Part shown: piece by piece, positions 1 through 64,000 of the stretch
How the letters are laid out: each line of letters starts with the position of its first letter
Position numbering within the stretch: the first letter of the stretch is position 1
Assembly (NCBI GenBank): GCA_035573675.1
Contig: DATMAB010000015.1
Span: 186,001-250,000, forward strand
From: Terriglobales bacterium
Lineage (GTDB): Bacteria > Acidobacteriota > Terriglobia > Terriglobales > Acidobacteriaceae
Direction: 5' to 3'
DNA length: 64,000 bases
Translations under genes and position numbers: made by a program
The notes under the pieces: generated by a model
Told to the model about the DNA's origin: nothing
Databases searched by the model: none
What the model saw: the letters and a program-made list of their open reading frames with translations, nothing else

Positions 1-454
1 ACAGCAGAAAGTAGGCGCCCATAACGCCGGCAATGGCGCCGCTTGCGCCGACGCTGGGTACGTCTGAGGAAAGATTGAAGAACACGTGGATCAGGGATGC
101 GGCGACCCCGCTGGCGAGGTAGAAGAGCAGGAAAGAGAAGTGGCCCAGGTAGTCCTCGACGTTGTCGCCGAAGATCCACAACGCCAGCATGTTGGAGAGC
201 AGGTGGAGCCAGGAGGCGTGCAGGAACATGGAGGTGGCCAGGGGCACCAGGGACGTGGTGGCGCTGGCTTGCAGCGCGCCCCGCAGCGGCGCGGTGACCT
301 GCGCAGGCACAACGCCGAACTGAAACAGGAAGTTCATCCGCGTACCGGGCTCCAGAGAAATTTCGAAGAGGAACACCAGGACGTTCAGAGCCAGCAGCAG
401 ATAGGTGATGAACGGCGTGCGGAAACAGGGGGCGTCGTCGCGCAGCGGGATCAT
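1..454 (-). CDS. Rhomboid family intramembrane serine protease (3' end cut by window edge)
   Basis: The gene reads leftward from an ATG at 454 and runs off the left edge after 151 codons. The N-terminus has a hydrophobic segment (ITYLLLALNVLVFLFEI). It is followed by the rhomboid HxxxN signature in LHLLSNMLALWIFG, and by the catalytic-serine motif GASGAIAG just before the edge. The family cleaves transmembrane segments inside the membrane using a Ser-His dyad; the catalytic His should lie beyond the edge. The gene is divergent from truB, with 75 bases between the two starts. The family call is secure; the substrate is unknown. Confidence 0.88.
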   Translation of the reverse strand, partial: MIPLRDDAPCFRTPFITYLLLALNVLVFLFEISLEPGTRMNFLFQFGVVPAQVTAPLRGALQASATTSLVPLATSMFLHASWLHLLSNMLALWIFGDNVEDYLGHFSFLLFYLASGVAASLIHVFFNLSSDVPSVGASGAIAGVMGAYFLL

Positions 455-529
455 GACGGAATCGGTTCGCGGCGGGAGAGCGGGCTGGGGGCGAGCGGCA
501 TGCCTCCTTCAACATAGCAGACCGAACAG

Positions 530-1435
530 ATGAATGGCGTGCTGGTGGTGGACAAGCCGGGCGGGATGACGTCGCATGACGTGGTGGCCCGGGTGCGGCG
601 CATCCTGGGAGAGCGTTCTGTGGGGCACCTGGGCACGCTCGATCCGATGGCAACCGGCGTGCTGCCGTTGCTGATTGGACGGATGACCCGGCTGGCGCAG
701 TTCTACCAGGGGTGCGAGAAGACGTACGAGGGCGAGGTGCGGCTGGGGTTCGCGACCGACACCTATGACGCCGAAGGAACGCCGAGCGGGCCGGCGGCGG
801 AGTGGTACGGGACCATCGAAGAGGTGAAGGAGGCGGCGCGGCGGTTCGTGGGATTCATCGAGCAGGTGCCGCCGCCGTTTTCGGCGAAGAAGGTGGCGGG
901 TGTGCCCGCGTATAAGCTAGCCCGGAAGCAGAAGCCGGTGGAGCTGAAGCCGGTCACGGTGGAGGTCCGGGAATTCGAGATTACGGGGCTGGAGGGTGAC
1001 CGGGTCTCATTCTGGGCGCGGGTGACGTCCGGCACCTATCTGCGCTCGGTAGCCCATGACCTGGGCCGCGCGCTGGGCGTGGGAGGACATCTGGCCAGGT
1101 TGCGGCGGACCTCGGTGGGGGAGTTCGGACTTGAGGACGCACAGACTCTGGAGCAGGTCCAGGAGGCGGCTGCGACCGGGGAAGTGGAGACGGTGATGGT
1201 CCACCCACGGCGCATTCTGCCTCAATTTCCCGCGGTGACGGCGAACGGCGAGAGCGCGGCTCGAATCCGGCATGGGAACGCCGTGAACCTGCCGGAGATG
1301 TCCCGGGCCAGGCAGGTCAAGGTCTTCGTGGGGCAGAGCGAGCTGATTGCCATCGCCACCCGGGTTGCGGGCACGCTCTTTCATCCCAAGGTGGTATTGG
1401 TGGGCGGCGAAAGCGGTGAGCGGCACCAAGGATAA
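530..1435 (+). CDS. truB: tRNA pseudouridine(55) synthase TruB
   Basis: This 301-residue protein should isomerise U55 to pseudouridine in the T-loop of tRNAs. The N-terminal motif VDKPGGMTSHDVV and the catalytic block GHLGTLDPMATGVLP (Asp38 as nucleophile) are both intact, as is RVTSGTYLRSVAHDLG. The length is normal for TruB with its C-terminal PUA-like region. No clear Shine-Dalgarno precedes the ATG. It is not in the usual infB-rbfA-truB neighbourhood; the upstream gene is divergent and the downstream genes are convergent. Confidence 0.96.
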   Translation: MNGVLVVDKPGGMTSHDVVARVRRILGERSVGHLGTLDPMATGVLPLLIGRMTRLAQFYQGCEKTYEGEVRLGFATDTYDAEGTPSGPAAEWYGTIEEVKEAARRFVGFIEQVPPPFSAKKVAGVPAYKLARKQKPVELKPVTVEVREFEITGLEGDRVSFWARVTSGTYLRSVAHDLGRALGVGGHLARLRRTSVGEFGLEDAQTLEQVQEAAATGEVETVMVHPRRILPQFPAVTANGESAARIRHGNAVNLPEMSRARQVKVFVGQSELIAIATRVAGTLFHPKVVLVGGESGERHQG

Positions 1436-1497
1436 CGTCCGATAACAGATATTATGTAAAGTGGGCCGCGCAGGCGCTCTGTTGCAGGCTAAAAGGG

Positions 1498-1809
1498 CTA
1501 AGCGCCTTCGAGTAGTGCGGTCAGATCGCTATGGAAGCGGCGCAGCGTTTCGAGGCGCTCCGGCGTGGCCTCTAGGGTCTCACCCTTGGCTTGGAAGACC
1601 TGGCGGCCTCCCTTTTCGACCAGGACGCCCAGGACCTCCCCCATGCGCCAGCCGGGGGTTCCGACCATACGCAGTCCTTCGGGCGTGGCTTCAAGCAGTG
1701 CGATGCAGCCATCGCGGACCGCTCCGACGCACTTGGGAAAGCGCTCGAAGGTCTCGAGCTCAAAGCCGGCGAGGTAGATGCGCTGGAGCTGTTCGGCGGG
1801 ATCGCTCAC
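1498..1809 (-). CDS. Conserved hypothetical protein, 103 aa
   Basis: A small soluble protein with no motif I recognise and no signal peptide or membrane segment. It starts with GTG at 1809, overlapping the stop of the BFN nuclease gene (GTGA), so the two are probably co-translated. A central stretch (GWRMGEVLGVLVEKGGRQVFQ) looks like a small beta-rich domain, and the C-terminus is helical. The coupling suggests a role linked to the nuclease, but no function can be assigned. Confidence 0.7.
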   Translation of the reverse strand: MSDPAEQLQRIYLAGFELETFERFPKCVGAVRDGCIALLEATPEGLRMVGTPGWRMGEVLGVLVEKGGRQVFQAKGETLEATPERLETLRRFHSDLTALLEGA

Positions 1810-2291
1810 ATCTTGTAGCGGCCCAGGTCCTCGTCATTCAGGTTTTCCAGCCAGCGACGGAGTTCTTCGCTGGAGACCTTGTCGGAGACGGCGCTAGCCA
1901 GCTTGGAGGAGCGCAGTACTTCTTCTTCCACGTAAATCGGACAGTCCAGGCGCAGGGCCAGGGCCAGGGCATCCGAGGGCCGCGAGTCAATGCTGATGAT
2001 GCGCCCCTCATGCTCCAGCCAGATGACGGCATAGAAGGTGTCTTCGCGCAGGTCGTTCACTACCACTTTGCGGACGCTGGTGTCCAAACCCACCAGGACG
2101 TTCTTGATCAGGTCGTGGGTCATGGGCCGCGGCGTGGTGACCTTCTCGATTTCAAGCGCGATGGCGTTGGCCTCGTAGATTCCGACCCAGATGGGGAGCA
2201 CGGCGTCGCCGGAGGTATCCTTCAGGATCACAATGGGCATGTTGGTGACCGGATCCATCATCAAACCCCGGATCTTCATTTCGACTTCCAT
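1806..2291 (-). CDS. Bifunctional nuclease (BFN/DUF151) family protein
   Basis: A 161-residue protein matching the BFN/DUF151 family in its characteristic order: LPIWVGIYEANAIALEIE, then RPMTHDLIKNVL, then the acidic block SRPSDALALALRLDCPIYVEEEVL. Characterised plant and archaeal/bacterial members have RNase/DNase activity. The C-terminal extension (about residues 125-161) is charged and resembles a UVR-like helical tail seen in some members. The ATG at 2291 is preceded by GGGAGGG. The stop overlaps the next gene. Substrate and process are unknown. Confidence 0.9.
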   Translation of the reverse strand: MEVEMKIRGLMMDPVTNMPIVILKDTSGDAVLPIWVGIYEANAIALEIEKVTTPRPMTHDLIKNVLVGLDTSVRKVVVNDLREDTFYAVIWLEHEGRIISIDSRPSDALALALRLDCPIYVEEEVLRSSKLASAVSDKVSSEELRRWLENLNDEDLGRYKM

Positions 2292-2326
2292 GTTCCCTCC
2301 CGCTGAAAACCGACCTCCGTGGGGCG

Positions 2327-3655
2327 CTAGACTACCATTTCTCCCGCCAGACTGTTAGGAAAACTCTGAGTCACCCGTGCCTTCACATATGCCCCAGGGG
2401 CAGGACGAATGGGCGCTGTGGTGGTGAAATTCACGGTCTTATTCTGCGAGCTGCGGCCGATGATCTGCCCGCGGCTCTCGTTGTGACCCTCAACCATCAC
2501 TTCGAGGATCTCTCCGATGTGCTTTTGATAATTGCGTATCTGGATGGCCCTCTGATGCTCCTGCAGGACGGCCAACCGGCGCGCCTTCTCGGGCTCGGGG
2601 ATGGAGTCGGGCATGGAGACAGCCGGGGTGTTGGGCCGGGGCGAGTACTTGAAGGAGAACACGCCGTCGTAGCCCACCTGGTCAAGGAGGCTGAGCGTCT
2701 GCTCGAAGTCCTGCTCGGTCTCCCCCGGAAAGCCGACGATGACGTCGGTAGTGATGCTGATCGGACGCCGGGCGGCGCGCATCCAGGCGATGCGCTCCAG
2801 ATACTCCTCGCGGGTGTACTGCCGCAGCATGGCGCGCAGCAAGCGCGTGGAGCCGCTCTGCACCGGCAGGTGCACGTGATCGCAGAGCGTGGGAACGGAG
2901 TCGATGGCCTCGACGATATCGCGCGTGAAATCGCGCGGGTGCGAGGTAGTGAAGCGAACGCGCCGTACGCCGGGAATTCCCCCCACGGCAGCCAGCAGCT
3001 CTGCGAAGGTCATCCGACCGGAGGGATCGCGGTAGGAATTGACGTTCTGCCCCAGCAACTGGATCTCGGTGTATCCAGCGTCCGCCATACGGCGCGCTTC
3101 CGCCAACACAGATCCTGAGGTCCGGCTGCGCTCCTTGCCCCGCGTATAGGGCACGACGCAGAAGGCACAGAACTTGTCACAGCCCTCGATGATGGTGATG
3201 TAGCCGCGGTGGGGATTGGAGCGCGCGGTGAATTCGGTCTCGAAGGTTTCGCTGGTTTGGCGGTCGTCGAGGCCGGTGACGCGCCGCTTCCCTGCCTCGA
3301 TTTGCACCAGCATTTGCGGCAGGTTGGGGTAGGAGGCGGACCCGGCGACCAGGGACACGTGCGGAGCACGCTCGAAGATCTTCTCGCCTTCCTGCTGCGC
3401 CACGCAGCCCAGGACGCCGAAGGTCTTGCCCTCTGCCGCCAGGCGGCGGAAATCGGCCAGACGATGGAAGACCTTCTGCTCGGCCTTATCGCGGATGGAG
3501 CAGGTGTTGTACAGCACCAGGCCCGCTTGCTCGACGCTCTCTACCTGGCGGTAGCCCTGGGACAACAGAGTGCCCACGACCTTTTCGGAGTCGTGGACGT
3601 TCATCTGACACCCGAAAGTCTCGAGGTAAAAGGTCTTTTCGCCGCTCACTGCCAT
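2327..3655 (-). CDS. miaB: tRNA-2-methylthio-N6-dimethylallyladenosine synthase MiaB
   Basis: A radical SAM methylthiotransferase that converts i6A37 to ms2i6A37 in tRNA. The 442-residue protein has the three UPF0004 cysteines (FGCQMN, NTCSIRDKA, GCVAQQ), the radical SAM cluster motif CDKFCAFC, and a C-terminal TRAM domain (about 375-440). The open frame extends far upstream through the neighbouring HAD gene. The ATG at 3655, at MAVSGEKTFYLETFGCQMN, is the family-consistent start and gives a typical length. Confidence 0.96.
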   Translation of the reverse strand: MAVSGEKTFYLETFGCQMNVHDSEKVVGTLLSQGYRQVESVEQAGLVLYNTCSIRDKAEQKVFHRLADFRRLAAEGKTFGVLGCVAQQEGEKIFERAPHVSLVAGSASYPNLPQMLVQIEAGKRRVTGLDDRQTSETFETEFTARSNPHRGYITIIEGCDKFCAFCVVPYTRGKERSRTSGSVLAEARRMADAGYTEIQLLGQNVNSYRDPSGRMTFAELLAAVGGIPGVRRVRFTTSHPRDFTRDIVEAIDSVPTLCDHVHLPVQSGSTRLLRAMLRQYTREEYLERIAWMRAARRPISITTDVIVGFPGETEQDFEQTLSLLDQVGYDGVFSFKYSPRPNTPAVSMPDSIPEPEKARRLAVLQEHQRAIQIRNYQKHIGEILEVMVEGHNESRGQIIGRSSQNKTVNFTTTAPIRPAPGAYVKARVTQSFPNSLAGEMVV

Positions 3656-3699
3656 TACGGATTCAGTATAGCGCAGCGTTGGCGCGGTCCGATGACGCC

Positions 3700-4503
3700 T
3701 CAGGCCCCGAAACGAAAGGGCAGTTTCAGAATGTCGGTGACGCGCCGAAGCTCGAAATCCGGCGTCTCGTCGGGGCCTTCCGGTTCCAGCTTGCTGAACT
3801 CTCCATGGCGCACGCGGACGGTATGCATGCCATGGCGGTTCCCTGCCCCGATCTCGCTCGAGGGCCGGTCGCCCACTACCAGAAAACGCCGTGGATCGCG
3901 CTCCACGGTTTCCAGCAGCCGTTTGAACAACTGTTCCTTGGTGACGGTCTTGTTGGTATCGGCGAAGAAGATGCGCTCGACCGCGGGCTCGCGGTCCAAC
4001 CCTAAAGACCGCACTTTGGCGTGCTGCGTGGGTGGATGGCCGTAGCTGGCAATGAAGATGCGGACTCCGCGCCGGTGGAGCGTTCGCAGCAAGGTTCGCA
4101 CCCCGGGAAACAGATGCAGGCGACGGACCGGTGTCTGGAAGAAAGCCCGGCGCGCGACCTGATGCAGCCGGGCGCTGAAAGGGATGCCGAAGTGGCGGCA
4201 CACTTCCCGGTCGATGGGCTCCAGGCGGGGATCGCGCTCGAACGCCCGCAGGCGCACACGATGAATGGCACGCGCCGAAGCGGGCACGCCCGCCCGGGCC
4301 ATGGCGCGGGCGGCCTGGTAATGGGCGGCGCGCACGCGCTGCCCAAGGCAATCATAGAGCGTGTCGTCGAGGTCAAAGATGACTACGCTGATGAGCGGCC
4401 GCCGGCCAGTGCCTCCGGTCTTCCGCTGCAACCTGGTTTTGGCGGGTGAGCGCTTCGCGCGACGCTTCCTATCGGTAGGATTGGACGGCGGCTTCTTCGT
4501 CAT
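3700..4503 (-). CDS. HAD-superfamily hydrolase (phosphatase-like)
   Basis: The catalytic motif I is FDLDDTLYD (nucleophile Asp44, acid/base Asp46), and motif IV is visible in VVGDRPSSEIGAGNRHGMHTV. The cap region is helical. The family hydrolyses phosphate esters; the layout resembles 5'-nucleotidase or phosphoglycolate-phosphatase-like HADs, with no specific substrate indicated. The first 35 residues are very basic, and their coding sequence overlaps the 3' end of the upstream STAS gene by 35 bases. No internal Met offers a shorter ATG start. It is probably in one unit with the STAS gene. Confidence 0.88.
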   Translation of the reverse strand: MTKKPPSNPTDRKRRAKRSPAKTRLQRKTGGTGRRPLISVVIFDLDDTLYDCLGQRVRAAHYQAARAMARAGVPASARAIHRVRLRAFERDPRLEPIDREVCRHFGIPFSARLHQVARRAFFQTPVRRLHLFPGVRTLLRTLHRRGVRIFIASYGHPPTQHAKVRSLGLDREPAVERIFFADTNKTVTKEQLFKRLLETVERDPRRFLVVGDRPSSEIGAGNRHGMHTVRVRHGEFSKLEPEGPDETPDFELRRVTDILKLPFRFGA

Positions 4504-4807
4504 CGAAGATCTCGAACAGGTTGAGCAAGCCGACGATCTTCAGGGTCTGCATGGCGAGCTTGGAAGGGCTCACGAGCTTGAGCGACCCCCCGCGCTGTTT
4601 GGCCGAGGTGAGCGAGCGCACCAGCACACCGATGCCACTGGAGTCGATCATGGGGACCTGGGCGATGTTGACCACGATGCGGCTGTCGCCACCGTTCAGC
4701 AAGTCTTCCAGTGTCTGGCGAAAGCCATCCACGGCGTCGCCGATCTTGAGGTCACCGCGGAGCTGCACTACGAACACATCGGCGAACTTCCGAACGTTGA
4801 TGTCCAA
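4469..4807 (-). CDS. STAS-domain anti-anti-sigma factor (SpoIIAA/RsbV-like)
   Basis: A single STAS domain of 112 residues. The phosphorylation-site motif is IDSSGIGVLVRSL, the position where a partner anti-sigma kinase would phosphorylate Ser. The start is TTG at 4807, supported by GAGGGAGG seven bases upstream; an ATG inside that Shine-Dalgarno at 4814 is out of frame. No cognate serine kinase or PP2C phosphatase lies in the window, so the partner-switching circuit must be elsewhere. Confidence 0.9.
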   Translation of the reverse strand: MDINVRKFADVFVVQLRGDLKIGDAVDGFRQTLEDLLNGGDSRIVVNIAQVPMIDSSGIGVLVRSLTSAKQRGGSLKLVSPSKLAMQTLKIVGLLNLFEIFDDEEAAVQSYR

Positions 4808-4894
4808 TCCTCATCCTCCCTCGATCTGAAGGCGGTGGCACAGCCGCGACCTAGCTTACCATCCGGGAGCGCGAAAAGGCAGCGGGGCGCCGCG

Positions 4895-4923
4895 TTGACA
4901 CGCTTCCGAGCGTTTGCTACAGT
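4895..4923 (+). promoter_or_regulatory. Sigma-70 promoter of the GAF/HlyD/M50 operon
   Basis: A perfect -35 TTGACA (4895-4900), a 17-base spacer and -10 TACAGT (4918-4923, 4 of 6 matches). It lies about 100 bases before the ATG of the GAF-HlyD gene and points into the three-gene operon. Confidence 0.6.
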
Positions 4924-5025
4924 GCGCGCTCAAGTTAAGGAAACCTCCGCCAGTTTACAAGGAAACAGTTTCCAACCACGCAGGTCGCGGGCGTGGAGTG
5001 TCCGCGGCCCTGACCCTGGAGCGCT

Positions 5026-7431
5026 ATGGCGACGCAACGGTCCGGCTACGCGATTCCCTACGCCGACCTGGCCACTGCCTTACTAGCCACGAGTGAGGTC
5101 GCTCCGCGGGCCCGGCTGCTGGCCGAGCAGGCTGCCAACGTCGTGCCCGGGGCGGCGGTGGTGATCTACATCCTGGATGAGGATGGCGCGTGGGCGCCGA
5201 AGGCCACGGTTGGCGAAGTGGCCTACGAGGACGCCGCCATCGAGTTCGGCGCGGGGACCCTGGGTCAGATGGCGGAACGAAACGAGGCAGTGCTCTTCAC
5301 CGGTTCCCAACTGCCGCGCGAGTCGTATGCCCACCTCAACGTGCGCCGCACCGTGGTTTCCCTGGCGGCGATTCCCCTGGTGGCCGAGGAACGGCTCGTG
5401 GGCGCCATGGAAGTGCTGAGTTTCGAGGAGCCCATCAGCGATGCGGCCGCAGGAGCGCTGGTCGAACTGGGACAGTTCGCGGCACTCGGGCTGGCTGCCG
5501 GCGTGGCTTACGAGAACGAGCGCAACACGCAGTTGCAATCCATCACCCGCATCACCCAGATGTACGACCTGGAAAAGGTCTTCAATGCCACGCTGGAGAT
5601 GGAGGAACTGCTTCCCGTCATCACGTCCAAGTTCCAGGAAGTGATGAATGTACAGGCGGTGAACCTGTGGCTGGTCGAGGATGAAGCCCTGGTCCTGATG
5701 AGCCGGGCCGGTGACGATGCCGCCTACGAGCTGGAGGCCCGGCAGGCGACGGGCGAAGGGATCGTGGCCGAGGTGGCCGACTCCGGCGAAGGCGTGTGCA
5801 TCAGTTCCGCCGACGATGAACGATTGCGAAAACGCAATGCCCGGGTGGAGGAAGGCAAAGGTGCGTTTTCCATCGTGGCGGCTCCCATCATTCACCAGGA
5901 TTCCGTGGTGGGCGTGGCCGAAGCCGTCAACAAGACCGACGGGACGCCCTTCGACGAGGACGACCTGTTCCTGCTCACGACGATCTGCGAGACGGCGGCC
6001 AACGCCCTGCACAATGCCGAGCTGCTGCAGGCCGAGCGCAAGGTCGAGATCCTGGAACTGCTGGTGCAGGTAAGCCAGGAGATCACCTCCACGCTGAACC
6101 TGGACCGCGTGCTGCAGACCATCGTCAACGGCACGCAAGCGGTGATTCCGTTCGAGCGCGCAGCTCTGGCGCTGGATGAGCACGGGAAGCTGCGCCTGCG
6201 CGCCATCTCAGGCATGACCGAGGAGACCGTCGATCTTTCCCTGCCCCACGTGGCCGCGTTGAACGAAATCCTGCAATGGGCGTCGGCGACGCAGGAGGAG
6301 ATCTACGTGCGGCAACACGGGGAAGAAATCGATGAGCCGCGCGAGGAGACCCGGGCCAAGTTCCAGGAATATTTCCGCAAGACGGGCGCGCGCGCATTCC
6401 ATGCGCTTCCCCTCACCGACGATTCCGGCCGGGTCGGCATTCTCTCGTTCGAGAGCAGCGACCCGGATTTCCTGACGCCGGCGCACCTGGAGATCATCAA
6501 GGTGCTGGCGGGCCAGGCGACGGTCGCCCTGCGCAACGCCCAGATGTACAAGGAAGTCCCCTTCATCGGGGTGCTGGAGCCGGTGCTGGAGAAGAAGCGA
6601 AAGTTTATGGCACTGGAGCAGCGTCGCCGCAAGGCGATACTCATGCTGGCGGGAGCTGTCCTGGCATTCCTCGTTGTGGTGCCGCTTCCGATGCGGGTGG
6701 ATGGGAACGCAACCGTCGCACCGGTGCGCCGGGCCAAGATCCAGTCCGAGGTCGAAGGCGTGGTCGGCAAGGTGTACGTGCGAGAAGGAGATGCAGTCAC
6801 GCGTGGCACCATCCTGGCCGATCTGGAGGACTGGAACTACCGTTCGGCGCTGGCGGGCGCGGAAGCCAAGTATCAGACAGCCGTAGCGGAGATGAACCGC
6901 GCTCTGGCGGCCAACGACGGCACGGAAGCCGGCAACCAGCGAATCCAGGCGGATTTCTGGGCCTCCGAGGTGGCTCGCGCCCGCGAGCGTCTCGAGCGGA
7001 CGCATTTGCGCTCGCCCATCGACGGCGTGGTGGCCACGCCCTACGTGGAGAACTTTACCGGCCGGCACCTGGAGCCAGGGGATGAATTCGCCGAAGTGGT
7101 GGACGCCTCTCATGCCACAGTGGATCTCGCCATTGACGAGCGCGACGTGGCCCTGCTCGAAGCCGGCCATCGCGCCTCGCTGAAGCTGGACAGTTTCCCC
7201 ACCAGCACGTTCAGCGGGCGCGTAACCGTGGTCAGCCCGCAAGGCGAGGCCAAGGAAGAAGGGCGGATGTTCTATGCCCGCATCGATGTGCCCAACCCGG
7301 ACGGCAGGCTGCGTCCCGGTATGCAAGGCCGGGGCAAGGTGTGGGTGGGCTGGCGGCAGGCCGGCTACGTGTTCTTCCGTCGTCCGGCGATGTGGGCCTG
7401 GTCAAAACTGTGGTCGTGGGTTGGATGGTAG
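5026..7431 (+). CDS. Multi-GAF protein fused to a HlyD-type membrane-fusion domain
   Basis: An 801-residue protein with an unusual order: three GAF-like domains (about 15-165, 180-335 and 345-510), a basic linker, one membrane helix (about 540-558, ILMLAGAVLAFLVVVPL), then a biotinyl-lipoyl/HlyD adaptor region (about 560-770) with the typical RSPIDGVV and PDGRLRPGMQG blocks. Topology inferred: cytoplasmic GAF sensors joined to a periplasmic adaptor. The Shine-Dalgarno GGAG sits at 5018. It is the first gene of an operon with a HlyD lipoprotein and an RRE/M50/HlyD protein. The C-terminus (SKLWSWVGW) is aromatic, as in the M50 protein. The ligand is unknown. Confidence 0.85.
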   Translation: MATQRSGYAIPYADLATALLATSEVAPRARLLAEQAANVVPGAAVVIYILDEDGAWAPKATVGEVAYEDAAIEFGAGTLGQMAERNEAVLFTGSQLPRESYAHLNVRRTVVSLAAIPLVAEERLVGAMEVLSFEEPISDAAAGALVELGQFAALGLAAGVAYENERNTQLQSITRITQMYDLEKVFNATLEMEELLPVITSKFQEVMNVQAVNLWLVEDEALVLMSRAGDDAAYELEARQATGEGIVAEVADSGEGVCISSADDERLRKRNARVEEGKGAFSIVAAPIIHQDSVVGVAEAVNKTDGTPFDEDDLFLLTTICETAANALHNAELLQAERKVEILELLVQVSQEITSTLNLDRVLQTIVNGTQAVIPFERAALALDEHGKLRLRAISGMTEETVDLSLPHVAALNEILQWASATQEEIYVRQHGEEIDEPREETRAKFQEYFRKTGARAFHALPLTDDSGRVGILSFESSDPDFLTPAHLEIIKVLAGQATVALRNAQMYKEVPFIGVLEPVLEKKRKFMALEQRRRKAILMLAGAVLAFLVVVPLPMRVDGNATVAPVRRAKIQSEVEGVVGKVYVREGDAVTRGTILADLEDWNYRSALAGAEAKYQTAVAEMNRALAANDGTEAGNQRIQADFWASEVARARERLERTHLRSPIDGVVATPYVENFTGRHLEPGDEFAEVVDASHATVDLAIDERDVALLEAGHRASLKLDSFPTSTFSGRVTVVSPQGEAKEEGRMFYARIDVPNPDGRLRPGMQGRGKVWVGWRQAGYVFFRRPAMWAWSKLWSWVGW

Positions 7432-7439
7432 GAGCAGGA

Positions 7440-8369
7440 ATGCAGGAATCCAAGAATGGATCGCGGGTGCTCCCGGGAGTTGTGATGCTGGTCGCATGTG
7501 GGCTGGTGCTCGCAGGTTGCAGCAGCAGCGGGTCGAAACCCTCAACACCGGCGGGATCCTCTCCGGCCCAGCCGGCGAGCGCGGCTCCGGTGCCGGCGCA
7601 AGCGTCGCCACCGGCGACCACCTTCGTCGCCTCCGGACCCCTGGTGGTGGAGAACCAGGTCGACGTTGCTGCCCGCCGTGAAGGGGTGGTAGCGCAGCTT
7701 CTGGCCGATGTGGGCACCCCGGTTCGGGCAGGCCAGGTTCTGGGCCGGCTTGATGACCGCCAACTTCTGGCGGACATGGACATGGCCCGGGCGCGAATCG
7801 CCCAGATCCAGGCCAACGTGGAAAACTGGGAGGCTGAGGTCAAGGTGCTGGAGGCCGACCGCGAGCGTGCCGAAAAGATGTGGGAGGCGCAGCTCATCAC
7901 CAAGCAGGACCTCGACCATGCGCGCTTCAAGCTGGTGGCCGATCAGTTCGAGTTGCAGCGCGAGCGTGAGGCCTTGAAGAGCGTGACTGCGCAGGCGCGT
8001 TCCATCGAACTGGAACTCGAAAAGACACGCATCGTAGCTCCTTTCAACGGCGTGGTGGCCCGCCGGTACGTGCGTGTAGGCCAGAAGGTCGCCCTCGGCG
8101 ACCGGCTGTTCTGGGTGACTGCGGTGGCCCCCTTGCGGGTGAAGGTCGCGTTGCCGGAGCAGTTCGTCAGCAAGGTGAGATCGGGCACCGAAGTGACGGT
8201 GACACCAGCCTACTCGCCAGAGTCGAAGTACACGGCGCGCGTGCTCCGGGTGAGCCCGGTCGTCGATCCCTCCAGCGGCACCATCGAAGTGCTGGCAGAA
8301 CTGGAAGGCGCGGTGGATGCGCTGAAGCCCGGAATGACGGTCAACGTGCTCTTCGATGCCGGGCCATGA
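7440..8369 (+). CDS. HlyD/RND-type periplasmic adaptor lipoprotein
   Basis: A 309-residue periplasmic adaptor (membrane-fusion protein). The ATG at 7440 has GGAG at 7431-7434 and is followed by a lipoprotein signal peptide ending in LVLAGCSSS. The frame is open further upstream, but only inside the previous gene. The mature part has the lipoyl half-motifs, a coiled-coil hairpin (about 105-185, rich in E, A and R) and the barrel motif RIVAPFNGVVARRYVRVGQ. It overlaps the next gene by 4 bases. No RND pump or ABC ATPase is encoded beside it, so its inner-membrane partner is probably one of the two HlyD-fused neighbours. Confidence 0.9.
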   Translation: MQESKNGSRVLPGVVMLVACGLVLAGCSSSGSKPSTPAGSSPAQPASAAPVPAQASPPATTFVASGPLVVENQVDVAARREGVVAQLLADVGTPVRAGQVLGRLDDRQLLADMDMARARIAQIQANVENWEAEVKVLEADRERAEKMWEAQLITKQDLDHARFKLVADQFELQREREALKSVTAQARSIELELEKTRIVAPFNGVVARRYVRVGQKVALGDRLFWVTAVAPLRVKVALPEQFVSKVRSGTEVTVTPAYSPESKYTARVLRVSPVVDPSSGTIEVLAELEGAVDALKPGMTVNVLFDAGP

Positions 8370-10516
8370 ACCTCACCGAGGCTTTCAACACCGCCCTACC
8401 CGACATCCCCGCGCTGAGCCGGGAGTTCCTTCCCAAGCTACGCCCCAACCTGCTGGCCCGCGAGCATGTGGTGCGGGGCACACCGGTCGTGGTCGGTGTG
8501 CTGCCGGAATCGGGCATGATTTACCGCTGGACGCCCGAGGAGTGGGAGCTCCTCAAGTTGTTCGATGGAGTGCGGACGCTGGAGCAGATCTCCGAACTGC
8601 ACGCTGAGCGGACAGGCGTGCATTACTCCGTAGAGGTTCTGCGCGAGATCGTGGAGGTCCTGGACGAGCAGGACTTCTGGTACAAGACGCCGCTCGAACA
8701 GAACGTAGCCCTGCAGGAACGTCTGGCCGAGGAGAGGCTGAAAAAAGCCAAGCGGAAGTCGAAGTATGGGGATGTCGCGGACCTGCGCCTGATTTACTGG
8801 AATCCTGACAACTATCTGCACGCCATCTATCCCCACCTCAAGTTCATCTACTCGCGCTGGTTCACCGTGGCCAGTTTTCTGGCCATGGGCTTCACCGTGT
8901 ACATTCTGGCCGACCAGTGGGACCGGTTCCTGGCGGACACGTTTCGCTTCTACACCTTCACCCTCTATACGCCGTCGCAGTGGGCGGTCTTCTGGCTGCT
9001 GACCTGCTTTGTCCTGTTCATCCACGAGAGCGCCCACGGGCTGGCCTGCGTGCACTACGGCGGGCACGTGTACAAGATGGGCTTCAACCTGATCTACCTG
9101 TCTCCGGCCTTTTATACCGAGGCCCAGCAAATCTTCGTCCTGGGTAACAAGTGGCAGAGGCTGAATACGATTGTCTGGGGAGTCTGGTCGGAATTGTTGC
9201 TCTTCTTCGTTGTGACGCCCATCTGGTGGGGCACACCGCCGGGCAGTGCGGTTCGAGAAGTCTGCTACATGCTGATGCTGGTGACCGGTGTGGCGGTCAT
9301 CCTGATCAATTGGAACCCGCTGATCAAGCTCGACGGCTACTATGTGCTGACGGAGCTGCTGGAACTGCCGATGCTCAAGGAGGAGTCCACGGCCTACGTT
9401 ACCAGCTGGGTGAAGAAAAATATCTGGAGGCTGCCCGTCGAAGTTCCGTTCGTGCCCCGGCGGCGGCGGCTTGGATACGTGGTTTATTGCTTGTTGTCCG
9501 GCGTGTACAGCTACAGTCTTCTTCTTTTCGTTACCCGGCTGGTAGGCCGAATCGCGACCAGCTACAGCCCGGAGTGGGGATTCCTGGTGGGTCTGGCCGT
9601 CGGATATCGCATCTTCCGGTCACGCATTCACGCGTTTGGGAGGCTTATGAAAGCCGTCTACCTGGACAAGAAAGATCGTGTGCGCCTCTGGTTTACACCC
9701 CGGCGGCGATGGGCGACCGCCTTGGTCTCCGCCGTCGTACTGTTTACGCCCTTCTGGAGAGAATCGGTCGAAGGGCGGTTCGTGCTCGAGCCACGAGAGC
9801 GGGCCGTTGTGCGGGTGGTGGTCCCGGGATGGGTGGCCGCTGTCCAAGCCGATGAAGGCCAGACTGTGGCCGCGGGGGCTACACTTGCCCGCCTGCAGAA
9901 TCTTCAACTGGAGACGGAAAACGCCCGCGCTCGGGCGGACTACCGGCTGGCCTCCAACCGCGCCGCCGGGGCTTACCTGCAGTATGCGGCCTTCGGCGTG
10001 GCGGATCAAGAACGCCGGCGACTTCAGGAGCGCAGTCGCGACCTGGAGGACCAGTACGCGCAACTCGAGTTGAAGACTCCCATCGCGGGCACGATACTTA
10101 CCCCGAGAGTGCGCGATCGACTGGGATCGTACCTGGAAGCCGGAACCGAATTGGCCGAAATCGCGGACATCACGGCGCTGCGTGCCCGCACCTATGTGCC
10201 GGAATTCCGACTGCGCAAAGCCAAGCTGCTTGCGGATGCAGACCTGCTGCTCGAATCTTCCATGGTCTCCAGGCACGGGAAGGTGGTAGCGATTGCGCCG
10301 GTCTCAGTTGAGACCGCGCCGGGAGGGTCTGCGGAAGCAATCTACAAGGGCATCGGATCGGCGAAGCTCTACGCGTGCGAAGTTCTCGTGGATAACCCCG
10401 ACCGCAGCCTGCGGCCCGGAATGAGTGGAACCGCAAAGATCTACGGCGAACGTCGGAGCCTGGCGGGGTTGATTTGGGAGCCGGTGCGCAACTTTGTCTC
10501 GTTTCGCGTTTGGTAA
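8366..10516 (+). CDS. PqqD/RRE-like domain - M50 metalloprotease - HlyD fusion protein
   Basis: A 716-residue polytopic protein. Residues about 35-110 look like a PqqD/RiPP-recognition winged helix (RWTPEEWELLKLFDGVRTLEQI). The membrane core carries the M50 zinc motif HESAHG (about 220) and the second motif NWNPLIKLDGYY (about 320), the site-2-protease signature. After several helices, residues about 470-700 form a biotinyl-lipoyl/HlyD adaptor with LKTPIAGTIL and RSLRPGMSG. Such fusions are known in genomes as putative peptide maturation/export proteins, but I know of no characterised one. It is translationally coupled to the preceding adaptor. Inference: it recognises, cleaves or exports a peptide, possibly the glycine-rich peptide encoded opposite. 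Confidence 0.85.
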   Translation: MNLTEAFNTALPDIPALSREFLPKLRPNLLAREHVVRGTPVVVGVLPESGMIYRWTPEEWELLKLFDGVRTLEQISELHAERTGVHYSVEVLREIVEVLDEQDFWYKTPLEQNVALQERLAEERLKKAKRKSKYGDVADLRLIYWNPDNYLHAIYPHLKFIYSRWFTVASFLAMGFTVYILADQWDRFLADTFRFYTFTLYTPSQWAVFWLLTCFVLFIHESAHGLACVHYGGHVYKMGFNLIYLSPAFYTEAQQIFVLGNKWQRLNTIVWGVWSELLLFFVVTPIWWGTPPGSAVREVCYMLMLVTGVAVILINWNPLIKLDGYYVLTELLELPMLKEESTAYVTSWVKKNIWRLPVEVPFVPRRRRLGYVVYCLLSGVYSYSLLLFVTRLVGRIATSYSPEWGFLVGLAVGYRIFRSRIHAFGRLMKAVYLDKKDRVRLWFTPRRRWATALVSAVVLFTPFWRESVEGRFVLEPRERAVVRVVVPGWVAAVQADEGQTVAAGATLARLQNLQLETENARARADYRLASNRAAGAYLQYAAFGVADQERRRLQERSRDLEDQYAQLELKTPIAGTILTPRVRDRLGSYLEAGTELAEIADITALRARTYVPEFRLRKAKLLADADLLLESSMVSRHGKVVAIAPVSVETAPGGSAEAIYKGIGSAKLYACEVLVDNPDRSLRPGMSGTAKIYGERRSLAGLIWEPVRNFVSFRVW

Positions 10517-10518
10517 GA

Positions 10519-10554
10519 TAAAAAAAGGCCGCGCGACGTACGCGCCGCGCGGCC
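10519..10554 (-). terminator. Rho-independent terminator of the glycine-rich peptide gene
   Basis: A perfect 9-bp stem (GGCCGCGCG at 10527-10535 with CGCGCGGCC at 10546-10554) and a 10-base loop. On the minus strand it is followed by seven T residues (the A-run at 10520-10526). No T-run follows on the plus strand, so it serves the leftward peptide gene. Confidence 0.85.
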
Positions 10555-10588
10555 CTGGCTGAGACTCAATTGCGGTGCAGGAGCGGAC

Positions 10589-10858
10589 TTACCGCAGTCC
10601 GCCACCTCCCTGGAAGCCGCCTCCACCCTGGAGACCGCCGCCGCCCTGAAGGCCACCACCGCCTTGCAGGCCGCCTCCGCCCTGGAGACCGCCGCCACCC
10701 TGGAGACCACCGCCTCCTTGCAGGCCGCCTCCACCCTGAAGGCCACCAGCGCCTTGGAAGCCGCCCTTCCTGCCGACCAGCCTCTTGGCAGTACCTCGCT
10801 TGGCAATCACGGCCTTCTTGGCAGCCGAGCGGCTCTTGATCAACGATTTCTTCTTCAT
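10589..10858 (-). CDS. Basic peptide with (LQGGGG)n tail; putative RiPP precursor or structural peptide
   Basis: An 89-residue peptide. Residues 1-31 are strongly basic (KKKSLIKSRSAAKKAVIAKR and onward), with no acidic residue. Residues 32-89 are nearly pure repeats of a six-residue unit: FQ, seven LQ and another FQ pairs, each followed by GGGG (GAGG in the first), ending in LR. There is no Cys, Ser, Thr or aromatic other than Phe in the tail. The ATG at 10858 is preceded by a strong GGGGG Shine-Dalgarno at 10866-10870, and a clean terminator follows the stop, so this is a real monocistronic gene. Flanking RRE/M50/HlyD and radical SAM genes suggest a GrrA-like modified precursor. Alternatives are a nucleic-acid-binding or self-assembling glycine-rich protein. 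Confidence 0.8.
   Translation of the reverse strand: MKKKSLIKSRSAAKKAVIAKRGTAKRLVGRKGGFQGAGGLQGGGGLQGGGGLQGGGGLQGGGGLQGGGGLQGGGGLQGGGGFQGGGGLR
10592..10765 (-). repeat. In-gene 18-bp tandem repeat encoding LQGGGG units
   Basis: About nine and a half degenerate copies of an 18-bp unit encode the hexapeptide tail. Synonymous differences between copies (GGC/GGT/GGA glycines, CTG/TTG leucines, CAA/CAG glutamines) show that the protein repeat is kept while the DNA has diverged. Because the unit is a multiple of three, several frames stay open here. Confidence 0.85.
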
Positions 10859-10930
10859 TTCAAATCCCCCTGAATGTCTAGTTTGAGTTTGTCCTAACTT
10901 CCCCACTTGGCCTCTGGATTGAGCAAGCTG

Positions 10931-11000
10931 GTGACCAAAGTCACATTTCCTCAAGAGCCGCAAAATCAGTGACTTGCACAACCATGCAAACCCTTGCATG
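10931..11000 (-). promoter_or_regulatory. Two inverted repeats upstream of the peptide gene (candidate operators)
   Basis: GTGAC-CAAA-GTCAC (10931-10944) and CATGCAA-ACCC-TTGCATG (10983-11000) are both perfect and both have a 4-base spacer. They lie in the 199-base gap between the peptide gene and the sigma-54 activator gene. No convincing sigma-54 -24/-12 element was found in this gap. Function is inferred only from position and symmetry. Confidence 0.35.
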
Positions 11001-11057
11001 CAGCTAGAAGGCAGCGAGGACCAAAAATTTGACCTACGTCCGTCAAGAATTTGGTCG

Positions 11058-12452
11058 CTAAATCTTGTATTTACGGCAGAGATAGCCCATCTTGCGCGGG
11101 TCGATACGGAGTAATTGAGCGGCAGCCACCTTCTTGCCACCCACGCGGCGCAGGGCTGTCTCGAGATAGGCCGCCTCGATGCGCTCCATCTCCTTCACGA
11201 AGTCGATTCCCTCCTCTGGGATGAGCAAATCCTCGTGCCGGGCGGTGCTTTCGTAAAGGATGGGGCCGGGCAGGTCTTTTACGGTAATCACTGGCCGTTC
11301 CACCATAAGGACAAGCCTTTGAATCAGGTTTTCGAGCTCGCGCACGTTGCCGCGCCAGGGATTCTCTTCCAAGACCTCGAGGACTTCGGGATCCACCCGC
11401 TTCAAAGGGACATTGTTCGCCGCGCAGTACAGCCGGAGGAAGTGATCCACAAGCAGGGCGATGTCGCCCTGTCTCTGGCGGAGCGGCGGCAGAAAGATGG
11501 GGATGACGTGAACGCGGTAGTAAAGGTCCTCGCGGAACCGTCCTTTGCGGACGCCGTCTTCCAGATCGTCGTTCGTGGCCGTAATCAGCCGGAAATCGAT
11601 CTTTTTGGCCGCCTTGGCGCCGATGCGCTGCACCGCCCTGTCCTCGAGTACGCGCAGTAGCTTGCTTTGCAGGGCCAGCGGAAGCGTGCCAATCTCGTCC
11701 AGGAACAGCGTGCCGCCGTGGGCCGCTTCGATGTGGCCGGGCCGTGAGGCGACCGCGCCCGTGAACGACCCTTTTTCATGTCCGAACAACTCCGCCTCGA
11801 TCAAGGTTTCCGGGATGGCCCCGCAATTCACGCTGATGAAAGGCTTGTCCGCCCGCGGGCTGCTGCGGACGATGGCCCGAGCCACCAGCTCCTTGCCCGT
11901 GCCGCTCTCCCCTCGGATCATGACTGTGGTATTGGTTTGGGCGACGCGCCGGATGGCGTCATAGACGCGGCGCATGGGCTCGCTGCCCCCGATCAGCTCA
12001 CAGAAGGAGTACTTTTGGGAGACCTGCTCGCGCAGCCGCCGGTTCTCGATCTCCATGCTGCGCCTCTCCAGGGCGCGTTCCAGCACAATCCGCAGCTCCT
12101 GGAAATCCACCGGAGCGACAAAGAACTCGTCCGCACCGACCTCCCCTGCCTTCAAGCGAACCTGGCGGCTGCGTGTGCGGGTAAGGGCAATGAGGACGAA
12201 ATCGTGGTTGATGCGGCGGAGGTCGCGCAGCACGGCCAGCCCGTCCTCGGTGTCCTCGCCGGCCGTGTCGATGTCTACGATGAGCGCATCAAGGGGCACC
12301 TGGTGCAGCAGGGGCAGAATCTCCCCCTTCGACTGGAGGAAGCGCGTGTCAAAGGCCGGGGCAAAAAACTTCTCGACGTCCGGCAGCACGGATTCGTCCG
12401 TGGTCACGATTGCGATCCGGCGCACCGGGCCGGGCGTGATGGAAGCCAGCAT
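11058..12452 (-). CDS. Sigma-54-dependent transcriptional activator with degenerate receiver domain
   Basis: A 464-residue NtrC-type activator. The N-terminal receiver (about 1-125) keeps the acceptor region ALIVDID but has VAP where the conserved Lys-Pro should be, so its phosphorylation chemistry is doubtful. The AAA+ domain has Walker A GESGTGKE, the sigma-54 contact loop as GSFTGA instead of GAFTGA, and Walker B TLFLDEIG. The C-terminal Fis-type helix-turn-helix ends GGKKVAAAQLLRIDPRKM. The chosen ATG at 12452 has GGAGGGAGGAG directly upstream; the longer frame would use GTG at 12467. It lies between the peptide and radical SAM genes, reading the same way. Confidence 0.93.
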   Translation of the reverse strand: MLASITPGPVRRIAIVTTDESVLPDVEKFFAPAFDTRFLQSKGEILPLLHQVPLDALIVDIDTAGEDTEDGLAVLRDLRRINHDFVLIALTRTRSRQVRLKAGEVGADEFFVAPVDFQELRIVLERALERRSMEIENRRLREQVSQKYSFCELIGGSEPMRRVYDAIRRVAQTNTTVMIRGESGTGKELVARAIVRSSPRADKPFISVNCGAIPETLIEAELFGHEKGSFTGAVASRPGHIEAAHGGTLFLDEIGTLPLALQSKLLRVLEDRAVQRIGAKAAKKIDFRLITATNDDLEDGVRKGRFREDLYYRVHVIPIFLPPLRQRQGDIALLVDHFLRLYCAANNVPLKRVDPEVLEVLEENPWRGNVRELENLIQRLVLMVERPVITVKDLPGPILYESTARHEDLLIPEEGIDFVKEMERIEAAYLETALRRVGGKKVAAAQLLRIDPRKMGYLCRKYKI

Positions 12453-12484
12453 CTCTCCTCCCTCCACGCGAAACGGGGAGAGGG

Positions 12485-12490
12485 ATTATA
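12485..12490 (-). promoter_or_regulatory. Candidate -10 element of the sigma-54 activator gene
   Basis: On the minus strand this reads TATAAT, about 33 bases before the ATG at 12452. No good TTGACA-like -35 is at the expected distance, so the call is weak. Confidence 0.35.
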
Positions 12491-12528
12491 GACCAAATTT
12501 TTGCCGCTGGTGGATAAAAACTGGACAG

Positions 12529-12562
12529 AAACAAAAGGCCCCTCCACACGAGCGGAGGGGCC
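12529..12562 (-). terminator. Rho-independent terminator of the radical SAM gene
   Basis: A perfect 9-bp stem GGCCCCTCC (12537-12545) / GGAGGGGCC (12554-12562) with an 8-base loop. On the minus strand it is followed by TTTTGTTT. It lies 17 bases after the radical SAM stop and separates that gene from the activator gene downstream. Confidence 0.8.
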
Positions 12563-12579
12563 CTTCCGCTACGCAGTTC

Positions 12580-13680
12580 CTAGGCGTCGGTGGATGGCCG
12601 TCCCGACCAGCCGTGCAGCCCTTGCTTGATGATCCAGCGCAGCACGTTGTTGTTGTTGTAGTAGTAGCCGAGGACGTACTGGCAGGTCGACAGACAGTGG
12701 GAGTTGCACACTTTCTTCATCTCCTCCAACTGCTGGAAATCGAACTTGTGGTCCCAGATCTGTCCCCAGTCGGTCTTGGCCGAATACATGGGGAAGCAAG
12801 GAGCCAGGGTCCCGTCGGTACGGATGACGCACGAGTTCCATCCCGCGCGGCAGTTCCAGGGATACGTCACGCCGCGCATGAAGTCCTTCATCTTCCGCAG
12901 GTGGTCTTTGGAATTGACCATGATGTAGCCCTGGGCGTTCTTCTCAATCAGCCAGTCCAGCAGCGCGTCCACACGAGGCCAGTCCTCGCGCAGGATGTAG
13001 GTGACGTTGTCATTCAGGTGCTGGAAGTGAGGCTGCTCGATATAAGGGGGCTCGTTGATGTGCACGTCGGTGGAGATGCCGTTGTCGTGCGCGATCTCGG
13101 TTAGCTTGTACACGTCGTCGATGTTGTTGCGGCAGATGTTGGTGTTGAAGACGATCATATAGCCGTACTGCCGCTGCTGCTTCACCAGGTACTTGAACTG
13201 CTTCTCGATACGCTTGAAGTTCTTGGGCAGCCCGGGCCTCTCCTCCAGCGCGTCGACGGCGAGATTGATGGCGGCCACGCCGGCGTCGCCCACCCGGTCC
13301 ACAAAATCCTCGTTCATCAGGATGCCATTGGTGGGCAGGTAGACGAAGAACCCGTTCTTGGTGCCGTAGTCGACCACCTTCAGGATCATGTCGCGGCGCA
13401 GCAGCGGTTCGCCGCCCATGATGGCGATAACCCGGCATCCCACCGACTTCAGCCAGTCGATGGAACGGATGGCGGTCTCCTCCGTCATGCCCTTGACCTT
13501 GTTGTTGAACGCCCAGCAGTAGTGGCAGTCCACGTTGCATTTCCATTCGGTGAACAGATAGGAAAGCAACGGGCGGAACTGGTCGGAATACACCCGCGAC
13601 TGCACGTAGGGCACAAACCAGCGGCGGAACGCACGCACAAAGTTGTTGGCGTGGTAACTCCGCGTGTTGAGCTCCGGCAT
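12580..13680 (-). CDS. Radical SAM protein with SPASM-like C-terminus
   Basis: A 366-residue radical SAM enzyme with the [4Fe-4S] motif CNVDCHYC (Cys48, Cys52, Cys55), the GGEP-type SAM motif in IMGGEPLLRRD, and a C-terminal set of extra cysteines (NCRAGWNSC, LAPCF, CNSHCLSTC). That set fits a SPASM/twitch auxiliary cluster, as in peptide-modifying maturases. The ATG at 13680 is chosen over the longer frame because AGGAGG sits just upstream. It has its own terminator. Lying 1.7 kb from the glycine-rich peptide gene, on the same strand, it could be the maturase. SPASM-like enzymes also act on small molecules, carbohydrates and other proteins, so the substrate is not established. Confidence 0.88.
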   Translation of the reverse strand: MPELNTRSYHANNFVRAFRRWFVPYVQSRVYSDQFRPLLSYLFTEWKCNVDCHYCWAFNNKVKGMTEETAIRSIDWLKSVGCRVIAIMGGEPLLRRDMILKVVDYGTKNGFFVYLPTNGILMNEDFVDRVGDAGVAAINLAVDALEERPGLPKNFKRIEKQFKYLVKQQRQYGYMIVFNTNICRNNIDDVYKLTEIAHDNGISTDVHINEPPYIEQPHFQHLNDNVTYILREDWPRVDALLDWLIEKNAQGYIMVNSKDHLRKMKDFMRGVTYPWNCRAGWNSCVIRTDGTLAPCFPMYSAKTDWGQIWDHKFDFQQLEEMKKVCNSHCLSTCQYVLGYYYNNNNVLRWIIKQGLHGWSGRPSTDA

Positions 13681-13746
13681 TAAGCCTCCTTGAGGGTTCG
13701 AAACCAGGCCCAGCCGAGGCAGGCCCAGCATGCTACAAAGTGAATC

Positions 13747-13771
13747 AGGATAAACAGACGCTTCTTATCCT
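13747..13771. promoter_or_regulatory. Inverted repeat in the divergent radical SAM/methyltransferase gap
   Basis: Perfect 7-bp arms AGGATAA (13747-13753) and TTATCCT (13765-13771) around 11 bases. It lies 67 bases upstream of the radical SAM start, in the region where divergent promoters should be. It may be an operator; no regulator can be named. Confidence 0.3.
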
Positions 13772-13874
13772 ACAAGGGTAAAGGCTTTAAAAATACGGGA
13801 CTTACAGCGTATTGTCGGTAACCGGGGCTGAAAGGCCGAAGTCCCCCATTGAATGGGAAGGCTCCATCACAGAC

Positions 13875-14456
13875 ATGAGTGACAAAGACCGAGGCTGGGA
13901 CCAACGGTATTCCGAAGACGCCCATGGCCCGTCGCAGCCGGACGACTTCCTGTTGCGCGCCTGGAACGAGCACATCCTGCCCCGCTTCCCTGTCCCGGGA
14001 TCGGCCCTGGATGTGGCCGGCGGTCTGGGCCGCCACGCCCTTTGGGTCGCATCGCAGGGCTGGCAGGTCACGCTGGTGGACTCGTCCGAAGTGGCAATCG
14101 CCAGGGCGCAGGCCGCAGCCGCACAGCGTGGCTTGATGCTGAACGCGGTGGCAGCGGACCTCAGACGATACGAGCTTGGAAACTCACGCTTTCACGTGAT
14201 TCTGGTCTTCTTCTACCTCGAGCGCGCCCTCTTTCCTGCCCTGGAAAATGCGCTCTGCCCGGGCGGCATTCTGCTCTACAAGACGTACACGCGAGAGCAA
14301 CTGCGGTTCGCGGGCGGCCCTCGCAACCCCGAGCATCTGCTTACACCGGGTGAACTCGGGCGCGCTTTTCCCCGCTTGCAGGTGCTGGATCACCGCGAAA
14401 CCTTGACCGAGCGAGCTGTGGCGGAGTTTGCAGGGTTGCGGCCCGTGCAGGCGTGA
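13875..14456 (+). CDS. SAM-dependent methyltransferase (TehB/UbiE-like class I fold)
   Basis: A 193-residue class I methyltransferase. The start region (GWDQRYSED) resembles the WDxRY opening common to TehB-like enzymes. Motif I is ALDVAGGLGRHALWVA, followed by the acidic VTLVDSS and a later motif ALCPGGILLYKTY. The frame is open upstream to a TTG at 13812, but the ATG at 13875 matches the family start. The substrate is unknown; neighbouring genes give no strong hint. Confidence 0.85.
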   Translation: MSDKDRGWDQRYSEDAHGPSQPDDFLLRAWNEHILPRFPVPGSALDVAGGLGRHALWVASQGWQVTLVDSSEVAIARAQAAAAQRGLMLNAVAADLRRYELGNSRFHVILVFFYLERALFPALENALCPGGILLYKTYTREQLRFAGGPRNPEHLLTPGELGRAFPRLQVLDHRETLTERAVAEFAGLRPVQA

Positions 14457-14500
14457 TTGGCGAAACCCCTCGACGCCTCTAGAATCGAACAGTTCGAACC

Positions 14501-14983
14501 ATGGCGAAGAAGAAGCACGTACACGGCCACGCCACCGCGCAACTGCCGCTGCGGCGCAACCACTGCTTTGCCTGCGGAAGGGATAATCCTGACGGCATGC
14601 ATCTGCGCTTTTACTATGACGAGGATCGCCGCTGCTTCGTTTCCAGGTTCCGGCTGCCGCGGCGCTTCCAGGGACCGCCGGGACACGCCCATGGCGGCAT
14701 CATCGCCACGGTGCTCGATGAAGCCATGGGCAAGGTAAACAAGCTGCGGTCGGTCATCGCCCTGACTTCGCAGATGAAAGTGGAGTACTTGAAACCCGTG
14801 CCGTTACGAAAGCCGCTGCTGGTGGAAGCGCACGAAGTTCGCGTACGCGGCCGGCGACACCTGAATGCGGCGGAGATCCGCAACGAGAAAGGCGAGGTAC
14901 TGGCGCGCAGCCGCGGAACTTTCATCGCCATCGACCCGCACAAGATGTTCGCCAAACACATGCGGGGACTGCGGACCAGCTAA
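14501..14983 (+). CDS. PaaI-family hotdog thioesterase-like protein
   Basis: A 160-residue single hotdog domain. The N-terminal NHCFACGRDNPDGMHLRF block and the HGGIIATVLDEAMG helix are typical of PaaI-like acyl-CoA thioesterases. Such proteins hydrolyse acyl-CoA, but the acyl group cannot be read from sequence. The first 15 residues are basic and His-rich. It follows the methyltransferase by 44 bases and converges on the decarboxylase gene with an 8-base gap. Confidence 0.86.
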   Translation: MAKKKHVHGHATAQLPLRRNHCFACGRDNPDGMHLRFYYDEDRRCFVSRFRLPRRFQGPPGHAHGGIIATVLDEAMGKVNKLRSVIALTSQMKVEYLKPVPLRKPLLVEAHEVRVRGRRHLNAAEIRNEKGEVLARSRGTFIAIDPHKMFAKHMRGLRTS

Positions 14984-14990
14984 AATCGCC

Positions 14991-16478
14991 TCAGTGCGCG
15001 GCCCCGGCAGGTTGGGCCTCCAGAATCCGTTCCCGGCCCAGCCGGAGGACCTCCTTCACCAGCAGAACGAAATCCTCGAAACGGCTGCGATGGTTGCAAA
15101 TGGCCACGCGCAGCGCGAACCGCCCGTTGAGCACAGTGGAAGAGGGCGCGGCCACGCCGTTTTCCTGCAGGTCGGCGAGGAGGGCCTGGTTAAACGCCGC
15201 CAGAGCAGGCTCGTCCCACCCCGGGACGGTGTGCCGGAAGCACACGACGTTGAGGGGAACCGGAGCGAGCAGCTCCAGATTCTCCGAATCCGCGACCAGT
15301 CCGGCCAGATACGCGGCCTGACGCACGTTCTGCTCAACCAACTCGCCGTACCGGCGGAATCCGTGTTCCTGCAGCGCCATCCAGATGCGCAGCGCGCGGA
15401 ATCCCCGTGACAGCTCGAAACCATACTCATTGAACCAGAGCGGGCCGCCGCTCAAGCCCCGCTGGGCCCGGTTCAGGTAGGAGGCGGGCCGCGTATAGGC
15501 GGCGTGGTGATCGTGGGGACGCCGGATGAGCACGCAGCCGGCGTCGTACTGCACGTGTAGCCACTTGTGCAGGTCGAGGGCGAGCGAATCGGCCCGCTCA
15601 ATTCCCCGCACCAGCGGCTTCAGGCGGTCAGAGAGCACCGCGAACCCACCCAATGCGCCGTCGACATGGAGCCACAAGTCTTCGTCGCGACAGAGGTCCG
15701 CCAGCTCCTCCAGCGGATCGAACGCGCCGGTGTTCACCGTGCCGGCGTTGCCCACGACGCAAAATGGCAAGAGGCCCGCTTCCCTGTCCTGGCGGATAGC
15801 CTCTCGCAGCAGTTCGATGCGAATGCGGAAATCGGCGTCCACCGGAATCATGCGCAGGGCGTGTGAGCCAAGCCCAAGCAGCTCCACGGACTTGCGTACC
15901 GAACTGTGCGTTTCCGCGGAGGCGTAGAGGACCATGCGCCGCGGGAGGGACTGGATACCTTCAGCAGCGATATCCGCTTCTGCCTTGGCGTTGCGGGCCA
16001 CGGTGAGCCCCACGAGGTTGGAGGCGGAGCCGCCGGTGGTGAGAATGCCACTGGCTTCCGGCAAATACCCCATCGCTTCCTTGAACCACCCGATCACTTG
16101 GCGTTCGACCTCGACCGCCACCTGGTCCGCGCCAAACACGTTGCAGTTCATCACACCTTCCAGCAACTGGGCCAGCATGCCGAAGGGAGTGCCGCTGCCG
16201 ATGACCCAACCCCAGAAGCGGGGATGAATGTTACCGGTGGGATACGGAAGGATCAGCCGCTGGAAGTCGGCGTACACCTGTTCCGGATCGCGCGGCTCCA
16301 GGGGCCGGCCGCTATCGAGTTCGTCACGCACCTGGCTGGGAATCGGCTTCCATACCTCGCGATCGCGCACGGTCTCCAGGTAGCGGAACACATCATCGAT
16401 CATGCGGTGCCCGAGGTCGCGCAGACGGGACCAATCCTGCGGATCAAGGGTGATCTCGGGTTTCTCCGGCAGTTTCAT
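14991..16478 (-). CDS. PLP-dependent group II amino-acid decarboxylase-like protein
   Basis: A 495-residue fold-type I PLP enzyme of the aromatic-L-amino-acid/glutamate decarboxylase group. Visible are the PLP-phosphate region TGGSASNLVGL, WLHVDGALGGF with the PLP-contacting Asp, and the Schiff-base Lys in LDLHKWLHVQYDAG. The ATG at 16478 has GGAGG upstream and follows the family N-terminus. It is divergent from a MocR/PdxR-type regulator and close to pdxST, which fits PLP-linked control. The substrate amino acid is not determinable here. Confidence 0.9.
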   Translation of the reverse strand: MKLPEKPEITLDPQDWSRLRDLGHRMIDDVFRYLETVRDREVWKPIPSQVRDELDSGRPLEPRDPEQVYADFQRLILPYPTGNIHPRFWGWVIGSGTPFGMLAQLLEGVMNCNVFGADQVAVEVERQVIGWFKEAMGYLPEASGILTTGGSASNLVGLTVARNAKAEADIAAEGIQSLPRRMVLYASAETHSSVRKSVELLGLGSHALRMIPVDADFRIRIELLREAIRQDREAGLLPFCVVGNAGTVNTGAFDPLEELADLCRDEDLWLHVDGALGGFAVLSDRLKPLVRGIERADSLALDLHKWLHVQYDAGCVLIRRPHDHHAAYTRPASYLNRAQRGLSGGPLWFNEYGFELSRGFRALRIWMALQEHGFRRYGELVEQNVRQAAYLAGLVADSENLELLAPVPLNVVCFRHTVPGWDEPALAAFNQALLADLQENGVAAPSSTVLNGRFALRVAICNHRSRFEDFVLLVKEVLRLGRERILEAQPAGAAH

Positions 16479-16500
16479 TCCATCGTCCTCCTCGAAAGGT

Positions 16501-16526
16501 CCAATCGCTGATTGGACTGCTCCAAT
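16501..16526. promoter_or_regulatory. Candidate MocR/PdxR operator: repeated CCAAT/ATTGG boxes
   Basis: CCAATC-GCT-GATTGG (16501-16515) is a perfect inverted repeat, with a third box TCCAAT at 16521-16526. Another CCAA-N7-TTGG occurs at 16597-16611, next to the regulator start. The cluster fills the divergent gap between the decarboxylase and the MocR-type gene, where an autoregulated MocR protein would bind. Regulator-site pairing is inferred. Confidence 0.45.
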
Positions 16527-16613
16527 AGAGTAGTGGCGTGCTACCATTCACAGTGTTCGGGCGTATTTTCTTGGCTTAGAGAAAGAATCAGAATATCCAA
16601 TTGCGAGTTGGCT

Positions 16614-18101
16614 ATGGCTACAGCGGTGAGTCTCTGCAAGATGATCAAGCCCGTGAACGGTGAGGGTCCGCTCTACGGGCGGTTGCTGGCCGCCCTGGAA
16701 GCAGCCATCCAGGAAGGCACGCTGTCGCCGGGATCGCGGCTGCCCTCGGAGCGCGATCTGGCGGAAGAGCTGGGCATGAGCCGCACCACCGTCACCACAG
16801 CGTACCGGGAACTGGAGTCACGCGGCCTGGTGCGCGGACACGTGGGCCGCGGCACGTTCGTTTGCGCTCCGCCGCAAGCCGATGACGCGCCCTTCGCCTG
16901 GCGCGGCAAGGTCTCCACACGCGTACAGCGCACCAGCGATCGCGACTTCCACGAGCTGCTGCACGACTCGGTGAATCCGGCACTGATCTCCTTCGCCGCC
17001 GGGTGTCCCGCAGTGGACTGCTTCCCGTTTGACGAGTATCAGCGCATCGCCCAGCAGGTGATGAAACGCGAGGGGCCACGAATCCTGGGACTGGCCGCCA
17101 CCGAGGGCCAGCCGGCGCTGCGCCGGGCCCTGGCCGCGCGTATGGATGTAAAGCCGGACAAGGTGCTGGTGGTTTCCGGTTCCCAGCAGGCGCTGGATCT
17201 GCTGGCTCGCTGCCTGCTTGACCCGGGCGACACGGTGTTGATGGAGCGTCCCAGCTACGTGGGCGCCATCCGGAGCTTCCGTTCAGCCGGAGCCAATCTG
17301 GTGGGCTGGGACGTGAGTCGGAACGATTTCGACGAACTCGAAGACCTGATCCTGCGCTATCGGCCGAAACTGTTCTACATCAACCCGACCTTCCAGAACC
17401 CGACGGGCCGCACGCTGGCGCTGCGCGAGCGTCGCGATCTGCTGAAGCTGGCGGCACGGTATCGCTTGCCGGTGATTGAGGACGACGCGTATCGCGAGCT
17501 GTGCTACGAAGGACCGCCGCCCCCGAGCCTTCGCGAACTCGACGAGCACAACATCATCATCTACCTGAGCACGTTCTCGAAAGTCCTGGCGCCGGGACTG
17601 CGACTGGGTTGGATTGTGGCCAGCGAGAGCATCGTGGACCAATTAGCCGAGATCAAGCTGACCCTCGACCATTTCACCGAGGGCCTGGGACAGTTGGTGG
17701 TGGCGGAGATGCTCCGCACCGGGTTGTTCGACCATCACGTGAAAAAAGTGCGCGGCGAACACAAGAAGCGCCGCGATGCTCTGGTGGGCTCGCTGCGTCG
17801 CGAACTGCCGCCGCGAACGCTGGAGTTTTCCGTGCCGGGCGGCGGGATGTATCTGTGGTGCCGTCTGGCGCAGCACTTGGAGAGCAAGTCGCTGCTGCGG
17901 GCGGCCATGGCCGGCGGCGTGGTGTTCGCCAACGGCGAGCTGTTCTATCCCGACCCCTGCGGGGGGCGGGAATTGCGGTTGTGCTACTCCGCTCTGCCGG
18001 TGGAGAAGATCGAAGAGGGGGTGCGTCGGCTGGCGCGCAGCCTTGGTTCGGCGGAGTTGCGCCGACCGGCTGCCGAGCGGCAAACCATGCCGATGGTGTA
18101 A
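16614..18101 (+). CDS. MocR/PdxR-family regulator (GntR wHTH fused to aminotransferase domain)
   Basis: A 495-residue protein. Residues about 10-85 are a GntR winged helix (LPSERDLAEELGMSRTTVTTAYRELESRGLV). The rest is a class I aminotransferase-like domain with the PLP Lys in LSTFSKVLAPGLRLGW and NPTFQNPTGRTL. MocR proteins use PLP as an effector; those beside pdxST (PdxR) activate vitamin B6 synthesis. pdxS starts 93 bases downstream on the same strand, so a PdxR role is likely. The ATG at 16614 is preferred to the longer frame, which runs through the operator-like region and lacks domain similarity. Confidence 0.9.
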   Translation: MATAVSLCKMIKPVNGEGPLYGRLLAALEAAIQEGTLSPGSRLPSERDLAEELGMSRTTVTTAYRELESRGLVRGHVGRGTFVCAPPQADDAPFAWRGKVSTRVQRTSDRDFHELLHDSVNPALISFAAGCPAVDCFPFDEYQRIAQQVMKREGPRILGLAATEGQPALRRALAARMDVKPDKVLVVSGSQQALDLLARCLLDPGDTVLMERPSYVGAIRSFRSAGANLVGWDVSRNDFDELEDLILRYRPKLFYINPTFQNPTGRTLALRERRDLLKLAARYRLPVIEDDAYRELCYEGPPPPSLRELDEHNIIIYLSTFSKVLAPGLRLGWIVASESIVDQLAEIKLTLDHFTEGLGQLVVAEMLRTGLFDHHVKKVRGEHKKRRDALVGSLRRELPPRTLEFSVPGGGMYLWCRLAQHLESKSLLRAAMAGGVVFANGELFYPDPCGGRELRLCYSALPVEKIEEGVRRLARSLGSAELRRPAAERQTMPMV

Positions 18102-18110
18102 GGCTTCGGT

Positions 18111-18131
18111 CCGGAGCAGTTCGTGCTCCGG
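18111..18131 (+). other. Stem-loop between the MocR gene and pdxS
   Basis: A perfect 8-bp stem CCGGAGCA / TGCTCCGG with a 5-base loop and no T-run. It may be a weak terminator, an mRNA-stabilising hairpin or an attenuator between the regulator and pdxS. Confidence 0.4.
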
Positions 18132-18194
18132 CGTAAAATGTAGGTTGGAGTCATCCGGAATCGGCGCAGCAGAGCGCCAGGAATGCGAGGGAAT

Positions 18195-19112
18195 ATGTCA
18201 GAGGCCAATGGAACGGGCGGCCTCCGCCTGAAGACGGGCCTGGCGGAGATGCTCAAGGGCGGCGTCATTATGGACGTGACCAACGCCGAGCAGGCCAAGA
18301 TCGCTGAGGACGCGGGAGCGGTCGCGGTGATGGCTCTGGAGCGAGTGCCGGCGCAGATCCGTGCCGAAGGCGGCGTGGCGCGCATGGCCTCGCCGCGGAA
18401 GATCCGCGAGATCATGGAAGCGGTCACCATTCCGGTAATGGCCAAGTGCCGCATCGGGCATTTCGCCGAGGCACAGATCCTGGAAGCGCTGGGCGTGGAC
18501 TATATCGACGAGTCGGAAGTGTTGACGCCGGCCGACGAAGAGCATCATGTGGACAAGCATGCCTTCCGCGTCCCCTTTGTCTGCGGCGCGCGCAACCTGG
18601 GCGAGGCGTTGCGGCGCATCAGCGAAGGCGCGGCCATGATCCGCACCAAGGGCGAAGCCGGCACCGGCGACGTGGTGCACGCCGTGAAGCACATGCGCGC
18701 CATCATGAAAGACATGCGCGCGCTCACCACCCTGCGCGAGGACGAACTGTACACTCGCGCCAAAGAACTGCAGGCGCCGGTCGAGCTGGTTCGCCTAGTA
18801 GCTAAGGAGGGCAAGCTGCCGGTGCCCAACTTTTCCGCCGGCGGCATCGCTACGCCGGCCGACGCCGCCCTGGTCATGCAGCTGGGCGCGGAGGCGGTGT
18901 TCGTCGGCTCGGGCATCTTCATGAAGAATTCCACCGAGTTCGCCGATCCGGAAGATGCCATGCGCCGGGCGCGCGCCATCGTGCGGGCGACCACGCATTA
19001 CCAGGATCCGGCCGTACTGCTCGAAGTCAGCGAAGACCTGATCGGCGCGATGCGCGGCCTGGCGGTCGCCGGCCTCGCCGAAGCGGACATGTTGCAGAAG
19101 CGCGGCTGGTAG
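18195..19112 (+). CDS. pdxS: Pyridoxal 5'-phosphate synthase lyase subunit PdxS
   Basis: The (beta/alpha)8 subunit that builds PLP from ribose 5-phosphate, glyceraldehyde 3-phosphate and ammonia delivered by PdxT. The 305-residue protein is highly canonical: [32 protein letters not shown]-like block, [17 protein letters not shown], and the C-terminal [12 protein letters not shown]. The ATG at 18195 has AGGG upstream; an earlier in-frame ATG at 18183 is less well supported. pdxT follows after 11 bases. Confidence 0.98.
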
Positions 19113-19123
19113 TCGGAAGCACT

Positions 19124-19696
19124 ATGAAGACCGGAGTTCTCGCCATTCAGGGCGATTTTGACGCTCATCGCAAGCGTCTCGAAGAACTGGGCGCGGAAGT
19201 CGTCCTGGTGAAAAAGGCCGAGCACCTGGATGCGGTGGACGCGCTCGTAATCCCCGGTGGCGAGTCCACGACCTTCCTCAAATTCCTCGAGCGTGGCGGG
19301 TTCTTCGAGCGACTGCGCGCGTTCGCCCGGACGAAGCCCGTGTTCGGCACCTGTGCGGGCGCCATCCTGCTGGCGCGCGAAGTGCTCAATCCGCCGCAAG
19401 CGAGTTTGGGGGCACTCGACGTCCGCGTGCGCCGCAATGCCTATGGTCGGCAACTGGAGAGCTCCATCCGCTGCGGCGAGACGCGACTGGCCGGCGGGCC
19501 GCTGGAGATGGTGTTCATCCGCGCTCCCAGGATCGAAGCGGCGGGTCCGGGAGTCGAAGTGCTGGCCACCGAGAGCGGCGATCCTGTCCTGGTGCGTCAG
19601 GGCAAGGTGATGGCGGCGACCTTCCATCCCGAGCTTTCTGCTGATCCGCGCGTGCACAAGGCCTTCCTGGAGCTGGCGCACAACGGTTCGCGCTGA
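19124..19696 (+). CDS. pdxT: Pyridoxal 5'-phosphate synthase glutaminase subunit PdxT
   Basis: A class I glutaminase (190 residues) that supplies ammonia to PdxS. The triad is visible: the nucleophile Cys in FGTCAGAILLA, and His and Glu in TFHPELS. The oxyanion strand IPGGEST is present. It is directly downstream of pdxS, forming the standard pdxST pair of the ribose 5-phosphate-dependent PLP pathway. Confidence 0.97.
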   Translation: MKTGVLAIQGDFDAHRKRLEELGAEVVLVKKAEHLDAVDALVIPGGESTTFLKFLERGGFFERLRAFARTKPVFGTCAGAILLAREVLNPPQASLGALDVRVRRNAYGRQLESSIRCGETRLAGGPLEMVFIRAPRIEAAGPGVEVLATESGDPVLVRQGKVMAATFHPELSADPRVHKAFLELAHNGSR

Positions 19697-19831
19697 CGGC
19701 TCGGAGTTTTCGATTGCTTCTTTTCCGTCGTATGCTATTCTTTCGCGTTCGCTTGCGGCATTCTCATTGGAGAAAATGCCTGCGAACGGTTCTGCAAACC
19801 GCCAAACAAACCTGACCCGAGGTCTTGCCGA

Positions 19832-20644
19832 ATGGGCGTGGCGTTGTTGGTCGTTATCTGGCTGATCACCCTAGTCAGTACCTACTTTTTCTACACCGGG
19901 CAGTGGTCGCCGCTGCCGCTGGCCTCGGCGCACGGCGCTGCCATCGACAAGCAGATGGCGCTGACCATGGTGCTGATGGGCGTGGTGTTTCTGGCCGCGC
20001 AACTGGGGTTGGGACTGTTCGTCTGGAAATATCGCGACCGCAGCGGCGCCCCGGCCGCCACGTACTCGCACGGACACATCGGCCTGGAGTGGACCTGGAC
20101 CGCGCTGACGGCGGTTCTGTTCGTCGGGCTGAACCTGATGGGTTACAACGTGTGGGCGGCCAACCGCATTCACGGCGCCGGGCCCAACGCCATGCAGGTG
20201 GAAGTGACGGCGGTGCAATTCACCTGGTACTTCCGCTATCCGGGGCCGGACGGCAAGTTCGGCCGCGTGGATTACCAGAAGAGCGACGCCTCACTGGGCA
20301 ATGAGGGAGCCCTGGGCCTGGATGACACCGACCCCGCCAGCAAGGACGACATCGTCGCCGGCGTGCTGATGCTTCCCGTCAACAAGGAAGTGGACGCTAC
20401 CTTGCGGGCGCAGGACGTCATCCACAACTTCAATGTGCCGGCCATGCGCGTGAAGCAGGACGCCGTCCCCGGTCTCATGGTCCACACGCATTTCACCCCT
20501 ACCCAGACCGGCGACTTCGAAGTTGCGTGCGCTGAGTTGTGCGGGTTGGGACATTACAAGATGCGGGGCACGGTGCGCGTGGTCAGCGAGCAGGAGTTCA
20601 ACCAGTGGATGGCGGAACGCCAGGCAGAGAAGCAACAACAGTGA
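19832..20644 (+). CDS. coxB: Cytochrome c oxidase subunit II
   Basis: A 270-residue membrane-anchored CuA subunit. Two N-terminal membrane helices (about 1-25 and 45-70, the first doubling as signal anchor) and GHIGLEWTWTALTAVLF are followed by the periplasmic cupredoxin domain. The CuA ligands are complete: His in VIHNFNVPAMR, then CAELCGLGHYKM. The aromatic electron-entry segment VQFTWYFRYPG is present. There is no fused cytochrome c domain, so this is aa3-like rather than caa3. It is the first gene of the cox operon. Confidence 0.96.
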   Translation: MGVALLVVIWLITLVSTYFFYTGQWSPLPLASAHGAAIDKQMALTMVLMGVVFLAAQLGLGLFVWKYRDRSGAPAATYSHGHIGLEWTWTALTAVLFVGLNLMGYNVWAANRIHGAGPNAMQVEVTAVQFTWYFRYPGPDGKFGRVDYQKSDASLGNEGALGLDDTDPASKDDIVAGVLMLPVNKEVDATLRAQDVIHNFNVPAMRVKQDAVPGLMVHTHFTPTQTGDFEVACAELCGLGHYKMRGTVRVVSEQEFNQWMAERQAEKQQQ

Positions 20645-20684
20645 CCAGAAAGCGCTGCAAGGACTTCACAGGAGAACCACGTCG

Positions 20685-22433
20685 ATGAGCGAAGTGCACG
20701 CCGAGGCGGCAGTCCACGCGCATGCCGCGCCCACGGGCTTCATCCGCAAGTACATCTTCAGTCTCGATCACAAGGTCATCGGGATCCAGTACTACTTCCT
20801 GGCGCTGGTGGCGGTCTTCGTGGGGATGTTCCTTTCGCTGCTGATGCGCATCCACCTGGTCTGGCCCATGGCGCACCTGCCCCTGCTGGGTGAGATCAAA
20901 CCGGAAACCTATCTCACGCTGCTCACCATGCACGGCACCATCATGGTGTTTTTCGTGCTCACCACGGCTCCGCAGAGCGGCTTCGGCAACTACGTGCTGC
21001 CCATCCAGATCGGCGCACCGGATATGGCCTTCCCGGTGCTGAACATGCTCTCGTTCTGGACCACGTTCCTCTCGTTTGTGATCATGCTGGCCGCTTTCTT
21101 CGTCGAGGGCGGAGCGCCGCTGCACGGATGGACAGGATACGCTCCCCTGAGCGCCATACCTTCCGCCGGGCCCGGCCAGACCCTGGGCGCCGACCTCTGG
21201 ATCATCAGCATTGCAGTATTTTGCGCGGCCTCGCTGATGGGCGCGCTGAATTTCATTACGACGACGCTCGACCTGCGGGCACGTGGTATGTCGCTGATGC
21301 GCCTGCCGCTCACCTGCTGGAGCTGGTTTATCACCGCCATCCTCGGGCTGCTGGCCTTTGGCGTACTGGCCGCTGCCGGCATTCTGCTGTTGCTCGACCG
21401 CAACGTGGGCACCAGCTTCTTTGTGCCCGGCGGGCTGGTCATGACGGGCGTGCCCGTGAAGCATCAGGGCGGCTCTCCCCTGCTCTGGCAGCACTTGTTC
21501 TGGTTCTTCGGACACCCGGAGGTGTACATCGCCATCCTGCCCGGCATGGGCGTGGCTTCGCAGGTGCTGTCAACCTTCTCGCGCAAGCCGATCTTCGGAT
21601 ATCGGGCGATGGTCTACGCCATGCTTTCCATTGGCATTCTGGGTTTTGTGGTTTGGGGGCACCACATGTTCATGAGCGGCATGAGCCCCTATTCGGCCTT
21701 TGCCTTCTCGGTGATGACCATGGCCATCGGCGTACCTTCGGCCATCAAGACCTTCAATTGGCTGGGCACTATCTGGCGCGGACGCGTGCGCTTCTATACG
21801 CCCATGCTGTTCGCCATCGGCTTCGTTTCCCTGTTCGTGAGCGGCGGGCTGAGCGGGCCCTTCCTGGCGCAGCCGCAGCTCGACATCAACTTGCACGACA
21901 CGTACTTCGTGGTGGCACACTTCCATCTCATCATGGGCGTAGCTGCGATCTTCGGCATCTTCGCAGGCACCTACTATTGGTTTCCGAAAATGTTCGGGCG
22001 CATGATGAACGAGCGCCTGGGACAGGCACACTTCTGGCTGACCTTCATCGGGACCTATGCCATTTTCATGCCCATGCACTACCTGGGCATCGCCGGACAT
22101 CCGCGGCGCTACTCGCAGCTCACGGAGGTGAAATTCCTGGAGCCGCTGATGAGCCTGCAGGAGTTCATCACCATCGCGGCGCTGATCACCATCGGCGCGC
22201 AGATCATTTTTGTCATCAATCTCTTTTGGAGCATGTTCAAGGGCGCCAAGGCCACGGCCAATCCGTGGGAGGCTACGACGCTCGAGTGGACGGTGCCTTC
22301 GCCGCCGCCGCATGACAATTTTGGCGGCCGCGTGCCGGTGGTGCGCCACGGGCCCTACGAATACGCCGTGCCCGGCGCTGCCAGGGATTACGTCATGCAA
22401 AACGAGGAGAGTACGGTACCCGCGCATTCCTGA
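20685..22433 (+). CDS. coxA: Cytochrome c oxidase subunit I
   Basis: The 582-residue catalytic subunit with haem a, haem a3 and CuB. Ligands visible: LLTMHGTIMVF (haem a His), the cross-linked HPEVY pair, WGHHMF (two CuB His), and VVAHFHLIMG with both haem His residues. HPEVY marks an A-type oxidase. The ATG at 20685 has AGGAG upstream; the open frame extends back inside coxB. The C-terminal tail beyond the last helix is about 50 residues long and proline-rich. It overlaps coxC as TGATG. Confidence 0.97.
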   Translation: MSEVHAEAAVHAHAAPTGFIRKYIFSLDHKVIGIQYYFLALVAVFVGMFLSLLMRIHLVWPMAHLPLLGEIKPETYLTLLTMHGTIMVFFVLTTAPQSGFGNYVLPIQIGAPDMAFPVLNMLSFWTTFLSFVIMLAAFFVEGGAPLHGWTGYAPLSAIPSAGPGQTLGADLWIISIAVFCAASLMGALNFITTTLDLRARGMSLMRLPLTCWSWFITAILGLLAFGVLAAAGILLLLDRNVGTSFFVPGGLVMTGVPVKHQGGSPLLWQHLFWFFGHPEVYIAILPGMGVASQVLSTFSRKPIFGYRAMVYAMLSIGILGFVVWGHHMFMSGMSPYSAFAFSVMTMAIGVPSAIKTFNWLGTIWRGRVRFYTPMLFAIGFVSLFVSGGLSGPFLAQPQLDINLHDTYFVVAHFHLIMGVAAIFGIFAGTYYWFPKMFGRMMNERLGQAHFWLTFIGTYAIFMPMHYLGIAGHPRRYSQLTEVKFLEPLMSLQEFITIAALITIGAQIIFVINLFWSMFKGAKATANPWEATTLEWTVPSPPPHDNFGGRVPVVRHGPYEYAVPGAARDYVMQNEESTVPAHS

Positions 22434-23098
22434 TGGCCACGCTGACTCATCCCGTCACGGTCGAAGAGCGCGAGCCGCGCACGGGCGGCATAATGCCGCC
22501 GCCGGCCCCGCCACGAGACGGCAAGAGCGAAGGCCCTGGTCCGGGCTTTACGCCTGCCGACCGCTTGCGTCGCTACCGCATCGGCCTGGCCGTTGGATTG
22601 ACTCCGGTGCTCATGCTGTTCGTCTCCTTTACCAGCGCCTATATCGTCCGACAGGGCCTGGGAGATGACTGGAGCGCCATTGCCCTGCCGCCCATCCTCT
22701 GGATGAACACGATCATCCTTCTGGCCAGCAGCGTGACGGCGGAGAAGGCGCGCCGGATGGCCGGCATTGCCCAGGAGTCAGGCGGATTGTGGCTGGGCAT
22801 CACGCTGATCTTGGGTCTGGGCTTCCTCGCCGGCCAATGGATCGCGTGGAAGCAACTGGCGGCGCAGGGCATCTTCATCGCCTCGAATCCCAGCAGTTCG
22901 TTCTTTTACCTGCTGACCGGAAGCCACGGCGCACACCTCGTAGGAGGGGTGCTGGCGCTGGGCTACGCGGCGCTGGCGACGCGCTTTCACCGGCCGCCGG
23001 AAACCCGGCGTATTGTCGTGGACATCGCCACCTGGTATTGGCACTTCATGGATCTGTTGTGGCTGTACATCCTGGGCCTGGTGTATTTGGCGCAATAG
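22433..23098 (+). CDS. coxC: Cytochrome c oxidase subunit III (first copy)
   Basis: A 221-residue membrane protein. After a Pro/Gly-rich N-terminal tail (about 1-45) there are about five hydrophobic helices. SHGAHLVGGVLALG and the C-terminal WYWHFMDLLWLYILGLVYL are the COX3 signatures. The start codon overlaps the coxA stop, so translation is coupled. It is a short COX3 of the five-helix type common in bacteria. Confidence 0.93.
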   Translation: MATLTHPVTVEEREPRTGGIMPPPAPPRDGKSEGPGPGFTPADRLRRYRIGLAVGLTPVLMLFVSFTSAYIVRQGLGDDWSAIALPPILWMNTIILLASSVTAEKARRMAGIAQESGGLWLGITLILGLGFLAGQWIAWKQLAAQGIFIASNPSSSFFYLLTGSHGAHLVGGVLALGYAALATRFHRPPETRRIVVDIATWYWHFMDLLWLYILGLVYLAQ

Positions 23099-23120
23099 AA
23101 ACGACACGAGGAACCACACG

Positions 23121-23876
23121 ATGGCTGAAGCTGCTGTGCATCACCCGATGAGCGACGCGTATGAACCGCCGCTGTTCGGAGCCTACTCGAAGAAAGTAGG
23201 CATGTGGCTGTTCCTGCTCTCCGACTCGCTCACGTTCGGGGCGCTGCTGTTCGCTTACAGCTACGGGCGCATCGCGACCCCGAACTGGCCCACGCCGTTC
23301 GGCGCCCACAGCATCGCCAACGCCAGCATCATGACCGCTTGCCTGCTCTCCAGTTCGCTGACCATGGTTCTGGCTGTCCTGGCGAGTCAGCGCGGCGACC
23401 GCACGTGGCGCTTCAACTGGCTCCTGGCCACCATGTTTTTCGGCGCTGCATTCGTGGTGCTGCATGCCTTTGAATGGGAAGGGCTGATCAAGGAAGGGAT
23501 GCGGCCCTTCAGCAACCCCTGGGCGGCGGACGTCCCCCAGTTCGGCGGGACGTTTTTCGCGCTCACCGGCATGCACATGCTGCACGTCACTATCGGCGTC
23601 ATCTATCTGGGCGTGATCGCCATGGGACGCAAGTTCATTCCCCTGCTGGTGGGACTGTGGCTGGTCGCCTGGCTGGCGACGCCTTCCAGCAGCGTGTTCC
23701 ACTATGGTTCGCACGTCCTGCTGGCCTGTGCGGTCATCGCCGGCATGGTGGTGTTGTTCAAACCCAAGAACTATGATGCCCGCGATGTCGAAGTCAGCGG
23801 CCTGTACTGGCACTTTGTGGACCTGGTCTGGATGTTCATCTTCCCCCTGGTGTACCTAATGTCTACCAGGGTGTGA
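23121..23876 (+). CDS. Cytochrome c oxidase subunit III-like protein (second copy)
   Basis: A second COX3-family protein of 251 residues with its own diagnostic blocks: KVGMWLFLLSDSLTFGALLFAY, LTGMHMLHVTIGVIYL and LYWHFVDLVWMFIFPLVYL. About six to seven membrane helices are visible, so it is longer than the preceding copy and clearly divergent from it. The ATG at 23121 has GAGG upstream. Two tandem COX3 genes in one operon occur in some bacteria; whether both sit in one complex is unknown. Confidence 0.92.
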   Translation: MAEAAVHHPMSDAYEPPLFGAYSKKVGMWLFLLSDSLTFGALLFAYSYGRIATPNWPTPFGAHSIANASIMTACLLSSSLTMVLAVLASQRGDRTWRFNWLLATMFFGAAFVVLHAFEWEGLIKEGMRPFSNPWAADVPQFGGTFFALTGMHMLHVTIGVIYLGVIAMGRKFIPLLVGLWLVAWLATPSSSVFHYGSHVLLACAVIAGMVVLFKPKNYDARDVEVSGLYWHFVDLVWMFIFPLVYLMSTRV

Positions 23877-23893
23877 GCGGAGAAGGCGGAATC

Positions 23894-24208
23894 ATGGCAC
23901 ACGACGCAACGGCGACTCACGACCACGGGAAGGCCCAGTACTTCTGGGTGTGGGGCGCGCTCCTGGCCATCACCGGGATTGAGATCGTCCTGGCCTACAA
24001 GCAAGTGTTCGACCCGCTGCACATGCTGATCGTGCTGCTGGTGCTTTCCGTGATCAAGGCGGCGCTCATCATTGCCTACTTCATGCACCTGAAGTTCGAG
24101 ATCGTACGCATGAAGGTGACGCTGATGGCAGCTCTGGTGGTGTGCTTGACGCTGATGTTCGTCTTCTTTGCGGATGCCTTCCGCATTCTGCAATTGGGAG
24201 CCAGATGA
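23894..24208 (+). CDS. Cytochrome c oxidase subunit IV (prokaryotic)
   Basis: A 104-residue small membrane subunit with a His-rich N-terminus (MAHDATATHDHGKAQYF) and three hydrophobic helices, including VIKAALIIAYFMHLKFE, the recognisable prokaryotic COX4 motif. The ATG at 23894 has AGAAGGCGG upstream and is preferred to the GTG at 23873 that overlaps the previous stop. It probably stabilises the oxidase rather than taking part in catalysis. Confidence 0.9.
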   Translation: MAHDATATHDHGKAQYFWVWGALLAITGIEIVLAYKQVFDPLHMLIVLLVLSVIKAALIIAYFMHLKFEIVRMKVTLMAALVVCLTLMFVFFADAFRILQLGAR

Positions 24209-24426
24209 AGTTTCGCCCCATCCTTCTGGCACTGTTCCTGCTGGCTGCCTCTTCGGTTTGGGGCCAGTGCTCGATGTGCGCCACCGGAGCGCAGGCCGCC
24301 GACCGACGCGGTCAGGCGGCCCTGCGCCGTGGAATCGTAGTGCTGGCCATCCCCCCGGTAGGCATTCTGCTGGCGCTGGTAGGTGTGGCGTTTCGCTACC
24401 GCAGCGAGCGGAACGATCCCGACTAG
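24205..24426 (+). CDS. Small exported/membrane protein at the end of the cox operon
   Basis: A 73-residue protein whose ATG overlaps the COX4 stop (ATGA). It has a signal peptide or first helix (MKFRPILLALFLLAASSVWG), a CSMCATGA motif just after it, and a second helix (GIVVLAIPPVGILLALVGVAF). The CxxC next to the membrane could bind metal or haem, or be a thiol pair, and the operon position suggests a role in oxidase assembly. I do not recognise the family. Confidence 0.75.
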   Translation: MKFRPILLALFLLAASSVWGQCSMCATGAQAADRRGQAALRRGIVVLAIPPVGILLALVGVAFRYRSERNDPD

Positions 24427-25547
24427 TTGCGGGCCGCGACCTCGCGGCGCGTTTTCGCCGACTCCCCGCTCTCCATACCCAGCAAAGCCTGCTTCCTGCG
24501 CACACCCCAGCGGTACCCGCCCAGGTCGCCGTCGCCGCGAGTAACGCGGTGACAGGGGATAGCGACGGCCACCGGGTTGGCGGCGCAAGCACGTGCCACC
24601 GCCCGTGCGGCAGAGGGTTGCCCGAGGGCTCGAGCCACCTGGCCGTACGACCGGGTGGCCCCGCGTGGAATGGCCTGCAGGTAACGCCACACCCGGCGCT
24701 GGAACGCCGTGGCCTGGATATCCAGCGGCAGCGTAGCGTCGAGCTTTTCTCCGCGCAGATAGTCCACCAGGGTCTTGCAGTAGCCGGCGAGGGCGCCATC
24801 GTCTCGCTTACGCACGGCGAACGGGTACTCGCGACGCAGCCCCTGTTCCAGCTCTTCGTCGGAGTGTCCGAACCGGACTGCACAGACACCCTTGGGCGTA
24901 GCGGCGACCAGCATCCGTCCCAACGGCGATTCCGAACACGTGTAATGAATGGGCGTGCCGATGGCGCCGCGCCGGTAGGCGTCCGGAGTCATGCCGAGCT
25001 GCGAGGACGTGCGCTCGTAGAGCCGGCTGGTGGAACCGTAACCCGCCTCATACATGGCGTGGGTCACCGACCGCCCCGCCTGGAGTTGCCGCTTGAACCG
25101 CTCCATGCGGCAGGAGTCCGCGTATTCGCGTGGCGAGATGCCCAGCGCATTCTTGAACGTGCGCTGCAAGTGGAACGGGCTCTGCCGGAAGACCGCGCCC
25201 AGGGTACGCAGCGTGACGGGCTCGTCCAGGTGGTTCTCGATGTAGCGGCAGATCTGCTGCACCAGGGTTTGCCTGCGGTTTCCAGCCGAGCGCGGCCGGC
25301 AACGCAGGCAGGCCCGGAATCCGGCGCTCTCCGCTTCTTCCGGCTTGCGGAAGAAGAGCACGTTCTCGCGGCGCGGGCGGCGCGAGGCGCACGACGGCCG
25401 GCAATAGACGCCCGTGGTCTTTACTGCGAAGTAAAACTCTCCGTCGCGGCTGGGATCGCGCGCCAGCACAGCTTCCCACCGGTCGAGTTCCGGGCTGCCA
25501 GCGGCCAAACCTGAAGTCTCCTGAACGGGCATTGTACTGTTTGTCAT
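24423..25547 (-). CDS. ada: Ada bifunctional O6-alkylguanine-DNA alkyltransferase / transcriptional regulator
   Basis: A 374-residue three-part protein. The N-terminal Ada metal-binding domain has the methyl-phosphotriester acceptor Cys region (GVYCRPSCASR and FRACLRCRP). An AraC-type helix-turn-helix follows (about 85-180). The C-terminal O6-methylguanine transferase carries the active site AIPCHRV and the RAVARACAANP DNA-binding helix. It converges on the cox operon with a 4-base tail overlap and is divergent from uvrA, making a small DNA-repair cluster. Confidence 0.96.
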   Translation of the reverse strand: MTNSTMPVQETSGLAAGSPELDRWEAVLARDPSRDGEFYFAVKTTGVYCRPSCASRRPRRENVLFFRKPEEAESAGFRACLRCRPRSAGNRRQTLVQQICRYIENHLDEPVTLRTLGAVFRQSPFHLQRTFKNALGISPREYADSCRMERFKRQLQAGRSVTHAMYEAGYGSTSRLYERTSSQLGMTPDAYRRGAIGTPIHYTCSESPLGRMLVAATPKGVCAVRFGHSDEELEQGLRREYPFAVRKRDDGALAGYCKTLVDYLRGEKLDATLPLDIQATAFQRRVWRYLQAIPRGATRSYGQVARALGQPSAARAVARACAANPVAVAIPCHRVTRGDGDLGGYRWGVRRKQALLGMESGESAKTRREVAARN

Positions 25548-25702
25548 GCTGCAACTTTAGCCGCAGTCAAGTTTCCGTTGCTATCCGGTTCTTGCGGTCA
25601 AATTCGGGATTTTTCAGCGCAGGGCGCGTTCCGCACGCCGGGACTATAATCGGGGGTTCCGCACCTCTCGCGGTGAGCGCCAGTGGCTGCGGCAATCGAC
25701 CC

Positions 25703-28651
25703 ATGGCAGCGGAAAGCATCGTGGTACGCGGGGCCCGCGTCCACAACCTCAAGAACATCGACTTCGAGATTCCCCACAATACCCTGACCGTAGTGACCGG
25801 GGTGAGCGGGTCGGGCAAGTCGTCGCTCGCCTTCGACACCATCTATGCCGAGGGACAGCGGCGCTACGTAGAGTCGCTTTCCGCCTATGCCCGCCAGTTC
25901 CTGGAGCGCATCGAGAAGCCGGACGCCGACCTGATTGACGGCATCGCTCCCGCGATCGCCATCCGCCAGAAGAACACTACCCGTAACCCGCGCTCCACCG
26001 TCGCCACGGCCACGGAGATCTACGACTACCTGCGCCTGCTCTTCGCGCGCATCGGCCGCACCTATTGCATGGAATGCGGCTCGGAGGTCCGGCGTGACAC
26101 GGTCGATGAAGTCGCCGATGCGGTTCTCGCTCTGGGCGATGGAGCACGGCTGCAGGCGCTTTTCCCGCTGCATCCGCGGATGGCATCCCCACCTCCGGCA
26201 GAGGCTGCAGGGAAGCCGAAGACGCGTGGGAAAAGGAAGAAAGCCACGTCGGTTGCGCCCGACAGCGATCTCCTGAAGGGTCGGTTGTTCGAGCTGCGCA
26301 AGCGTGGATTCAACCGTCTGTATCAGAATGGCCAGGTGTTCGAGTTCTCGACGCCCGAGTCGCTGCTGGATGTGGACTTCTCCGCCCCTGTTTTTGTCCT
26401 GGTCGACCGGCTTTCGGTCTCTGCTGACGCCCGGGCACGCGTTGTGGATGCGGTTGAGACCGGCTACCGTGAGTCCGGTGAGGTCGTTTTCGAGACTGCT
26501 CCCGACGGCCGACCGCCGGAACGTTTGCGCTTTGCGCAGCGCTTCGAATGCAAGCGCTGCCACCTGCGATACGAGGAGCCCGAGCCGCGGCTGTTTTCCT
26601 TCAACAGTCCGTACGGCGCCTGCCCGCGCTGCCAGGGTTTCGGAAACACCATCGATTTTGACCTTGACCTGGTGATTCCGGACAAGTCCAGGAGTCTGGG
26701 CGAGGGCGCCATTGATCCATGGACCAAGCCCAAGTATCGAGTGTTCTTTAACGAGTTGAAGCGCTTCGCTCGGGCACGCAATCTACCCCTCGACGTGCCC
26801 TGGTCCGAATTGCATCGCGACGACCAGCAGTTGGTGCTTGACGGCGAAGGCAGGTTCCCGGGCGTGCGCGGCTTCTTCGCCTACCTGGAACGAAAGAAAT
26901 ACAAGTTGCACGTCCGCGTGTTCCTGAGCCGCTATCGCGGCTACGCGGTTTGCCCGGCGTGCCACGGAACCCGGTTGCGAGTGGAGGCGCGCCAGGTGCG
27001 CATTGCCGGCAAGAGCATCTGTGACATCTGCCGCATGACGGTGGAAGAAGCAGCGCGGTTCTTCCGGGAACTCGAGCTTGGCATTGCCGAAGCTGCAGTC
27101 GCTGAACGCGTGCTGCAGGAAGTGCGGGAGCGGCTGAAATTCCTGAATGACGTGGGCCTGGAGTACCTGACGCTCGACCGCCTGGCCTCCACCCTGTCTG
27201 GCGGCGAGGCGCAGCGCATTCAACTGGCTACGTCGCTGGGTTCGCGGCTGGTCGGTTCACTCTATGTGCTGGATGAACCGTCTATCGGGCTGCACAGCCG
27301 GGACACCTCGCGGCTGGTCGGCATCCTGCAGGACCTTCGGGATCAGGGCAATACCATCCTCGTGGTCGAGCACGACGCCGAGGTCATGCGCAGTGCTGAC
27401 CGGATTCTCGACCTAGGTCCCGGGCCCGGCGAGAACGGTGGCCGCGTCGTGGCGGCCGGCTCCTTCGACCAGATCGTTCGCTGCGGCAATTCGCTCACCG
27501 GAAAGTACCTGGCGGGGGAGTTACACATTCCTACGCCGGCGCAGCGACGCAAGCCGGGGACGCGACAGATCAAGTTGTTCGGGGCGCGAGCGCACAATCT
27601 GAAGAATCTGGATGTGGCCGTCCCGCTGGGGTTGATGGTGGCGGTTACGGGAGTTTCAGGCTCCGGCAAGTCCACGCTGGTCTATGACGTCCTCTATCAG
27701 GCCCTGGCCGCGGCCAAGGGGCAGACAAACGGCGCGACAGGCGCGCAGGGCCTGTTCGACCGCCTGGAGGGCGCACATCATGTCCAGGAGGTGGTTCTGG
27801 TCGATCAGTCGCCCATCGGTCGCACTCCGCGATCGAATCCTGTCACCTACCTCAAAGCGTTTGATCCCATCCGCGAGTTGTTCGCTTCCCTGCCGGACTC
27901 CAAGAAGCGGGGCCTGGGACCGGGACATTTCTCCTTCAACATCCCGGGCGGACGCTGCGAGGCCTGCCAGGGGGATGGCACGGTCACCGTCGAGATGCAG
28001 TTTCTGGCGGATGTCGAGCTCGTATGCGAGGAATGCAAGGGAACCCGTTACAAGACTGAGGTCCTGGCCATCCGCTATCGCGGCAAGAACATCCATGACG
28101 TGCTCGAACTGACCGTGCGCGAGGCCATGCAGTTTTTTGCCGGCGTTCCCAGAATCGTGGAGCGCCTGCGTGTGCTGGACGAGGTAGGCTTGAGCTATCT
28201 TCGCCTGGGTCAGTCGGCCACTACGCTTTCCGGCGGCGAAGCCCAGCGCCTGAAGCTGGCCGCCCGCCTGGGTTCCTCAGCGCGCGCCGGAGAGCTGGAA
28301 CGCGGCCGGGCCTCCAGTGAACGGGAAGGGAAAGCGCCTCCCCACGTTCTCTACATGTTTGACGAGCCGACGACCGGTCTGCACTTCGACGACATCAGCA
28401 AGCTGCTGGCGGCGTTCCAGCGGCTCATCAAGGCGGGCGGGACGGTACTGGTGATCGAGCACAATCTCGACGTCATCAAGACGGCCGACTGGATAATCGA
28501 CCTGGGGCCCGAGGGTGGTGAACGGGGTGGCGAAATCGTGGCCGTTGGTCCTCCGGAAAGCCTGGCAAGAAACCCGCAGTCGCACACCGGACGCTGGCTG
28601 GCGCGCATCTTAGGAATCGGTGGGAATGGGCGTGACCATGGCCGTCGGTAG
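25703..28651 (+). CDS. uvrA: Excinuclease ABC subunit A (UvrA)
   Basis: The damage-recognition ATPase of nucleotide excision repair, 982 residues. It has two ABC modules (Walker [11 protein letters not shown] near the start and [10 protein letters not shown] near 650), the signatures [12 protein letters not shown] and [12 protein letters not shown], and zinc modules with CxxC pairs (CKRCHLR and [16 protein letters not shown] and CEECKGTR). The ATG at 25703 agrees with the family start ([23 protein letters not shown]). A TATAAT at 25645-25650 may be its -10. Basic low-complexity insertions near 165-185 and 885-905 explain the slightly long length. Confidence 0.97.
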
Positions 28652-29960
28652 AGCCGTCGCTGCGTTGCTGGTGCTGCTTCTCGTTTGCGGCGCGACTTTC
28701 GCCCCCGCCCAAACGCCGAAGAAATCCAGCAGCCAGAAGACGGCGCGAAAGCGCGTGCAGGTGGCCGACGTCTCCGAGCGGATACTTCGAGCGGAAGCGG
28801 CCATCGACAAGCAGGACTTCCCTGCCGCCGAGCGCCTGCTGCTGGAGGAAGCCGCTAGCAGTCCGAAGGACTACCGGGTGTGGTTCGATCTCGGTTTGGT
28901 GTACACGGCCACCGATCGCCGCAAGGAGGCCATCGACGCCTACCGCAAGGCGGTCGACGCACAACCCGAGGTTGCCGAATCCAATCTCAACCTGGGCGTG
29001 TTGCTGGCTGCGGAAGGAAATCCGGAGGCCGCTATCTTCCTCCACTCCGCTGCCCGACTCAAGCAAGCTCCGCAATCAGCAGAAGCGCTGGCTCACGCCT
29101 GGATGTCCCTAGGCCGCGCTCTGGAGAAGGATCGACCTGCCGAAGCTGTGGCCGCCTATCGGGAGGCGTCCCTCTTGCGCCCCCGGGACCCGGAGCCGGT
29201 GATCTCTGCTGCGGCGGCTTTGGAGCGGCAGGGAGACCTGCCAGCTGCGGAACTCGAGTTCCGCAAAGCCTTGGAACTGGATCCCAAATCGAGTGACGCC
29301 CTCGGTGGCCTGATCAATGTGTACATCCGCGGCCAACGGTTGCCGGAAGCGGAGCAGACACTTCGGCACTATCTGAACGTGGATTCCGGCAACGCAACCG
29401 CTCGCCTGCAATTGAGTCGCGTCCTGGTCGCGCAGGGGCGCACGGATGATGCCGCGGCCGAGCTGCAACAGATGCTGCAGGCGGTGCCCGATGATCCCGC
29501 TGTGCAACGAGAACTGGCGGATCTGTACCTCAAGGCCGGCAGGTACTCGGACGCTGAGGGTCTGTACCGTGCGCTTGTCCAGAAGCAGCCCAACGATGCT
29601 GCGCTTCGCCATGCGCTGGGAGTCATCCTGCGGCACGAGCAAAAATATGCCGAAGCGGAGACCGAACTGGTCCGGGCCCTGAGTCTCAAGCCGGACCTTG
29701 CTGAGGCCTACGGAGACCTCGCTGTCACGGCCAACCTGAACAAGAACTATGCGTTGGTCCTGAAGGTGTTGGATGCGCGCGTCCGCTACCTCCCGGACAC
29801 CGCCGCTACCGTGTTTCTGCGGGCCACGGCATTCGACAGCTTGCGCGACTATAAGCAGGCAGCGGAGAATTACCGGCGCTTCCTGGCCATGGCAGCCGGG
29901 AAGTATCCGGAGGAAGAGTGGAAGGCGCGTCATCGCCTGAAAGCGATCGAACCGCAGTAG
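28626..29960 (+). CDS. Secreted tetratricopeptide-repeat protein
   Basis: A 444-residue protein with an N-terminal signal peptide (AVAALLVLLLVCGATFAPAQ), then a basic linker and about ten TPR units (for example FDLGLVYTATDRRKEAIDAYRKAVDAQP). TPR solenoids mediate protein-protein contacts. The start overlaps the uvrA 3' end; ATGs at 28626 and 28638 and a GTG at 28620 all compete. Two short exported proteins follow immediately, suggesting a periplasmic assembly unrelated to UvrA. Confidence 0.85.
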   Translation: MGVTMAVGRAVAALLVLLLVCGATFAPAQTPKKSSSQKTARKRVQVADVSERILRAEAAIDKQDFPAAERLLLEEAASSPKDYRVWFDLGLVYTATDRRKEAIDAYRKAVDAQPEVAESNLNLGVLLAAEGNPEAAIFLHSAARLKQAPQSAEALAHAWMSLGRALEKDRPAEAVAAYREASLLRPRDPEPVISAAAALERQGDLPAAELEFRKALELDPKSSDALGGLINVYIRGQRLPEAEQTLRHYLNVDSGNATARLQLSRVLVAQGRTDDAAAELQQMLQAVPDDPAVQRELADLYLKAGRYSDAEGLYRALVQKQPNDAALRHALGVILRHEQKYAEAETELVRALSLKPDLAEAYGDLAVTANLNKNYALVLKVLDARVRYLPDTAATVFLRATAFDSLRDYKQAAENYRRFLAMAAGKYPEEEWKARHRLKAIEPQ

Positions 29961-29968
29961 TAGGAGCC

Positions 29969-30415
29969 ATGCGGCGGCTGTACCAACTCGCAGGGATGAT
30001 ATGTTTCATCGCCGCCGTCTGCGCGGCCGAGGACGTCACGCTCGAGGAACTGAAGCGCCGGGCGGAGGCCGCTGAGGGCGGCCGGCGTGCCGATCTCTAT
30101 GTCGAAGTGGCCCAACGCCAGATCGAGACCGCGGATTCGCGTTTCACCGAGGGTAAGATCGAGGAGGGACAGGAGGCGGTCGAGGACGCCGTGGCTGCGG
30201 CGGAGAAGGCCAGCAACGCCGCCGTCGAATCCCGTTCCCGCATGAAGCAGACGGAGATCGCACTGCGCCGCGCTTCGCGCCGGCTCGCCGACATCAGCCG
30301 CACTCTGGCCTTTGACGATCGCAAACGCACCGAAGAAGCCGTGATCAAACTGGAAAAGATCCGCACCGACCTGCTGGAGGCCATGTTCGCCCCCAAGAAA
30401 AAAGACAAATCATGA
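29969..30415 (+). CDS. Exported helical protein of unknown function, 148 aa
   Basis: It begins with a signal peptide (MRRLYQLAGMICFIAAVCAAED). The mature part is almost entirely charged alpha helix, with likely coiled coil (AAEGGRRADLYVEVAQRQIE and onward), and a Lys-rich end. The ATG at 29969 is preceded by TAGGAG. It overlaps the next gene by 4 bases (ATGA) and follows the TPR gene by 8. No family was recognised; it was not found as a domain of any characterised protein I know. Confidence 0.75.
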   Translation: MRRLYQLAGMICFIAAVCAAEDVTLEELKRRAEAAEGGRRADLYVEVAQRQIETADSRFTEGKIEEGQEAVEDAVAAAEKASNAAVESRSRMKQTEIALRRASRRLADISRTLAFDDRKRTEEAVIKLEKIRTDLLEAMFAPKKKDKS

Positions 30416-30954
30416 CGCTTTGGAAAAGGACGATTCCGCTGGTAGTCGTTTGTCTTCTGGCCAATCTGGAGGCCCAGCGACGGCGCGATCCGCTCACCGA
30501 TCCGGAGGTCGACCAGTTGCGCGAGCTGGCGCAGGATCCTCCCAAACGGCTGCGCCTGATGTTGCAGTTCGCCCGTGAGCGCTGGCAGAGCCTGCAGGCG
30601 GCGAGAGCTGGGTCGGATTCGCCGAATCGCGCCCTCGAGGTCGGCGAGCGCCTGCGAGACTTCGGCGCCCTGATGGCCGAGCTGGAGGCCAACGTCGAGG
30701 CCTATTCCCGCAAAGGGGATGTTCGCAAGCCTTTGCGCGAGATCATCCAGGCTACCAATCAATTCAAGGCGGGATTGGAGGCCATGCAAGAGGCCGCCCG
30801 CAGCGACCCTGTGCTCTCCAAGGAAGCGAAGCACTATGAATACGCCCTGGAGGACGTCCTCGACACGGTGAATTCCAACCTGGAGACTTCCCTGTTGACC
30901 CTGGAGCAGCAGGAAGAGGCGATTCGCGAAGCCAAGAAAAGAAAGCGGGAGTGA
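30412..30954 (+). CDS. Exported helical protein of unknown function, 180 aa
   Basis: A signal peptide-like start (TLWKRTIPLVVVCLLANLEAQ) precedes an all-helical charged protein ending in a Lys/Arg-rich tail. It is translationally coupled to the preceding exported helical protein, and both follow a TPR protein, so the three may form one periplasmic unit. No catalytic motif is visible and the function is not inferable. Confidence 0.75.
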   Translation: MTLWKRTIPLVVVCLLANLEAQRRRDPLTDPEVDQLRELAQDPPKRLRLMLQFARERWQSLQAARAGSDSPNRALEVGERLRDFGALMAELEANVEAYSRKGDVRKPLREIIQATNQFKAGLEAMQEAARSDPVLSKEAKHYEYALEDVLDTVNSNLETSLLTLEQQEEAIREAKKRKRE

Positions 30955-31005
30955 CGTTCCGACTCCGGCGAACCACGGCAGCGAGAGATGTTAATCTGAG
31001 GTGGC

Positions 31006-31692
31006 GTGAAGAGGGACCTGGAGGAAATCTTCGAGCAGGCGTTCGACGAGCTTTGCCCGCGATTTCCTATGCCGGATTTTCACGTCGAATTCTTCCCCTT
31101 TTCCGGCTTGAACAATACCATCCGGCTGCGCGGAGAATCCGTACGCGTGCGCATCTCGGACCTGCTGGGATCGGCGCCGCGCCCGGTCCTAGAGGCCATC
31201 GCTCACCTGCTGCTGGCCAAGCTCTACCGCTGCCCGGTGGATCCGGCGCGCTCCGCTCGATACCGCCGGTACGTGGGCCGGCGGGATGTGAGCGAGCAGG
31301 CGCACCGCACGCGGCAGGTGCGCGGCACCAAGCGGATCGCCGGCGCACGCGGACATCATTACGATCTCGAATCGCTCTTTGCCGACCTGAACGGCCGCTT
31401 CTTCCACGGCTTGCTGGCGCAGCCGCGGCTCACCTGGAGCCAGGGTCGCGCCCGCAACAGCCTGGGCCACTACGACCCGGCGCACAACACCATCGTCATC
31501 AGCCGCATTTTCGATTCGCCGCGCGTTCCCCGCTACGCGGTGGAGTATCTGCTGTTCCACGAGATGCTGCACCTGCGGCATCCGGTGCGGCTGCGCGGCA
31601 GCCGGCGCTGTGTTCATCCCCCCGCATTCCAGGCCGAGGAGCGGCAATTCCCGCATCTGGCGCGGGCCAAGCGCTTTCTGCGATCGCTTTGA
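31006..31692 (+). CDS. SprT-like zinc metalloprotease-domain protein
   Basis: A 228-residue protein starting at GTG 31006 with GAGG upstream. The zinc motif HEMLH is near residue 187, preceded by the SprT-like arrangement (SLFADLNGRFFHGLL, then RARNSLGHYDPAHNTIVISRIFD). SprT-like proteins include Spartan-type DNA-protein crosslink proteases, but bacterial members are mostly uncharacterised. It lies just upstream of the iron operon and is not part of it, since a promoter intervenes. Confidence 0.82.
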   Translation: MKRDLEEIFEQAFDELCPRFPMPDFHVEFFPFSGLNNTIRLRGESVRVRISDLLGSAPRPVLEAIAHLLLAKLYRCPVDPARSARYRRYVGRRDVSEQAHRTRQVRGTKRIAGARGHHYDLESLFADLNGRFFHGLLAQPRLTWSQGRARNSLGHYDPAHNTIVISRIFDSPRVPRYAVEYLLFHEMLHLRHPVRLRGSRRCVHPPAFQAEERQFPHLARAKRFLRSL

Positions 31693-31716
31693 CACACTCC
31701 CGTGTGACGGCTTCGA

Positions 31717-31746
31717 TTGACGGTCTTCGCCCGGGCCGCGTATCAT
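31717..31746 (+). promoter_or_regulatory. Sigma-70 promoter of the iron-uptake operon
   Basis: TTGACG (31717-31722), an 18-base spacer and TATCAT (31741-31746). It lies just before a Fur-box-like sequence and 46 bases before the FTR1 start, so Fur bound there would cover the transcription start. Confidence 0.65.
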
Positions 31747-31753
31747 GTCAATT

Positions 31754-31772
31754 GAAATTGAAATTCATTTTC
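31754..31772 (+). promoter_or_regulatory. Fur box
   Basis: GAAATTGAAATTCATTTTC matches 14 of the 19 positions of the Escherichia coli Fur consensus, and the central inverted repeat is kept. It sits between the -10 and the start codon of an FTR1 iron permease, the classical repressor position. No Fur gene is in this window. Confidence 0.75.
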
Positions 31773-31791
31773 AACATGGCGGGCTGACCGC

Positions 31792-33042
31792 ATGCTGCAA
31801 TCGTTCATTGTGACCCTGCGCGAGGGGGTGGAAGCCGCGCTTATTGTCGGCATCATCCTCGCCTATCTGGCCAAGGTCGGCCGCCTGGACCTGCGACGCA
31901 TCGTGTACGCCGCCCTGGGTGCGGCCGTGCTGGGTAGCGTTGCCGCAGCTTTCGTCATTACCCGCCTGCGCATCAACCAAGAGTCCTTTGAAGGCTGGGT
32001 GATGCTGGCCGCCGCCTTCTTTGTCATCACGGTAGTGGTCTTCATGGCTCGGGCGGCCCACGGCCTGCGCCAGCAGATCGAGACCCGCGTCGGCGCATTC
32101 GCCAGCCGCGGTTCCCAGATTGGCCTTTTCTTTTTCGTGTTCCTCATGGTGTTGCGCGAAGGCGTGGAGACCGTACTGATCCTCGGCGCCATGTACCTCA
32201 ACACCGACGAACTGGCAGGCTTGTTGGGTACAATCGCGGGGCTTGCGCTCGCCGTCATGTTTGGCGTGATGTTCGTCAAGGGCAGCGTGCGCATCAATCT
32301 GCCCAAGTTTTTCCGCGTAACCAGCGTCATCCTGGGCTTCGTCGCCGCGCAGTTGCTCGTCTCCGGCCTGCATGAGCTCTCCGAAAGCGGTGTGATTCCG
32401 GCGTCGAAGGAATCCATGGCCGTGATCGGCCCCATCGTGCGCAACGACCTGTTTTTCTTCATCACCATTCTGGCGCTGGCGGCCATGATGGTGCTGTTTG
32501 AAGCCCGGCGTCGCGTCCCTGAAGCCGTACCCGCCGAATCCCGCGCAGCCCAGCGCAAGGCAGCCTGGAATGCCCGCCGCGAACGACTCTGGATGGGCTC
32601 CGTCTATGCCAGTGCGTTCATTTTCATCGTGCTGGTGACGGCGCAGTTCATTTATGCCCGCAGCACGACGTCCCTTTCTCCAGCAAAGCCTGTGGAGTTC
32701 GTGAATGGCGAGATTAAGGTTCCGCTTTCCGAGGTCTACGATGGCGACCTGCACCGTTATGCGGCGGAGATCGACGGCGCGACCGTTCGCTTTCTCCTGT
32801 ATCAGAAGCCGGATGGAACAATCGCAACTGTGTTGGACGCTTGTGAGATCTGCGGACCGGTGGGATTCACGCGCGGCCCCCATGGCATCGAATGCAAGAA
32901 CTGTGCCGCTCCCATTGATCCACAATCGATGGGCATGCCCGGCGGATGCAACCCCATCCCCTTGCAGGCCCGGGTCACGGAAACGGAGGTGGTGATCGCC
33001 CGTGCCGATCTTTCCACGGGTGTGAGCCATTTCCAGAAATAG
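31792..33042 (+). CDS. FTR1 iron permease fused to a DUF2318 domain
   Basis: A 416-residue polytopic protein. Residues about 1-270 are an FTR1/EfeU-type iron permease with the two REGVE motifs (LREGVEAALIVG and LREGVETVLILG). After a further helix, residues about 300-416 are a periplasmic DUF2318-type domain with paired cysteines (CEICG and CKNC). In Campylobacter these are separate proteins (Cj1658 and Cj1660) flanking P19. It is the first gene of the Fur-controlled operon. Transport of ferric or ferrous iron across the inner membrane is inferred from the family. Confidence 0.92.
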   Translation: MLQSFIVTLREGVEAALIVGIILAYLAKVGRLDLRRIVYAALGAAVLGSVAAAFVITRLRINQESFEGWVMLAAAFFVITVVVFMARAAHGLRQQIETRVGAFASRGSQIGLFFFVFLMVLREGVETVLILGAMYLNTDELAGLLGTIAGLALAVMFGVMFVKGSVRINLPKFFRVTSVILGFVAAQLLVSGLHELSESGVIPASKESMAVIGPIVRNDLFFFITILALAAMMVLFEARRRVPEAVPAESRAAQRKAAWNARRERLWMGSVYASAFIFIVLVTAQFIYARSTTSLSPAKPVEFVNGEIKVPLSEVYDGDLHRYAAEIDGATVRFLLYQKPDGTIATVLDACEICGPVGFTRGPHGIECKNCAAPIDPQSMGMPGGCNPIPLQARVTETEVVIARADLSTGVSHFQK

Positions 33043-33044
33043 CC

Positions 33045-34310
33045 ATGTTCGCCCGCCTCCTGTACGAGTCGTTCCGCCGTCAGCGCAGGCGCAAGCTGCT
33101 GGCCGGCCTCTCCGTGACGCTGGGCGTGGCCGTGATGACCGCCATGATTGCCGTGGCCACCGCGGTAGGTGACAAGATCAATCGCGAGCTTCGCCAGTAC
33201 GGCGCAAACCTGGTCGTGTATCCGCACGAGGACACGCTGGATGTCGATGTCGGCGGCGTCAACCTCAAGCCTGCGAGCGAAGGCGCTTATCTTAGTGAAG
33301 CCGACCTGCCCAAGATCAAAGGCATCTTCTGGCGACACAACGTCCTCGGATTTGCGCCCTTCCTGCCAGTCACGGCGCGCCTGGAGACGGCTGCAGGAGC
33401 GCGCGAGGTGGAGCTGCTCGGCACCTATTTTTCCAAGACCCTTACCTACGGCAAGGACCAGTTCACGACCGGAGTGCGAACCACGCACCCCTGGTGGAGT
33501 GTGCGCGGCTTTTGGCCGGCAGATGACTCTCAGGACGTCCTTGTCGGCGAGCGGCTGGCCGCTGCTCTCCGGGTGAATGCGGGCTCGACGGTTCGCCTCG
33601 ACGGCCGCGACGTGCGCGTAGCCGGACTTCTCTCCACCGGCGACGCCCAGGAAGACACGGTGGTGGCGCCGTTGGCTCTGGCGCAGCAGATAGCCCGGCG
33701 TCCCGGCGCCGTGCGGCGCGTGTTTGTGAGCGCCCTTACCAGCCCGGAGGACGCGTTTGCCCGCCGCGACCCTGCCAGCATGACGCCCGCCGACCGCGAC
33801 CGGTGGTATTGCACGCCCTATGCCCTCTCCATCGCGTATCAACTGCGCGAAGTGATCGGCCAGTCCGATGCCGAGCCCATCCGACAGGTGGCGCAGAACG
33901 AAGGCAAGGTCCTCGAGCGGATCAGAAGCCTCATGCTGCTGGTCGCGCTGGCGGCGCTCGTGGCTTCCGCACTGGCCGTCTTCGCGGCTATGGCCACCGC
34001 ACTGCTGGAGCGGCGGCGCGAAGTCGGATTGATGCGCGCCCTGGGCGCACGCAGCGCCTCTGTGGCTGCTCTCTTCATTGCGGAAGCTTGCCTGCTTGCC
34101 CTGATCGGCGGGACAGCGGGTTTCCTGCTGGGCATGGCGCTGGCCAGGCAGATCGGTGTGGCGGTGTTCGCTTCGCAGATCTCGATGCAACCGCTGCTCT
34201 TCCCTGCCGTCCTCCTCCTGGCCGTCTTGATTACCTTGGCGGGCAGCGCTGCTGCCATCCGCCGGGCGCTGCGTTTCGACCCTGCCGTGGTCTTGCGAGG
34301 CGATCTGTGA
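33045..34310 (+). CDS. FtsX/MacB-like ABC permease (first of two)
   Basis: A 421-residue protein with an N-terminal helix (LLAGLSVTLGVAVMTAMIAVA), a large periplasmic MacB_PCD-like domain, and three C-terminal helices with the FtsX-type motif REVGLMRALGAR. It begins 2 bases after the FTR1-DUF2318 stop and overlaps the next permease (GTGA). In related operons (Cj1661/Cj1662) paired permeases work with an ABC ATPase to support iron uptake, possibly as a mechanotransducing system rather than an importer. Confidence 0.9.
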   Translation: MFARLLYESFRRQRRRKLLAGLSVTLGVAVMTAMIAVATAVGDKINRELRQYGANLVVYPHEDTLDVDVGGVNLKPASEGAYLSEADLPKIKGIFWRHNVLGFAPFLPVTARLETAAGAREVELLGTYFSKTLTYGKDQFTTGVRTTHPWWSVRGFWPADDSQDVLVGERLAAALRVNAGSTVRLDGRDVRVAGLLSTGDAQEDTVVAPLALAQQIARRPGAVRRVFVSALTSPEDAFARRDPASMTPADRDRWYCTPYALSIAYQLREVIGQSDAEPIRQVAQNEGKVLERIRSLMLLVALAALVASALAVFAAMATALLERRREVGLMRALGARSASVAALFIAEACLLALIGGTAGFLLGMALARQIGVAVFASQISMQPLLFPAVLLLAVLITLAGSAAAIRRALRFDPAVVLRGDL

Positions 34311-35407
34311 CTCGCCGCCGCATGTTGCTCCGCCTGCTGCTGCGCGCCGCCTGGGTGCGCCGCGAGCGGGCGCTGACGGCGTTGGCTGCCTTTGCCGTAG
34401 CCGCCGCCGCCTCAACCACTATGCTGAATCTTTACTCCGACGCCGACGCCAAGCTGCGACGTGAATTCCGCAGCTACGGAGCGAACATCGTCATTGTGCC
34501 GCGCTCTGGCTCAGGCCTCCCGCCTGACGCCCTCCAGCGAGCCGAAGGCGTGCTCGGCGATCAGGGTCTGGTGGTGCCGTTTGCCTACGCGGTGGCCAAG
34601 ACGTCCGACGGCGCACCCGTAGTGGTGGCCGGGACTGACCTCGAACGCGCGCGCCGGATGAACACCTGGTGGCAAGTGACCGCCTGGCCCTTAACTGCGG
34701 ACGATGCCTTGCTTGGCGTGCGGGCAGCCGACGCCCTGGGTACGAGCCACCCGTTCGATCTTTCGTTCCAGGGACGGCACCTGCGCCTGCATCCGGCGGG
34801 TACGGTGCGCACCGGGTCCTCGGAAGACAGCCGCATCTACATTTCCCTGGATCGGTTCTCCGCTTGGACGGAAGTAGGGCCCTCTGTCCTCGAGGTGGCG
34901 GCGAACGGAACCGCGCAGCAGGTCTCCGACGCTGTGGCGAGGCTGGCGGTGGCGCTTCCGGAAGCCGACGTCCGGCCCCTGAGGCGCATCGTGGAAGCCG
35001 AAGCTCAAGTCCTGGGCAAGACGCAGTCAGCCTTGCTGGCCTGCGTGTGCCTGATCATTCTGATTTCGGCTCTGGGCGTCCTGGCAACGCTCACCGCCTC
35101 CGTCTTCGACCGGCGCAAGGACTTCGCCCTGATGAAGGCCCTGGGCGCATCGCAATCGACTGTGAACGCGATCTTCGCCGCGGAGTCGCTGTTGCTGGGG
35201 TTGCTCGGGGCCCTCGTCGGTTACCTGGTCGGCGTGGGCCTGGCGGCGTGGATCGGTCGTGCCAGCTTCCACGCTGCGGTGGAGCCGCGGCTGGGCGTCT
35301 TGCCCGTCATTGTGGCTGGATCCCTGGCTATGGCTTTGCTCGCTGCCCTACTGCCCCTGTCCGTTCTGCGCAGCGTACAGCCGGCCGTCATGCTGAAAGG
35401 TGAGTGA
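34307..35407 (+). CDS. FtsX/MacB-like ABC permease (second of two)
   Basis: A 366-residue partner of the preceding permease with the same plan: an N-terminal helix, a periplasmic domain (about 40-240) and three C-terminal helices with RRKDFALMKALGAS. The GTG at 34307 overlaps the upstream stop; an ATG at 34322 is an alternative. The open frame extends upstream only as a shadow of the first permease. Its stop overlaps the ATPase ATG. Confidence 0.9.
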   Translation: MTRRRMLLRLLLRAAWVRRERALTALAAFAVAAAASTTMLNLYSDADAKLRREFRSYGANIVIVPRSGSGLPPDALQRAEGVLGDQGLVVPFAYAVAKTSDGAPVVVAGTDLERARRMNTWWQVTAWPLTADDALLGVRAADALGTSHPFDLSFQGRHLRLHPAGTVRTGSSEDSRIYISLDRFSAWTEVGPSVLEVAANGTAQQVSDAVARLAVALPEADVRPLRRIVEAEAQVLGKTQSALLACVCLIILISALGVLATLTASVFDRRKDFALMKALGASQSTVNAIFAAESLLLGLLGALVGYLVGVGLAAWIGRASFHAAVEPRLGVLPVIVAGSLAMALLAALLPLSVLRSVQPAVMLKGE

Positions 35408-36588
35408 TGGGGATCGAGCTCAAACACGTCAGCCGCACGTACGTCGCGCGCAGCGATTCCAGCGCCGGCAAGATTCGTGCCCTCGATGACGTCACTCTCT
35501 CCGTGAGCTCCGGCGAGTGGCTGGCGGTCATGGGTCCCTCCGGTTCGGGCAAGTCCACTCTGGTGAATCTGATCGGCTGCCTCGACCGGCCCGATAGCGG
35601 CACCGTCGAAGTGGAGGGCCAGAACATCGTGGAACTCTCCGGGTCCGCGCTGGACCGCTTCCGGGCGGAGACCATCGGCTTCGTCTTCCAGCAGTACCAC
35701 CTGATTCCCTACTTGACCGCGCTGGAGAACGTCATGCTTGCCCAGTACTTTCACAGCATGACCGACGAGCAGGAAGCTCTGGAGGCGCTGGAACGGGTGG
35801 GGCTGGCCGACCGCGCCCGGCATCTGCCCGCTCAACTTTCCGGCGGCGAGCAGCAGCGGGTGTGCATCGCGCGCGCCCTTATCAATGACCCCAAGATCAT
35901 CCTGGCCGACGAACCCACGGGTAATCTCGACGCCGTTAACGAGGAGATCGTCATGGGCCTGCTGCGCGACTTGCACCGCCAGGGCCGTACCCTGGTCATG
36001 GTCACGCACGATCCCGTCGTCGCCCGAATGGCGGACCGGCGTCTCGAACTCCATCACGGCCGCATCGCTACCCAGGAGCTCTACACCATGGCCGACGAGG
36101 AACTGTTCGACGAGATCCTGGAGGAGATGTGGGTGCTGGAGGAGAACGACGAGCTTGCAGAGTTGGGCCGCATCCAACTCTCGGGTCCCCTGCCCATCGG
36201 CCTCGCCGTCGAGCGCATGGCGCAAGCCGGGCTGCTGGCCGCGCACGCGCATCCCTCGGAGCCTCATGAGCACCGGGCCGCCCTTGACCGCTGCCACGTC
36301 GCCATCCATCCCGCCGATTCCGTTCCCCAACACGGCAGCGCCGTCATTCAGTTCACCGAACGTGGCCGGCAGCGCGCCCAGGACATCATCCGCCGGCATC
36401 GTCTCGCCGAGCGCCTGTTCACAGAAACCCTGCATCTGGAAGACGAAACCCAGATCGAGCAGCAGGCGTGCAAGTTCGAGCACATCCTCTCGCCCCAGGC
36501 CACGGAGAAGATTTGCGGATTCCTGGGGCACCCGCGCACCTGCCCGCACGGCAGCCCGATTCCTTACGGGGCATGCTGCCCCCGCTAG
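35407..36588 (+). CDS. ABC transporter ATPase fused to a DtxR-type metal-binding domain
   Basis: A 393-residue fusion. Residues about 1-225 are a LolD/MacB-type ATPase: Walker [38 protein letters not shown], and the switch His in VTHDP. Residues about 235-393 resemble an iron-dependent repressor (DtxR/MntR/IdeR): a weak winged-helix region, then [23 protein letters not shown], a CKFEH segment, and the end [14 protein letters not shown], which is the family metal-binding/dimerisation signature. The C-terminus PYGACCPR adds two cysteines. Inference: cellular iron or manganese could gate the ATPase directly. Confidence 0.88.
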
Positions 36589-36631
36589 GCTCGACATCTC
36601 CCTTGAGAAGTGAGGGCTTTAGGAAAAGGCT

Positions 36632-37864
36632 CTAGTAGAGCTTGAAATCTACTTCCACATTGATGCGTACCGCGACGGGCACGCCGTTCTTCCGCGCGGG
36701 TTCGAACTTCCACTGGCTCACAGCCGCAATCGCGCGTTCGTCGAGGCCCAGTCCCAGGCTGCGCTTGATGCGCACGTCGTGCGCGCGTCCATCCGGCCCG
36801 ACCACCAGCCACAGCACCACCGTGCCCTGATGCTTGGCCTTCCGTGCTTCCTCGGAGTACTCGGGGTCGGGCGTATAGAGCGGACGCGGAGCGGAAACCC
36901 CTCCACCCACCGTAAACACGCCGCCACCGGTTCCGCCGCCGCTGCCGGGGCCGAACCCCGGCCCGTCACCCGAGCCGATGCCACCGCCCGACCCGGCGCC
37001 GATGCCGCCGCCCGACCCGGTTCCGTTCGAGAGCGTCCCCGCGACTTTGCTCAGCGGATCGCCATAGTTCGGCAGGTTCACGTTGGGCAGCGGAACTTCC
37101 GGTGGAACCACCACCGTTGGCTCCATGGGCAGCTTCGGATTTTCATTCCGGACGACCACCGCCGGCGGCGCGAACTGCTCCATGGCGGACCTGGGCAGCT
37201 TGCCCTTGGGCGCCTGCAGCTTGTCGCGGTCCCCGCCCCCTCCGCCACCCCCGATGGTGTCATGAGCTTTGGCTGAGAGCGGCAAGTAAACGGAAACGTC
37301 CGGCGACACCAGCGACACGGTTGCGTGCGGCTGTGCTTGCTTCACCGCCCTTGCTCCAACGAAGGAAATGGCTCCGAGTAACGCCAGCATCGCCACATGC
37401 ACCACGACCGTGCCGGCCACGCCCCGGCTCCGATAGTTGTAGTCGCCCCAGATTTCCTTGACTGGGACCGGCTTGGCCGTCAGCTCCAGCGGGGGAAGCC
37501 TTTCGGGAAACAGCAGGTCGCGCAGGTTCCCGCCCAGCGATTGCCACCAGGGACGCTCGATGTCGGCCAGCGACTTAACCGCCACCGGCCGCGACGTGAG
37601 CTCCAGCGGCGCCTGTTTTTCGGCAATGAACAGGTCCCGCAGCCCCCCTGCCAGGGAACGCCACCAGGGCTGGTCGATCTCCAGCCATGCAACCTGTACC
37701 GGCCGTGACGTCAGCTCGAGCGGAGGAAGCTTGCGGGGGAACAACAGATCGTCGAGGTTGCGACCCAGGCTCTGCCACCAGGGCTCGCGCAGCTCGGCCA
37801 GGAGCGTGTTCAGATGTCTGCTGGCGCCCAGGTTGCTTCCTCGAGATCCCGCTGCCTCATTCAC
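36632..37864 (-). CDS. TonB-family energy transducer with triple N-terminal repeat
   Basis: A 410-residue protein. Before the membrane helix (about 145-165) lie three near-identical repeats of about 38 residues, each with PWW-x-SL, then a DLLFP-like segment, then PPLELTSRPV. After the helix come a periplasmic Pro/Gly-rich spacer with long glycine runs (about 200-320) and a C-terminal TonB domain (YTPDPEYSEEARKAKHQGTV to the end), which contacts outer-membrane receptors. The start is GTG at 37864 with GAGGGG upstream. No exbB or exbD is nearby. The function of the cytoplasmic repeats is unknown. Confidence 0.88.
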   Translation of the reverse strand: MNEAAGSRGSNLGASRHLNTLLAELREPWWQSLGRNLDDLLFPRKLPPLELTSRPVQVAWLEIDQPWWRSLAGGLRDLFIAEKQAPLELTSRPVAVKSLADIERPWWQSLGGNLRDLLFPERLPPLELTAKPVPVKEIWGDYNYRSRGVAGTVVVHVAMLALLGAISFVGARAVKQAQPHATVSLVSPDVSVYLPLSAKAHDTIGGGGGGGDRDKLQAPKGKLPRSAMEQFAPPAVVVRNENPKLPMEPTVVVPPEVPLPNVNLPNYGDPLSKVAGTLSNGTGSGGGIGAGSGGGIGSGDGPGFGPGSGGGTGGGVFTVGGGVSAPRPLYTPDPEYSEEARKAKHQGTVVLWLVVGPDGRAHDVRIKRSLGLGLDERAIAAVSQWKFEPARKNGVPVAVRINVEVDFKLY

Positions 37865-37998
37865 GCACTCTGCCCCTCAATTCCTTCCTCTAAGAGATGT
37901 ACAAATCCGCCTGCAAGTTGCATTTGTCTTTGTGCACGAAGGTGCATGTCCTCAATACGATGCAAGTGACTGCTCAGATTGAGACACACTTCCATCAA

Positions 37999-38027
37999 TA
38001 GACGCCCCTCGAACCTCTCCCTATAAT
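37999..38027 (+). promoter_or_regulatory. Sigma-70 promoter of ileS
   Basis: TAGACG (37999-38004), a 17-base spacer and a perfect TATAAT (38022-38027), ending 26 bases before the ileS ATG. The leader is too short for a T-box. Confidence 0.5.
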
Positions 38028-38053
38028 GAAATCCGGGAACGCCCGGAGCCCCG

Positions 38054-40894
38054 ATGGCCGCGCCTTTCGACCTGAAGTCCACGCTCAATCTGATGAAAAC
38101 GGACTTCTCCATGAAGGCCAACCTGCCTCAGAAGGAGCCGCAAATGCTCCGGCGGTGGCAGGAGATGCGGCTCTACGACCGCATCCGCCAGGCCCGCAAG
38201 GGTGCGCCCATCTACGTGCTGCACGACGGCCCTCCCTATGCCAACGGGCCCATTCACCTGGGCACCGCCCTGAACAAGACCTTGAAGGATTTTGTGGTCA
38301 AGACGCGCAATATGGCGGGTCTCGATGCTCCCTACGTACCCGGCTGGGATTGCCACGGTCTACCCATTGAGATCAAGGTGGATAACGACCTCGGCGGCCG
38401 CAAGCTGCAGATGTCTCCTCTCGAGGTCCGCGCCGCCTGTCGCGAGTATGCACAAAAGTACCTGGACCTTCAGCGTACCCAGTTTCAGCGCATCGGAGTG
38501 GTTGGCCGCTTTGACCGGCCCTACTCCACCATGTCGCCGGAATATGAGTCGGTGGTCCTGCGCACGTTTTTCGATTTTCTCGAGCGCGGCGCCGTCTACC
38601 GCGGATTGCGCCCCGTCTACTGGTGCCTGCACGACAAGACGGCGCTGGCGGAGGCCGAGGTCGAGTACGAAAACCGCACCGACCCAAGCATCTGGGTGAA
38701 GTACGCACTCACCAGTGATCCGGCGCGGCTGGATCCGGCCCTGGCCGGCAAGAAGGTCTCCACCATCATCTGGACCACTACGCCCTGGACGATCCCCGCC
38801 TCCATGGCCGTGGCCTTTCACCCGTATCTGAAGTACGCCGCCATCCAGTCCGCGGGCGAGGTCTACATCGTTGCCGACGTCCTTGCGGCAGCCACCATCG
38901 AGACGTGCGCTCTCAAGGACGCCAAAGTTCTCGCGCGCTTCGATGGAGTGAAGCTGGAACACGCGACCTTCGCGCATCCCTTCCTGGATCGCATCGTGCT
39001 GGGAGTGCTGGCCGAATACGTGACGACCGATCAAGGCACGGGCGCCGTGCACACTGCGCCCTCTCACGGCGCAGACGATTTCTACACCGGGCAGAAGTAC
39101 AAACTGGACCAGACCTGCAACGTGGATGCCGCCGGCATTCTGCGCAACGGTCTGCCCGAGTACGACGGCAAGACCGTCTTCGAGGCCAACCCACACATCG
39201 TCGAACTCCTGCGCAGCAAGGGCGCGCTGATGGCCTCCGAAAAGCTGGAGCACTCCTATCCGCACTGCTGGCGCTGTCACAACCCGGTCATTTTCCGGGC
39301 CACCGAGCAGTGGTTCATTTCCATGGAAGCCGACCTCGAGGGCCGCACGCTGCGCCAGCGCGCGCTCGATGAGATCAAGAAGGTCAAGTGGGACCCGGCC
39401 TGGGGCGAAGAGCGCATCTCCAACATGGTGGCCATGCGGCCCGACTGGTGCATCTCCCGGCAACGGGTCTGGGGTGTGCCCATCGCTGTGTTCTTCTGCG
39501 AAGACTGTCAGCAACTGCTGCGTTCAGCGGATGTAGACCGGGCGGTCGTGGATCTCGTGGCGCGCGAAGGCGTGGACGCCTGGTGTCGCTATCCCGCCGC
39601 CGACATCCTGCCCAAGGGTACTGTGTGTCCGGGCTGCCAGGGGACAAGCTTCCGCAAGGAGACCGACATCATCGACGTATGGTTTGAATCCGGGTGCAGC
39701 CACGCGGCCGTCCTCGGCCGCGAGGAGGGCCTGCCCTGGCCGGCCGACCTCTACGTCGAAGCCGGCGACCAGCACCGCGGATGGTTCCATTCCTCGTTGC
39801 TGTGCGCCGTCGGCACACGATTGCGTGCTCCGTATCGGGGCGTCGCCACGCACGGGTGGACGCTCGACCCGCAGGGCCGCGCCATGTCCAAGTCCCTGGG
39901 CAACGTCGTCGACCCTGTGGACATCGCCGACCGTCTGGGCGGCGAGATCGTGCGCCTGTGGGTGGCCTCGGTGGACTTCCGCGAGGACGTGCGCGGCTCC
40001 GAAGAGCTCATGCAGCGCGTGGCCGAGAGCTACCGCAAAATCCGTAACACGTTTCGCTTCGTCCTGGGGAATCTGAATGGCTTCGACCCTGCTCGCCACG
40101 CCGTTCCTTTCCCCGAAATGGAGGCCATCGACCGCTACTTGCTGCTGCGCACCGCCGATCTCGCCGAGAGTGTGCGCCGCTGGTACGACGAAATGGTCTT
40201 CCACCGCGCCTATCACCAGATGCATGATTTCTGCATCGTGGACCTCAGCGCCTTCTACTTCGACGTGCTGAAAGACCGCCTCTACACCTTCGCCCCGGAC
40301 TCCAAAGCCCGGCGTTCCGCGCAGACCGCCGTATGGCGCATCGGAGAAGCCCTGGTCCGCCTGCTTGCGCCTCTGATGAGCTTCACCGCGGACGAGGTCT
40401 GGCAATATCTGCCCCCGGTGGAGGGCCGGCCCGAAAGCGTGCACCTCGCGCTCTTCCCTGCCACCAGGGACGTCACCGGCATGGAGTCCGCCACCGGATT
40501 CGACGGCTTCCGCGCCGATTGGGAGACGCTGCTGAACGTGCGCCAGGAGGTGCTCAAGGCTCTGGAGAGCGCGCGCAATGCCAAGACCATCGGCAGCAGC
40601 CTGGAGGCGCACGTACAACTGTCCGCTCCGGAGAGTGTCTATCCTGTCTTGGAGCGCTATCGCGGCGACCTCCGCTCTCTGTTCATCACTTCCGGGGTTA
40701 CGCTGGTTCCCGCGGTCGCCGAGAACGGCGCCGCCCCACTCACCGTCGAAGTCCGCCGCGCTGACGGACACAAGTGCGAGCGTTGCTGGAACTACTCTAC
40801 CGAGGTCGGCGGCAATTCGGACTTCCCCACCCTGTGCGAGCGTTGCATCCCGGCGGTGGAGGAGATCCTGCGCTCCGCTGGAAGAAGCAGGTGA
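38054..40894 (+). CDS. ileS: Isoleucyl-tRNA synthetase
   Basis: A class I aminoacyl-tRNA synthetase of 946 residues that charges tRNA-Ile and edits valine. The HIGH-type motif is in GPIHLGTALNK, the KMSKS-type motif is AMSKSLGN (about 613-620), WTTTPWTIPAS marks the editing domain entrance, and the C-terminal zinc site is CERCWNYS with CERC. GGAG precedes the ATG. lspA follows after 7 bases, the common ileS-lspA pairing. Confidence 0.98.
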   Translation: MAAPFDLKSTLNLMKTDFSMKANLPQKEPQMLRRWQEMRLYDRIRQARKGAPIYVLHDGPPYANGPIHLGTALNKTLKDFVVKTRNMAGLDAPYVPGWDCHGLPIEIKVDNDLGGRKLQMSPLEVRAACREYAQKYLDLQRTQFQRIGVVGRFDRPYSTMSPEYESVVLRTFFDFLERGAVYRGLRPVYWCLHDKTALAEAEVEYENRTDPSIWVKYALTSDPARLDPALAGKKVSTIIWTTTPWTIPASMAVAFHPYLKYAAIQSAGEVYIVADVLAAATIETCALKDAKVLARFDGVKLEHATFAHPFLDRIVLGVLAEYVTTDQGTGAVHTAPSHGADDFYTGQKYKLDQTCNVDAAGILRNGLPEYDGKTVFEANPHIVELLRSKGALMASEKLEHSYPHCWRCHNPVIFRATEQWFISMEADLEGRTLRQRALDEIKKVKWDPAWGEERISNMVAMRPDWCISRQRVWGVPIAVFFCEDCQQLLRSADVDRAVVDLVAREGVDAWCRYPAADILPKGTVCPGCQGTSFRKETDIIDVWFESGCSHAAVLGREEGLPWPADLYVEAGDQHRGWFHSSLLCAVGTRLRAPYRGVATHGWTLDPQGRAMSKSLGNVVDPVDIADRLGGEIVRLWVASVDFREDVRGSEELMQRVAESYRKIRNTFRFVLGNLNGFDPARHAVPFPEMEAIDRYLLLRTADLAESVRRWYDEMVFHRAYHQMHDFCIVDLSAFYFDVLKDRLYTFAPDSKARRSAQTAVWRIGEALVRLLAPLMSFTADEVWQYLPPVEGRPESVHLALFPATRDVTGMESATGFDGFRADWETLLNVRQEVLKALESARNAKTIGSSLEAHVQLSAPESVYPVLERYRGDLRSLFITSGVTLVPAVAENGAAPLTVEVRRADGHKCERCWNYSTEVGGNSDFPTLCERCIPAVEEILRSAGRSR

Positions 40895-40901
40895 TCTGCC
40901 C

Positions 40902-41420
40902 ATGCAGTCAGCCCACGTCATGCGCCGCTACCTTCTGCTTGCAGCCTTGGGTGTGTTCTTGTTGGACCAGGCCACCAAGTGGTTGATTTTGCGCAACATT
41001 CCGTTGCACGAAAGCGTCCCGGTCATTCCGGGACTGTTCCAACTCACCCATGTCCAGAATCGTGGCGCGGCCTTCGGCCTGTTTTCTGACTCCCCTTCGC
41101 AATGGGCTACCTCCACCCTGATTCTCTTCTCGCTCATCGCCCTGGCAGTGGTCTGGCGCCTGTTGTGGAAGAACAGCCACGCGCTCACGGCCACCGGCAT
41201 CGCTCTGGCGCTAGTGTTGGGCGGCGCTCTGGGCAACCTCTGGGACCGGCTTGTGGACGGCCACGTAGTGGACTACCTCGACGTTTACGTCGGCACCTAT
41301 CACTGGCCGGCCTTCAACGTCGCCGATTCCGCCATCGTCATCGGCGCGGTGATTCTCGTCGGTCACATCCTGTTCTCCAAAGGCCACATCGAGGGAAAGC
41401 CCGTCGCCGGCCGCTCCTAA
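40902..41420 (+). CDS. lspA: Lipoprotein signal peptidase (signal peptidase II)
   Basis: An aspartyl membrane peptidase of 172 residues that removes prolipoprotein signal peptides after diacylglyceryl transfer. Four hydrophobic helices are visible, along with the conserved NRGAAFG block, GNLWDRL, and FNVADSAI with the catalytic aspartates. ATGs at 40902 and 40920 are both possible; the first is used here. It should process the lipoproteins of this window (HlyD adaptor, cupredoxin). Confidence 0.96.
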   Translation: MQSAHVMRRYLLLAALGVFLLDQATKWLILRNIPLHESVPVIPGLFQLTHVQNRGAAFGLFSDSPSQWATSTLILFSLIALAVVWRLLWKNSHALTATGIALALVLGGALGNLWDRLVDGHVVDYLDVYVGTYHWPAFNVADSAIVIGAVILVGHILFSKGHIEGKPVAGRS

Positions 41421-41547
41421 GGGTTCTCTCTTTTCCCGCAACCGATGCCGATAATTTGACGGTCGCGACCGCGCCGGGTGTATCCTTGCTTCCCTCTACG
41501 CGGGCCGACGGCCTCGGGGGCTGTCATTGCCCGGGATGTTCGTTGTC

Positions 41548-41895
41548 ATGGATGAGCGTGAGGTTGCCAACCATGTCGTGGACCTGGTAGACCAGGCGGC
41601 CTACCGCCACGCCGTACGCCGCGTGCTGTCGGTGCGGCTGGCTATCGGAGGCCGCCGCGCCCTGGACTTCGAGCGCCTGCAACTGACCTTCGACGAAGTC
41701 TCCCGCGGCACGGTGGCCGACGGCGCGCGCCTCATCCTGGAACTGCTTCCTGTCCTCCGCCATTGCCAGAACTGCGGCGAGGACTTTCGAGCCACCGCCG
41801 ACGATTGTCCGTGTCCCGCTTGCGGCCATCCCCACACGGAGCCCAAAAGCGGGTTGGAAGTGCGCGTCCTCGATATGGACGTGGAGGAAGCCTAA
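41548..41895 (+). CDS. HypA/HybF-like metallochaperone, orphan, lacking the nickel-binding His2
   Basis: A 115-residue protein of HypA length and layout: an N-terminal MxE helix, a central SRGTVADGARLILEL segment and a zinc ribbon (CQNCG and CPACG). HypA normally starts Met-His-Glu, and His2 is needed to bind nickel; here it reads Met-Asp-Glu. No other hyp gene or hydrogenase is in the window. The ATG at 41548 is chosen because it gives the HypA N-terminus; TTG 41527 and ATG 41536 lie upstream. It may bind only zinc, or serve another enzyme. The tail is linked to gdhA 26 bases downstream. Confidence 0.82.
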   Translation: MDEREVANHVVDLVDQAAYRHAVRRVLSVRLAIGGRRALDFERLQLTFDEVSRGTVADGARLILELLPVLRHCQNCGEDFRATADDCPCPACGHPHTEPKSGLEVRVLDMDVEEA

Positions 41896-41921
41896 CCATC
41901 TCGATTCGGAGAGAAACGCTC

Positions 41922-43199
41922 ATGGCCGCTGCTCCCGCTCGTCTGGTCGTGCAGGAAGACCTGAATCCGCTGCACATCGCCATGCGGCAGTTCGACACTG
42001 CCGCCGAGAAGCTCAATCTCGATCCCGGCCTGCGCCAGGTCTTGCGGCGCCCGGCCCGGGCCCTTTCCCTTTCCTTGCCTGTCAAAATGGATGACGGCAG
42101 CATCCGCGTCTTCGACGGGTTCCGCGTCCAGCACAGCTCCGCCCGTGGTCCCTGTAAGGGCGGCATCCGCTATCACCCCAACGTCACCTTCGACGAAGTG
42201 GCGGCGTTGGCTTCCTGGATGACCTGGAAGTGCGCCACCGTCAACATTCCTTTCGGCGGCGCAAAAGGCGGCATCGCCTGCGACCCGAAAAAGATGTCCC
42301 GCAACGAGCTGGAGCGCCTGACTCGCCGCTACGCCTACGAGATTTCACCTCTCATCGGCCCTGATCGCGACATCCCCGCGCCCGATGTCTACACCGACGC
42401 CCAGGTCATGGCCTGGATCATGGATACCTACAGCATGACCCAGCGCCAGTCTTCGCCGGCCGTAGTCACCGGTAAGCCCACGTTCCTGGGGGGCTCCCAG
42501 GGGCGTCATGAGGCCACCGCCCGCGGTTGCGTGTTCGTCATTCAGGCCGCGTGCGCAGCTCTCGGAATCGACATCAAGCGCTCAACCGCTGCCATTCAGG
42601 GTTTCGGCAACGCCGGCGGCATCGGAGCTCGCCTACTTGCGGACACGGGTTGCACCGTGATCGCCGTCAGCGATTCCGGCGGCGGCATCCTCAGCCGTCT
42701 CGGACTCGACGTCAACGCTGTCCTGGAGCACAAGCTCCGCACCGGATCGGTGGCCGGATACCCCGGCACCGAGTCCATCAGCAACGAGGCCATTCTCGAG
42801 ATCGACTGCGACATCCTGGTGCCCGCCGCCCTCGAGAACCAGATCACCCTGGCCAATGCCGATCGTGTGAAAGCCAGGATCATCGCCGAGGCCGCGAACG
42901 GCCCAACCACTCCAGCAGCCGATGCTGTCTTGTTCAAAAAGGGGATCAACGTGTTGCCGGACATCCTGGCCAACGCCGGCGGCGTCACCGTCAGCTACTT
43001 TGAATGGGTCCAGGACTTGCAGGAGTTCTTCTGGGACGAGATCAAGGTCAACCGCCGGCTCGAGAAAGTCATGGTCCGGGCCTTCCACGATGTGTACGAG
43101 ACGGCCCGCAAGTTCAGCGTGGACATGCGCACCGGCGCCTACATCCTGGCCATTGACCGCGTCGCTGAGGCGACTCGAACGCGCGGCATCTGGCCCTAG
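41922..43199 (+). CDS. gdhA: Glutamate dehydrogenase
   Basis: A 425-residue hexameric-type enzyme interconverting glutamate and 2-oxoglutarate with ammonia. The substrate site GPCKGGIRYHP and catalytic Lys in PFGGAKGGI are intact, and the dinucleotide fold has GFGNAGGIGA. Cofactor preference cannot be read with confidence. GGAGAG sits before the ATG at 41922; the upstream open frame is only a shadow. A strong terminator follows. Confidence 0.97.
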   Translation: MAAAPARLVVQEDLNPLHIAMRQFDTAAEKLNLDPGLRQVLRRPARALSLSLPVKMDDGSIRVFDGFRVQHSSARGPCKGGIRYHPNVTFDEVAALASWMTWKCATVNIPFGGAKGGIACDPKKMSRNELERLTRRYAYEISPLIGPDRDIPAPDVYTDAQVMAWIMDTYSMTQRQSSPAVVTGKPTFLGGSQGRHEATARGCVFVIQAACAALGIDIKRSTAAIQGFGNAGGIGARLLADTGCTVIAVSDSGGGILSRLGLDVNAVLEHKLRTGSVAGYPGTESISNEAILEIDCDILVPAALENQITLANADRVKARIIAEAANGPTTPAADAVLFKKGINVLPDILANAGGVTVSYFEWVQDLQEFFWDEIKVNRRLEKVMVRAFHDVYETARKFSVDMRTGAYILAIDRVAEATRTRGIWP

Positions 43200-43277
43200 G
43201 GAGTCTCGGAAACTCAGGGAGCTGGCCGCACCAGCATCGACCGGCAAGTAACTCTGCAGTACAGCGTTTTCCTTGCG

Positions 43278-43310
43278 GGGCTTCCGGCTCTCCGGAAGCC
43301 CTTCTATTTT
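43278..43310 (+). terminator. Rho-independent terminator of gdhA
   Basis: A perfect 10-bp stem GGGCTTCCGG / CCGGAAGCCC with a 4-base loop, followed by TTCTATTTT. It lies 79 bases after the gdhA stop and reaches into the end of the convergent lytic transglycosylase gene. Confidence 0.85.
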
Positions 43311-45583
43311 CCCGAATTCACCGCGACCGAATCGCCGTAGAGTCGCCGGTACACGCTCACGTTGCGCTGGATGGCCTGCACATACTCACGCGTTTCGGTG
43401 AAGGGGATGGACTCTACGAACTCCGCTGCGTCGCGATAGGGGCCGTTGGCCAGCCATTGCGTCACCCGGTCGGGGCCGGCGTTGTAACTGGCCAGGGCGT
43501 ATTCGACCCGCCCGAACTCCTCCAGCCGGTCGCGGAAGTACTTGGTACCCAGTTGCAGGTTGACCTTGGGATCTCTCAACTTTGCCGTCGAGTAGGGCCT
43601 GAGCTTGAGCTCCCTTGCCACCTTCCTCCCCGTGGAAGGCAGCAATTGCATCAGCCCGATGGCGCGGGCCCGCGAGACCGCATCCGGGCGGAACTCCGAC
43701 TCCTGCCGGATGATGGAAGCCACCAGATAGGGATCGAGCCCGTTCGCCTCCGCGAAACGCTGGATCTCCTCCCAGTACAGCCGCGGGAACAACGCCTCCC
43801 ACACATTGCGCGGCAGGTCGCTGATCTCCCGCGAAAAATATCCCGGGAGCGACTTCTTGGCCACCTGCAGCGCTCGATAGTGACGCCCCATGAGCTGGTA
43901 CAGCCGCACGATTTCGCCGGCCGCCCAATCCGATCCGCCGTCCGCCATCACCTGCAGCTCGCGAATGGCAAAGTCATCGAGCGCGCCGTTCTGCAGCAGG
44001 CGGGCCTTGTGCGCACGGACCTCCTCCGCCGGCATGGCGGAGCGCCCCATGCGCACCGGCGGCTCGGGACGGGCGATCTTCTTGAGCAGAGCGTCGGGCG
44101 GCGCGGCGCCGTCGATGCCGATCTCCACCAACCGCTCGCGCGCCAGCCCCGCATAGTAGAAATAGCGGTATCGATCGGACACCCTCTGATAAAAGGCTCG
44201 CGCCCTGGGAAGGTTGTTCTGCTTCTCCAGGACCCGCCCGCGCCAGTACAGAGCTGCGGAAACCTCCATCGCTTCCGGATAACGTCCGATCAGTTCTTCC
44301 AATCGCGCGCCGGCCTCTTCCAGCCGGTCCAGGCGGTAGCTCAGCCACGCCGACTTCCACAGCATGTAAGAGCTCTTGGGCCCGTCCGGAAGCCTCTGGT
44401 AACCTTCATAGTAGAAGCGTGCGGCGGCGTCCATGTTGTTTTGCAATAGATGGCGGTTCCCCGCGGAGAGCAGCGCCTGTTGCAGCCACGGACTGTCGGA
44501 AGCCGTGCGGCGCAATTCTCCCAGGTACTGCAGGTACGCCTCGGGATCGGAGCGGATTTCGGTCAGGTAGAACAGCCGCTCGGCGTTGGCCTCCGCGGTG
44601 AGGCCCTCGATTTCGACCAATACCTTTCGGGCATCGGCATACTTTCGAGCCTTGAACAGCGCCCTCGCCAGATCGAGCTGGGCGTCGGCGTGTTCGGCCC
44701 CTTGAGCTTCCCGGGTCAGCTCACGATAGGCGGAGATCGCCTCGGCGTACTGGCGGGCCTCCAGCAACAGATCGGCCCGCTGCTTGCGCTGCTGTCTGGT
44801 GGGCGGCGGCAATTTCTGTGTGCGGCCAAGGCTCTCCAATTCCTGCTCGGCGGTCTTGGCCTGCGTGGATGCCGGCCAGCCGTAGTACACGCGTCGCAGC
44901 GCCTCCACTGCCTCTTTGAACCGCCCCGCCTGGGCATAGGATTGACCCAGGTCCAGCTCCACCTGGACGCTGGCAGGCTCGCGAATGCCTTCCAGGATGG
45001 CGATGGCTTCACGCGACTTGCCGATGGCCTTCAGTGATTCCGCGTGCAATTGCGCCGCATCCCGCTTGAACAACGACTCAGGATATCGCGCCCCAAATCC
45101 GTCCAGCGCCTTGGCGGCCTGGGCGGGCTGCCCGGAGTTCCCGTAAGCCAGCGCCAGGAAGTAGTCCACATAGTCGCCCAGTTCGCCTGCTCGCAGTTGC
45201 GCTTTTTCCAGGTTGGTCGCAGCCGCACGATACTCGCCGTCGAGGATCAGGGCGTATCCGGCTACCAACCACGCCAGTGCGCCCGCCGGATCCGTAGCAT
45301 GATCCGCGGCGTAGTCCTCCACTGCGGCATATGCGGCGACCGTGCGGCCGTTCAGCAGTTGTGCCGCCAGCGGCCGCAAGTCCGTGCTCCTGGCGGCGGC
45401 TTGCGCGGCTGCCTCTGCCCGCGGCGGCAGCGGCTTGCGATCGGCCGCTGGCCTCCGTTTCCCCGTCGCCTTGCTGCTTCCCTTCTGAGGGGATGAACCT
45501 GCAGCGGACCTCATGGAGGCGGCATGGTCACCCTGGGCCACCGTCAACAGGATTGCTGCCAGGATTAGGGTGCGCACAGCCAT
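43304..45583 (-). CDS. Slt-type soluble lytic murein transglycosylase with TPR-like superhelix
   Basis: A 759-residue exported enzyme. It has a signal peptide (AVRTLILAAILLTVAQGDHA), a basic Pro/Ala linker, a long TPR-like helical region (about 80-560), and a C-terminal SLT catalytic domain: the Glu in IIRQESEFRPDAVS, GLMQLLPSTGRKVA, and ALASYNAGPDRV. It cleaves peptidoglycan glycan strands with 1,6-anhydro product formation. The ATG at 45583 is preferred over the GTG at 45586. It starts 6 bases after the upstream gene and is probably co-transcribed with it. Confidence 0.93.
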   Translation of the reverse strand: MAVRTLILAAILLTVAQGDHAASMRSAAGSSPQKGSSKATGKRRPAADRKPLPPRAEAAAQAAARSTDLRPLAAQLLNGRTVAAYAAVEDYAADHATDPAGALAWLVAGYALILDGEYRAAATNLEKAQLRAGELGDYVDYFLALAYGNSGQPAQAAKALDGFGARYPESLFKRDAAQLHAESLKAIGKSREAIAILEGIREPASVQVELDLGQSYAQAGRFKEAVEALRRVYYGWPASTQAKTAEQELESLGRTQKLPPPTRQQRKQRADLLLEARQYAEAISAYRELTREAQGAEHADAQLDLARALFKARKYADARKVLVEIEGLTAEANAERLFYLTEIRSDPEAYLQYLGELRRTASDSPWLQQALLSAGNRHLLQNNMDAAARFYYEGYQRLPDGPKSSYMLWKSAWLSYRLDRLEEAGARLEELIGRYPEAMEVSAALYWRGRVLEKQNNLPRARAFYQRVSDRYRYFYYAGLARERLVEIGIDGAAPPDALLKKIARPEPPVRMGRSAMPAEEVRAHKARLLQNGALDDFAIRELQVMADGGSDWAAGEIVRLYQLMGRHYRALQVAKKSLPGYFSREISDLPRNVWEALFPRLYWEEIQRFAEANGLDPYLVASIIRQESEFRPDAVSRARAIGLMQLLPSTGRKVARELKLRPYSTAKLRDPKVNLQLGTKYFRDRLEEFGRVEYALASYNAGPDRVTQWLANGPYRDAAEFVESIPFTETREYVQAIQRNVSVYRRLYGDSVAVNSGK

Positions 45584-45589
45584 CACTGA

Positions 45590-46627
45590 CTATCCGGGGA
45601 AGTTGTTGCCCAGCGCCGACTCGTCGTTATCGGCCAGAATCCGTACCAGCTCTTTCACGAAATAATTGGCGTCCGCGGCAGCTGTCTTGCCGAAATGCTT
45701 CTCGTACTCGGCGCGGCTCTTCTCGATGTCTTCCTTCAGACGGTCATAGAGATCCTTGTGCTTCCGCCCCTCGGTCACCTTGGCCTGGTTGTACAGCTTG
45801 ATCTCTTCTACCAGCACCTTGGCCTTGCGTTTGGCCTTCTTGTGCAATTCCTGGTCGGCCGGACTCATGACCGGCTCCTCCACGCGGGCGGGCTCCTTCG
45901 GCGGGGGGGGCGGCGGCGGTGGGGGCGGTGCGGCGACGGAAGGGGGTGGCGGTGCTTCCGGCGCTTCCGCCGGAGCCGCCTCGCTTGCGCCCGCTGTCTT
46001 CCGCAGCGACAGCAGTTCCAGCCAGTGTCCGGTCGACCGCACCAGCACATGCAACGCCGACGGGTCGATCCTCCCGTCCGCGCCAGTTCCTACGTCGGCG
46101 TAGAGCAGCGCCGCAACCTTGTCCTTCACGACCAGCGGAAGCACTACCGCGTTGCCATCGGCAGGGTTGCCGAACGACGCGACGAAGTTGGAGGAGAATT
46201 CCGCCGCAGCCGCCGCTGCCGGCATGCGATCCTGCATGGCACGCGCGGCCAGGCCCCGGCTTGGATCGACGCTCGTGCCCTTGATGGCGTCGTCGTTCGC
46301 GAATCCCCGTCCCTGCCATCCGGTGGCCGTGCCGCCACGGATCACGAACAGGGCCACCCGGCCGGCGAACCGCGCGGCGCCGTCGAGCAGCGTCCGCAGA
46401 ATGTCGCTCTGCGAACTGACGTCCTGAATGGTTGCGATAGCCGAGTTCAGCACATCCGTCGGTGCGCCGCCGGGCGTCGTGGATTCTCCGGGGGCGGCTT
46501 GCAGCAGCGCTTCTATCTCCTGCAGCACACGCTCCGCCACTTCGCGCCGCAGCTCCGAGACGTGCGCCTCCAGCGCCTCAGAAATCACCCGTTCGACGAT
46601 GCTCCGGACTTCGCCTGGGTCGGCCAT
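45590..46627 (-). CDS. GAF-like domain protein with proline-rich linker
   Basis: A 345-residue cytoplasmic protein. The N-terminus is a helical coiled coil (about 1-50), followed by a GAF-like domain (about 60-215; SQSDILRTLLDGAARFAGRVALFVIRGG and LPLVVKDKVAALLYAD). A linker with a run of ten or more prolines comes next, then a charged helical C-terminus (about 265-345). It has a near-consensus promoter of its own and leads into the lytic transglycosylase gene. The sensed ligand and output are unknown. Confidence 0.78.
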   Translation of the reverse strand: MADPGEVRSIVERVISEALEAHVSELRREVAERVLQEIEALLQAAPGESTTPGGAPTDVLNSAIATIQDVSSQSDILRTLLDGAARFAGRVALFVIRGGTATGWQGRGFANDDAIKGTSVDPSRGLAARAMQDRMPAAAAAAEFSSNFVASFGNPADGNAVVLPLVVKDKVAALLYADVGTGADGRIDPSALHVLVRSTGHWLELLSLRKTAGASEAAPAEAPEAPPPPSVAAPPPPPPPPPPKEPARVEEPVMSPADQELHKKAKRKAKVLVEEIKLYNQAKVTEGRKHKDLYDRLKEDIEKSRAEYEKHFGKTAAADANYFVKELVRILADNDESALGNNFPG

Positions 46628-46694
46628 TGGGAGATGTGCGGAGGCAGCCCACCCCGCGACGGGCTGCGTGCAACCAGTTCCGCGCCTGCAGGCG

Positions 46695-46722
46695 ATTATA
46701 GGGCCTGAAGATGCACTGTCAA
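46695..46722 (-). promoter_or_regulatory. Consensus sigma-70 promoter of the GAF-like gene
   Basis: On the minus strand: perfect TTGACA (46722-46717), a 16-base spacer and perfect TATAAT (46700-46695), ending 67 bases before the ATG at 46627. It is the closest match to consensus seen in this window. Confidence 0.75.
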
Positions 46723-46765
46723 CGCCGGGTTGCCGCGCTCGGGAATCGCCAGAGTCAACCGCACC

Positions 46766-47140
46766 TTACTCGACGATGATGCGGCCCTGCATGTCGTCAT
46801 GTCCGGGGCCGCACACGATGCCGCAGGCGATCCGGAACTCGCCACGCTTGTCGGCATGGAAGCGCACCACCGCGGTTCCGAGCTTGGGAATCGGTTCTTT
46901 CATTCCCAGGTCGGGAATGTCGAAACCGTGCTGCACGTCCTGGCTGGTGATATGCAGCTCGACCACCGTGCCACGCTTCACGCGGATCTCGGAGGGCTCG
47001 AACTTGTACTTTCGGGCGGTGATATCGATCCGCACCGGCTTGCTGGAGAATCGGGAGCAACCCTCCATCCCCGGCAGCAGGAAAAGGATTGGGGCCGCTG
47101 TAATCCATGCAACAAATCGCGGGTTCAAACGTCGAATCAT
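46766..47140 (-). CDS. CuA-type cupredoxin lipoprotein (cytochrome oxidase subunit II-like)
   Basis: A 124-residue exported protein with a lipoprotein signal ending LLPGMEGCSRF and one cupredoxin domain. The copper site is the full CuA pattern: His in DVQHGFDIPDLG, then ACGIVCGPGHDDMQG. There are no other membrane helices, so it is a stand-alone CuA domain, unlike coxB at 19.8 kb. It may serve a ba3- or nitrous-oxide-reductase-like partner, or act in copper delivery. The ATG at 47140 starts the signal peptide; the longer frame adds only a non-conserved stretch. Confidence 0.88.
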   Translation of the reverse strand: MIRRLNPRFVAWITAAPILFLLPGMEGCSRFSSKPVRIDITARKYKFEPSEIRVKRGTVVELHITSQDVQHGFDIPDLGMKEPIPKLGTAVVRFHADKRGEFRIACGIVCGPGHDDMQGRIIVE

Positions 47141-47225
47141 AGGTCGTTTGCTTCTCTTTTGGATGCTTTGGGCATTCGAACAGGTACAATACACTTTTGC
47201 GGCAAACATTTTGCATCGGGACACC

Positions 47226-47855
47226 GTGACGCCCATCCAATCCCAAGTGACGGAAGCTGCCGGCGATGAGCTGGCGCTGGTGCAGGCTGCGCAGGCCGGT
47301 GATGTCGGCGCGTTCGAGCAGTTGGTGAAACGCTACGACCGTAACATCTTCCGCCTGGCGCAGCACATCACGCAGAACCGCGAGGACGCCGAAGACGTGC
47401 TTCAGGAGGCGTTCCTGAAGGCCTACACGCACCTCGGAGATTTCCAGGGGAACTCCAAGTTCTACACCTGGCTGGTGCGCATTGCGGTGAACGAGTCGCT
47501 GATGAAGCTGCGCCGCCGGCGCAGCGATAAGACGGTTTCCCTCGATGAAAGCGTCGAGACCGAGGAAAGCTCGATGCCCCGCGAGGTGGCCGACTGGGCC
47601 CCAAATCCCGAGCAGTTGTACCGCCAGGAGGAGCTGGCCGACATCCTTAGCCGCACCATTCAGGGCCTGCCGGCCAGCTTTCGCACCGTTTTCGTGCTGC
47701 GGGACGTCGAGGGATTGTCCACCGACGAGACGGCGGAAGCGCTCGGCTTGAGCATTCCTGCGGTAAAATCGCGGCTGCTGCGGGCGCGGCTTCAGCTTCG
47801 CGATCGCCTCAGCCGGTACTTCAAGAAGAACAGGAGTGACGACGCACAGAAGTGA
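47226..47855 (+). CDS. ECF-type RNA polymerase sigma factor
   Basis: A 209-residue sigma-70-family factor. Region 2 is YDRNIFRLAQHITQNREDAEDVLQEAFLKAY, with aromatic/charged contacts for the -10, and region 4 is STDETAEALGLSIPAVKSRLLRARLQL. The GTG at 47226 is used because the upstream open frame has no sigma homology; ATG 47163 is an alternative. A TACAAT at 47185-47190 may be its -10. The next gene is its probable anti-sigma factor (GTGA overlap). Confidence 0.9.
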   Translation: MTPIQSQVTEAAGDELALVQAAQAGDVGAFEQLVKRYDRNIFRLAQHITQNREDAEDVLQEAFLKAYTHLGDFQGNSKFYTWLVRIAVNESLMKLRRRRSDKTVSLDESVETEESSMPREVADWAPNPEQLYRQEELADILSRTIQGLPASFRTVFVLRDVEGLSTDETAEALGLSIPAVKSRLLRARLQLRDRLSRYFKKNRSDDAQK

Positions 47856-48097
47856 ACTGCACCCGTTTCCTTCAGGAACTCGCCGATTATCTCGACGGCA
47901 CGCTCGACACCGAGACCCGCGCTGAACTGGAAGAACACCTGGTCTGGTGTCACAACTGCTACGTCGTCTGCGACACCACCAAGAAGACCATCCAGATCTA
48001 CCGCGACCGCCAGCCCTACGACCTGCCTGAGCCTCTGCGCCTCAAACTGCAGGCCGCCATCATCTCCAAGTGCAAGTCCTCCACCAAGAAGTCCTGA
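47852..48097 (+). CDS. Zinc-finger (ZAS) anti-sigma factor
   Basis: An 81-residue cytoplasmic protein with the anti-sigma zinc-binding motif HLVWCHNC (HxxxCxxC) after an upstream Cys in MNCTRF, the zf-HC2/RskA-type layout. There is no membrane helix, so it is a soluble, probably redox- or zinc-responsive anti-sigma factor. The start is GTG at 47852, overlapping the sigma stop, so stoichiometric synthesis is expected. Confidence 0.9.
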   Translation: MNCTRFLQELADYLDGTLDTETRAELEEHLVWCHNCYVVCDTTKKTIQIYRDRQPYDLPEPLRLKLQAAIISKCKSSTKKS

Positions 48098-48117
48098 GCT
48101 GATCTCGCTTTTCATGC

Positions 48118-48214
48118 GTCATCCCGAGCGCAGAGAGTCACTCGCGCGACTTTCCCGGCGCGGAGAACTCTTGCGAGGAATCTCGAGTTTGCTTGCGGAA
48201 CGTTCCCAGGAACG
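48118..48214. repeat. Dispersed intergenic repeat element
   Basis: The 126-base gap between the anti-sigma and CBS genes begins with GTCATCCCGAGCG and contains GAGGAATCTCGAG. It ends with the palindrome CGTTCC-CA-GGAACG (48201-48214). GTCATCCCGAGC is the reverse complement of GCTCGGGATGAC at 55811-55822, so the same element type occurs twice in the window. Confidence 0.5.
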
Positions 48215-48223
48215 GGCCGTAAC

Positions 48224-48661
48224 CTAGTCCGAAGCCGGCGACGCCGCGGTTTTGCCCAGCAGTTCGTTCAGCAGCGCCAGCATGTCCGTTCCCGTAACGA
48301 TGCCCACCAGCTTTCCGTCTTCCACCACCGGCAGGGCGCCGATTTTCTTGGTGTAGAGCAGCGAGGCTGCGACGGACACTTCATCGCTGGGCGAAACGGT
48401 GATCACGTTGGTGCTCATCACCATGTTGATGGGCGTCGACTCGAAGACCTGGTTGTACTCTTCCGGCGTCATCCGGCTGAGCATCGAAGGGGCCACGCGG
48501 GCCACGTCGCGATCGCTGACCATGCCGACCACAGTGCCCTCGCTGTTGACGATGGGAACGTGCCGTTTGCCGCTCCGCCGGATGATCAGCGCGGCGTCCA
48601 GCAAGCGCGAATCCTCAGGCAACGTCGTGACCTTGGTGGTCATGTATTCGCGTACCAGCAT
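48224..48661 (-). CDS. Tandem CBS-domain protein
   Basis: A 145-residue protein made of two CBS motifs (about 1-60 and 75-140; MVSDRDVARV and IVTGTDMLALL ends), which together form one Bateman module binding adenine nucleotides. The ATG at 48661 has GGGGGAGG upstream and starts at MLVREYMTTKVTTL. There is no fused effector domain, so it is a stand-alone sensor or regulator. It is divergent from the GAF-GGDEF gene. Confidence 0.92.
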   Translation of the reverse strand: MLVREYMTTKVTTLPEDSRLLDAALIIRRSGKRHVPIVNSEGTVVGMVSDRDVARVAPSMLSRMTPEEYNQVFESTPINMVMSTNVITVSPSDEVSVAASLLYTKKIGALPVVEDGKLVGIVTGTDMLALLNELLGKTAASPASD

Positions 48662-48702
48662 CGCGTCCTCCCCCGGTACCTGCGCGGCATCCACCCGGCG
48701 GT

Positions 48703-50310
48703 ATGGCGGCGCATTGTAGCAGAGCCACGCTCGCCTCTCAATTCGAGCCTTCCGTAGGCTTCACCGCCCTCCGGAAAAAACTCCGTATAATACGCGTTCT
48801 CGGCCAGCCAGGCTGGCCGGCGGACCCGGCATTGAAGGAAGTCCATCCCAGCGTGCGCGAGATCGCCGTGCTGCAGGAAGCCACGGAGATGATCCTCGCC
48901 AGCACCGACGTCGACACCGTGCTGCACCAGATCCTGCTCATTGTGCGCAACTACTTCGGCGTGGCTCATTCGGCCGTGTTCCTGGTAGACCGCGGCGCGG
49001 GCGAACTCTACTGCCGCGCGCAGATCGGCTATGACGATTCCATCAGCGCGCACCGCCTGCGCATCGGCGTGGATGGCGTTGTCGGCGCCGCGGCCCAGGC
49101 CCGTTCGCCTCTGTGCGTTCCGGACGTCAGCCAGGAACCTCGTTACATCCCGGGCAGCCCTGACGTCCGCAGCACCCTCGCTCTCCCCCTCATCGTCCGG
49201 GAACAGGTGGTGGGCGTACTCGCGGCTGAAAGCTCCGAACTGGACTACTTCTCGCCCGACCTCAGCGCGCTGCTCAACCTGTTCGCCAGCCAGGCCGCGG
49301 TCGCTCTGGAGAACGCGCGGCTGTTCGCCAGCGAGCGCCGCCGTGTCCGCCAGATCGAGCTCATCAACCTGATCGCCCGTTCCGCCGCTTCGGCCGCCGA
49401 ACTGGAGCAGTTTCTCGGCACCCTCGCCGAGCTGATCGGCGATAGCTTCGAGGGCGCCGAGGTCGTCATCCTCCTGCGCGAGCCCGACGGCTCACTCCGT
49501 CCGCGCGCCAGCGCCGGCGCTGAAGGTCTGGCGGACGCAAGGTTTGCCGAGTCCGAGCGGTCGGGCATCATCGCCCAGGGCTTCGCCGCACGCCAGCACG
49601 TGGTGGTGAACGATATCCGCGCGAAAGCGGGATGGCCTGCATGTCTTCCCGGCGCAGGCTCGGAGCTGTGCGCGCCGCTGGTCAGCTTCGGCGAGACCTT
49701 GGGCGTGGTGGTGGTCTCGCATCCGCATTCCGGCTTCTTCAGCGAGGACGAACGGGCCATCGCGCAGGCTGCGGCCGATGTCTGCGCCACCGCCATCAAG
49801 AACGTGCAGCTCGCCGAGGAGCTGCGTCGCGTGGCGCACACCGACTTCGTCACGGGCGTCTACAACCAGCGCTACTTCCACACCGCCGTGTCGCAGGAGC
49901 TGGCGCGCTCCAAGCGTTACGGAAAGCCCTTCGCGCTGGCCATGCTCGATCTGCGCGCCTTCCGCGACGTCAACAGTTCGCTGGGCTTCGAAGGCGGCGA
50001 TACCATCCTGCGCCAGGTGGCGCAACTGCTGCGCTCCCAGGTGCGCAGCATGGACGTGCTCTGCCGTTACGCCGGCGACCGCTTCGCGCTGGTGCTGCCG
50101 GAAACCGACCGCGACCGCATGGCGGTCGTATTGCGCAAGATAGAGGAGAATCTGGCGCGCATCCGCATCCCGGGCAAGGACGGCGAAGAGCCCCTGGTCG
50201 CGACCTGCGCTTTCGTCAACTATCCCCACGATGCCGGCAACGCCCTCGAACTGACGCGCCTGCTCTTCGCGCGCGTGGACGAGGTCAAGAGATCGAGAAC
50301 GGGGCCCTGA
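48703..50310 (+). CDS. GAF-GAF-GGDEF protein with degenerate GGDEF motif
   Basis: Up to 535 residues. Two GAF domains (about 55-210 and 225-370) precede a GGDEF fold (about 380-525, DFVTGVYNQRYFHTAVSQEL). The signature loop reads RYAGDRFALVLPE, so GGDEF is AGDRF; the change of the metal/catalytic Glu to Arg suggests no diguanylate cyclase activity. The 5' end is uncertain: the first ATG is 48703, but a TATAAT lies at 48786-48791 and the similarity begins near LKEVHPSVREIAVLQE. A TTG at 48832 or GTG at 48853 is therefore plausible. Confidence 0.82.
   Translation: MAAHCSRATLASQFEPSVGFTALRKKLRIIRVLGQPGWPADPALKEVHPSVREIAVLQEATEMILASTDVDTVLHQILLIVRNYFGVAHSAVFLVDRGAGELYCRAQIGYDDSISAHRLRIGVDGVVGAAAQARSPLCVPDVSQEPRYIPGSPDVRSTLALPLIVREQVVGVLAAESSELDYFSPDLSALLNLFASQAAVALENARLFASERRRVRQIELINLIARSAASAAELEQFLGTLAELIGDSFEGAEVVILLREPDGSLRPRASAGAEGLADARFAESERSGIIAQGFAARQHVVVNDIRAKAGWPACLPGAGSELCAPLVSFGETLGVVVVSHPHSGFFSEDERAIAQAAADVCATAIKNVQLAEELRRVAHTDFVTGVYNQRYFHTAVSQELARSKRYGKPFALAMLDLRAFRDVNSSLGFEGGDTILRQVAQLLRSQVRSMDVLCRYAGDRFALVLPETDRDRMAVVLRKIEENLARIRIPGKDGEEPLVATCAFVNYPHDAGNALELTRLLFARVDEVKRSRTGP
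48786..48791 (+). promoter_or_regulatory. Candidate -10 element inside the annotated 5' end of the GAF-GGDEF gene
   Basis: A perfect TATAAT, without a clear -35 at 17 bases. If used, the transcript starts after the first in-frame ATG and translation must begin downstream (TTG 48832 or GTG 48853). Confidence 0.4.
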
Positions 50311-50339
50311 AAACAAAACCGGCGGTCGCAGCCGCCGGT
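50310..50339 (-). terminator. Rho-independent terminator of the M48 protease gene
   Basis: An 8-bp stem ACCGGCGG / CCGCCGGT (50318-50325 and 50332-50339) with a 6-base loop. On the minus strand it is followed by TTTGTTTT. It also lies directly after the convergent GAF-GGDEF stop. Confidence 0.75.
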
Positions 50340-50358
50340 GGTCGCACACTTCCCTTCC

Positions 50359-51354
50359 TTATTCGTCGCGGCGCTTCAGAACGGGCGCGTCGTCGTCCTC
50401 TTTTTTCGAATCGTCCTGCCCGTCCTTGCTGTCCGCCGTCTTGGTGCGGCGCAGGCTGGGCGCCTTTTCATTCTCCTGGTCGGCCAGCTTGCGGCGGTTC
50501 TGCAAGGCGGCCAGCCGCGATTTCACGTCGTCGAACTCGGATGTAGTGACCACGTACTGGTCGCGAGGCGGCAGGACCTTGGCGATCTCGTCCTGCGACT
50601 TGGCGATGCGGTCGGGCGTCTGGGGATGGGTGGAGAACGCCTTGGCCAGCGTGCCGGGTTTCTTCTTTTCGCGGGCCTGCAGCTTTTCGAAGAACTGCAC
50701 GAAGGCCTGGGGGTCGTAGCCGCTGGCGTAGAGGTACTGGATGCCCAGGCAGTCGGCTTCGCGCTCGAATCCGCGCGAGAAGGTGAGGAAAGTCACGGGC
50801 AGCGCCAATCCAGCCGCCATGCGAATGCCGTACCCCAGGCCGCCGCCCACGAAGATGAGCGGGATGGAGGCCAGGTTCAGCAGTTGCCCGCGGGTGGCCT
50901 GGCGGGTGGCATGGCGCGCGGCCACGTGCGCGATCTCGTGCGCCATCACGCCGGCCAGCTCCGCTTCTTCGTCGGCCGCCAGGATCAGCCCGGTGTTGAC
51001 GTAGAAGAATCCGCCGGGCAGCGCGAAGGCGTTGACCTCATCCGAATCGATCACCTTGATGGTGAAGGGCACGCGGGCGTCCGAGTTGCGCACCAGATTC
51101 TGCCCGATGCGGTTCACGTATTCGGCGACCACGGGATCCTGGACGATGCGGGAACTCTGGTCCACCTGGGCAGCGAATTCCTTGCCGATCTGGATCTCCT
51201 TGTCCAGTGAGTACCAGTTGCCCAGGCCTCCGCCTTTGCCGATGTTCCGGTTGCCGATGGCCTCGATGTTCGAGGGGCAGTCTGCCCATGCGCTGGGGGC
51301 CGTGACCAAAGCTGCTATCAGGGCCAGCGCCAGCGCGAACGCACGAGCTTTCAT
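50359..51354 (-). CDS. Periplasmic M48-family zinc metalloprotease (BepA-like)
   Basis: A 331-residue exported protease. The signal peptide (KARAFALALALIAALVTAPSAWA) precedes the M48 domain with HEIAHVAARH as the zinc motif and FEREADCLGIQYL with the third ligand Glu. HPQTPDRI is the usual C-terminal family block. The last 60 residues are charged and disordered. The BepA/LoiP group works in outer-membrane protein quality control, but no TPR domain is present here. The ATG at 51354 has GGAAGG upstream. Confidence 0.92.
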   Translation of the reverse strand: MKARAFALALALIAALVTAPSAWADCPSNIEAIGNRNIGKGGGLGNWYSLDKEIQIGKEFAAQVDQSSRIVQDPVVAEYVNRIGQNLVRNSDARVPFTIKVIDSDEVNAFALPGGFFYVNTGLILAADEEAELAGVMAHEIAHVAARHATRQATRGQLLNLASIPLIFVGGGLGYGIRMAAGLALPVTFLTFSRGFEREADCLGIQYLYASGYDPQAFVQFFEKLQAREKKKPGTLAKAFSTHPQTPDRIAKSQDEIAKVLPPRDQYVVTTSEFDDVKSRLAALQNRRKLADQENEKAPSLRRTKTADSKDGQDDSKKEDDDAPVLKRRDE

Positions 51355-51537
51355 AGAACCTTCCTTGGCGATGCCGTGCCCAACATCTGCTTGGATTATA
51401 CGCCGCCTCTCCCGAGGCAGATTCCCTTCTGGCCCATTAGATTCAGGCTGCGGCCGGCGCGTTTCCCGACCGGCCCACAATCTTCTTGAGCCGCTCCGGC
51501 AATGCCCGTAGCATGGCGGTCGGATTCGGAGGCACTC

Positions 51538-52815
51538 ATGCTGAACCGCCGGTCGTTTTTGCATTTGGGAGCCGGGCTGGCCGCCACGATGGCCGTCTCA
51601 CCCCGCCTGCTGGCCCAGTTGCCCAGCGAACCCCTGCCCTCCCCCGATCTCTATGGGCGCGACCAAGAGGCGTACTGGGCGGCCCTGCGCCGCCAGTTCC
51701 TCATCCCCGAGGACACCATCTACCTGAACAACGGCACCGTCGGCTCCAGCCCCATTCCGGTGCTCAAGGCCATCTTTGACGGCTACCAGGAGACCGAGAA
51801 GATGACGCAGGAGGATCCCGAGGACTACCCGATCTGGGGCTACGCGGCCTGGAACCAGTTCCGCGACCCGCTGGCCGCGTTCGTGGGCGCCACCCGCGAT
51901 GAAATCGCCCTGCTGCGCAACGCCACAGAGGCCAATAGCTACATCGCCAACGGCGTGGACCTTAAAGCCGGGGATGAAGTCCTGATGAGCGACCAGGAGC
52001 ACCCCGGCGGCGAGAATCCGTGGCAGCTTCGCGCCAAGCGCTACGGCATCGTAGTGAAGAAGTTCACGCTCCCCAAGCCGCCGAAGAATGCCGCTGAGAT
52101 CCTGAACCTGATCAACGACGCCATCACGCCGCGGACGCGGGTGATTTTCGTCAGCCACATCACCACCGTCACGGGCGTCGTGTTGCCGGTGAAGGAGATC
52201 TGCGCGCTGGCGCGCTCCAGGGGCATCCTTTCGGCGCTCGACGGGGCGCACGTGCCGGGCATGATGCGCCTGAACATCGGCGAGATCGGCTGCGACTTCT
52301 ACAGCGCCAGCCCGCACAAATGGCTGCAAGCGCCCAAGGGCAGCGGGTTCCTGTACGTCCGCAACGAGGTCATCGACCGAGTGTGGAACACCATCGCCAC
52401 TGAAGGCTGGGACGACGTGAAGATCCGCGCCGAGCGCTTCCAGCGCATCGGGTCGTCGAATGTGCCGTCGCTTTGGGGTTTGAAGGCGTCCATCGAGTTT
52501 GCCGAAAAGATCGGCATGGAGCGCATCGAAAAGCGCCACCGGCAGATGGCCGATTACATCCACGCCAAGATGGTGAAGCGCGGGGCGGAGAGCTGGACCT
52601 CGCCCGATCCGGCGCTGCGATGCGGCATCGTTACGGTCAACGTGCCCGGCGTCGAGCGCATGAAGCTCGAGAACTGGCTATGGAAGCAGCACAAGGTGCG
52701 CATCCGCGGCGGCGACCCTTCGAAGCTCCGCCTCTCGACGCCCTACTACATCCTGCACAAGGACGTGGACCGGTTCGTGGAGAAGCTCGACGAGTACCGC
52801 AAGGCCCACGCGTAA
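51538..52815 (+). CDS. Class V aminotransferase-family protein with Tat signal (isopenicillin N epimerase/cysteine desulfurase-like)
   Basis: A 425-residue PLP enzyme exported by the twin-arginine route: the start is LNRRSFLHLGAGLAATMAVS. The class V aminotransferase fold has SDQEHPGG, ALDGAHVPG with the cofactor-binding Asp, and the Schiff-base Lys in SASPHKWLQAPKG. The ATG at 51538 has GGAGG upstream and begins the Tat motif. Export of a PLP enzyme with its cofactor bound fits Tat use. Substrate unknown; similar proteins are often labelled isopenicillin N epimerase-like without proof. Confidence 0.9.
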   Translation: MLNRRSFLHLGAGLAATMAVSPRLLAQLPSEPLPSPDLYGRDQEAYWAALRRQFLIPEDTIYLNNGTVGSSPIPVLKAIFDGYQETEKMTQEDPEDYPIWGYAAWNQFRDPLAAFVGATRDEIALLRNATEANSYIANGVDLKAGDEVLMSDQEHPGGENPWQLRAKRYGIVVKKFTLPKPPKNAAEILNLINDAITPRTRVIFVSHITTVTGVVLPVKEICALARSRGILSALDGAHVPGMMRLNIGEIGCDFYSASPHKWLQAPKGSGFLYVRNEVIDRVWNTIATEGWDDVKIRAERFQRIGSSNVPSLWGLKASIEFAEKIGMERIEKRHRQMADYIHAKMVKRGAESWTSPDPALRCGIVTVNVPGVERMKLENWLWKQHKVRIRGGDPSKLRLSTPYYILHKDVDRFVEKLDEYRKAHA

Positions 52816-53292
52816 GGTGGCAGGATGCAGGCGGCAGGATGCAGGGGGTAAGGCCAGCTCGCGGCTGGCGGCCGGGAGTCGGCGGCAAGTGGATACCCCT
52901 CCCCCCTATACCCTCTAGTGGAATCATGAGGTTACGGAGCGAGATCCCGGCCGGTCCCGGAATCTAAAGGACTTAGAGGTAAAGTCTCTTAGGCAAAGGA
53001 CTTAGCTCTCATGGCAATGGACACGGGCGAATGGAATCAATGAGTTACGATATCCAATTCCCGCAAAGTCTAGTTGTGAAAGAACTTAGAGCGTATCGCC
53101 TGAGCGACCGTCATATTTGTTGCAGTGAGCTAATCAACACTATAATAGGTTAGCATTTGATTCGGGAGATTGTCAAGCCCGAAATTGCTGAACGGGTCGC
53201 AGCCTCGCCCACTTTTCGCTGCGCGAAAAATGGGGCACCCTCAGATTCCGTATTGGTGCGTGGGGCGTCAGCCACCCGGGCCACCCCGGAAC
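52816..53292. other. 477-bp gene-free gap with short repeats and an orphan TATAAT
   Basis: No convincing gene. At 52816-52855 the unit GGCAGGATGCAGG occurs twice in tandem. AAAGGACTTAG occurs twice (52966-52976 and 52995-53005). The middle of the gap is clearly more AT-rich than its surroundings. A TATAAT lies at 53141-53146 with TTGCAG 15 bases upstream, but no plus-strand gene follows for 1.7 kb. A 37-codon ORF (53040-53153) has no Shine-Dalgarno and no recognisable product. Confidence 0.5.
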
Positions 53293-54645
53293 CTAGTCGT
53301 AGTACTCCAGCCCCAGGTGCGTGATCAGCGCTTCGCCCTTCAGGTGGCGGAGCGTGTTCTTCAGCTTCATCAACTGGATAAACAGGTCGTGCTCGGGGTA
53401 GAGGCCCGGGGCGGTCATCGGCGACTTGAAGTAGAAGCTGAGCCATTCCTGGATGCCCAGGCGACGGAGGGCGGGGGCACGCTGGGCGAGGTCGAGGAAG
53501 AGGACGAGGTCGAGCACGATGGGAGCGGCCAGGATGGAGTCGCGGCAGAGGAAGTCCACCTTGATCTGCATGGGGTAGCCCAGCCAGCCGAAGATATCGA
53601 TGTTATCCCAACCCTCTTTGTTGTCGCCCCGCGGCGGGTAGTAGTTGATGCGCACCTTGTGGTGGAAGCCCTGGTAGAGCGCGGGGTAAAGCTCGGGCTG
53701 GAGGATCTGCTCGAGGACGGAGAGCTTGGATTCTTCCTTGGTCTTGAACGATTCAGGGTCGTCGAGCACTTCGCCATCGCGGTTGCCCAGGATGTTGGTG
53801 GAGAACCAGCCGTGCAGGCCGATCATGCGGGCCTTGAAGCCGGGCGCGAGGATGGTCTTGAGCAGCGTCTGGCCGGTCTTGAAGTCCTTGCCGCAGATGG
53901 GGGCCTGGTGGCGGCGCGCCAGCTCGTGCATGGCGGGGATATCCACGGTGAGGTTGGGGGCGCCGTTGGCGAAGGGCACGCCTTCCTGCAGGGCGGCGTA
54001 GGCGTAGATCATCGAGGGCGCGATGCTGTCGTCGTTTTTCTGCAGCGCTTTTTCGAAAGCAGCGAGTGAGGCGTGCGCGGGGCCGGGCGTGAGGAAGACT
54101 TCCGTGGAGCCGCACCAGATCATCACCAGGCGGTCTGCGCCGGAGGTCTTCTGGAACTGGCGGATGTCTTCCCTCACCTGCTCGGCCAGTTCCATCTTGT
54201 TACGGCCCTTCTTGACGTTGGGGCCGTCGAGCTTCTTGACGTAGCGCCGGTCAAAAACCGCTTTGCGCGGCTTGATGGATTGCAGGAAGGGTTTGACCCG
54301 GTCCAAAAGTGACTGCTCGAGCACGCCGGCTTTGGAGGCGGCTACGTACATGTCGTCGGGGAAGATGTCCCAGCCGGTAAAGACCAGGTCAGGCAGGTTG
54401 GTGAGCGGGACGAAATCCTTGATGGCGGGAGTGCGCGCCTCGGTGCGCTTGCCCAGGCGAATAGTGCCCATCTGGGTGAGGGAGCCGATGGGGGCGGCCA
54501 GGCCGCGGCGGATGGCCTCGACGCCGGCGACAAAGGTGGTGGCGACGGCGCCCATGCCGGGAATCATCACACCCAGCTTGCCCCTGGCCGGGGCAATCGA
54601 GGCCGGGCGGCGGGCGTCCTTCTTCGGAGCGGAAACACGTGCCAT
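53293..54645 (-). CDS. ino1: Inositol-3-phosphate synthase
   Basis: A 450-residue NAD-dependent enzyme converting glucose 6-phosphate to 1D-myo-inositol 3-phosphate. The Rossmann start is GVMIPGMGAVATTFVAGVEA. The family blocks WDIFPDDMYVAA, FANGAPNLTVDIPAM, GKDFKTGQTLLKT and DIFGWLGYPMQIKVDFLCRDSILAAP are all visible, with the catalytic Lys residues in the latter two. Inositol may go to phospholipids or osmolytes. It is divergent from the SDR gene. Confidence 0.96.
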   Translation of the reverse strand: MARVSAPKKDARRPASIAPARGKLGVMIPGMGAVATTFVAGVEAIRRGLAAPIGSLTQMGTIRLGKRTEARTPAIKDFVPLTNLPDLVFTGWDIFPDDMYVAASKAGVLEQSLLDRVKPFLQSIKPRKAVFDRRYVKKLDGPNVKKGRNKMELAEQVREDIRQFQKTSGADRLVMIWCGSTEVFLTPGPAHASLAAFEKALQKNDDSIAPSMIYAYAALQEGVPFANGAPNLTVDIPAMHELARRHQAPICGKDFKTGQTLLKTILAPGFKARMIGLHGWFSTNILGNRDGEVLDDPESFKTKEESKLSVLEQILQPELYPALYQGFHHKVRINYYPPRGDNKEGWDNIDIFGWLGYPMQIKVDFLCRDSILAAPIVLDLVLFLDLAQRAPALRRLGIQEWLSFYFKSPMTAPGLYPEHDLFIQLMKLKNTLRHLKGEALITHLGLEYYD

Positions 54646-54740
54646 GCGAGCGGGTCCTACCTAGTGAATTTGGACGGGATGGACAAACCAAGTATCTTCT
54701 CGTATCGAATGGGGATTTGCAAATTGGTGTTGCTCCTCAG

Positions 54741-54802
54741 GGGCTAAAGCCCGCATTCATGAGCGGCCTTTCGGCACGGCTGAAGCCGTGCCCTGATACG
54801 AA
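54741..54802. repeat. Intergenic palindromic repeat, copy 1
   Basis: GGGCTAAAGCCC (54741-54752), then at 54772-54802 CGGCACGGCTGAAGCCGTG followed by CCCTGATACGAA. The arms CGGCACGGCT / AGCCGTGCC can fold into a hairpin. A second copy lies at 55843-55873, so the SDR gene is bracketed by the pair. Confidence 0.65.
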
Positions 54803-54826
54803 TCGGTTTCTGGCCAGGAGCGCAAC

Positions 54827-55675
54827 GTGGCAAACGCGAGGGTAGCGGTTATCACAGGGTCTTCGAGCGGCTTTGGGTTGCTGACGGCGGTAGAGATGGC
54901 GCGGCGGGGATATCGGGTCGTGGCGACCATGCGCAACCTGGAGCGGCGGGGGCTGCTGGACGAGGCGGCGGCCGAGGCGGGCGTCGCCGAGCGCATCGAC
55001 GTGCGCCGGCTCGACGTCACCGAGACGCTGGCCGTCGGACAGGTGGTCGAAGGCATTGTGCGCGACTATGGGCGCATCGACGTGCTGGTGAACAACGCCG
55101 GGTTCGCCATGGCCGGGTTCATCGAGGACCTGAAGCTGGAAGAGATACGCGAGCAACTGGACACCAATTTCTTTGGTCATGTCGCCATGACCAAAGCGGT
55201 GCTACCGGTGATGCGGGTGCAGAGAAGCGGGCACATCCTGATGATCTCCTCCATCAATGGGCGGGCGGCGACGCCGGTGGTGAGTTCGTATTCGGCGTCG
55301 AAATGGGCGCTGGAAGGATGGAGCGAGGCGCTGCGCATGGAGATGCTGGCACTCGGCGTCAAAGTGGTGCTGATCGAGCCCGGCGCCTACAAGACCGACA
55401 TTTGGGACCGCAACGCGAAGATCGGCGAGCGGGTGTTCGATCCCGCCTCGCCCAACGCGGAACGAGGGAGACGCTACGCGGAGTATGTGAAGACCAAGGT
55501 AGTCAAACGCGACGCGCGTGTAGTGGCCCGGAAGATCGCCGATATCGCGGATGATCCCAACCCGCGGCTGCGTTATCTGGTAGGCCCGGATGCGCACATG
55601 ATGACGTGGATCAAGGCGCTATTGCCGTGGAAGGTGTATGAGCAGCTGATCACGAAAGCGATACGGGTCGCGTGA
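54827..55675 (+). CDS. Short-chain dehydrogenase/reductase
   Basis: A 282-residue classical SDR. The NAD(P) motif is GSSSGFG, the NNAG structural motif is in VLVNNAGFAM, and the catalytic Ser-Tyr-Lys set is in ISSINGR and YSASK. The order fits the ketoreductase/17-beta-HSD-like group. The start is GTG at 54827. The substrate is unknown, and the neighbours (inositol synthase, DedA) give no pathway hint. Confidence 0.9.
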   Translation: MANARVAVITGSSSGFGLLTAVEMARRGYRVVATMRNLERRGLLDEAAAEAGVAERIDVRRLDVTETLAVGQVVEGIVRDYGRIDVLVNNAGFAMAGFIEDLKLEEIREQLDTNFFGHVAMTKAVLPVMRVQRSGHILMISSINGRAATPVVSSYSASKWALEGWSEALRMEMLALGVKVVLIEPGAYKTDIWDRNAKIGERVFDPASPNAERGRRYAEYVKTKVVKRDARVVARKIADIADDPNPRLRYLVGPDAHMMTWIKALLPWKVYEQLITKAIRVA

Positions 55676-55754
55676 AACGTGGTGGCTACCCGGCTACTCT
55701 CGCCAAAAAAGCTACCCCAAGGTCCCTCGACTCGGGCTTCCCGCGCACGACCTT

Positions 55755-55873
55755 CCCCATCGCGCGATGCGCAATGGGGACGTTGCGTAAGCGCGCGGGT
55801 CCCTCCCTCGCTCGGGATGACTGCTAAAGGAGGGCATCGAATCGGCACGGCTAAGACCGTGCCCTGATACAAA
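55755..55873. repeat. Intergenic repeat cluster with palindromic repeat copy 2
   Basis: Within a 281-base gene-free gap: a hairpin CCCCAT-C-GCGC / GCGC-A-ATGGGG (55755-55779), the element GCTCGGGATGAC (55811-55822), and at 55843-55873 CGGCACGGCTAAGACCGTG followed by CCCTGATACAAA. The last matches copy 1 at 54772 except for a few bases. The second arm has changed (AGCC to GACC), so its hairpin is weaker. Confidence 0.6.
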
Positions 55874-55956
55874 CCTTGGGAGTGGCCGTTGGCTCAGGTG
55901 CGAGAGCGGGCGAGGTGCTCGCGCGACAGCCAGCGAGGCGCTGCCGTTACTTCATG

Positions 55957-56580
55957 CTATGCGGCGCGCACGCGGTGCTTCCAGCGCGACCAGACGAACC
56001 AGATGGCTCCGGCGGCCAGCAGCACGCCAATGACGGCGTCGAACTCGTGGAAGTAGGGACCGAGGTAGTTCCAGTTTTCCCCCGCCTTCATTCCCAGCCA
56101 GGCGAGACCGAAGCACCACGGCCAGGAGCCGAGGAAGGTGTAAACGTGGAAAGGCACGCGGGGCATGCGGGCGATGCCGGCGGGCAGCGCGATAAAAGTC
56201 CGGATGACCGGCAGCAGGCGCGCGATGAACACCGCGGCGGAGCCATAGCGGGCGAAGAAGCGGTCGGCCCACTCGAGCTCGCGATGGCTGAGCAACACGT
56301 AGGCGCCGTACTTTTCGACCAGCGGCCGGCCGCCGTAGTAGCCCAGCTCGTAGGCGAGGACCGAGCCCACGTTGCAGCCGACGGCGCCGGCAGTAGCTAC
56401 CCACCACAGGTTGAAGCGCCCCGTATACACCAGATAGCCGGAGAACGGCATGATGACTTCCGAAGGCAGCGGGATGCAGGCCGATTCGATGGCCATGAGG
56501 ATCACGATGCCCAGATATCCCGTGCTTGAGATGGTCCAGATAACGAAGCTGCTCAGCCAGCCGAGGACGCGGGCGATCAT
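55957..56580 (-). CDS. DedA-family membrane protein
   Basis: A 207-residue polytopic protein with the DedA/SNARE-associated pattern: an amphipathic entry helix (AIESACIPLPSEVIMPFSG), GCNVGSVLAYELGYYGGRP, and FIARLLPVIRTFIALPAGIARM. DedA proteins are candidate lipid flippases (undecaprenyl-phosphate or phosphatidylethanolamine recycling) driven by proton flow. The conserved acidic Glu and Arg residues are present. It reads toward the repeat cluster. Confidence 0.92.
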   Translation of the reverse strand: MIARVLGWLSSFVIWTISSTGYLGIVILMAIESACIPLPSEVIMPFSGYLVYTGRFNLWWVATAGAVGCNVGSVLAYELGYYGGRPLVEKYGAYVLLSHRELEWADRFFARYGSAAVFIARLLPVIRTFIALPAGIARMPRVPFHVYTFLGSWPWCFGLAWLGMKAGENWNYLGPYFHEFDAVIGVLLAAGAIWFVWSRWKHRVRAA

Positions 56581-56664
56581 GCGCGGCGGCCCGGGGCTCC
56601 GCGATGGTGCGGAGCAGAAGCAATAAGGGTGAGGACCTGCGGGATGGCCACCATCGATGGCCCG

Positions 56665-56892
56665 TCAGAACTCCTGGGATTCCTGCGTGTAGGTGTAGCC
56701 GGGCAGGGTGAAGCCGTCGGCGGTCTTTTCCACTTTGACGCGGACAGTATCGCCGGAAGCGGCGCTGGCGTCGGCGGTGCGCAGCATGGCGAACTGCGCG
56801 AACACTTCCTTGTAGAGCTTGGTGACCAGGTAGTTGCGGCCGTCGGAGTCGTTGCGCCAGACCTGGCCGAGCTGAATGGCTTTCACCGACAT
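56665..56892 (-). CDS. Small conserved-looking protein, 75 aa
   Basis: It starts at ATG 56892 with GGAGG 2-6 bases upstream and is short and beta-rich (IQLGQVWRNDSDGRNYLVTKLY and onward). A longer frame in the same phase runs through the gap and overlapping HemQ region but has no protein-like composition. There is no signal peptide. The opening suggests a small SH3-like or DUF1653-type barrel, but I cannot assign a family. Confidence 0.7.
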   Translation of the reverse strand: MSVKAIQLGQVWRNDSDGRNYLVTKLYKEVFAQFAMLRTADASAASGDTVRVKVEKTADGFTLPGYTYTQESQEF

Positions 56893-57016
56893 CGCCTCCA
56901 GACTAACCAGCGGCGGGCGCCGCGTCAATCGCAAGCGGCGGCCGCTAGAATACCGAGCCTGACACCTGCGGTCCCGGAGAGTCCGGTACCCGACGGCACA
57001 TGGGCGGGTGGATTGT

Positions 57017-57886
57017 CTACTTCTCTGGCGAATAGGCGGGCAGCGTGCCGGAGAGCAGTTCGCCCAGGCGTCCGGCGGACACGCGCAGGCCGACGTAGAA
57101 GTGGCCGAACAGAGCGTAGACGGCGCTGACTTCGTCGAAGCGCATTTCGTAGATGAGCTTTTTGAAGATGAGCGGGTCGTCGGCAAAGAGGTCGACGCCC
57201 CACTCCCAGTCGTCGAAGCCGATGGAGCCGGTGATGATCTGGCGTACGGTGCCGGCGTAGCGGCGGCCGACCAGGCCGTGCTCCTCCATCTGGCGGGCGC
57301 GCTCCTCGATGGGAAGTGTGTACCAGTTCTTGTGCTCGCCGCGACGGCGGTCCATGGGATAGAAGCAGATGTAGCGTGCCGCCGGAATCTCCGGATAGAG
57401 ACGCGGGCGCATGGCCTCCTTCTGGCGCTCAAGGGTCTCTTCAATGATGGCCTTCCACTCCGGTGAGTGCGGCTCGACCCCTTGCTCCTGCAATTGCCGA
57501 TAGAGTTTGGTGGAGGAGTCGTAAAGACCGAGCTCGATGACCGAGAGGTAGGAAGTGGCGGGTTCAAGGAAGTCCCACAGGCGCAGGCCGGAGAGGGCGA
57601 GCTCGGCTTGCTTGAGCTGGTCGAAGGAATCGCGGAAGTGCACCAGCATGAGATCGCCCTTGTGGCCCAGCAGCGAGTAGAGAGCGCTGTTCGAGCGCTC
57701 CAGAGCGGTCAGGGTGGCGGAGGCTTCGTCGACAATGGCGGACTTGTCGGCCTGCGGCAGTTCACGCCACGCCGACCAGCGGAAACGCAGCATCTGGTGC
57801 AGGACGCTTGAGCCTTCAAGGGTCAGCGGGACGGCGAACAGCTCGCCCTGCGCCGCCGGAACCGCGAGTCTGCTACGCGATGCCAT
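57017..57886 (-). CDS. hemQ: Coproheme decarboxylase HemQ (chlorite-dismutase family)
   Basis: A 289-residue protein of the chlorite dismutase-like fold. The motif YPMDRRRGEHKNWYTL carries the catalytic Tyr and basic residues of coproheme decarboxylases, and the distal Arg that marks true chlorite dismutases is not evident. It converts coproheme to protohaem, the last step of the coproporphyrin-dependent pathway. hemA, hemC and hemD lie 2 kb downstream on the same strand. hemG/hemY and hemH are not in the window. Confidence 0.9.
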   Translation of the reverse strand: MASRSRLAVPAAQGELFAVPLTLEGSSVLHQMLRFRWSAWRELPQADKSAIVDEASATLTALERSNSALYSLLGHKGDLMLVHFRDSFDQLKQAELALSGLRLWDFLEPATSYLSVIELGLYDSSTKLYRQLQEQGVEPHSPEWKAIIEETLERQKEAMRPRLYPEIPAARYICFYPMDRRRGEHKNWYTLPIEERARQMEEHGLVGRRYAGTVRQIITGSIGFDDWEWGVDLFADDPLIFKKLIYEMRFDEVSAVYALFGHFYVGLRVSAGRLGELLSGTLPAYSPEK

Positions 57887-57974
57887 GGGTGCTCCGTACG
57901 AAAGTTACAATTGTACCGGCTCGGCGGGAAGTCGTGAATCCGGCCGGATCGCGCAAGGGTTGGAAGGATAAGCG

Positions 57975-57996
57975 GAGACGTTGCAAGCAACGTCTC
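57975..57996. repeat. Perfect palindrome (10-bp arms)
   Basis: GAGACGTTGC and GCAACGTCTC are separated by AA, giving a perfect 22-base palindrome 28 bases upstream of the nth start. It looks like a dispersed REP-type palindrome rather than an operator. Confidence 0.6.
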
Positions 57997-58023
57997 TACG
58001 AACGGAACTGGAGAAGCCCGTAC

Positions 58024-58866
58024 ATGGCGAGAGGAATGGTGACCCGGCAGCCGTCGCGCAGCGGACGCCATGAGCGTGTGGCACGGCCTTCCGACGGAAC
58101 ACGCCGATCGGTCAAGGGGATGCCGGCACAAGCGTCACGGACCATCGCGCTTCACTGGCCCAAGGGGAAGCCAAGAGCCGGCGGGAAGTACGATCCGGTG
58201 GCGCCGGAGCGCATCCGGGAGATTCTCAAGCGGCTCGACCAGGACTATCCCGGCGCGACCTGTGCTCTGGAGCACAGGAGCGCCTGGGACCTGCTGGTGG
58301 CCACGATCCTCTCCGCCCAATGCACAGACGTGCGCGTGAACAAGGTGACGCCGCTGCTCTTCGCAAAATACCCCAGCGTCCGGCATTTCGCGGCGCTCAA
58401 GCCGGAAGAGCTGGAGCCGGATATCCGCTCGACGGGGTTTTTCCGCAATAAGTCCAAGTCCATCGTGGGAGCGGCGCAGCGCGTGGTGAGCGCGTACGGC
58501 GGGAAAGTCCCGGACACAATGGAAGAGCTGCTGACGCTGCCGGGCGTGGCCCGCAAGACGGCGAACGTCGTCCTCGGGACGTGGTTCAAGAAGGCCGTGG
58601 GCGTGGTGGTGGATACGCACGTGCAGCGCATTGCGCGGCGGCTGGAGCTAACAAAAGAGACCGACGCGGCCAAGATCGAGCAGGATCTGATGCGCGTGAT
58701 CCCGCGGGAGAAGTGGATCGAGTTCGCCCACCAACTGATCTGGCACGGGCGCAAGGTGTGCGTGGCCCGCAAGCCGCGCTGCGTCGAGTGCCGCCTGGAG
58801 AACCTGTGCCACGCCGCCGACAAGACCTGGTCCACGGTCGAGGTGCACAAGGCGGCGAAGCCGTAG
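58024..58866 (+). CDS. nth: Endonuclease III
   Basis: A base-excision repair DNA glycosylase/AP lyase for oxidised pyrimidines. The helix-hairpin-helix LPGVARKTANVVLG contains the catalytic Lys, VVDTHVQRIARR contains the catalytic Asp, and the [4Fe-4S] cluster has four Cys in VCVARKPRCVECRLENLC. The first 50 residues are basic and Arg-rich; starts at 58024, 58036 and 58120 are all possible. 58024 is used because GGAGA lies 9 bases upstream. Confidence 0.94.
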   Translation: MARGMVTRQPSRSGRHERVARPSDGTRRSVKGMPAQASRTIALHWPKGKPRAGGKYDPVAPERIREILKRLDQDYPGATCALEHRSAWDLLVATILSAQCTDVRVNKVTPLLFAKYPSVRHFAALKPEELEPDIRSTGFFRNKSKSIVGAAQRVVSAYGGKVPDTMEELLTLPGVARKTANVVLGTWFKKAVGVVVDTHVQRIARRLELTKETDAAKIEQDLMRVIPREKWIEFAHQLIWHGRKVCVARKPRCVECRLENLCHAADKTWSTVEVHKAAKP

Positions 58867-58876
58867 GAATCAAACT

Positions 58877-59245
58877 GTGAGCAAGTCCCATGGCTCCGGA
58901 CGCATCTTCTGCATCATCAGTGCCTGCCTGGTTTTTTGGAGTTCCCTCGCGGCACTCATGATGATCAAAAGCGCTGACGCGGCGCTGTTGTTCATCGCCA
59001 GCTTCTGGGCCAGTGTTGCCTTGATGGCCTGGACGCAGGTGCCGCAACAGCTACAAGTCAGGCGACTGAGCTTTCTGCTTGTTTTACAGCAAGTCACTTT
59101 CTGGGCCTCGATGGCCGCCAAGCTTCTCGGCTCGCAAGCGGTTCACCGGGTCCTGATAGGAGTGTCTCTGCTCTCGATCGTGGCGCTTTCCGTTTACATT
59201 CGTTTGCAGGTACGACAGCAACCACGGCAGGCTGGCCAGGACTGA
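58877..59245 (+). CDS. Small integral membrane protein, 122 aa
   Basis: It starts at GTG 58877, 10 bases after nth, with AGGA upstream. There are about three to four membrane helices (IFCIISACLVFWSSLAALMMI, LLFIASFWASVALMAW, FLLVLQQVTFWASMAAKLL, VLIGVSLLSIVALSVYI). No motif was recognised and the function is unknown. Confidence 0.7.
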   Translation: MSKSHGSGRIFCIISACLVFWSSLAALMMIKSADAALLFIASFWASVALMAWTQVPQQLQVRRLSFLLVLQQVTFWASMAAKLLGSQAVHRVLIGVSLLSIVALSVYIRLQVRQQPRQAGQD

Positions 59246-59259
59246 GTAGCCGCAGGTAG

Positions 59260-60072
59260 TCAGAGAGACCAGTCCCTTCCTACCCGGACCAGAGAATCCA
59301 CCAAGCCCGGAATCGTGAACGATCTCGCCTGCACGTGCGCCCGCAGTCCCAGTTCGCGCAGGGTTCCGGTGGTTACCGGCCCGATGGACGCGAGCCGGAT
59401 TCCCTTCAGCCAGCGGCGCGCGCGCTGCTTGCCGCCCAGGAGCGCAACCAGATTGCGGGCCGTCGAGGAGCTGGTGAAGGTGACGAAGTGAGGGCGCCGG
59501 TTCGCATCCCGCAGCAGGGCATGCAGGCGCGTGCGAGAGCCCGCCGGCGCTACCGTGCGGTAGGCCTCGACCACCTGAACCTGCGCGCCGGCACGACGCA
59601 GTTGGCGCGGGATCACGTCCCGGGCGACTCGCGCGCGGACCAGCAACACACGCTTCCCTGCCACGCGGTGGCGTAGCGCCCGCACCACGGCTTCGGCGAC
59701 ATATTCGCGTGGCATCACGCTCACACGTAAGCCTCGCTCCTGAATCGCCCTGCGGGTGGCCGGTCCAATGGCGGCCACGTGCAGGCCCCGGAGCCGAGCG
59801 GGAGAAATGCGCAGCTTTCGCAATCGTGCGAACAGCGCTTCCACTCCATTCACGCTGGTCAGGATGAGCCAATCCTGCTGATTCAAGCGACGAAGCGCAC
59901 CATCCAGGCGGCGAAAGGAACGCGGAGGGCGAATCTCGATGCTGGGTATCTCGAGGACGGTGGCGCCTTCGCGGCGCAGGGCGCTGGAGAGCGATCCTGC
60001 CTGGTGACGCGCGCGGGTCACCAGGATGCGGCAACCGGCAAGCTTCCCGCGCGTTCTCCTCGCTCCGCTCAC
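59260..60072 (-). CDS. hemD: Uroporphyrinogen-III synthase
   Basis: A 270-residue two-domain HemD that cyclises hydroxymethylbilane with inversion of ring D. HemD sequences are very variable; support comes from [52 protein letters not shown] and the terminal [18 protein letters not shown]. It starts at GTG 60072, overlapping the hemC stop, in the expected operon order. Confidence 0.92.
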
Positions 60073-61004
60073 GGCTGTTGCGGCACCGCGGCGGAGGCGC
60101 CGTAAACGTCGCGCAGAATCTCAGCCGCGCCTTTCTGCAGCAGGCGCTGGCCGACGCTGCGTCCTAACTCTTCCGCGTCCGGGCCGTTAGCCGTCTCACG
60201 CAAGACGGCGGAGCCGTCCGGCCGGGCGACCACAGCGGTCAGGCGCAGGCCGTCGCCGTCCGGTTCGGCGCAGGCCCCGATGGGCACCTGGCAGCCTCCG
60301 CCGAGAGTTCGAAGCAAAGCGCGCTCGCAGAGGACCGCGTGCCGCGAGGCCGGATGATCCAGGAACTCAAGCAGGGCGAGCGTTTCCCTGTCCGCAGCCC
60401 GGGCTTCGACGGCCAACGCTCCCTGGCCAGCCGCAGGACACATGGTGGCGATCGGCAGCACCTCGCGCACAACCTGGGTACGGCCCAGGCGCTTCACGCC
60501 GGCAGCGGCCAGCAGGATGGCATCGAATTCACCGGCTTCCAGCTTGCGCAGGCGCGTATCCACATTGCCGCGCAGCGGATGAACCACCAGGTCAGCACGC
60601 AGGGCACGCACTTGCGCTTCGCGGCGCAGACTGCTGGTGCCCACCCGCGCTCCCTGCGGGAGGTCGAGCAGTCGAGCGAAGCGCTTGGAAACAAAGACGT
60701 CGCGCGGGTCTTCCCTCTCCATCACCGCGGCCAGCGTGAAATCCGGCAGCAGGTCGGTGGGCAGATCTTTCAGACTGTGCACGGCAAGCTGCACCCGGCC
60801 TTCCGCCAGCGCTTCCTCGATCTCCTTGATGAACATGCCCTTGGTGCCCACGCGGGCGAGAGCGACATCGGTGATCTTGTCGCCGGTGGTGCGGATGACT
60901 TCGATCTCGACGTCGTGCCCGCGCTGGCGCAGCAAGCCGGCCACGTGGTTGGCCTGCCAGAGCGCGAGTTGCGAACCGCGGGAGCCGATGCGCAGGCGCG
61001 CCAT
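60069..61004 (-). CDS. hemC: Hydroxymethylbilane synthase (porphobilinogen deaminase)
   Basis: A 311-residue enzyme joining four porphobilinogen units. Motifs include [43 protein letters not shown], and the dipyrromethane-binding Cys in [15 protein letters not shown]. It lies between hemA and hemD with 4-base and 1-base overlaps, so the three are one translational unit. Confidence 0.98.
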
Positions 61005-62281
61005 TACGCCTTGGGTCCCGGGTTCTGGTCACGCAGGTTGAACAGCCGCCGGACGACGTCAACGAGCGTCGTAGCCTCGGGCTGCCCGGCCGCGCTTTTC
61101 AGGGTGGTGACGGGCGTGTGCAGAACCTTGTTGACGATTCCGCGGGTTAGGGTTTCGATGGCGCTCTCCTGCTCCGGAGTCAGTTTGCCCAGCCGCCCGC
61201 GTACGCGGTCGATCTCCGCCTGGCGAATGGCTTCCAGGTGGTCCTGCAGCGAAACGATGGTGGGAACCACCTGCAGCGTTTCCAGGCGGGCGTGGAAGCG
61301 CGCCACTTCCGTCTCGATGATGCTCTCGGCGCGCTCGGCCTCGCGGCGGCGGCCTTCGACGTGCGAGGCCACGATTGCGCCCAGGTCGTCGATGTCGTAG
61401 ACGAAGATGCCATCCAGCTTGTTCATTTCCGGATCGACGTCGCGGGGCACAGCGATATCAATGAAAAACATGGGACGGTTCTTGCGCCGTGCCAGGAATA
61501 GCTCGCCGTGCTCGCGCCGGAAGATGTGGTGGGGCGCGCCGGTGGAGGTGATGATGATGTCGGCACGGTCGGCGGTGTCGTAGAGCTGCTCGAAGAGCAT
61601 GGCCTGGCCGCCGATGCGGGCGGCCATTTCCAGGGCGCGCTCGTGGGTGCGGTTGGCAACGAAGATAGCGTCCGCGCCCTGCGCCTTCAGGTGACGCGCC
61701 GCCAGTTCGCTCATCTTGCCGGCCCCCACCAGGTAGACGTGCTTGCCCCGCAGGCTGCCGAAGATCTTTCCAGCCAGCTCCACGGCTGCGGAGGCCACCG
61801 AGACCGAGGAGCTGCCCACCGCGGTCTCGGTGCGCACACGCTTGGCCACGGCGAAAGCGCGGGTCATCAGCGCATCCAGGTGCGAGTGCACGGCCCCGAC
61901 GGCCCGCGCCAGAGCGTAGGACTCTTTCACCTGTCCCAGAACCTGGGGTTCGCCCACCACCATGGAATCGAGACTGGCGGCAACCCGGAACACGTGGCGC
62001 ACCGCGTCCATGTCCTCGTACTCGTAAAGGTGCGGCTCGTAGGCGGCAAGATCCACCTGGAAGAAATCAGCGAGGAAGCCGCGCAGGTCGGCGCGGCCGT
62101 TGGTGCACCGCGTGAGGAGTTCGACGCGATTGCAGGTGGAAAGCACCAGCCCTTCGTCCACGCCGGGATGTACGGCGAGGCGGCGCATGGCTTCCGGCAG
62201 GCGGGATTCGGGGACGGCCAGCCGTTCCCGCACCGCTACCGGAGCCGTGCGATGGTTGACGCCGAGGAGCTGGAACTTCAT
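61004..62281 (-). CDS. hemA: Glutamyl-tRNA reductase
   Basis: The first committed enzyme of the C5 tetrapyrrole route, reducing Glu-tRNA to glutamate 1-semialdehyde with NADPH. The 425-residue protein has [14 protein letters not shown], the catalytic Cys in [24 protein letters not shown], the NADP fold [11 protein letters not shown], and [12 protein letters not shown]. The ATG at 62281 overlaps the ccsA/hemX stop; the frame upstream of it is a shadow. Confidence 0.97.
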
Positions 62282-63099
62282 GGCGTGAACCGGTGCACCT
62301 CGCTGAAGTAGTTGGCCGCCCAAGCGCCGACTGCCACGACGAAGGCCGCGGTGGAGAGGAAGGCCGCCCGCCGTCCCCGCCAGCCGGCGCTCCAGCGCGT
62401 GTAAAGCAGGATCATGTAGAGCGCCCACATCACCAGCGACAGCAGCACCTTGGGATCGAGCAGATACGAGGGTCCGAACTGTTGCGCCGCCACCACCGAG
62501 CCCGCCAGCAGGCCCAGGGTCATGAAGGGGAAGCCGAGCAGCAGCGAGCGGTAGCCGATTTCGTCGATGACCTCCAGCGCGGGCAGGCGGGCCAGGATTC
62601 CCTCCGTGCGTTTGGCCTTGAGGCTGCGCTCCTGCAGCAGGTAGAGCAAGCTGGCCGCGAAACTCAGGAACAGCGCCGCGTATCCGGTGAAGATCAGGGC
62701 GATGTGGGTAACGATCCAGCCGCTGCGCATCAGGGGCGAAGCGAACTCCGGCGGCTGCTGCCCGATGGCGGACGAAAAAGTCAGCAGGAAGGCCAGCGGG
62801 AAGACGAAGATGCCCGGCGCGGTGGTCTGGTAGCGCCAGTAGACGGCGAAGAAAAACAGCATCACCAGGAAGGCCAGCAGCGACTCCGAATGATAGAGCG
62901 AAACCGGCGTCCACTGGCCCGTGGCCATGGCCGCTTCCGCCAGAGAAACAAAGTGGAACACCACGCCCGTGGCGACCGCGGGAATGGTGAGCCGGACCAG
63001 CGCGCGGCCCCGGCCCGTGAGCGTGAGCAGGGCGTACAGCAGGCCAAAACCGTAAAAAACCAGCGCGACTCGCAGCCAGAAGAGAGGCATCGACTCCAT
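62278..63099 (-). CDS. CcsA/HemX-like membrane protein
   Basis: A 273-residue polytopic protein of the cytochrome c assembly (CcmC/CcsA) group with eight or so helices. The conserved WxxPP-type region is represented by GQQPPEFASPLM, with His residues in SGWIVTHIALIF. In Bacillus, hemX precedes hemA in the same order, so a HemX-like role in heme synthesis control or in heme delivery is likely. Starts at 63099 and 63090 compete. A minus-strand TATAAT (63107-63102) is so close that 63090, which has GGAG upstream, may be right. Confidence 0.86.
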   Translation of the reverse strand: MESMPLFWLRVALVFYGFGLLYALLTLTGRGRALVRLTIPAVATGVVFHFVSLAEAAMATGQWTPVSLYHSESLLAFLVMLFFFAVYWRYQTTAPGIFVFPLAFLLTFSSAIGQQPPEFASPLMRSGWIVTHIALIFTGYAALFLSFAASLLYLLQERSLKAKRTEGILARLPALEVIDEIGYRSLLLGFPFMTLGLLAGSVVAAQQFGPSYLLDPKVLLSLVMWALYMILLYTRWSAGWRGRRAAFLSTAAFVVAVGAWAANYFSEVHRFTP

Positions 63100-63131
63100 T
63101 GATTATAAGGCCGGAGGCCGGGGCAGTCCGG

Positions 63132-63494
63132 TTACTCCAAACCGAGGGCCCCGAGAAGGTCTTCGATATCGGCAGCGTCGATGCGCAGCCGGCGCCCCTG
63201 GTCGCGCATGTGCTCGATCTGGTCGAAGGCGCGAAACAGGCGCATCTTGCCCGCGGCGTACTGTTCGGTTTCCGTCAACGCCCGGCCGTGCGTCCCCTCC
63301 CAAGCTCGGAGCGCTTCCGGCTTGAGGAAGACGCTGACTGCGAACGTGGTCTTGCGGTCTGCGCTGACATCGAAAATGAATTCGGTAGCCGGAGCTTCCG
63401 GTTCGCCTTCCAGCGCCGCGCGCTTACCGACGAAGTAGTACTGGTAGACATACCCCGTTTCACCGGTGTACGTCTTCATGCGGCGGACGGTCAT
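63132..63494 (-). CDS. Conserved hypothetical protein, 120 aa
   Basis: A small soluble alpha/beta protein (MTVRRMKTYTGETGYVYQYYF and onward) with a phrase VSADRKTTFAVSVFLKPEALRAWE and an acidic C-terminus (DAADIEDLLGALGLE). There is no motif or signal peptide. It is just upstream of the heme operon on the same strand and might be in the same transcript. Function unknown. Confidence 0.72.
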   Translation of the reverse strand: MTVRRMKTYTGETGYVYQYYFVGKRAALEGEPEAPATEFIFDVSADRKTTFAVSVFLKPEALRAWEGTHGRALTETEQYAAGKMRLFRAFDQIEHMRDQGRRLRIDAADIEDLLGALGLE

Positions 63495-63611
63495 GGAAAT
63501 CTCGTCATGGAGTCATGTGGTCGTCTCGTCATCGAAAACGGATGCTTGGACCACACAATTCTACCGGCACGGGGCTTTACAGATGACGCGATGACTAGAT
63601 GACCGGATGAC
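63490..63611. repeat. Cluster of inverted GTCAT / GATGAC repeats
   Basis: GTCAT occurs four times at 63490-63532. GATGAC occurs four times at exact 8-base spacing (63582, 63590, 63598, 63606). The two sets are mutually inverted around a 50-base centre, so a long imperfect hairpin can form between the two minus-strand genes. Confidence 0.6.
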
Positions 63612-63619
63612 CACCTGCC

Positions 63620-64000
63620 TCAGTATCCCTTCAGCTTGTCCACCATGCCGAGAAGCGCTTCTCCGGCCAGGTAGCGCCGCAGGTTCTCGCGCATGAGCGC
63701 GTAGTGGCGCTCCCAGAGCTTTTCCGTGACGGCCGCGGTGTGAGGCGTGATGAGCAGGTTGTCCAACTCCCAGAGCGGCGACTCTGGCGGCAACGGCTCG
63801 ACAGAAAAGACATCCAGCGCCGCGCCCGCGATCTTCTTCCGGCGCAAAGCATCCGCCAAGGCGGCTTCGTCCACCAGTTGCCCGCGGCTGACGTTGATGA
63901 GACAAGCGTCCGGCTTCATGTGCGCCAGCCGCTCCGCGTCGAACAAGAATTGGGTAGCGCTGGTGATGGGCGCGGCAATCACCACATAGTCCGCCTGCGC
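63620..64000 (-). CDS. D-isomer-specific 2-hydroxyacid dehydrogenase (5' end cut by window edge)
   Basis: 126 codons of the C-terminal part. The frame continues through position 64000. The catalytic Arg is in INVSRGQLVDE, the Glu in DVFSVEPLPPESPL, and the His in ITPHTAAVTE, the family triad. The NAD-binding GxGxxG and N-terminus lie outside. The substrate is unknown; glyoxylate/phosphoglycerate-type enzymes share this pattern. Confidence 0.92.
   Translation of the reverse strand, partial: AQADYVVIAAPITSATQFLFDAERLAHMKPDACLINVSRGQLVDEAALADALRRKKIAGAALDVFSVEPLPPESPLWELDNLLITPHTAAVTEKLWERHYALMRENLRRYLAGEALLGMVDKLKGY

Follow-up and report, generated by a model that had tools for sequence, protein, structure and literature searches.

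The window, i.e. the whole stretch of 64,000 nucleotides that was analysed, carries on its forward strand a single gene cluster of the P19/FTR1-type composition (FTR1, FtrD, two MacB-type permeases and an ATPase). An FTR1 iron permease fused to an FtrD-like (PF10080) Fe-S domain (positions 31792..33042; 123 bits for FTR1 and 92 bits for the FtrD-like domain) is followed by a first MacB/FtsX-type ABC permease with a predicted start (33045..34310; FtsX 61 bits, MacB_PCD 54 bits), by a second permease of this type with a predicted GTG start (34307..35407; FtsX 69 bits), and by the gene that is the subject of this report, which encodes an ABC ATPase-DtxR fusion protein of 393 residues (35407..36588; ATG at 35407, stop codon at 36586-36588). 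A Fur-like 7-1-7 box, TGAAATTCATTTTCA (31759..31773, forward strand), begins 33 nt upstream of the start of the FTR1-FtrD gene, and downstream of the fusion gene a convergent gene encodes a TonB-family protein. The genome, which is 99% complete, has no match to P19 (PF10634), and no credible FeoB has been found in it: the best FeoB_N matches score 59 bits or less, and the lengths of the frames that contain them would suit other GTPases.

The preliminary description had read the DNA at 35407-36588 as one gene for an ATPase with a DtxR/MntR-type domain, and this reading stands: both parts lie in one unbroken frame, where Pfam recognises ABC_tran with 125 bits (residues 26-171) and Fe_dep_repr_C (PF02742) with 90.6 bits (residues 317-386; the cut-off is 27); with the latter score, a chance or motif-only match is ruled out. 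The RRHRLAE helix and the signature motif after it, both pointed out at that time, are present in the protein. The frame begins with the nucleotide-binding domain (NBD, residues 1-224, 35407..36078), which has a MacB fold match and whose sequence includes intact Walker A, Walker B, signature and H-loop motifs. It continues with helix 1 of the DtxR module (residues 226-246, 36082..36144), which bears the E236/E239 ExxE pair, and with a degenerate helix-turn-helix (HTH) region of low conservation (residues 247-274, 36145..36228). In the Terriglobia-type fusions (a label that follows the titles of the genome-scan records), conservation then marks a His/Cys-rich wing insertion (36250..36297); domain 2, which in this family binds metal and dimerises (residues 317-386, 36355..36564), is delimited by PF02742 and by conservation, and the protein closes with a conserved C-terminal GxCC (C390 and C391; 36565..36585), the end of an IPxGxCC motif.

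Against the sequences of the PDB, the C-terminal piece gives 26 distinct matches, with E-values from 1.2e-15 (an IdeR) to 2.3e-4, all of them by way of domain 2; the HTH part contributes about 1 bit or is unreported in each of the four alignments displayed. The AlphaFold models of the fusion and of the module are both monomers. In the model of the whole fusion (pLDDT 83), the helix of residues 226-246 is continuous with the last strand of the NBD, but the orientation of the module relative to the NBD is unsure because the pTM is 0.61 and the model is monomeric. The NBD superposes on the NBD of Escherichia coli MacB (5lj9) with a Z-score of 30.4, at 2.0 Å over 223 residues and with 45% identity. 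It was on a structural match to DtxR that the preliminary description had made its assignment depend, and residues 4-166 of the model of the module alone (pLDDT 90.4, pTM 0.87) superpose on residues 3-140 of DtxR with a Z-score of 17.9, at 1.9 Å over 133 residues; the module thus corresponds to domains 1 and 2 of DtxR. In domain 1 of this model, helix 1, a helix at the recognition position and the wing are kept, while the first HTH helix is absent.

Relatives have been searched for in a genome scan of 84,980 species, with one genome per species. The best 80 of the 195 relatives, which were kept, are all from Acidobacteriota by their record titles and all single-ORF fusions, i.e. both parts share one open frame in 80/80 loci; a frameshift between two separate genes, the outcome that had been named in advance as fatal to the fusion, is thereby ruled out, and so is a curiosity confined to one genome, given these loci and the further fusions found across genomes. 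In a sample of 297 genomes of the phylum, the C-terminal module is matched in 125; the 30 best loci comprise 20 fusions and 10 stand-alone proteins, to which one later fusion (L172) is added. FtrD occurs in all 21 genomes with a verified fusion, versus 53 of the 297 in the sample, and a permease of either kind is the immediate upstream neighbour in 97 of the 101 fusion loci, where the window's own locus is counted twice. In six fusion loci from other families, which were retrieved with wider flanks and which we refer to as clade B, the permeases are present in 6/6 and the FTR1-FtrD gene is recognised in 5/6. No relative was found in viral contigs, by protein or by alignment, so that a viral origin is ruled out; among plasmid records, 42 matched, and the top one, from Pelobacter, was examined. 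The module on the ATPase is, then, a real and conserved fusion to a module of the DtxR metal-binding and dimerisation type.

The same transporter also occurs without the module. A profile search of 396 genomes sets seven complete Terriglobia-type fusions apart at 708-770 bits, but the scores of the other fusions (374-436 bits) overlap those of module-free ATPases from genus g4 (368-388 bits), and the five g4 operons of the same family that were examined encode the same kind of transporter and have no module, which is consistent with an accessory role of the module. In the tree, a quick build like its companion (28 and 29 fusions, few starred branches, long-branch warnings), g4 is nested among the fusions with unstarred support of 87-93, and a module-free ATPase, L214, lies among the clade-B fusions. 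A further locus, L216, has a decayed DtxR-like tail. The five g4 genomes are what could speak for the module being a passive relic, i.e. an accidental fusion that has no present role; in the conservation alignment, however (99 fusions, corresponding to about 25 effective sequences, with the truncated L081 left out and the window protein standing for L003), domain 2 is conserved about as well as the ATPase, with weighted mean entropies of 0.91 and 0.85 bits, respectively, and we regard a relic as very improbable.

The conservation of the HTH region is different. In the same fusions, its weighted mean entropy is 1.98 bits and that of helix 1 is 1.22 bits. We have compared these values with those of two sets of stand-alone relatives: 35 proteins that we call FeoB-linked (36 rows chosen by motif, minus the fusion L172) and 19 canonical regulators (21 rows, minus the second ORF of L148, L150 and L151, plus L146). 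For helix 1, HTH and domain 2, respectively, the entropies are 1.64, 2.68 and 1.40 bits in the FeoB-linked set and 1.27, 1.46 and 1.03 bits in the canonical set; one FeoB-linked protein, L159, is almost devoid of the HTH region, with the ExxE pair and domain 2 kept. The HTH profile PF01325 is matched by all 19 canonical rows (best E-value 1.8e-20), by 7 of the 35 FeoB-linked proteins (best 2e-4) and, weakly, by 16 of the 60 fusions in an alignment subset, a count obtained by subtraction (23/95 minus 7/35); in the C-terminal piece of the window protein, it has no match at E<=1. The genome encodes just one other PF02742 protein, a regulator of 251 residues, which has a clear PF01325 HTH.

The three regulator-like rows that were dropped from the canonical set require a comment: they were dropped on suspicion of being permease-DtxR fusions, and Pfam finds only DtxR and FeoA domains in them. 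They too have no PF01325 match (at E<=0.1), which makes the canonical count 19/22 when they are included, so that a missing PF01325 is by itself no proof of lost DNA binding. The charge of domain 1 also differs between the sets: the median net charge is -12 in the fusions (n=99), -7 in the FeoB-linked proteins (n=35) and 0 in the canonical regulators (n=19), although p-values for this difference overstate independence, because the rows share ancestry; the three dropped rows have a less acidic domain 1 (-4, +4 and +4 over the last 57 residues). The claim that the module is a repressor lacking a good DNA-recognition helix is thus borne out as regards the missing PF01325 match and the missing first HTH helix, but a short helix persists where the recognition helix should be. 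These comparisons suggest that the DtxR sensor on the ATPase probably no longer serves DNA, although it may retain some residual DNA binding, given this short helix and the weak PF01325 matches in the fusions.

Transcriptional control by iron appears to come from Fur. The box TGAAATTCATTTTCA has a mean expectation of 0.00 in 100 shuffles of the window, and 51 of 103 homologous promoters (a number with duplicates in it, since the window's own promoter is counted two times and several genomes are listed with two locus ids each) score at least 11/14 against the Fur consensus, compared with 0.9% in the shuffled background. The only other exact copy of the box in the genome lies ahead of a PepSY-TM-porin-FMN_bind-ApbE-Fur cluster and is flanked on its other side by a frame of 809 residues on the opposite strand; the porin-like gene of this cluster was assigned by eye. 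An alternative is that the fusion is bifunctional, still binding DNA and acting as an autorepressor of the operon in times of plentiful iron or of an idle transporter. Its fold is indeed alignable with domain 1 of DtxR, with a helix at the recognition position, and the palindrome is found in many fusion promoters and is absent from the operons of genus g4, where none of 12 promoters exceeds 9/14 (five of these operons have no module, and the ATPase match of the remaining seven goes no further than the NBD). The palindrome is, however, also absent from several fusion operons, since four of the six clade-B promoters and seven Terriglobia-type ones (L040, L055, L078, L086, L099, L101 and L108) score 9/14 or less, and domain 1 is acidic, poorly conserved in its HTH and deprived of the first HTH helix. 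Fur explains the palindrome, given that it also precedes a cluster that ends in fur, and a bifunctional regulator seems to us improbable. The operon had been called Fur-controlled in the preliminary description; the Fur-like box at its head supports this, short of proof.

While the DNA-binding part has degenerated, the residues expected around a regulatory metal have been kept. The 99 fusions share E239, E335, C355, E358, H359, C370, H375, C379, H381, C390 and C391 without exception; position 236 is a glutamate in 97, and H331 is a histidine in 94 and a glutamine in five. In the wing insertion of the 86 Terriglobia-type fusions, H282, H287, H289, C296 and H297 each occur in 84-86. The metal ligands are Met10, Cys102, Glu105 and His106 in DtxR, and Asp8, Glu11, His77, Glu99, Glu102 and His103 in MntR; the MntR of Porphyromonas gingivalis, which binds both Mn2+ and Fe2+, has a mixed Asp/Cys/Glu/His site (both from PMC4805248). 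From the end points of the structural alignment, and provided that helix 1 aligns without gaps, E236 and E239 align with Asp8 and Glu11 of MntR; from the alignment of domain 2, H331 corresponds to His77 of MntR, C355 to Cys102 of DtxR and Glu99 of MntR, and E358 and H359 to Glu102 and His103. Checked in this way against members of the family, as had been proposed, the module is seen to retain the DtxR/MntR metal-ligand positions in its aligned residues, while binding itself is predicted. Iron is favoured as the metal because the operon is an iron operon; the sequence by itself does not choose Fe2+ over Mn2+.

The additional conserved cysteines and histidines are equally compatible with metal delivery and with an Fe-S cluster. 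One could accordingly picture the module as an acceptor or chaperone in the cytosol, which would receive the Fe2+ that enters through FTR1 and pass it onward, with no allosteric switch, and this would account for the wealth of Cys and His residues, i.e. six beyond the ligand positions in every fusion and the five that are near-invariant in the wing insertion. The module, however, sits on the ATPase, the FTR1 permease being devoid of it, and its conserved core consists of the switch-site positions of DtxR and MntR, with helix 1 retained along with domain 2; we consider a hand-over of metal unlikely.

The closest relatives of the module lie next to another iron importer. In the FeoB-linked set, feoB is found directly upstream on the same strand in 33/35 cases, compared with 0/19 in the canonical set (short flanks) or 2/22 when the three dropped rows are included; two of these, L150 and L151, lie a short way upstream of a feoB-like frame, so that the branch with the CC pair is not the only one to keep near feoB (the dropped rows have AE..EH and no CC). 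The place beside feoB, the HTH and the charge played no part in choosing the FeoB-linked set. The IPxGxCC motif occurs in 99/99 fusions, 35/35 FeoB-linked proteins and 0/19 canonical regulators, the second count being partly so by construction, as the set was chosen in part on a CC pair close to where domain 2 ends. PF02742 is joined by a FeoA domain in all seven stand-alone relatives that were scanned. In the domain-2 tree, which is built on 79 columns, the canonical regulators are separate (starred support of 95), and 28 of the 29 fusions form one group (unstarred support of 85) inside the FeoB-linked proteins, among which the long-branch L172 lies elsewhere. A search for AAA_assoc_C (PF09821) in the FeoB-linked proteins gave 4/35 matches, the best at 5e-4, which is too weak, and no literature support for it was found. 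In Pelobacter propionicus, which is not a member of Acidobacteriota, feoB is followed by the gene of WP_011733790, which is annotated as a "metal-dependent transcriptional regulator".

The FeoB-linked proteins also bear on the idea that the module is a redox or Fe-S sensor, whose invariant cysteines would hold an Fe-S cluster and report Fe-S or oxygen status, as for FeoC. Five cysteines (355, 370, 379, 390 and 391) are indeed present in every fusion, and FeoC is an Fe-S protein that acts on the stability of FeoB (PMC10710835). The C-x2-EH and ExxE positions, however, are invariant in 35/35 FeoB-linked proteins, while the cysteine of CPH is missing in two of them, which points to a mononuclear or binuclear site for a divalent metal and leaves an Fe-S sensor with little probability. 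We read the module of the fusion as grouping, in sequence, with a FeoB-associated DtxR branch that would have moved from DNA to iron importers; this kinship, like the retention of helix 1 with its ExxE pair, had escaped the preliminary description. That the whole ExxE/IPxGxCC branch left transcription and now gates iron importers directly in response to metal, on two unrelated machines, is a generalisation for which we see about even odds: beside feoB, its members would act probably through their FeoA domain, and in the FTR1/FtrD system they would share one chain with the ATPase.

For the fusion itself, direct metal control of the importer is the simplest reading, because the metal switch has been kept, the DNA part has been given up and the sister group stands beside FeoB. 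In line with the feedback suggested in the preliminary description, we propose, with a probability of roughly 0.6, that cytosolic Fe2+ (or Mn2+) exerts feedback on the NBD dimer of an FTR1/FtrD-type uptake ATPase through a sensor of the DtxR fold. One ATPase gene with two permease genes suggests an NBD homodimer, as in LolCDE, and therefore two sensor modules per complex, which could dimerise by their domain 2 in the way that DtxR does. With enough Fe2+ (or Mn2+) in the cytosol, the metal would be held between helix 1 (E236 and E239) and domain 2 (H331, C355, E358 and H359), and the domain-2 dimer would thereby hold fast helix 1, a straight extension of the NBD; the locked helix 1 would restrain the two NBDs, and ATP-driven uptake would slow, until a drop in metal releases the lock. 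The stoichiometry, the binding and the identity of the metal, and the sign and mechanism of the control are the parts that we infer; inhibitory feedback is the most likely form of control, its sign being one that the sequence does not give.

To our knowledge, little is established about how cells stop Feo and FTR1/P19 iron uptake at the level of the proteins, and a metal sensor borne by an ATPase, whose sister group stands beside FeoB, opens this question to direct tests on purified proteins. If the proposal is true, a metalloregulator fold has switched its job from gene control to pump control, and the feoB-adjacent proteins of this type that are annotated as metal-dependent transcriptional regulators are not transcription factors, so that their annotation should be corrected. 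Among the matches listed in the open-access literature, we found no description of an ABC ATPase-DtxR fusion, in agreement with the earlier remark that no characterised ABC ATPase with a DtxR module was known, and none of the HTH-less FeoB-linked DtxR group; sensor domains on ABC ATPases are already known, and what we did not find in print is one of the DtxR fold and the FeoB-linked, HTH-less DtxR branch.

Compared with known systems, the fusion shares with DtxR, IdeR and MntR (PF01325 and PF02742) the fold of domains 1 and 2, the metal-ligand positions and the sequence of the dimerisation domain; unlike them, it has a degenerate, acidic HTH with PF01325 unmatched, no FeoA third domain, an attached ATPase and the IPxGxCC tail. 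Its closest tree branch, that of the feoB-adjacent DtxR-FeoA proteins such as WP_011733790, has in common with it the ExxE helix 1, the AC..EH, CPHG and IPxGxCC motifs and the degenerate acidic HTH, but consists of separate genes next to feoB, whose products have a FeoA domain and no ATPase. FeoC, a winged-helix protein, belongs to another sequence family and affects the stability of FeoB by protection from a protease; the likeness is that a small protein acts post-translationally on FeoB (PMC10710835).

As regards the transporter, the P19/FTR1 cluster of Campylobacter jejuni (CJJ81176_1649-1656) likewise groups FTR1, DUF2318/FtrD, two permeases and an ATPase (PMC6083913); unlike that cluster, the one described here has no P19, its FTR1 and FtrD are fused, and its ATPase has a DtxR module. 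The C2 domain of MetN and the C-terminal domain of ModC have a fold that we take to be unrelated to that of the module, and they belong to importers with a binding protein, unlike the MacB/LolD-like ATPase of the fusion. Both are, nevertheless, C-terminal substrate-sensing domains on the ATPase of an importer, where cytosolic substrate inhibits transport (transinhibition), a logic that the proposed feedback would share, and the C2 domains of MetN pair, which provides a model for the pairing of the modules (PMC10710835); the fusion, known here from its sequence, has a C-terminal domain with metal-ligand positions at a similar place on its ATPase.

The FeoB-linked relative of the DtxR module that is found at locus L159 (919-1467) has lost nearly all of its HTH region, while the ExxE motif of helix 1, domain 2 and the IPxGxCC motif are all retained; this protein constitutes a natural experiment. 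DtxR-FeoA proteins of another type are encoded at loci L150 (651-1733), L151 (647-1750) and L148 (1448-2200); a match to PF01325, the DNA-binding domain of the DtxR family, is absent from all three, as is the CC motif. The proteins of L150 and L151 contain two FeoA stretches each, and a feoB-like frame is located just downstream of both genes.

Among the FTR1-linked ATPases, that of the FTR1-FtrD system at L216 (9212-10240) ends in a decayed DtxR-like tail, where CPHG is retained and AC..EH is gone; the ATPase at L214 (122-1135) carries, in place of the DtxR module, an unlike short C-terminal tail with a CxxC motif (ACPNCGMNLF).

In the window, the fusion gene is convergent with a TonB-family gene (36632-37864, minus strand; TonB_C, 78.7 bits), the product of which has at its N-terminus three tandem copies of a unit of about 45 residues, judged by eye (PWW.SL..L.DL....LPPLELTS.PV). 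The next gene downstream is TonB-like in 44 of the 101 fusion loci, the window's own locus being counted twice. Two short, strongly charged ORFs (30412-30954 and 29918-30415), with a SprT-like gene downstream of both, matched zero families above the cut-off in a Pfam scan.

Elsewhere in the same genome, a second pair of Fur-like boxes, which overlap each other, precedes a cluster of PepSY_TM, porin-like protein, FMN_bind, ApbE and Fur genes (L227, 4515-9123; about 54,000-58,600 of C15); the cluster may be an operon for the flavin-dependent reduction of iron that includes a Fur gene of its own.
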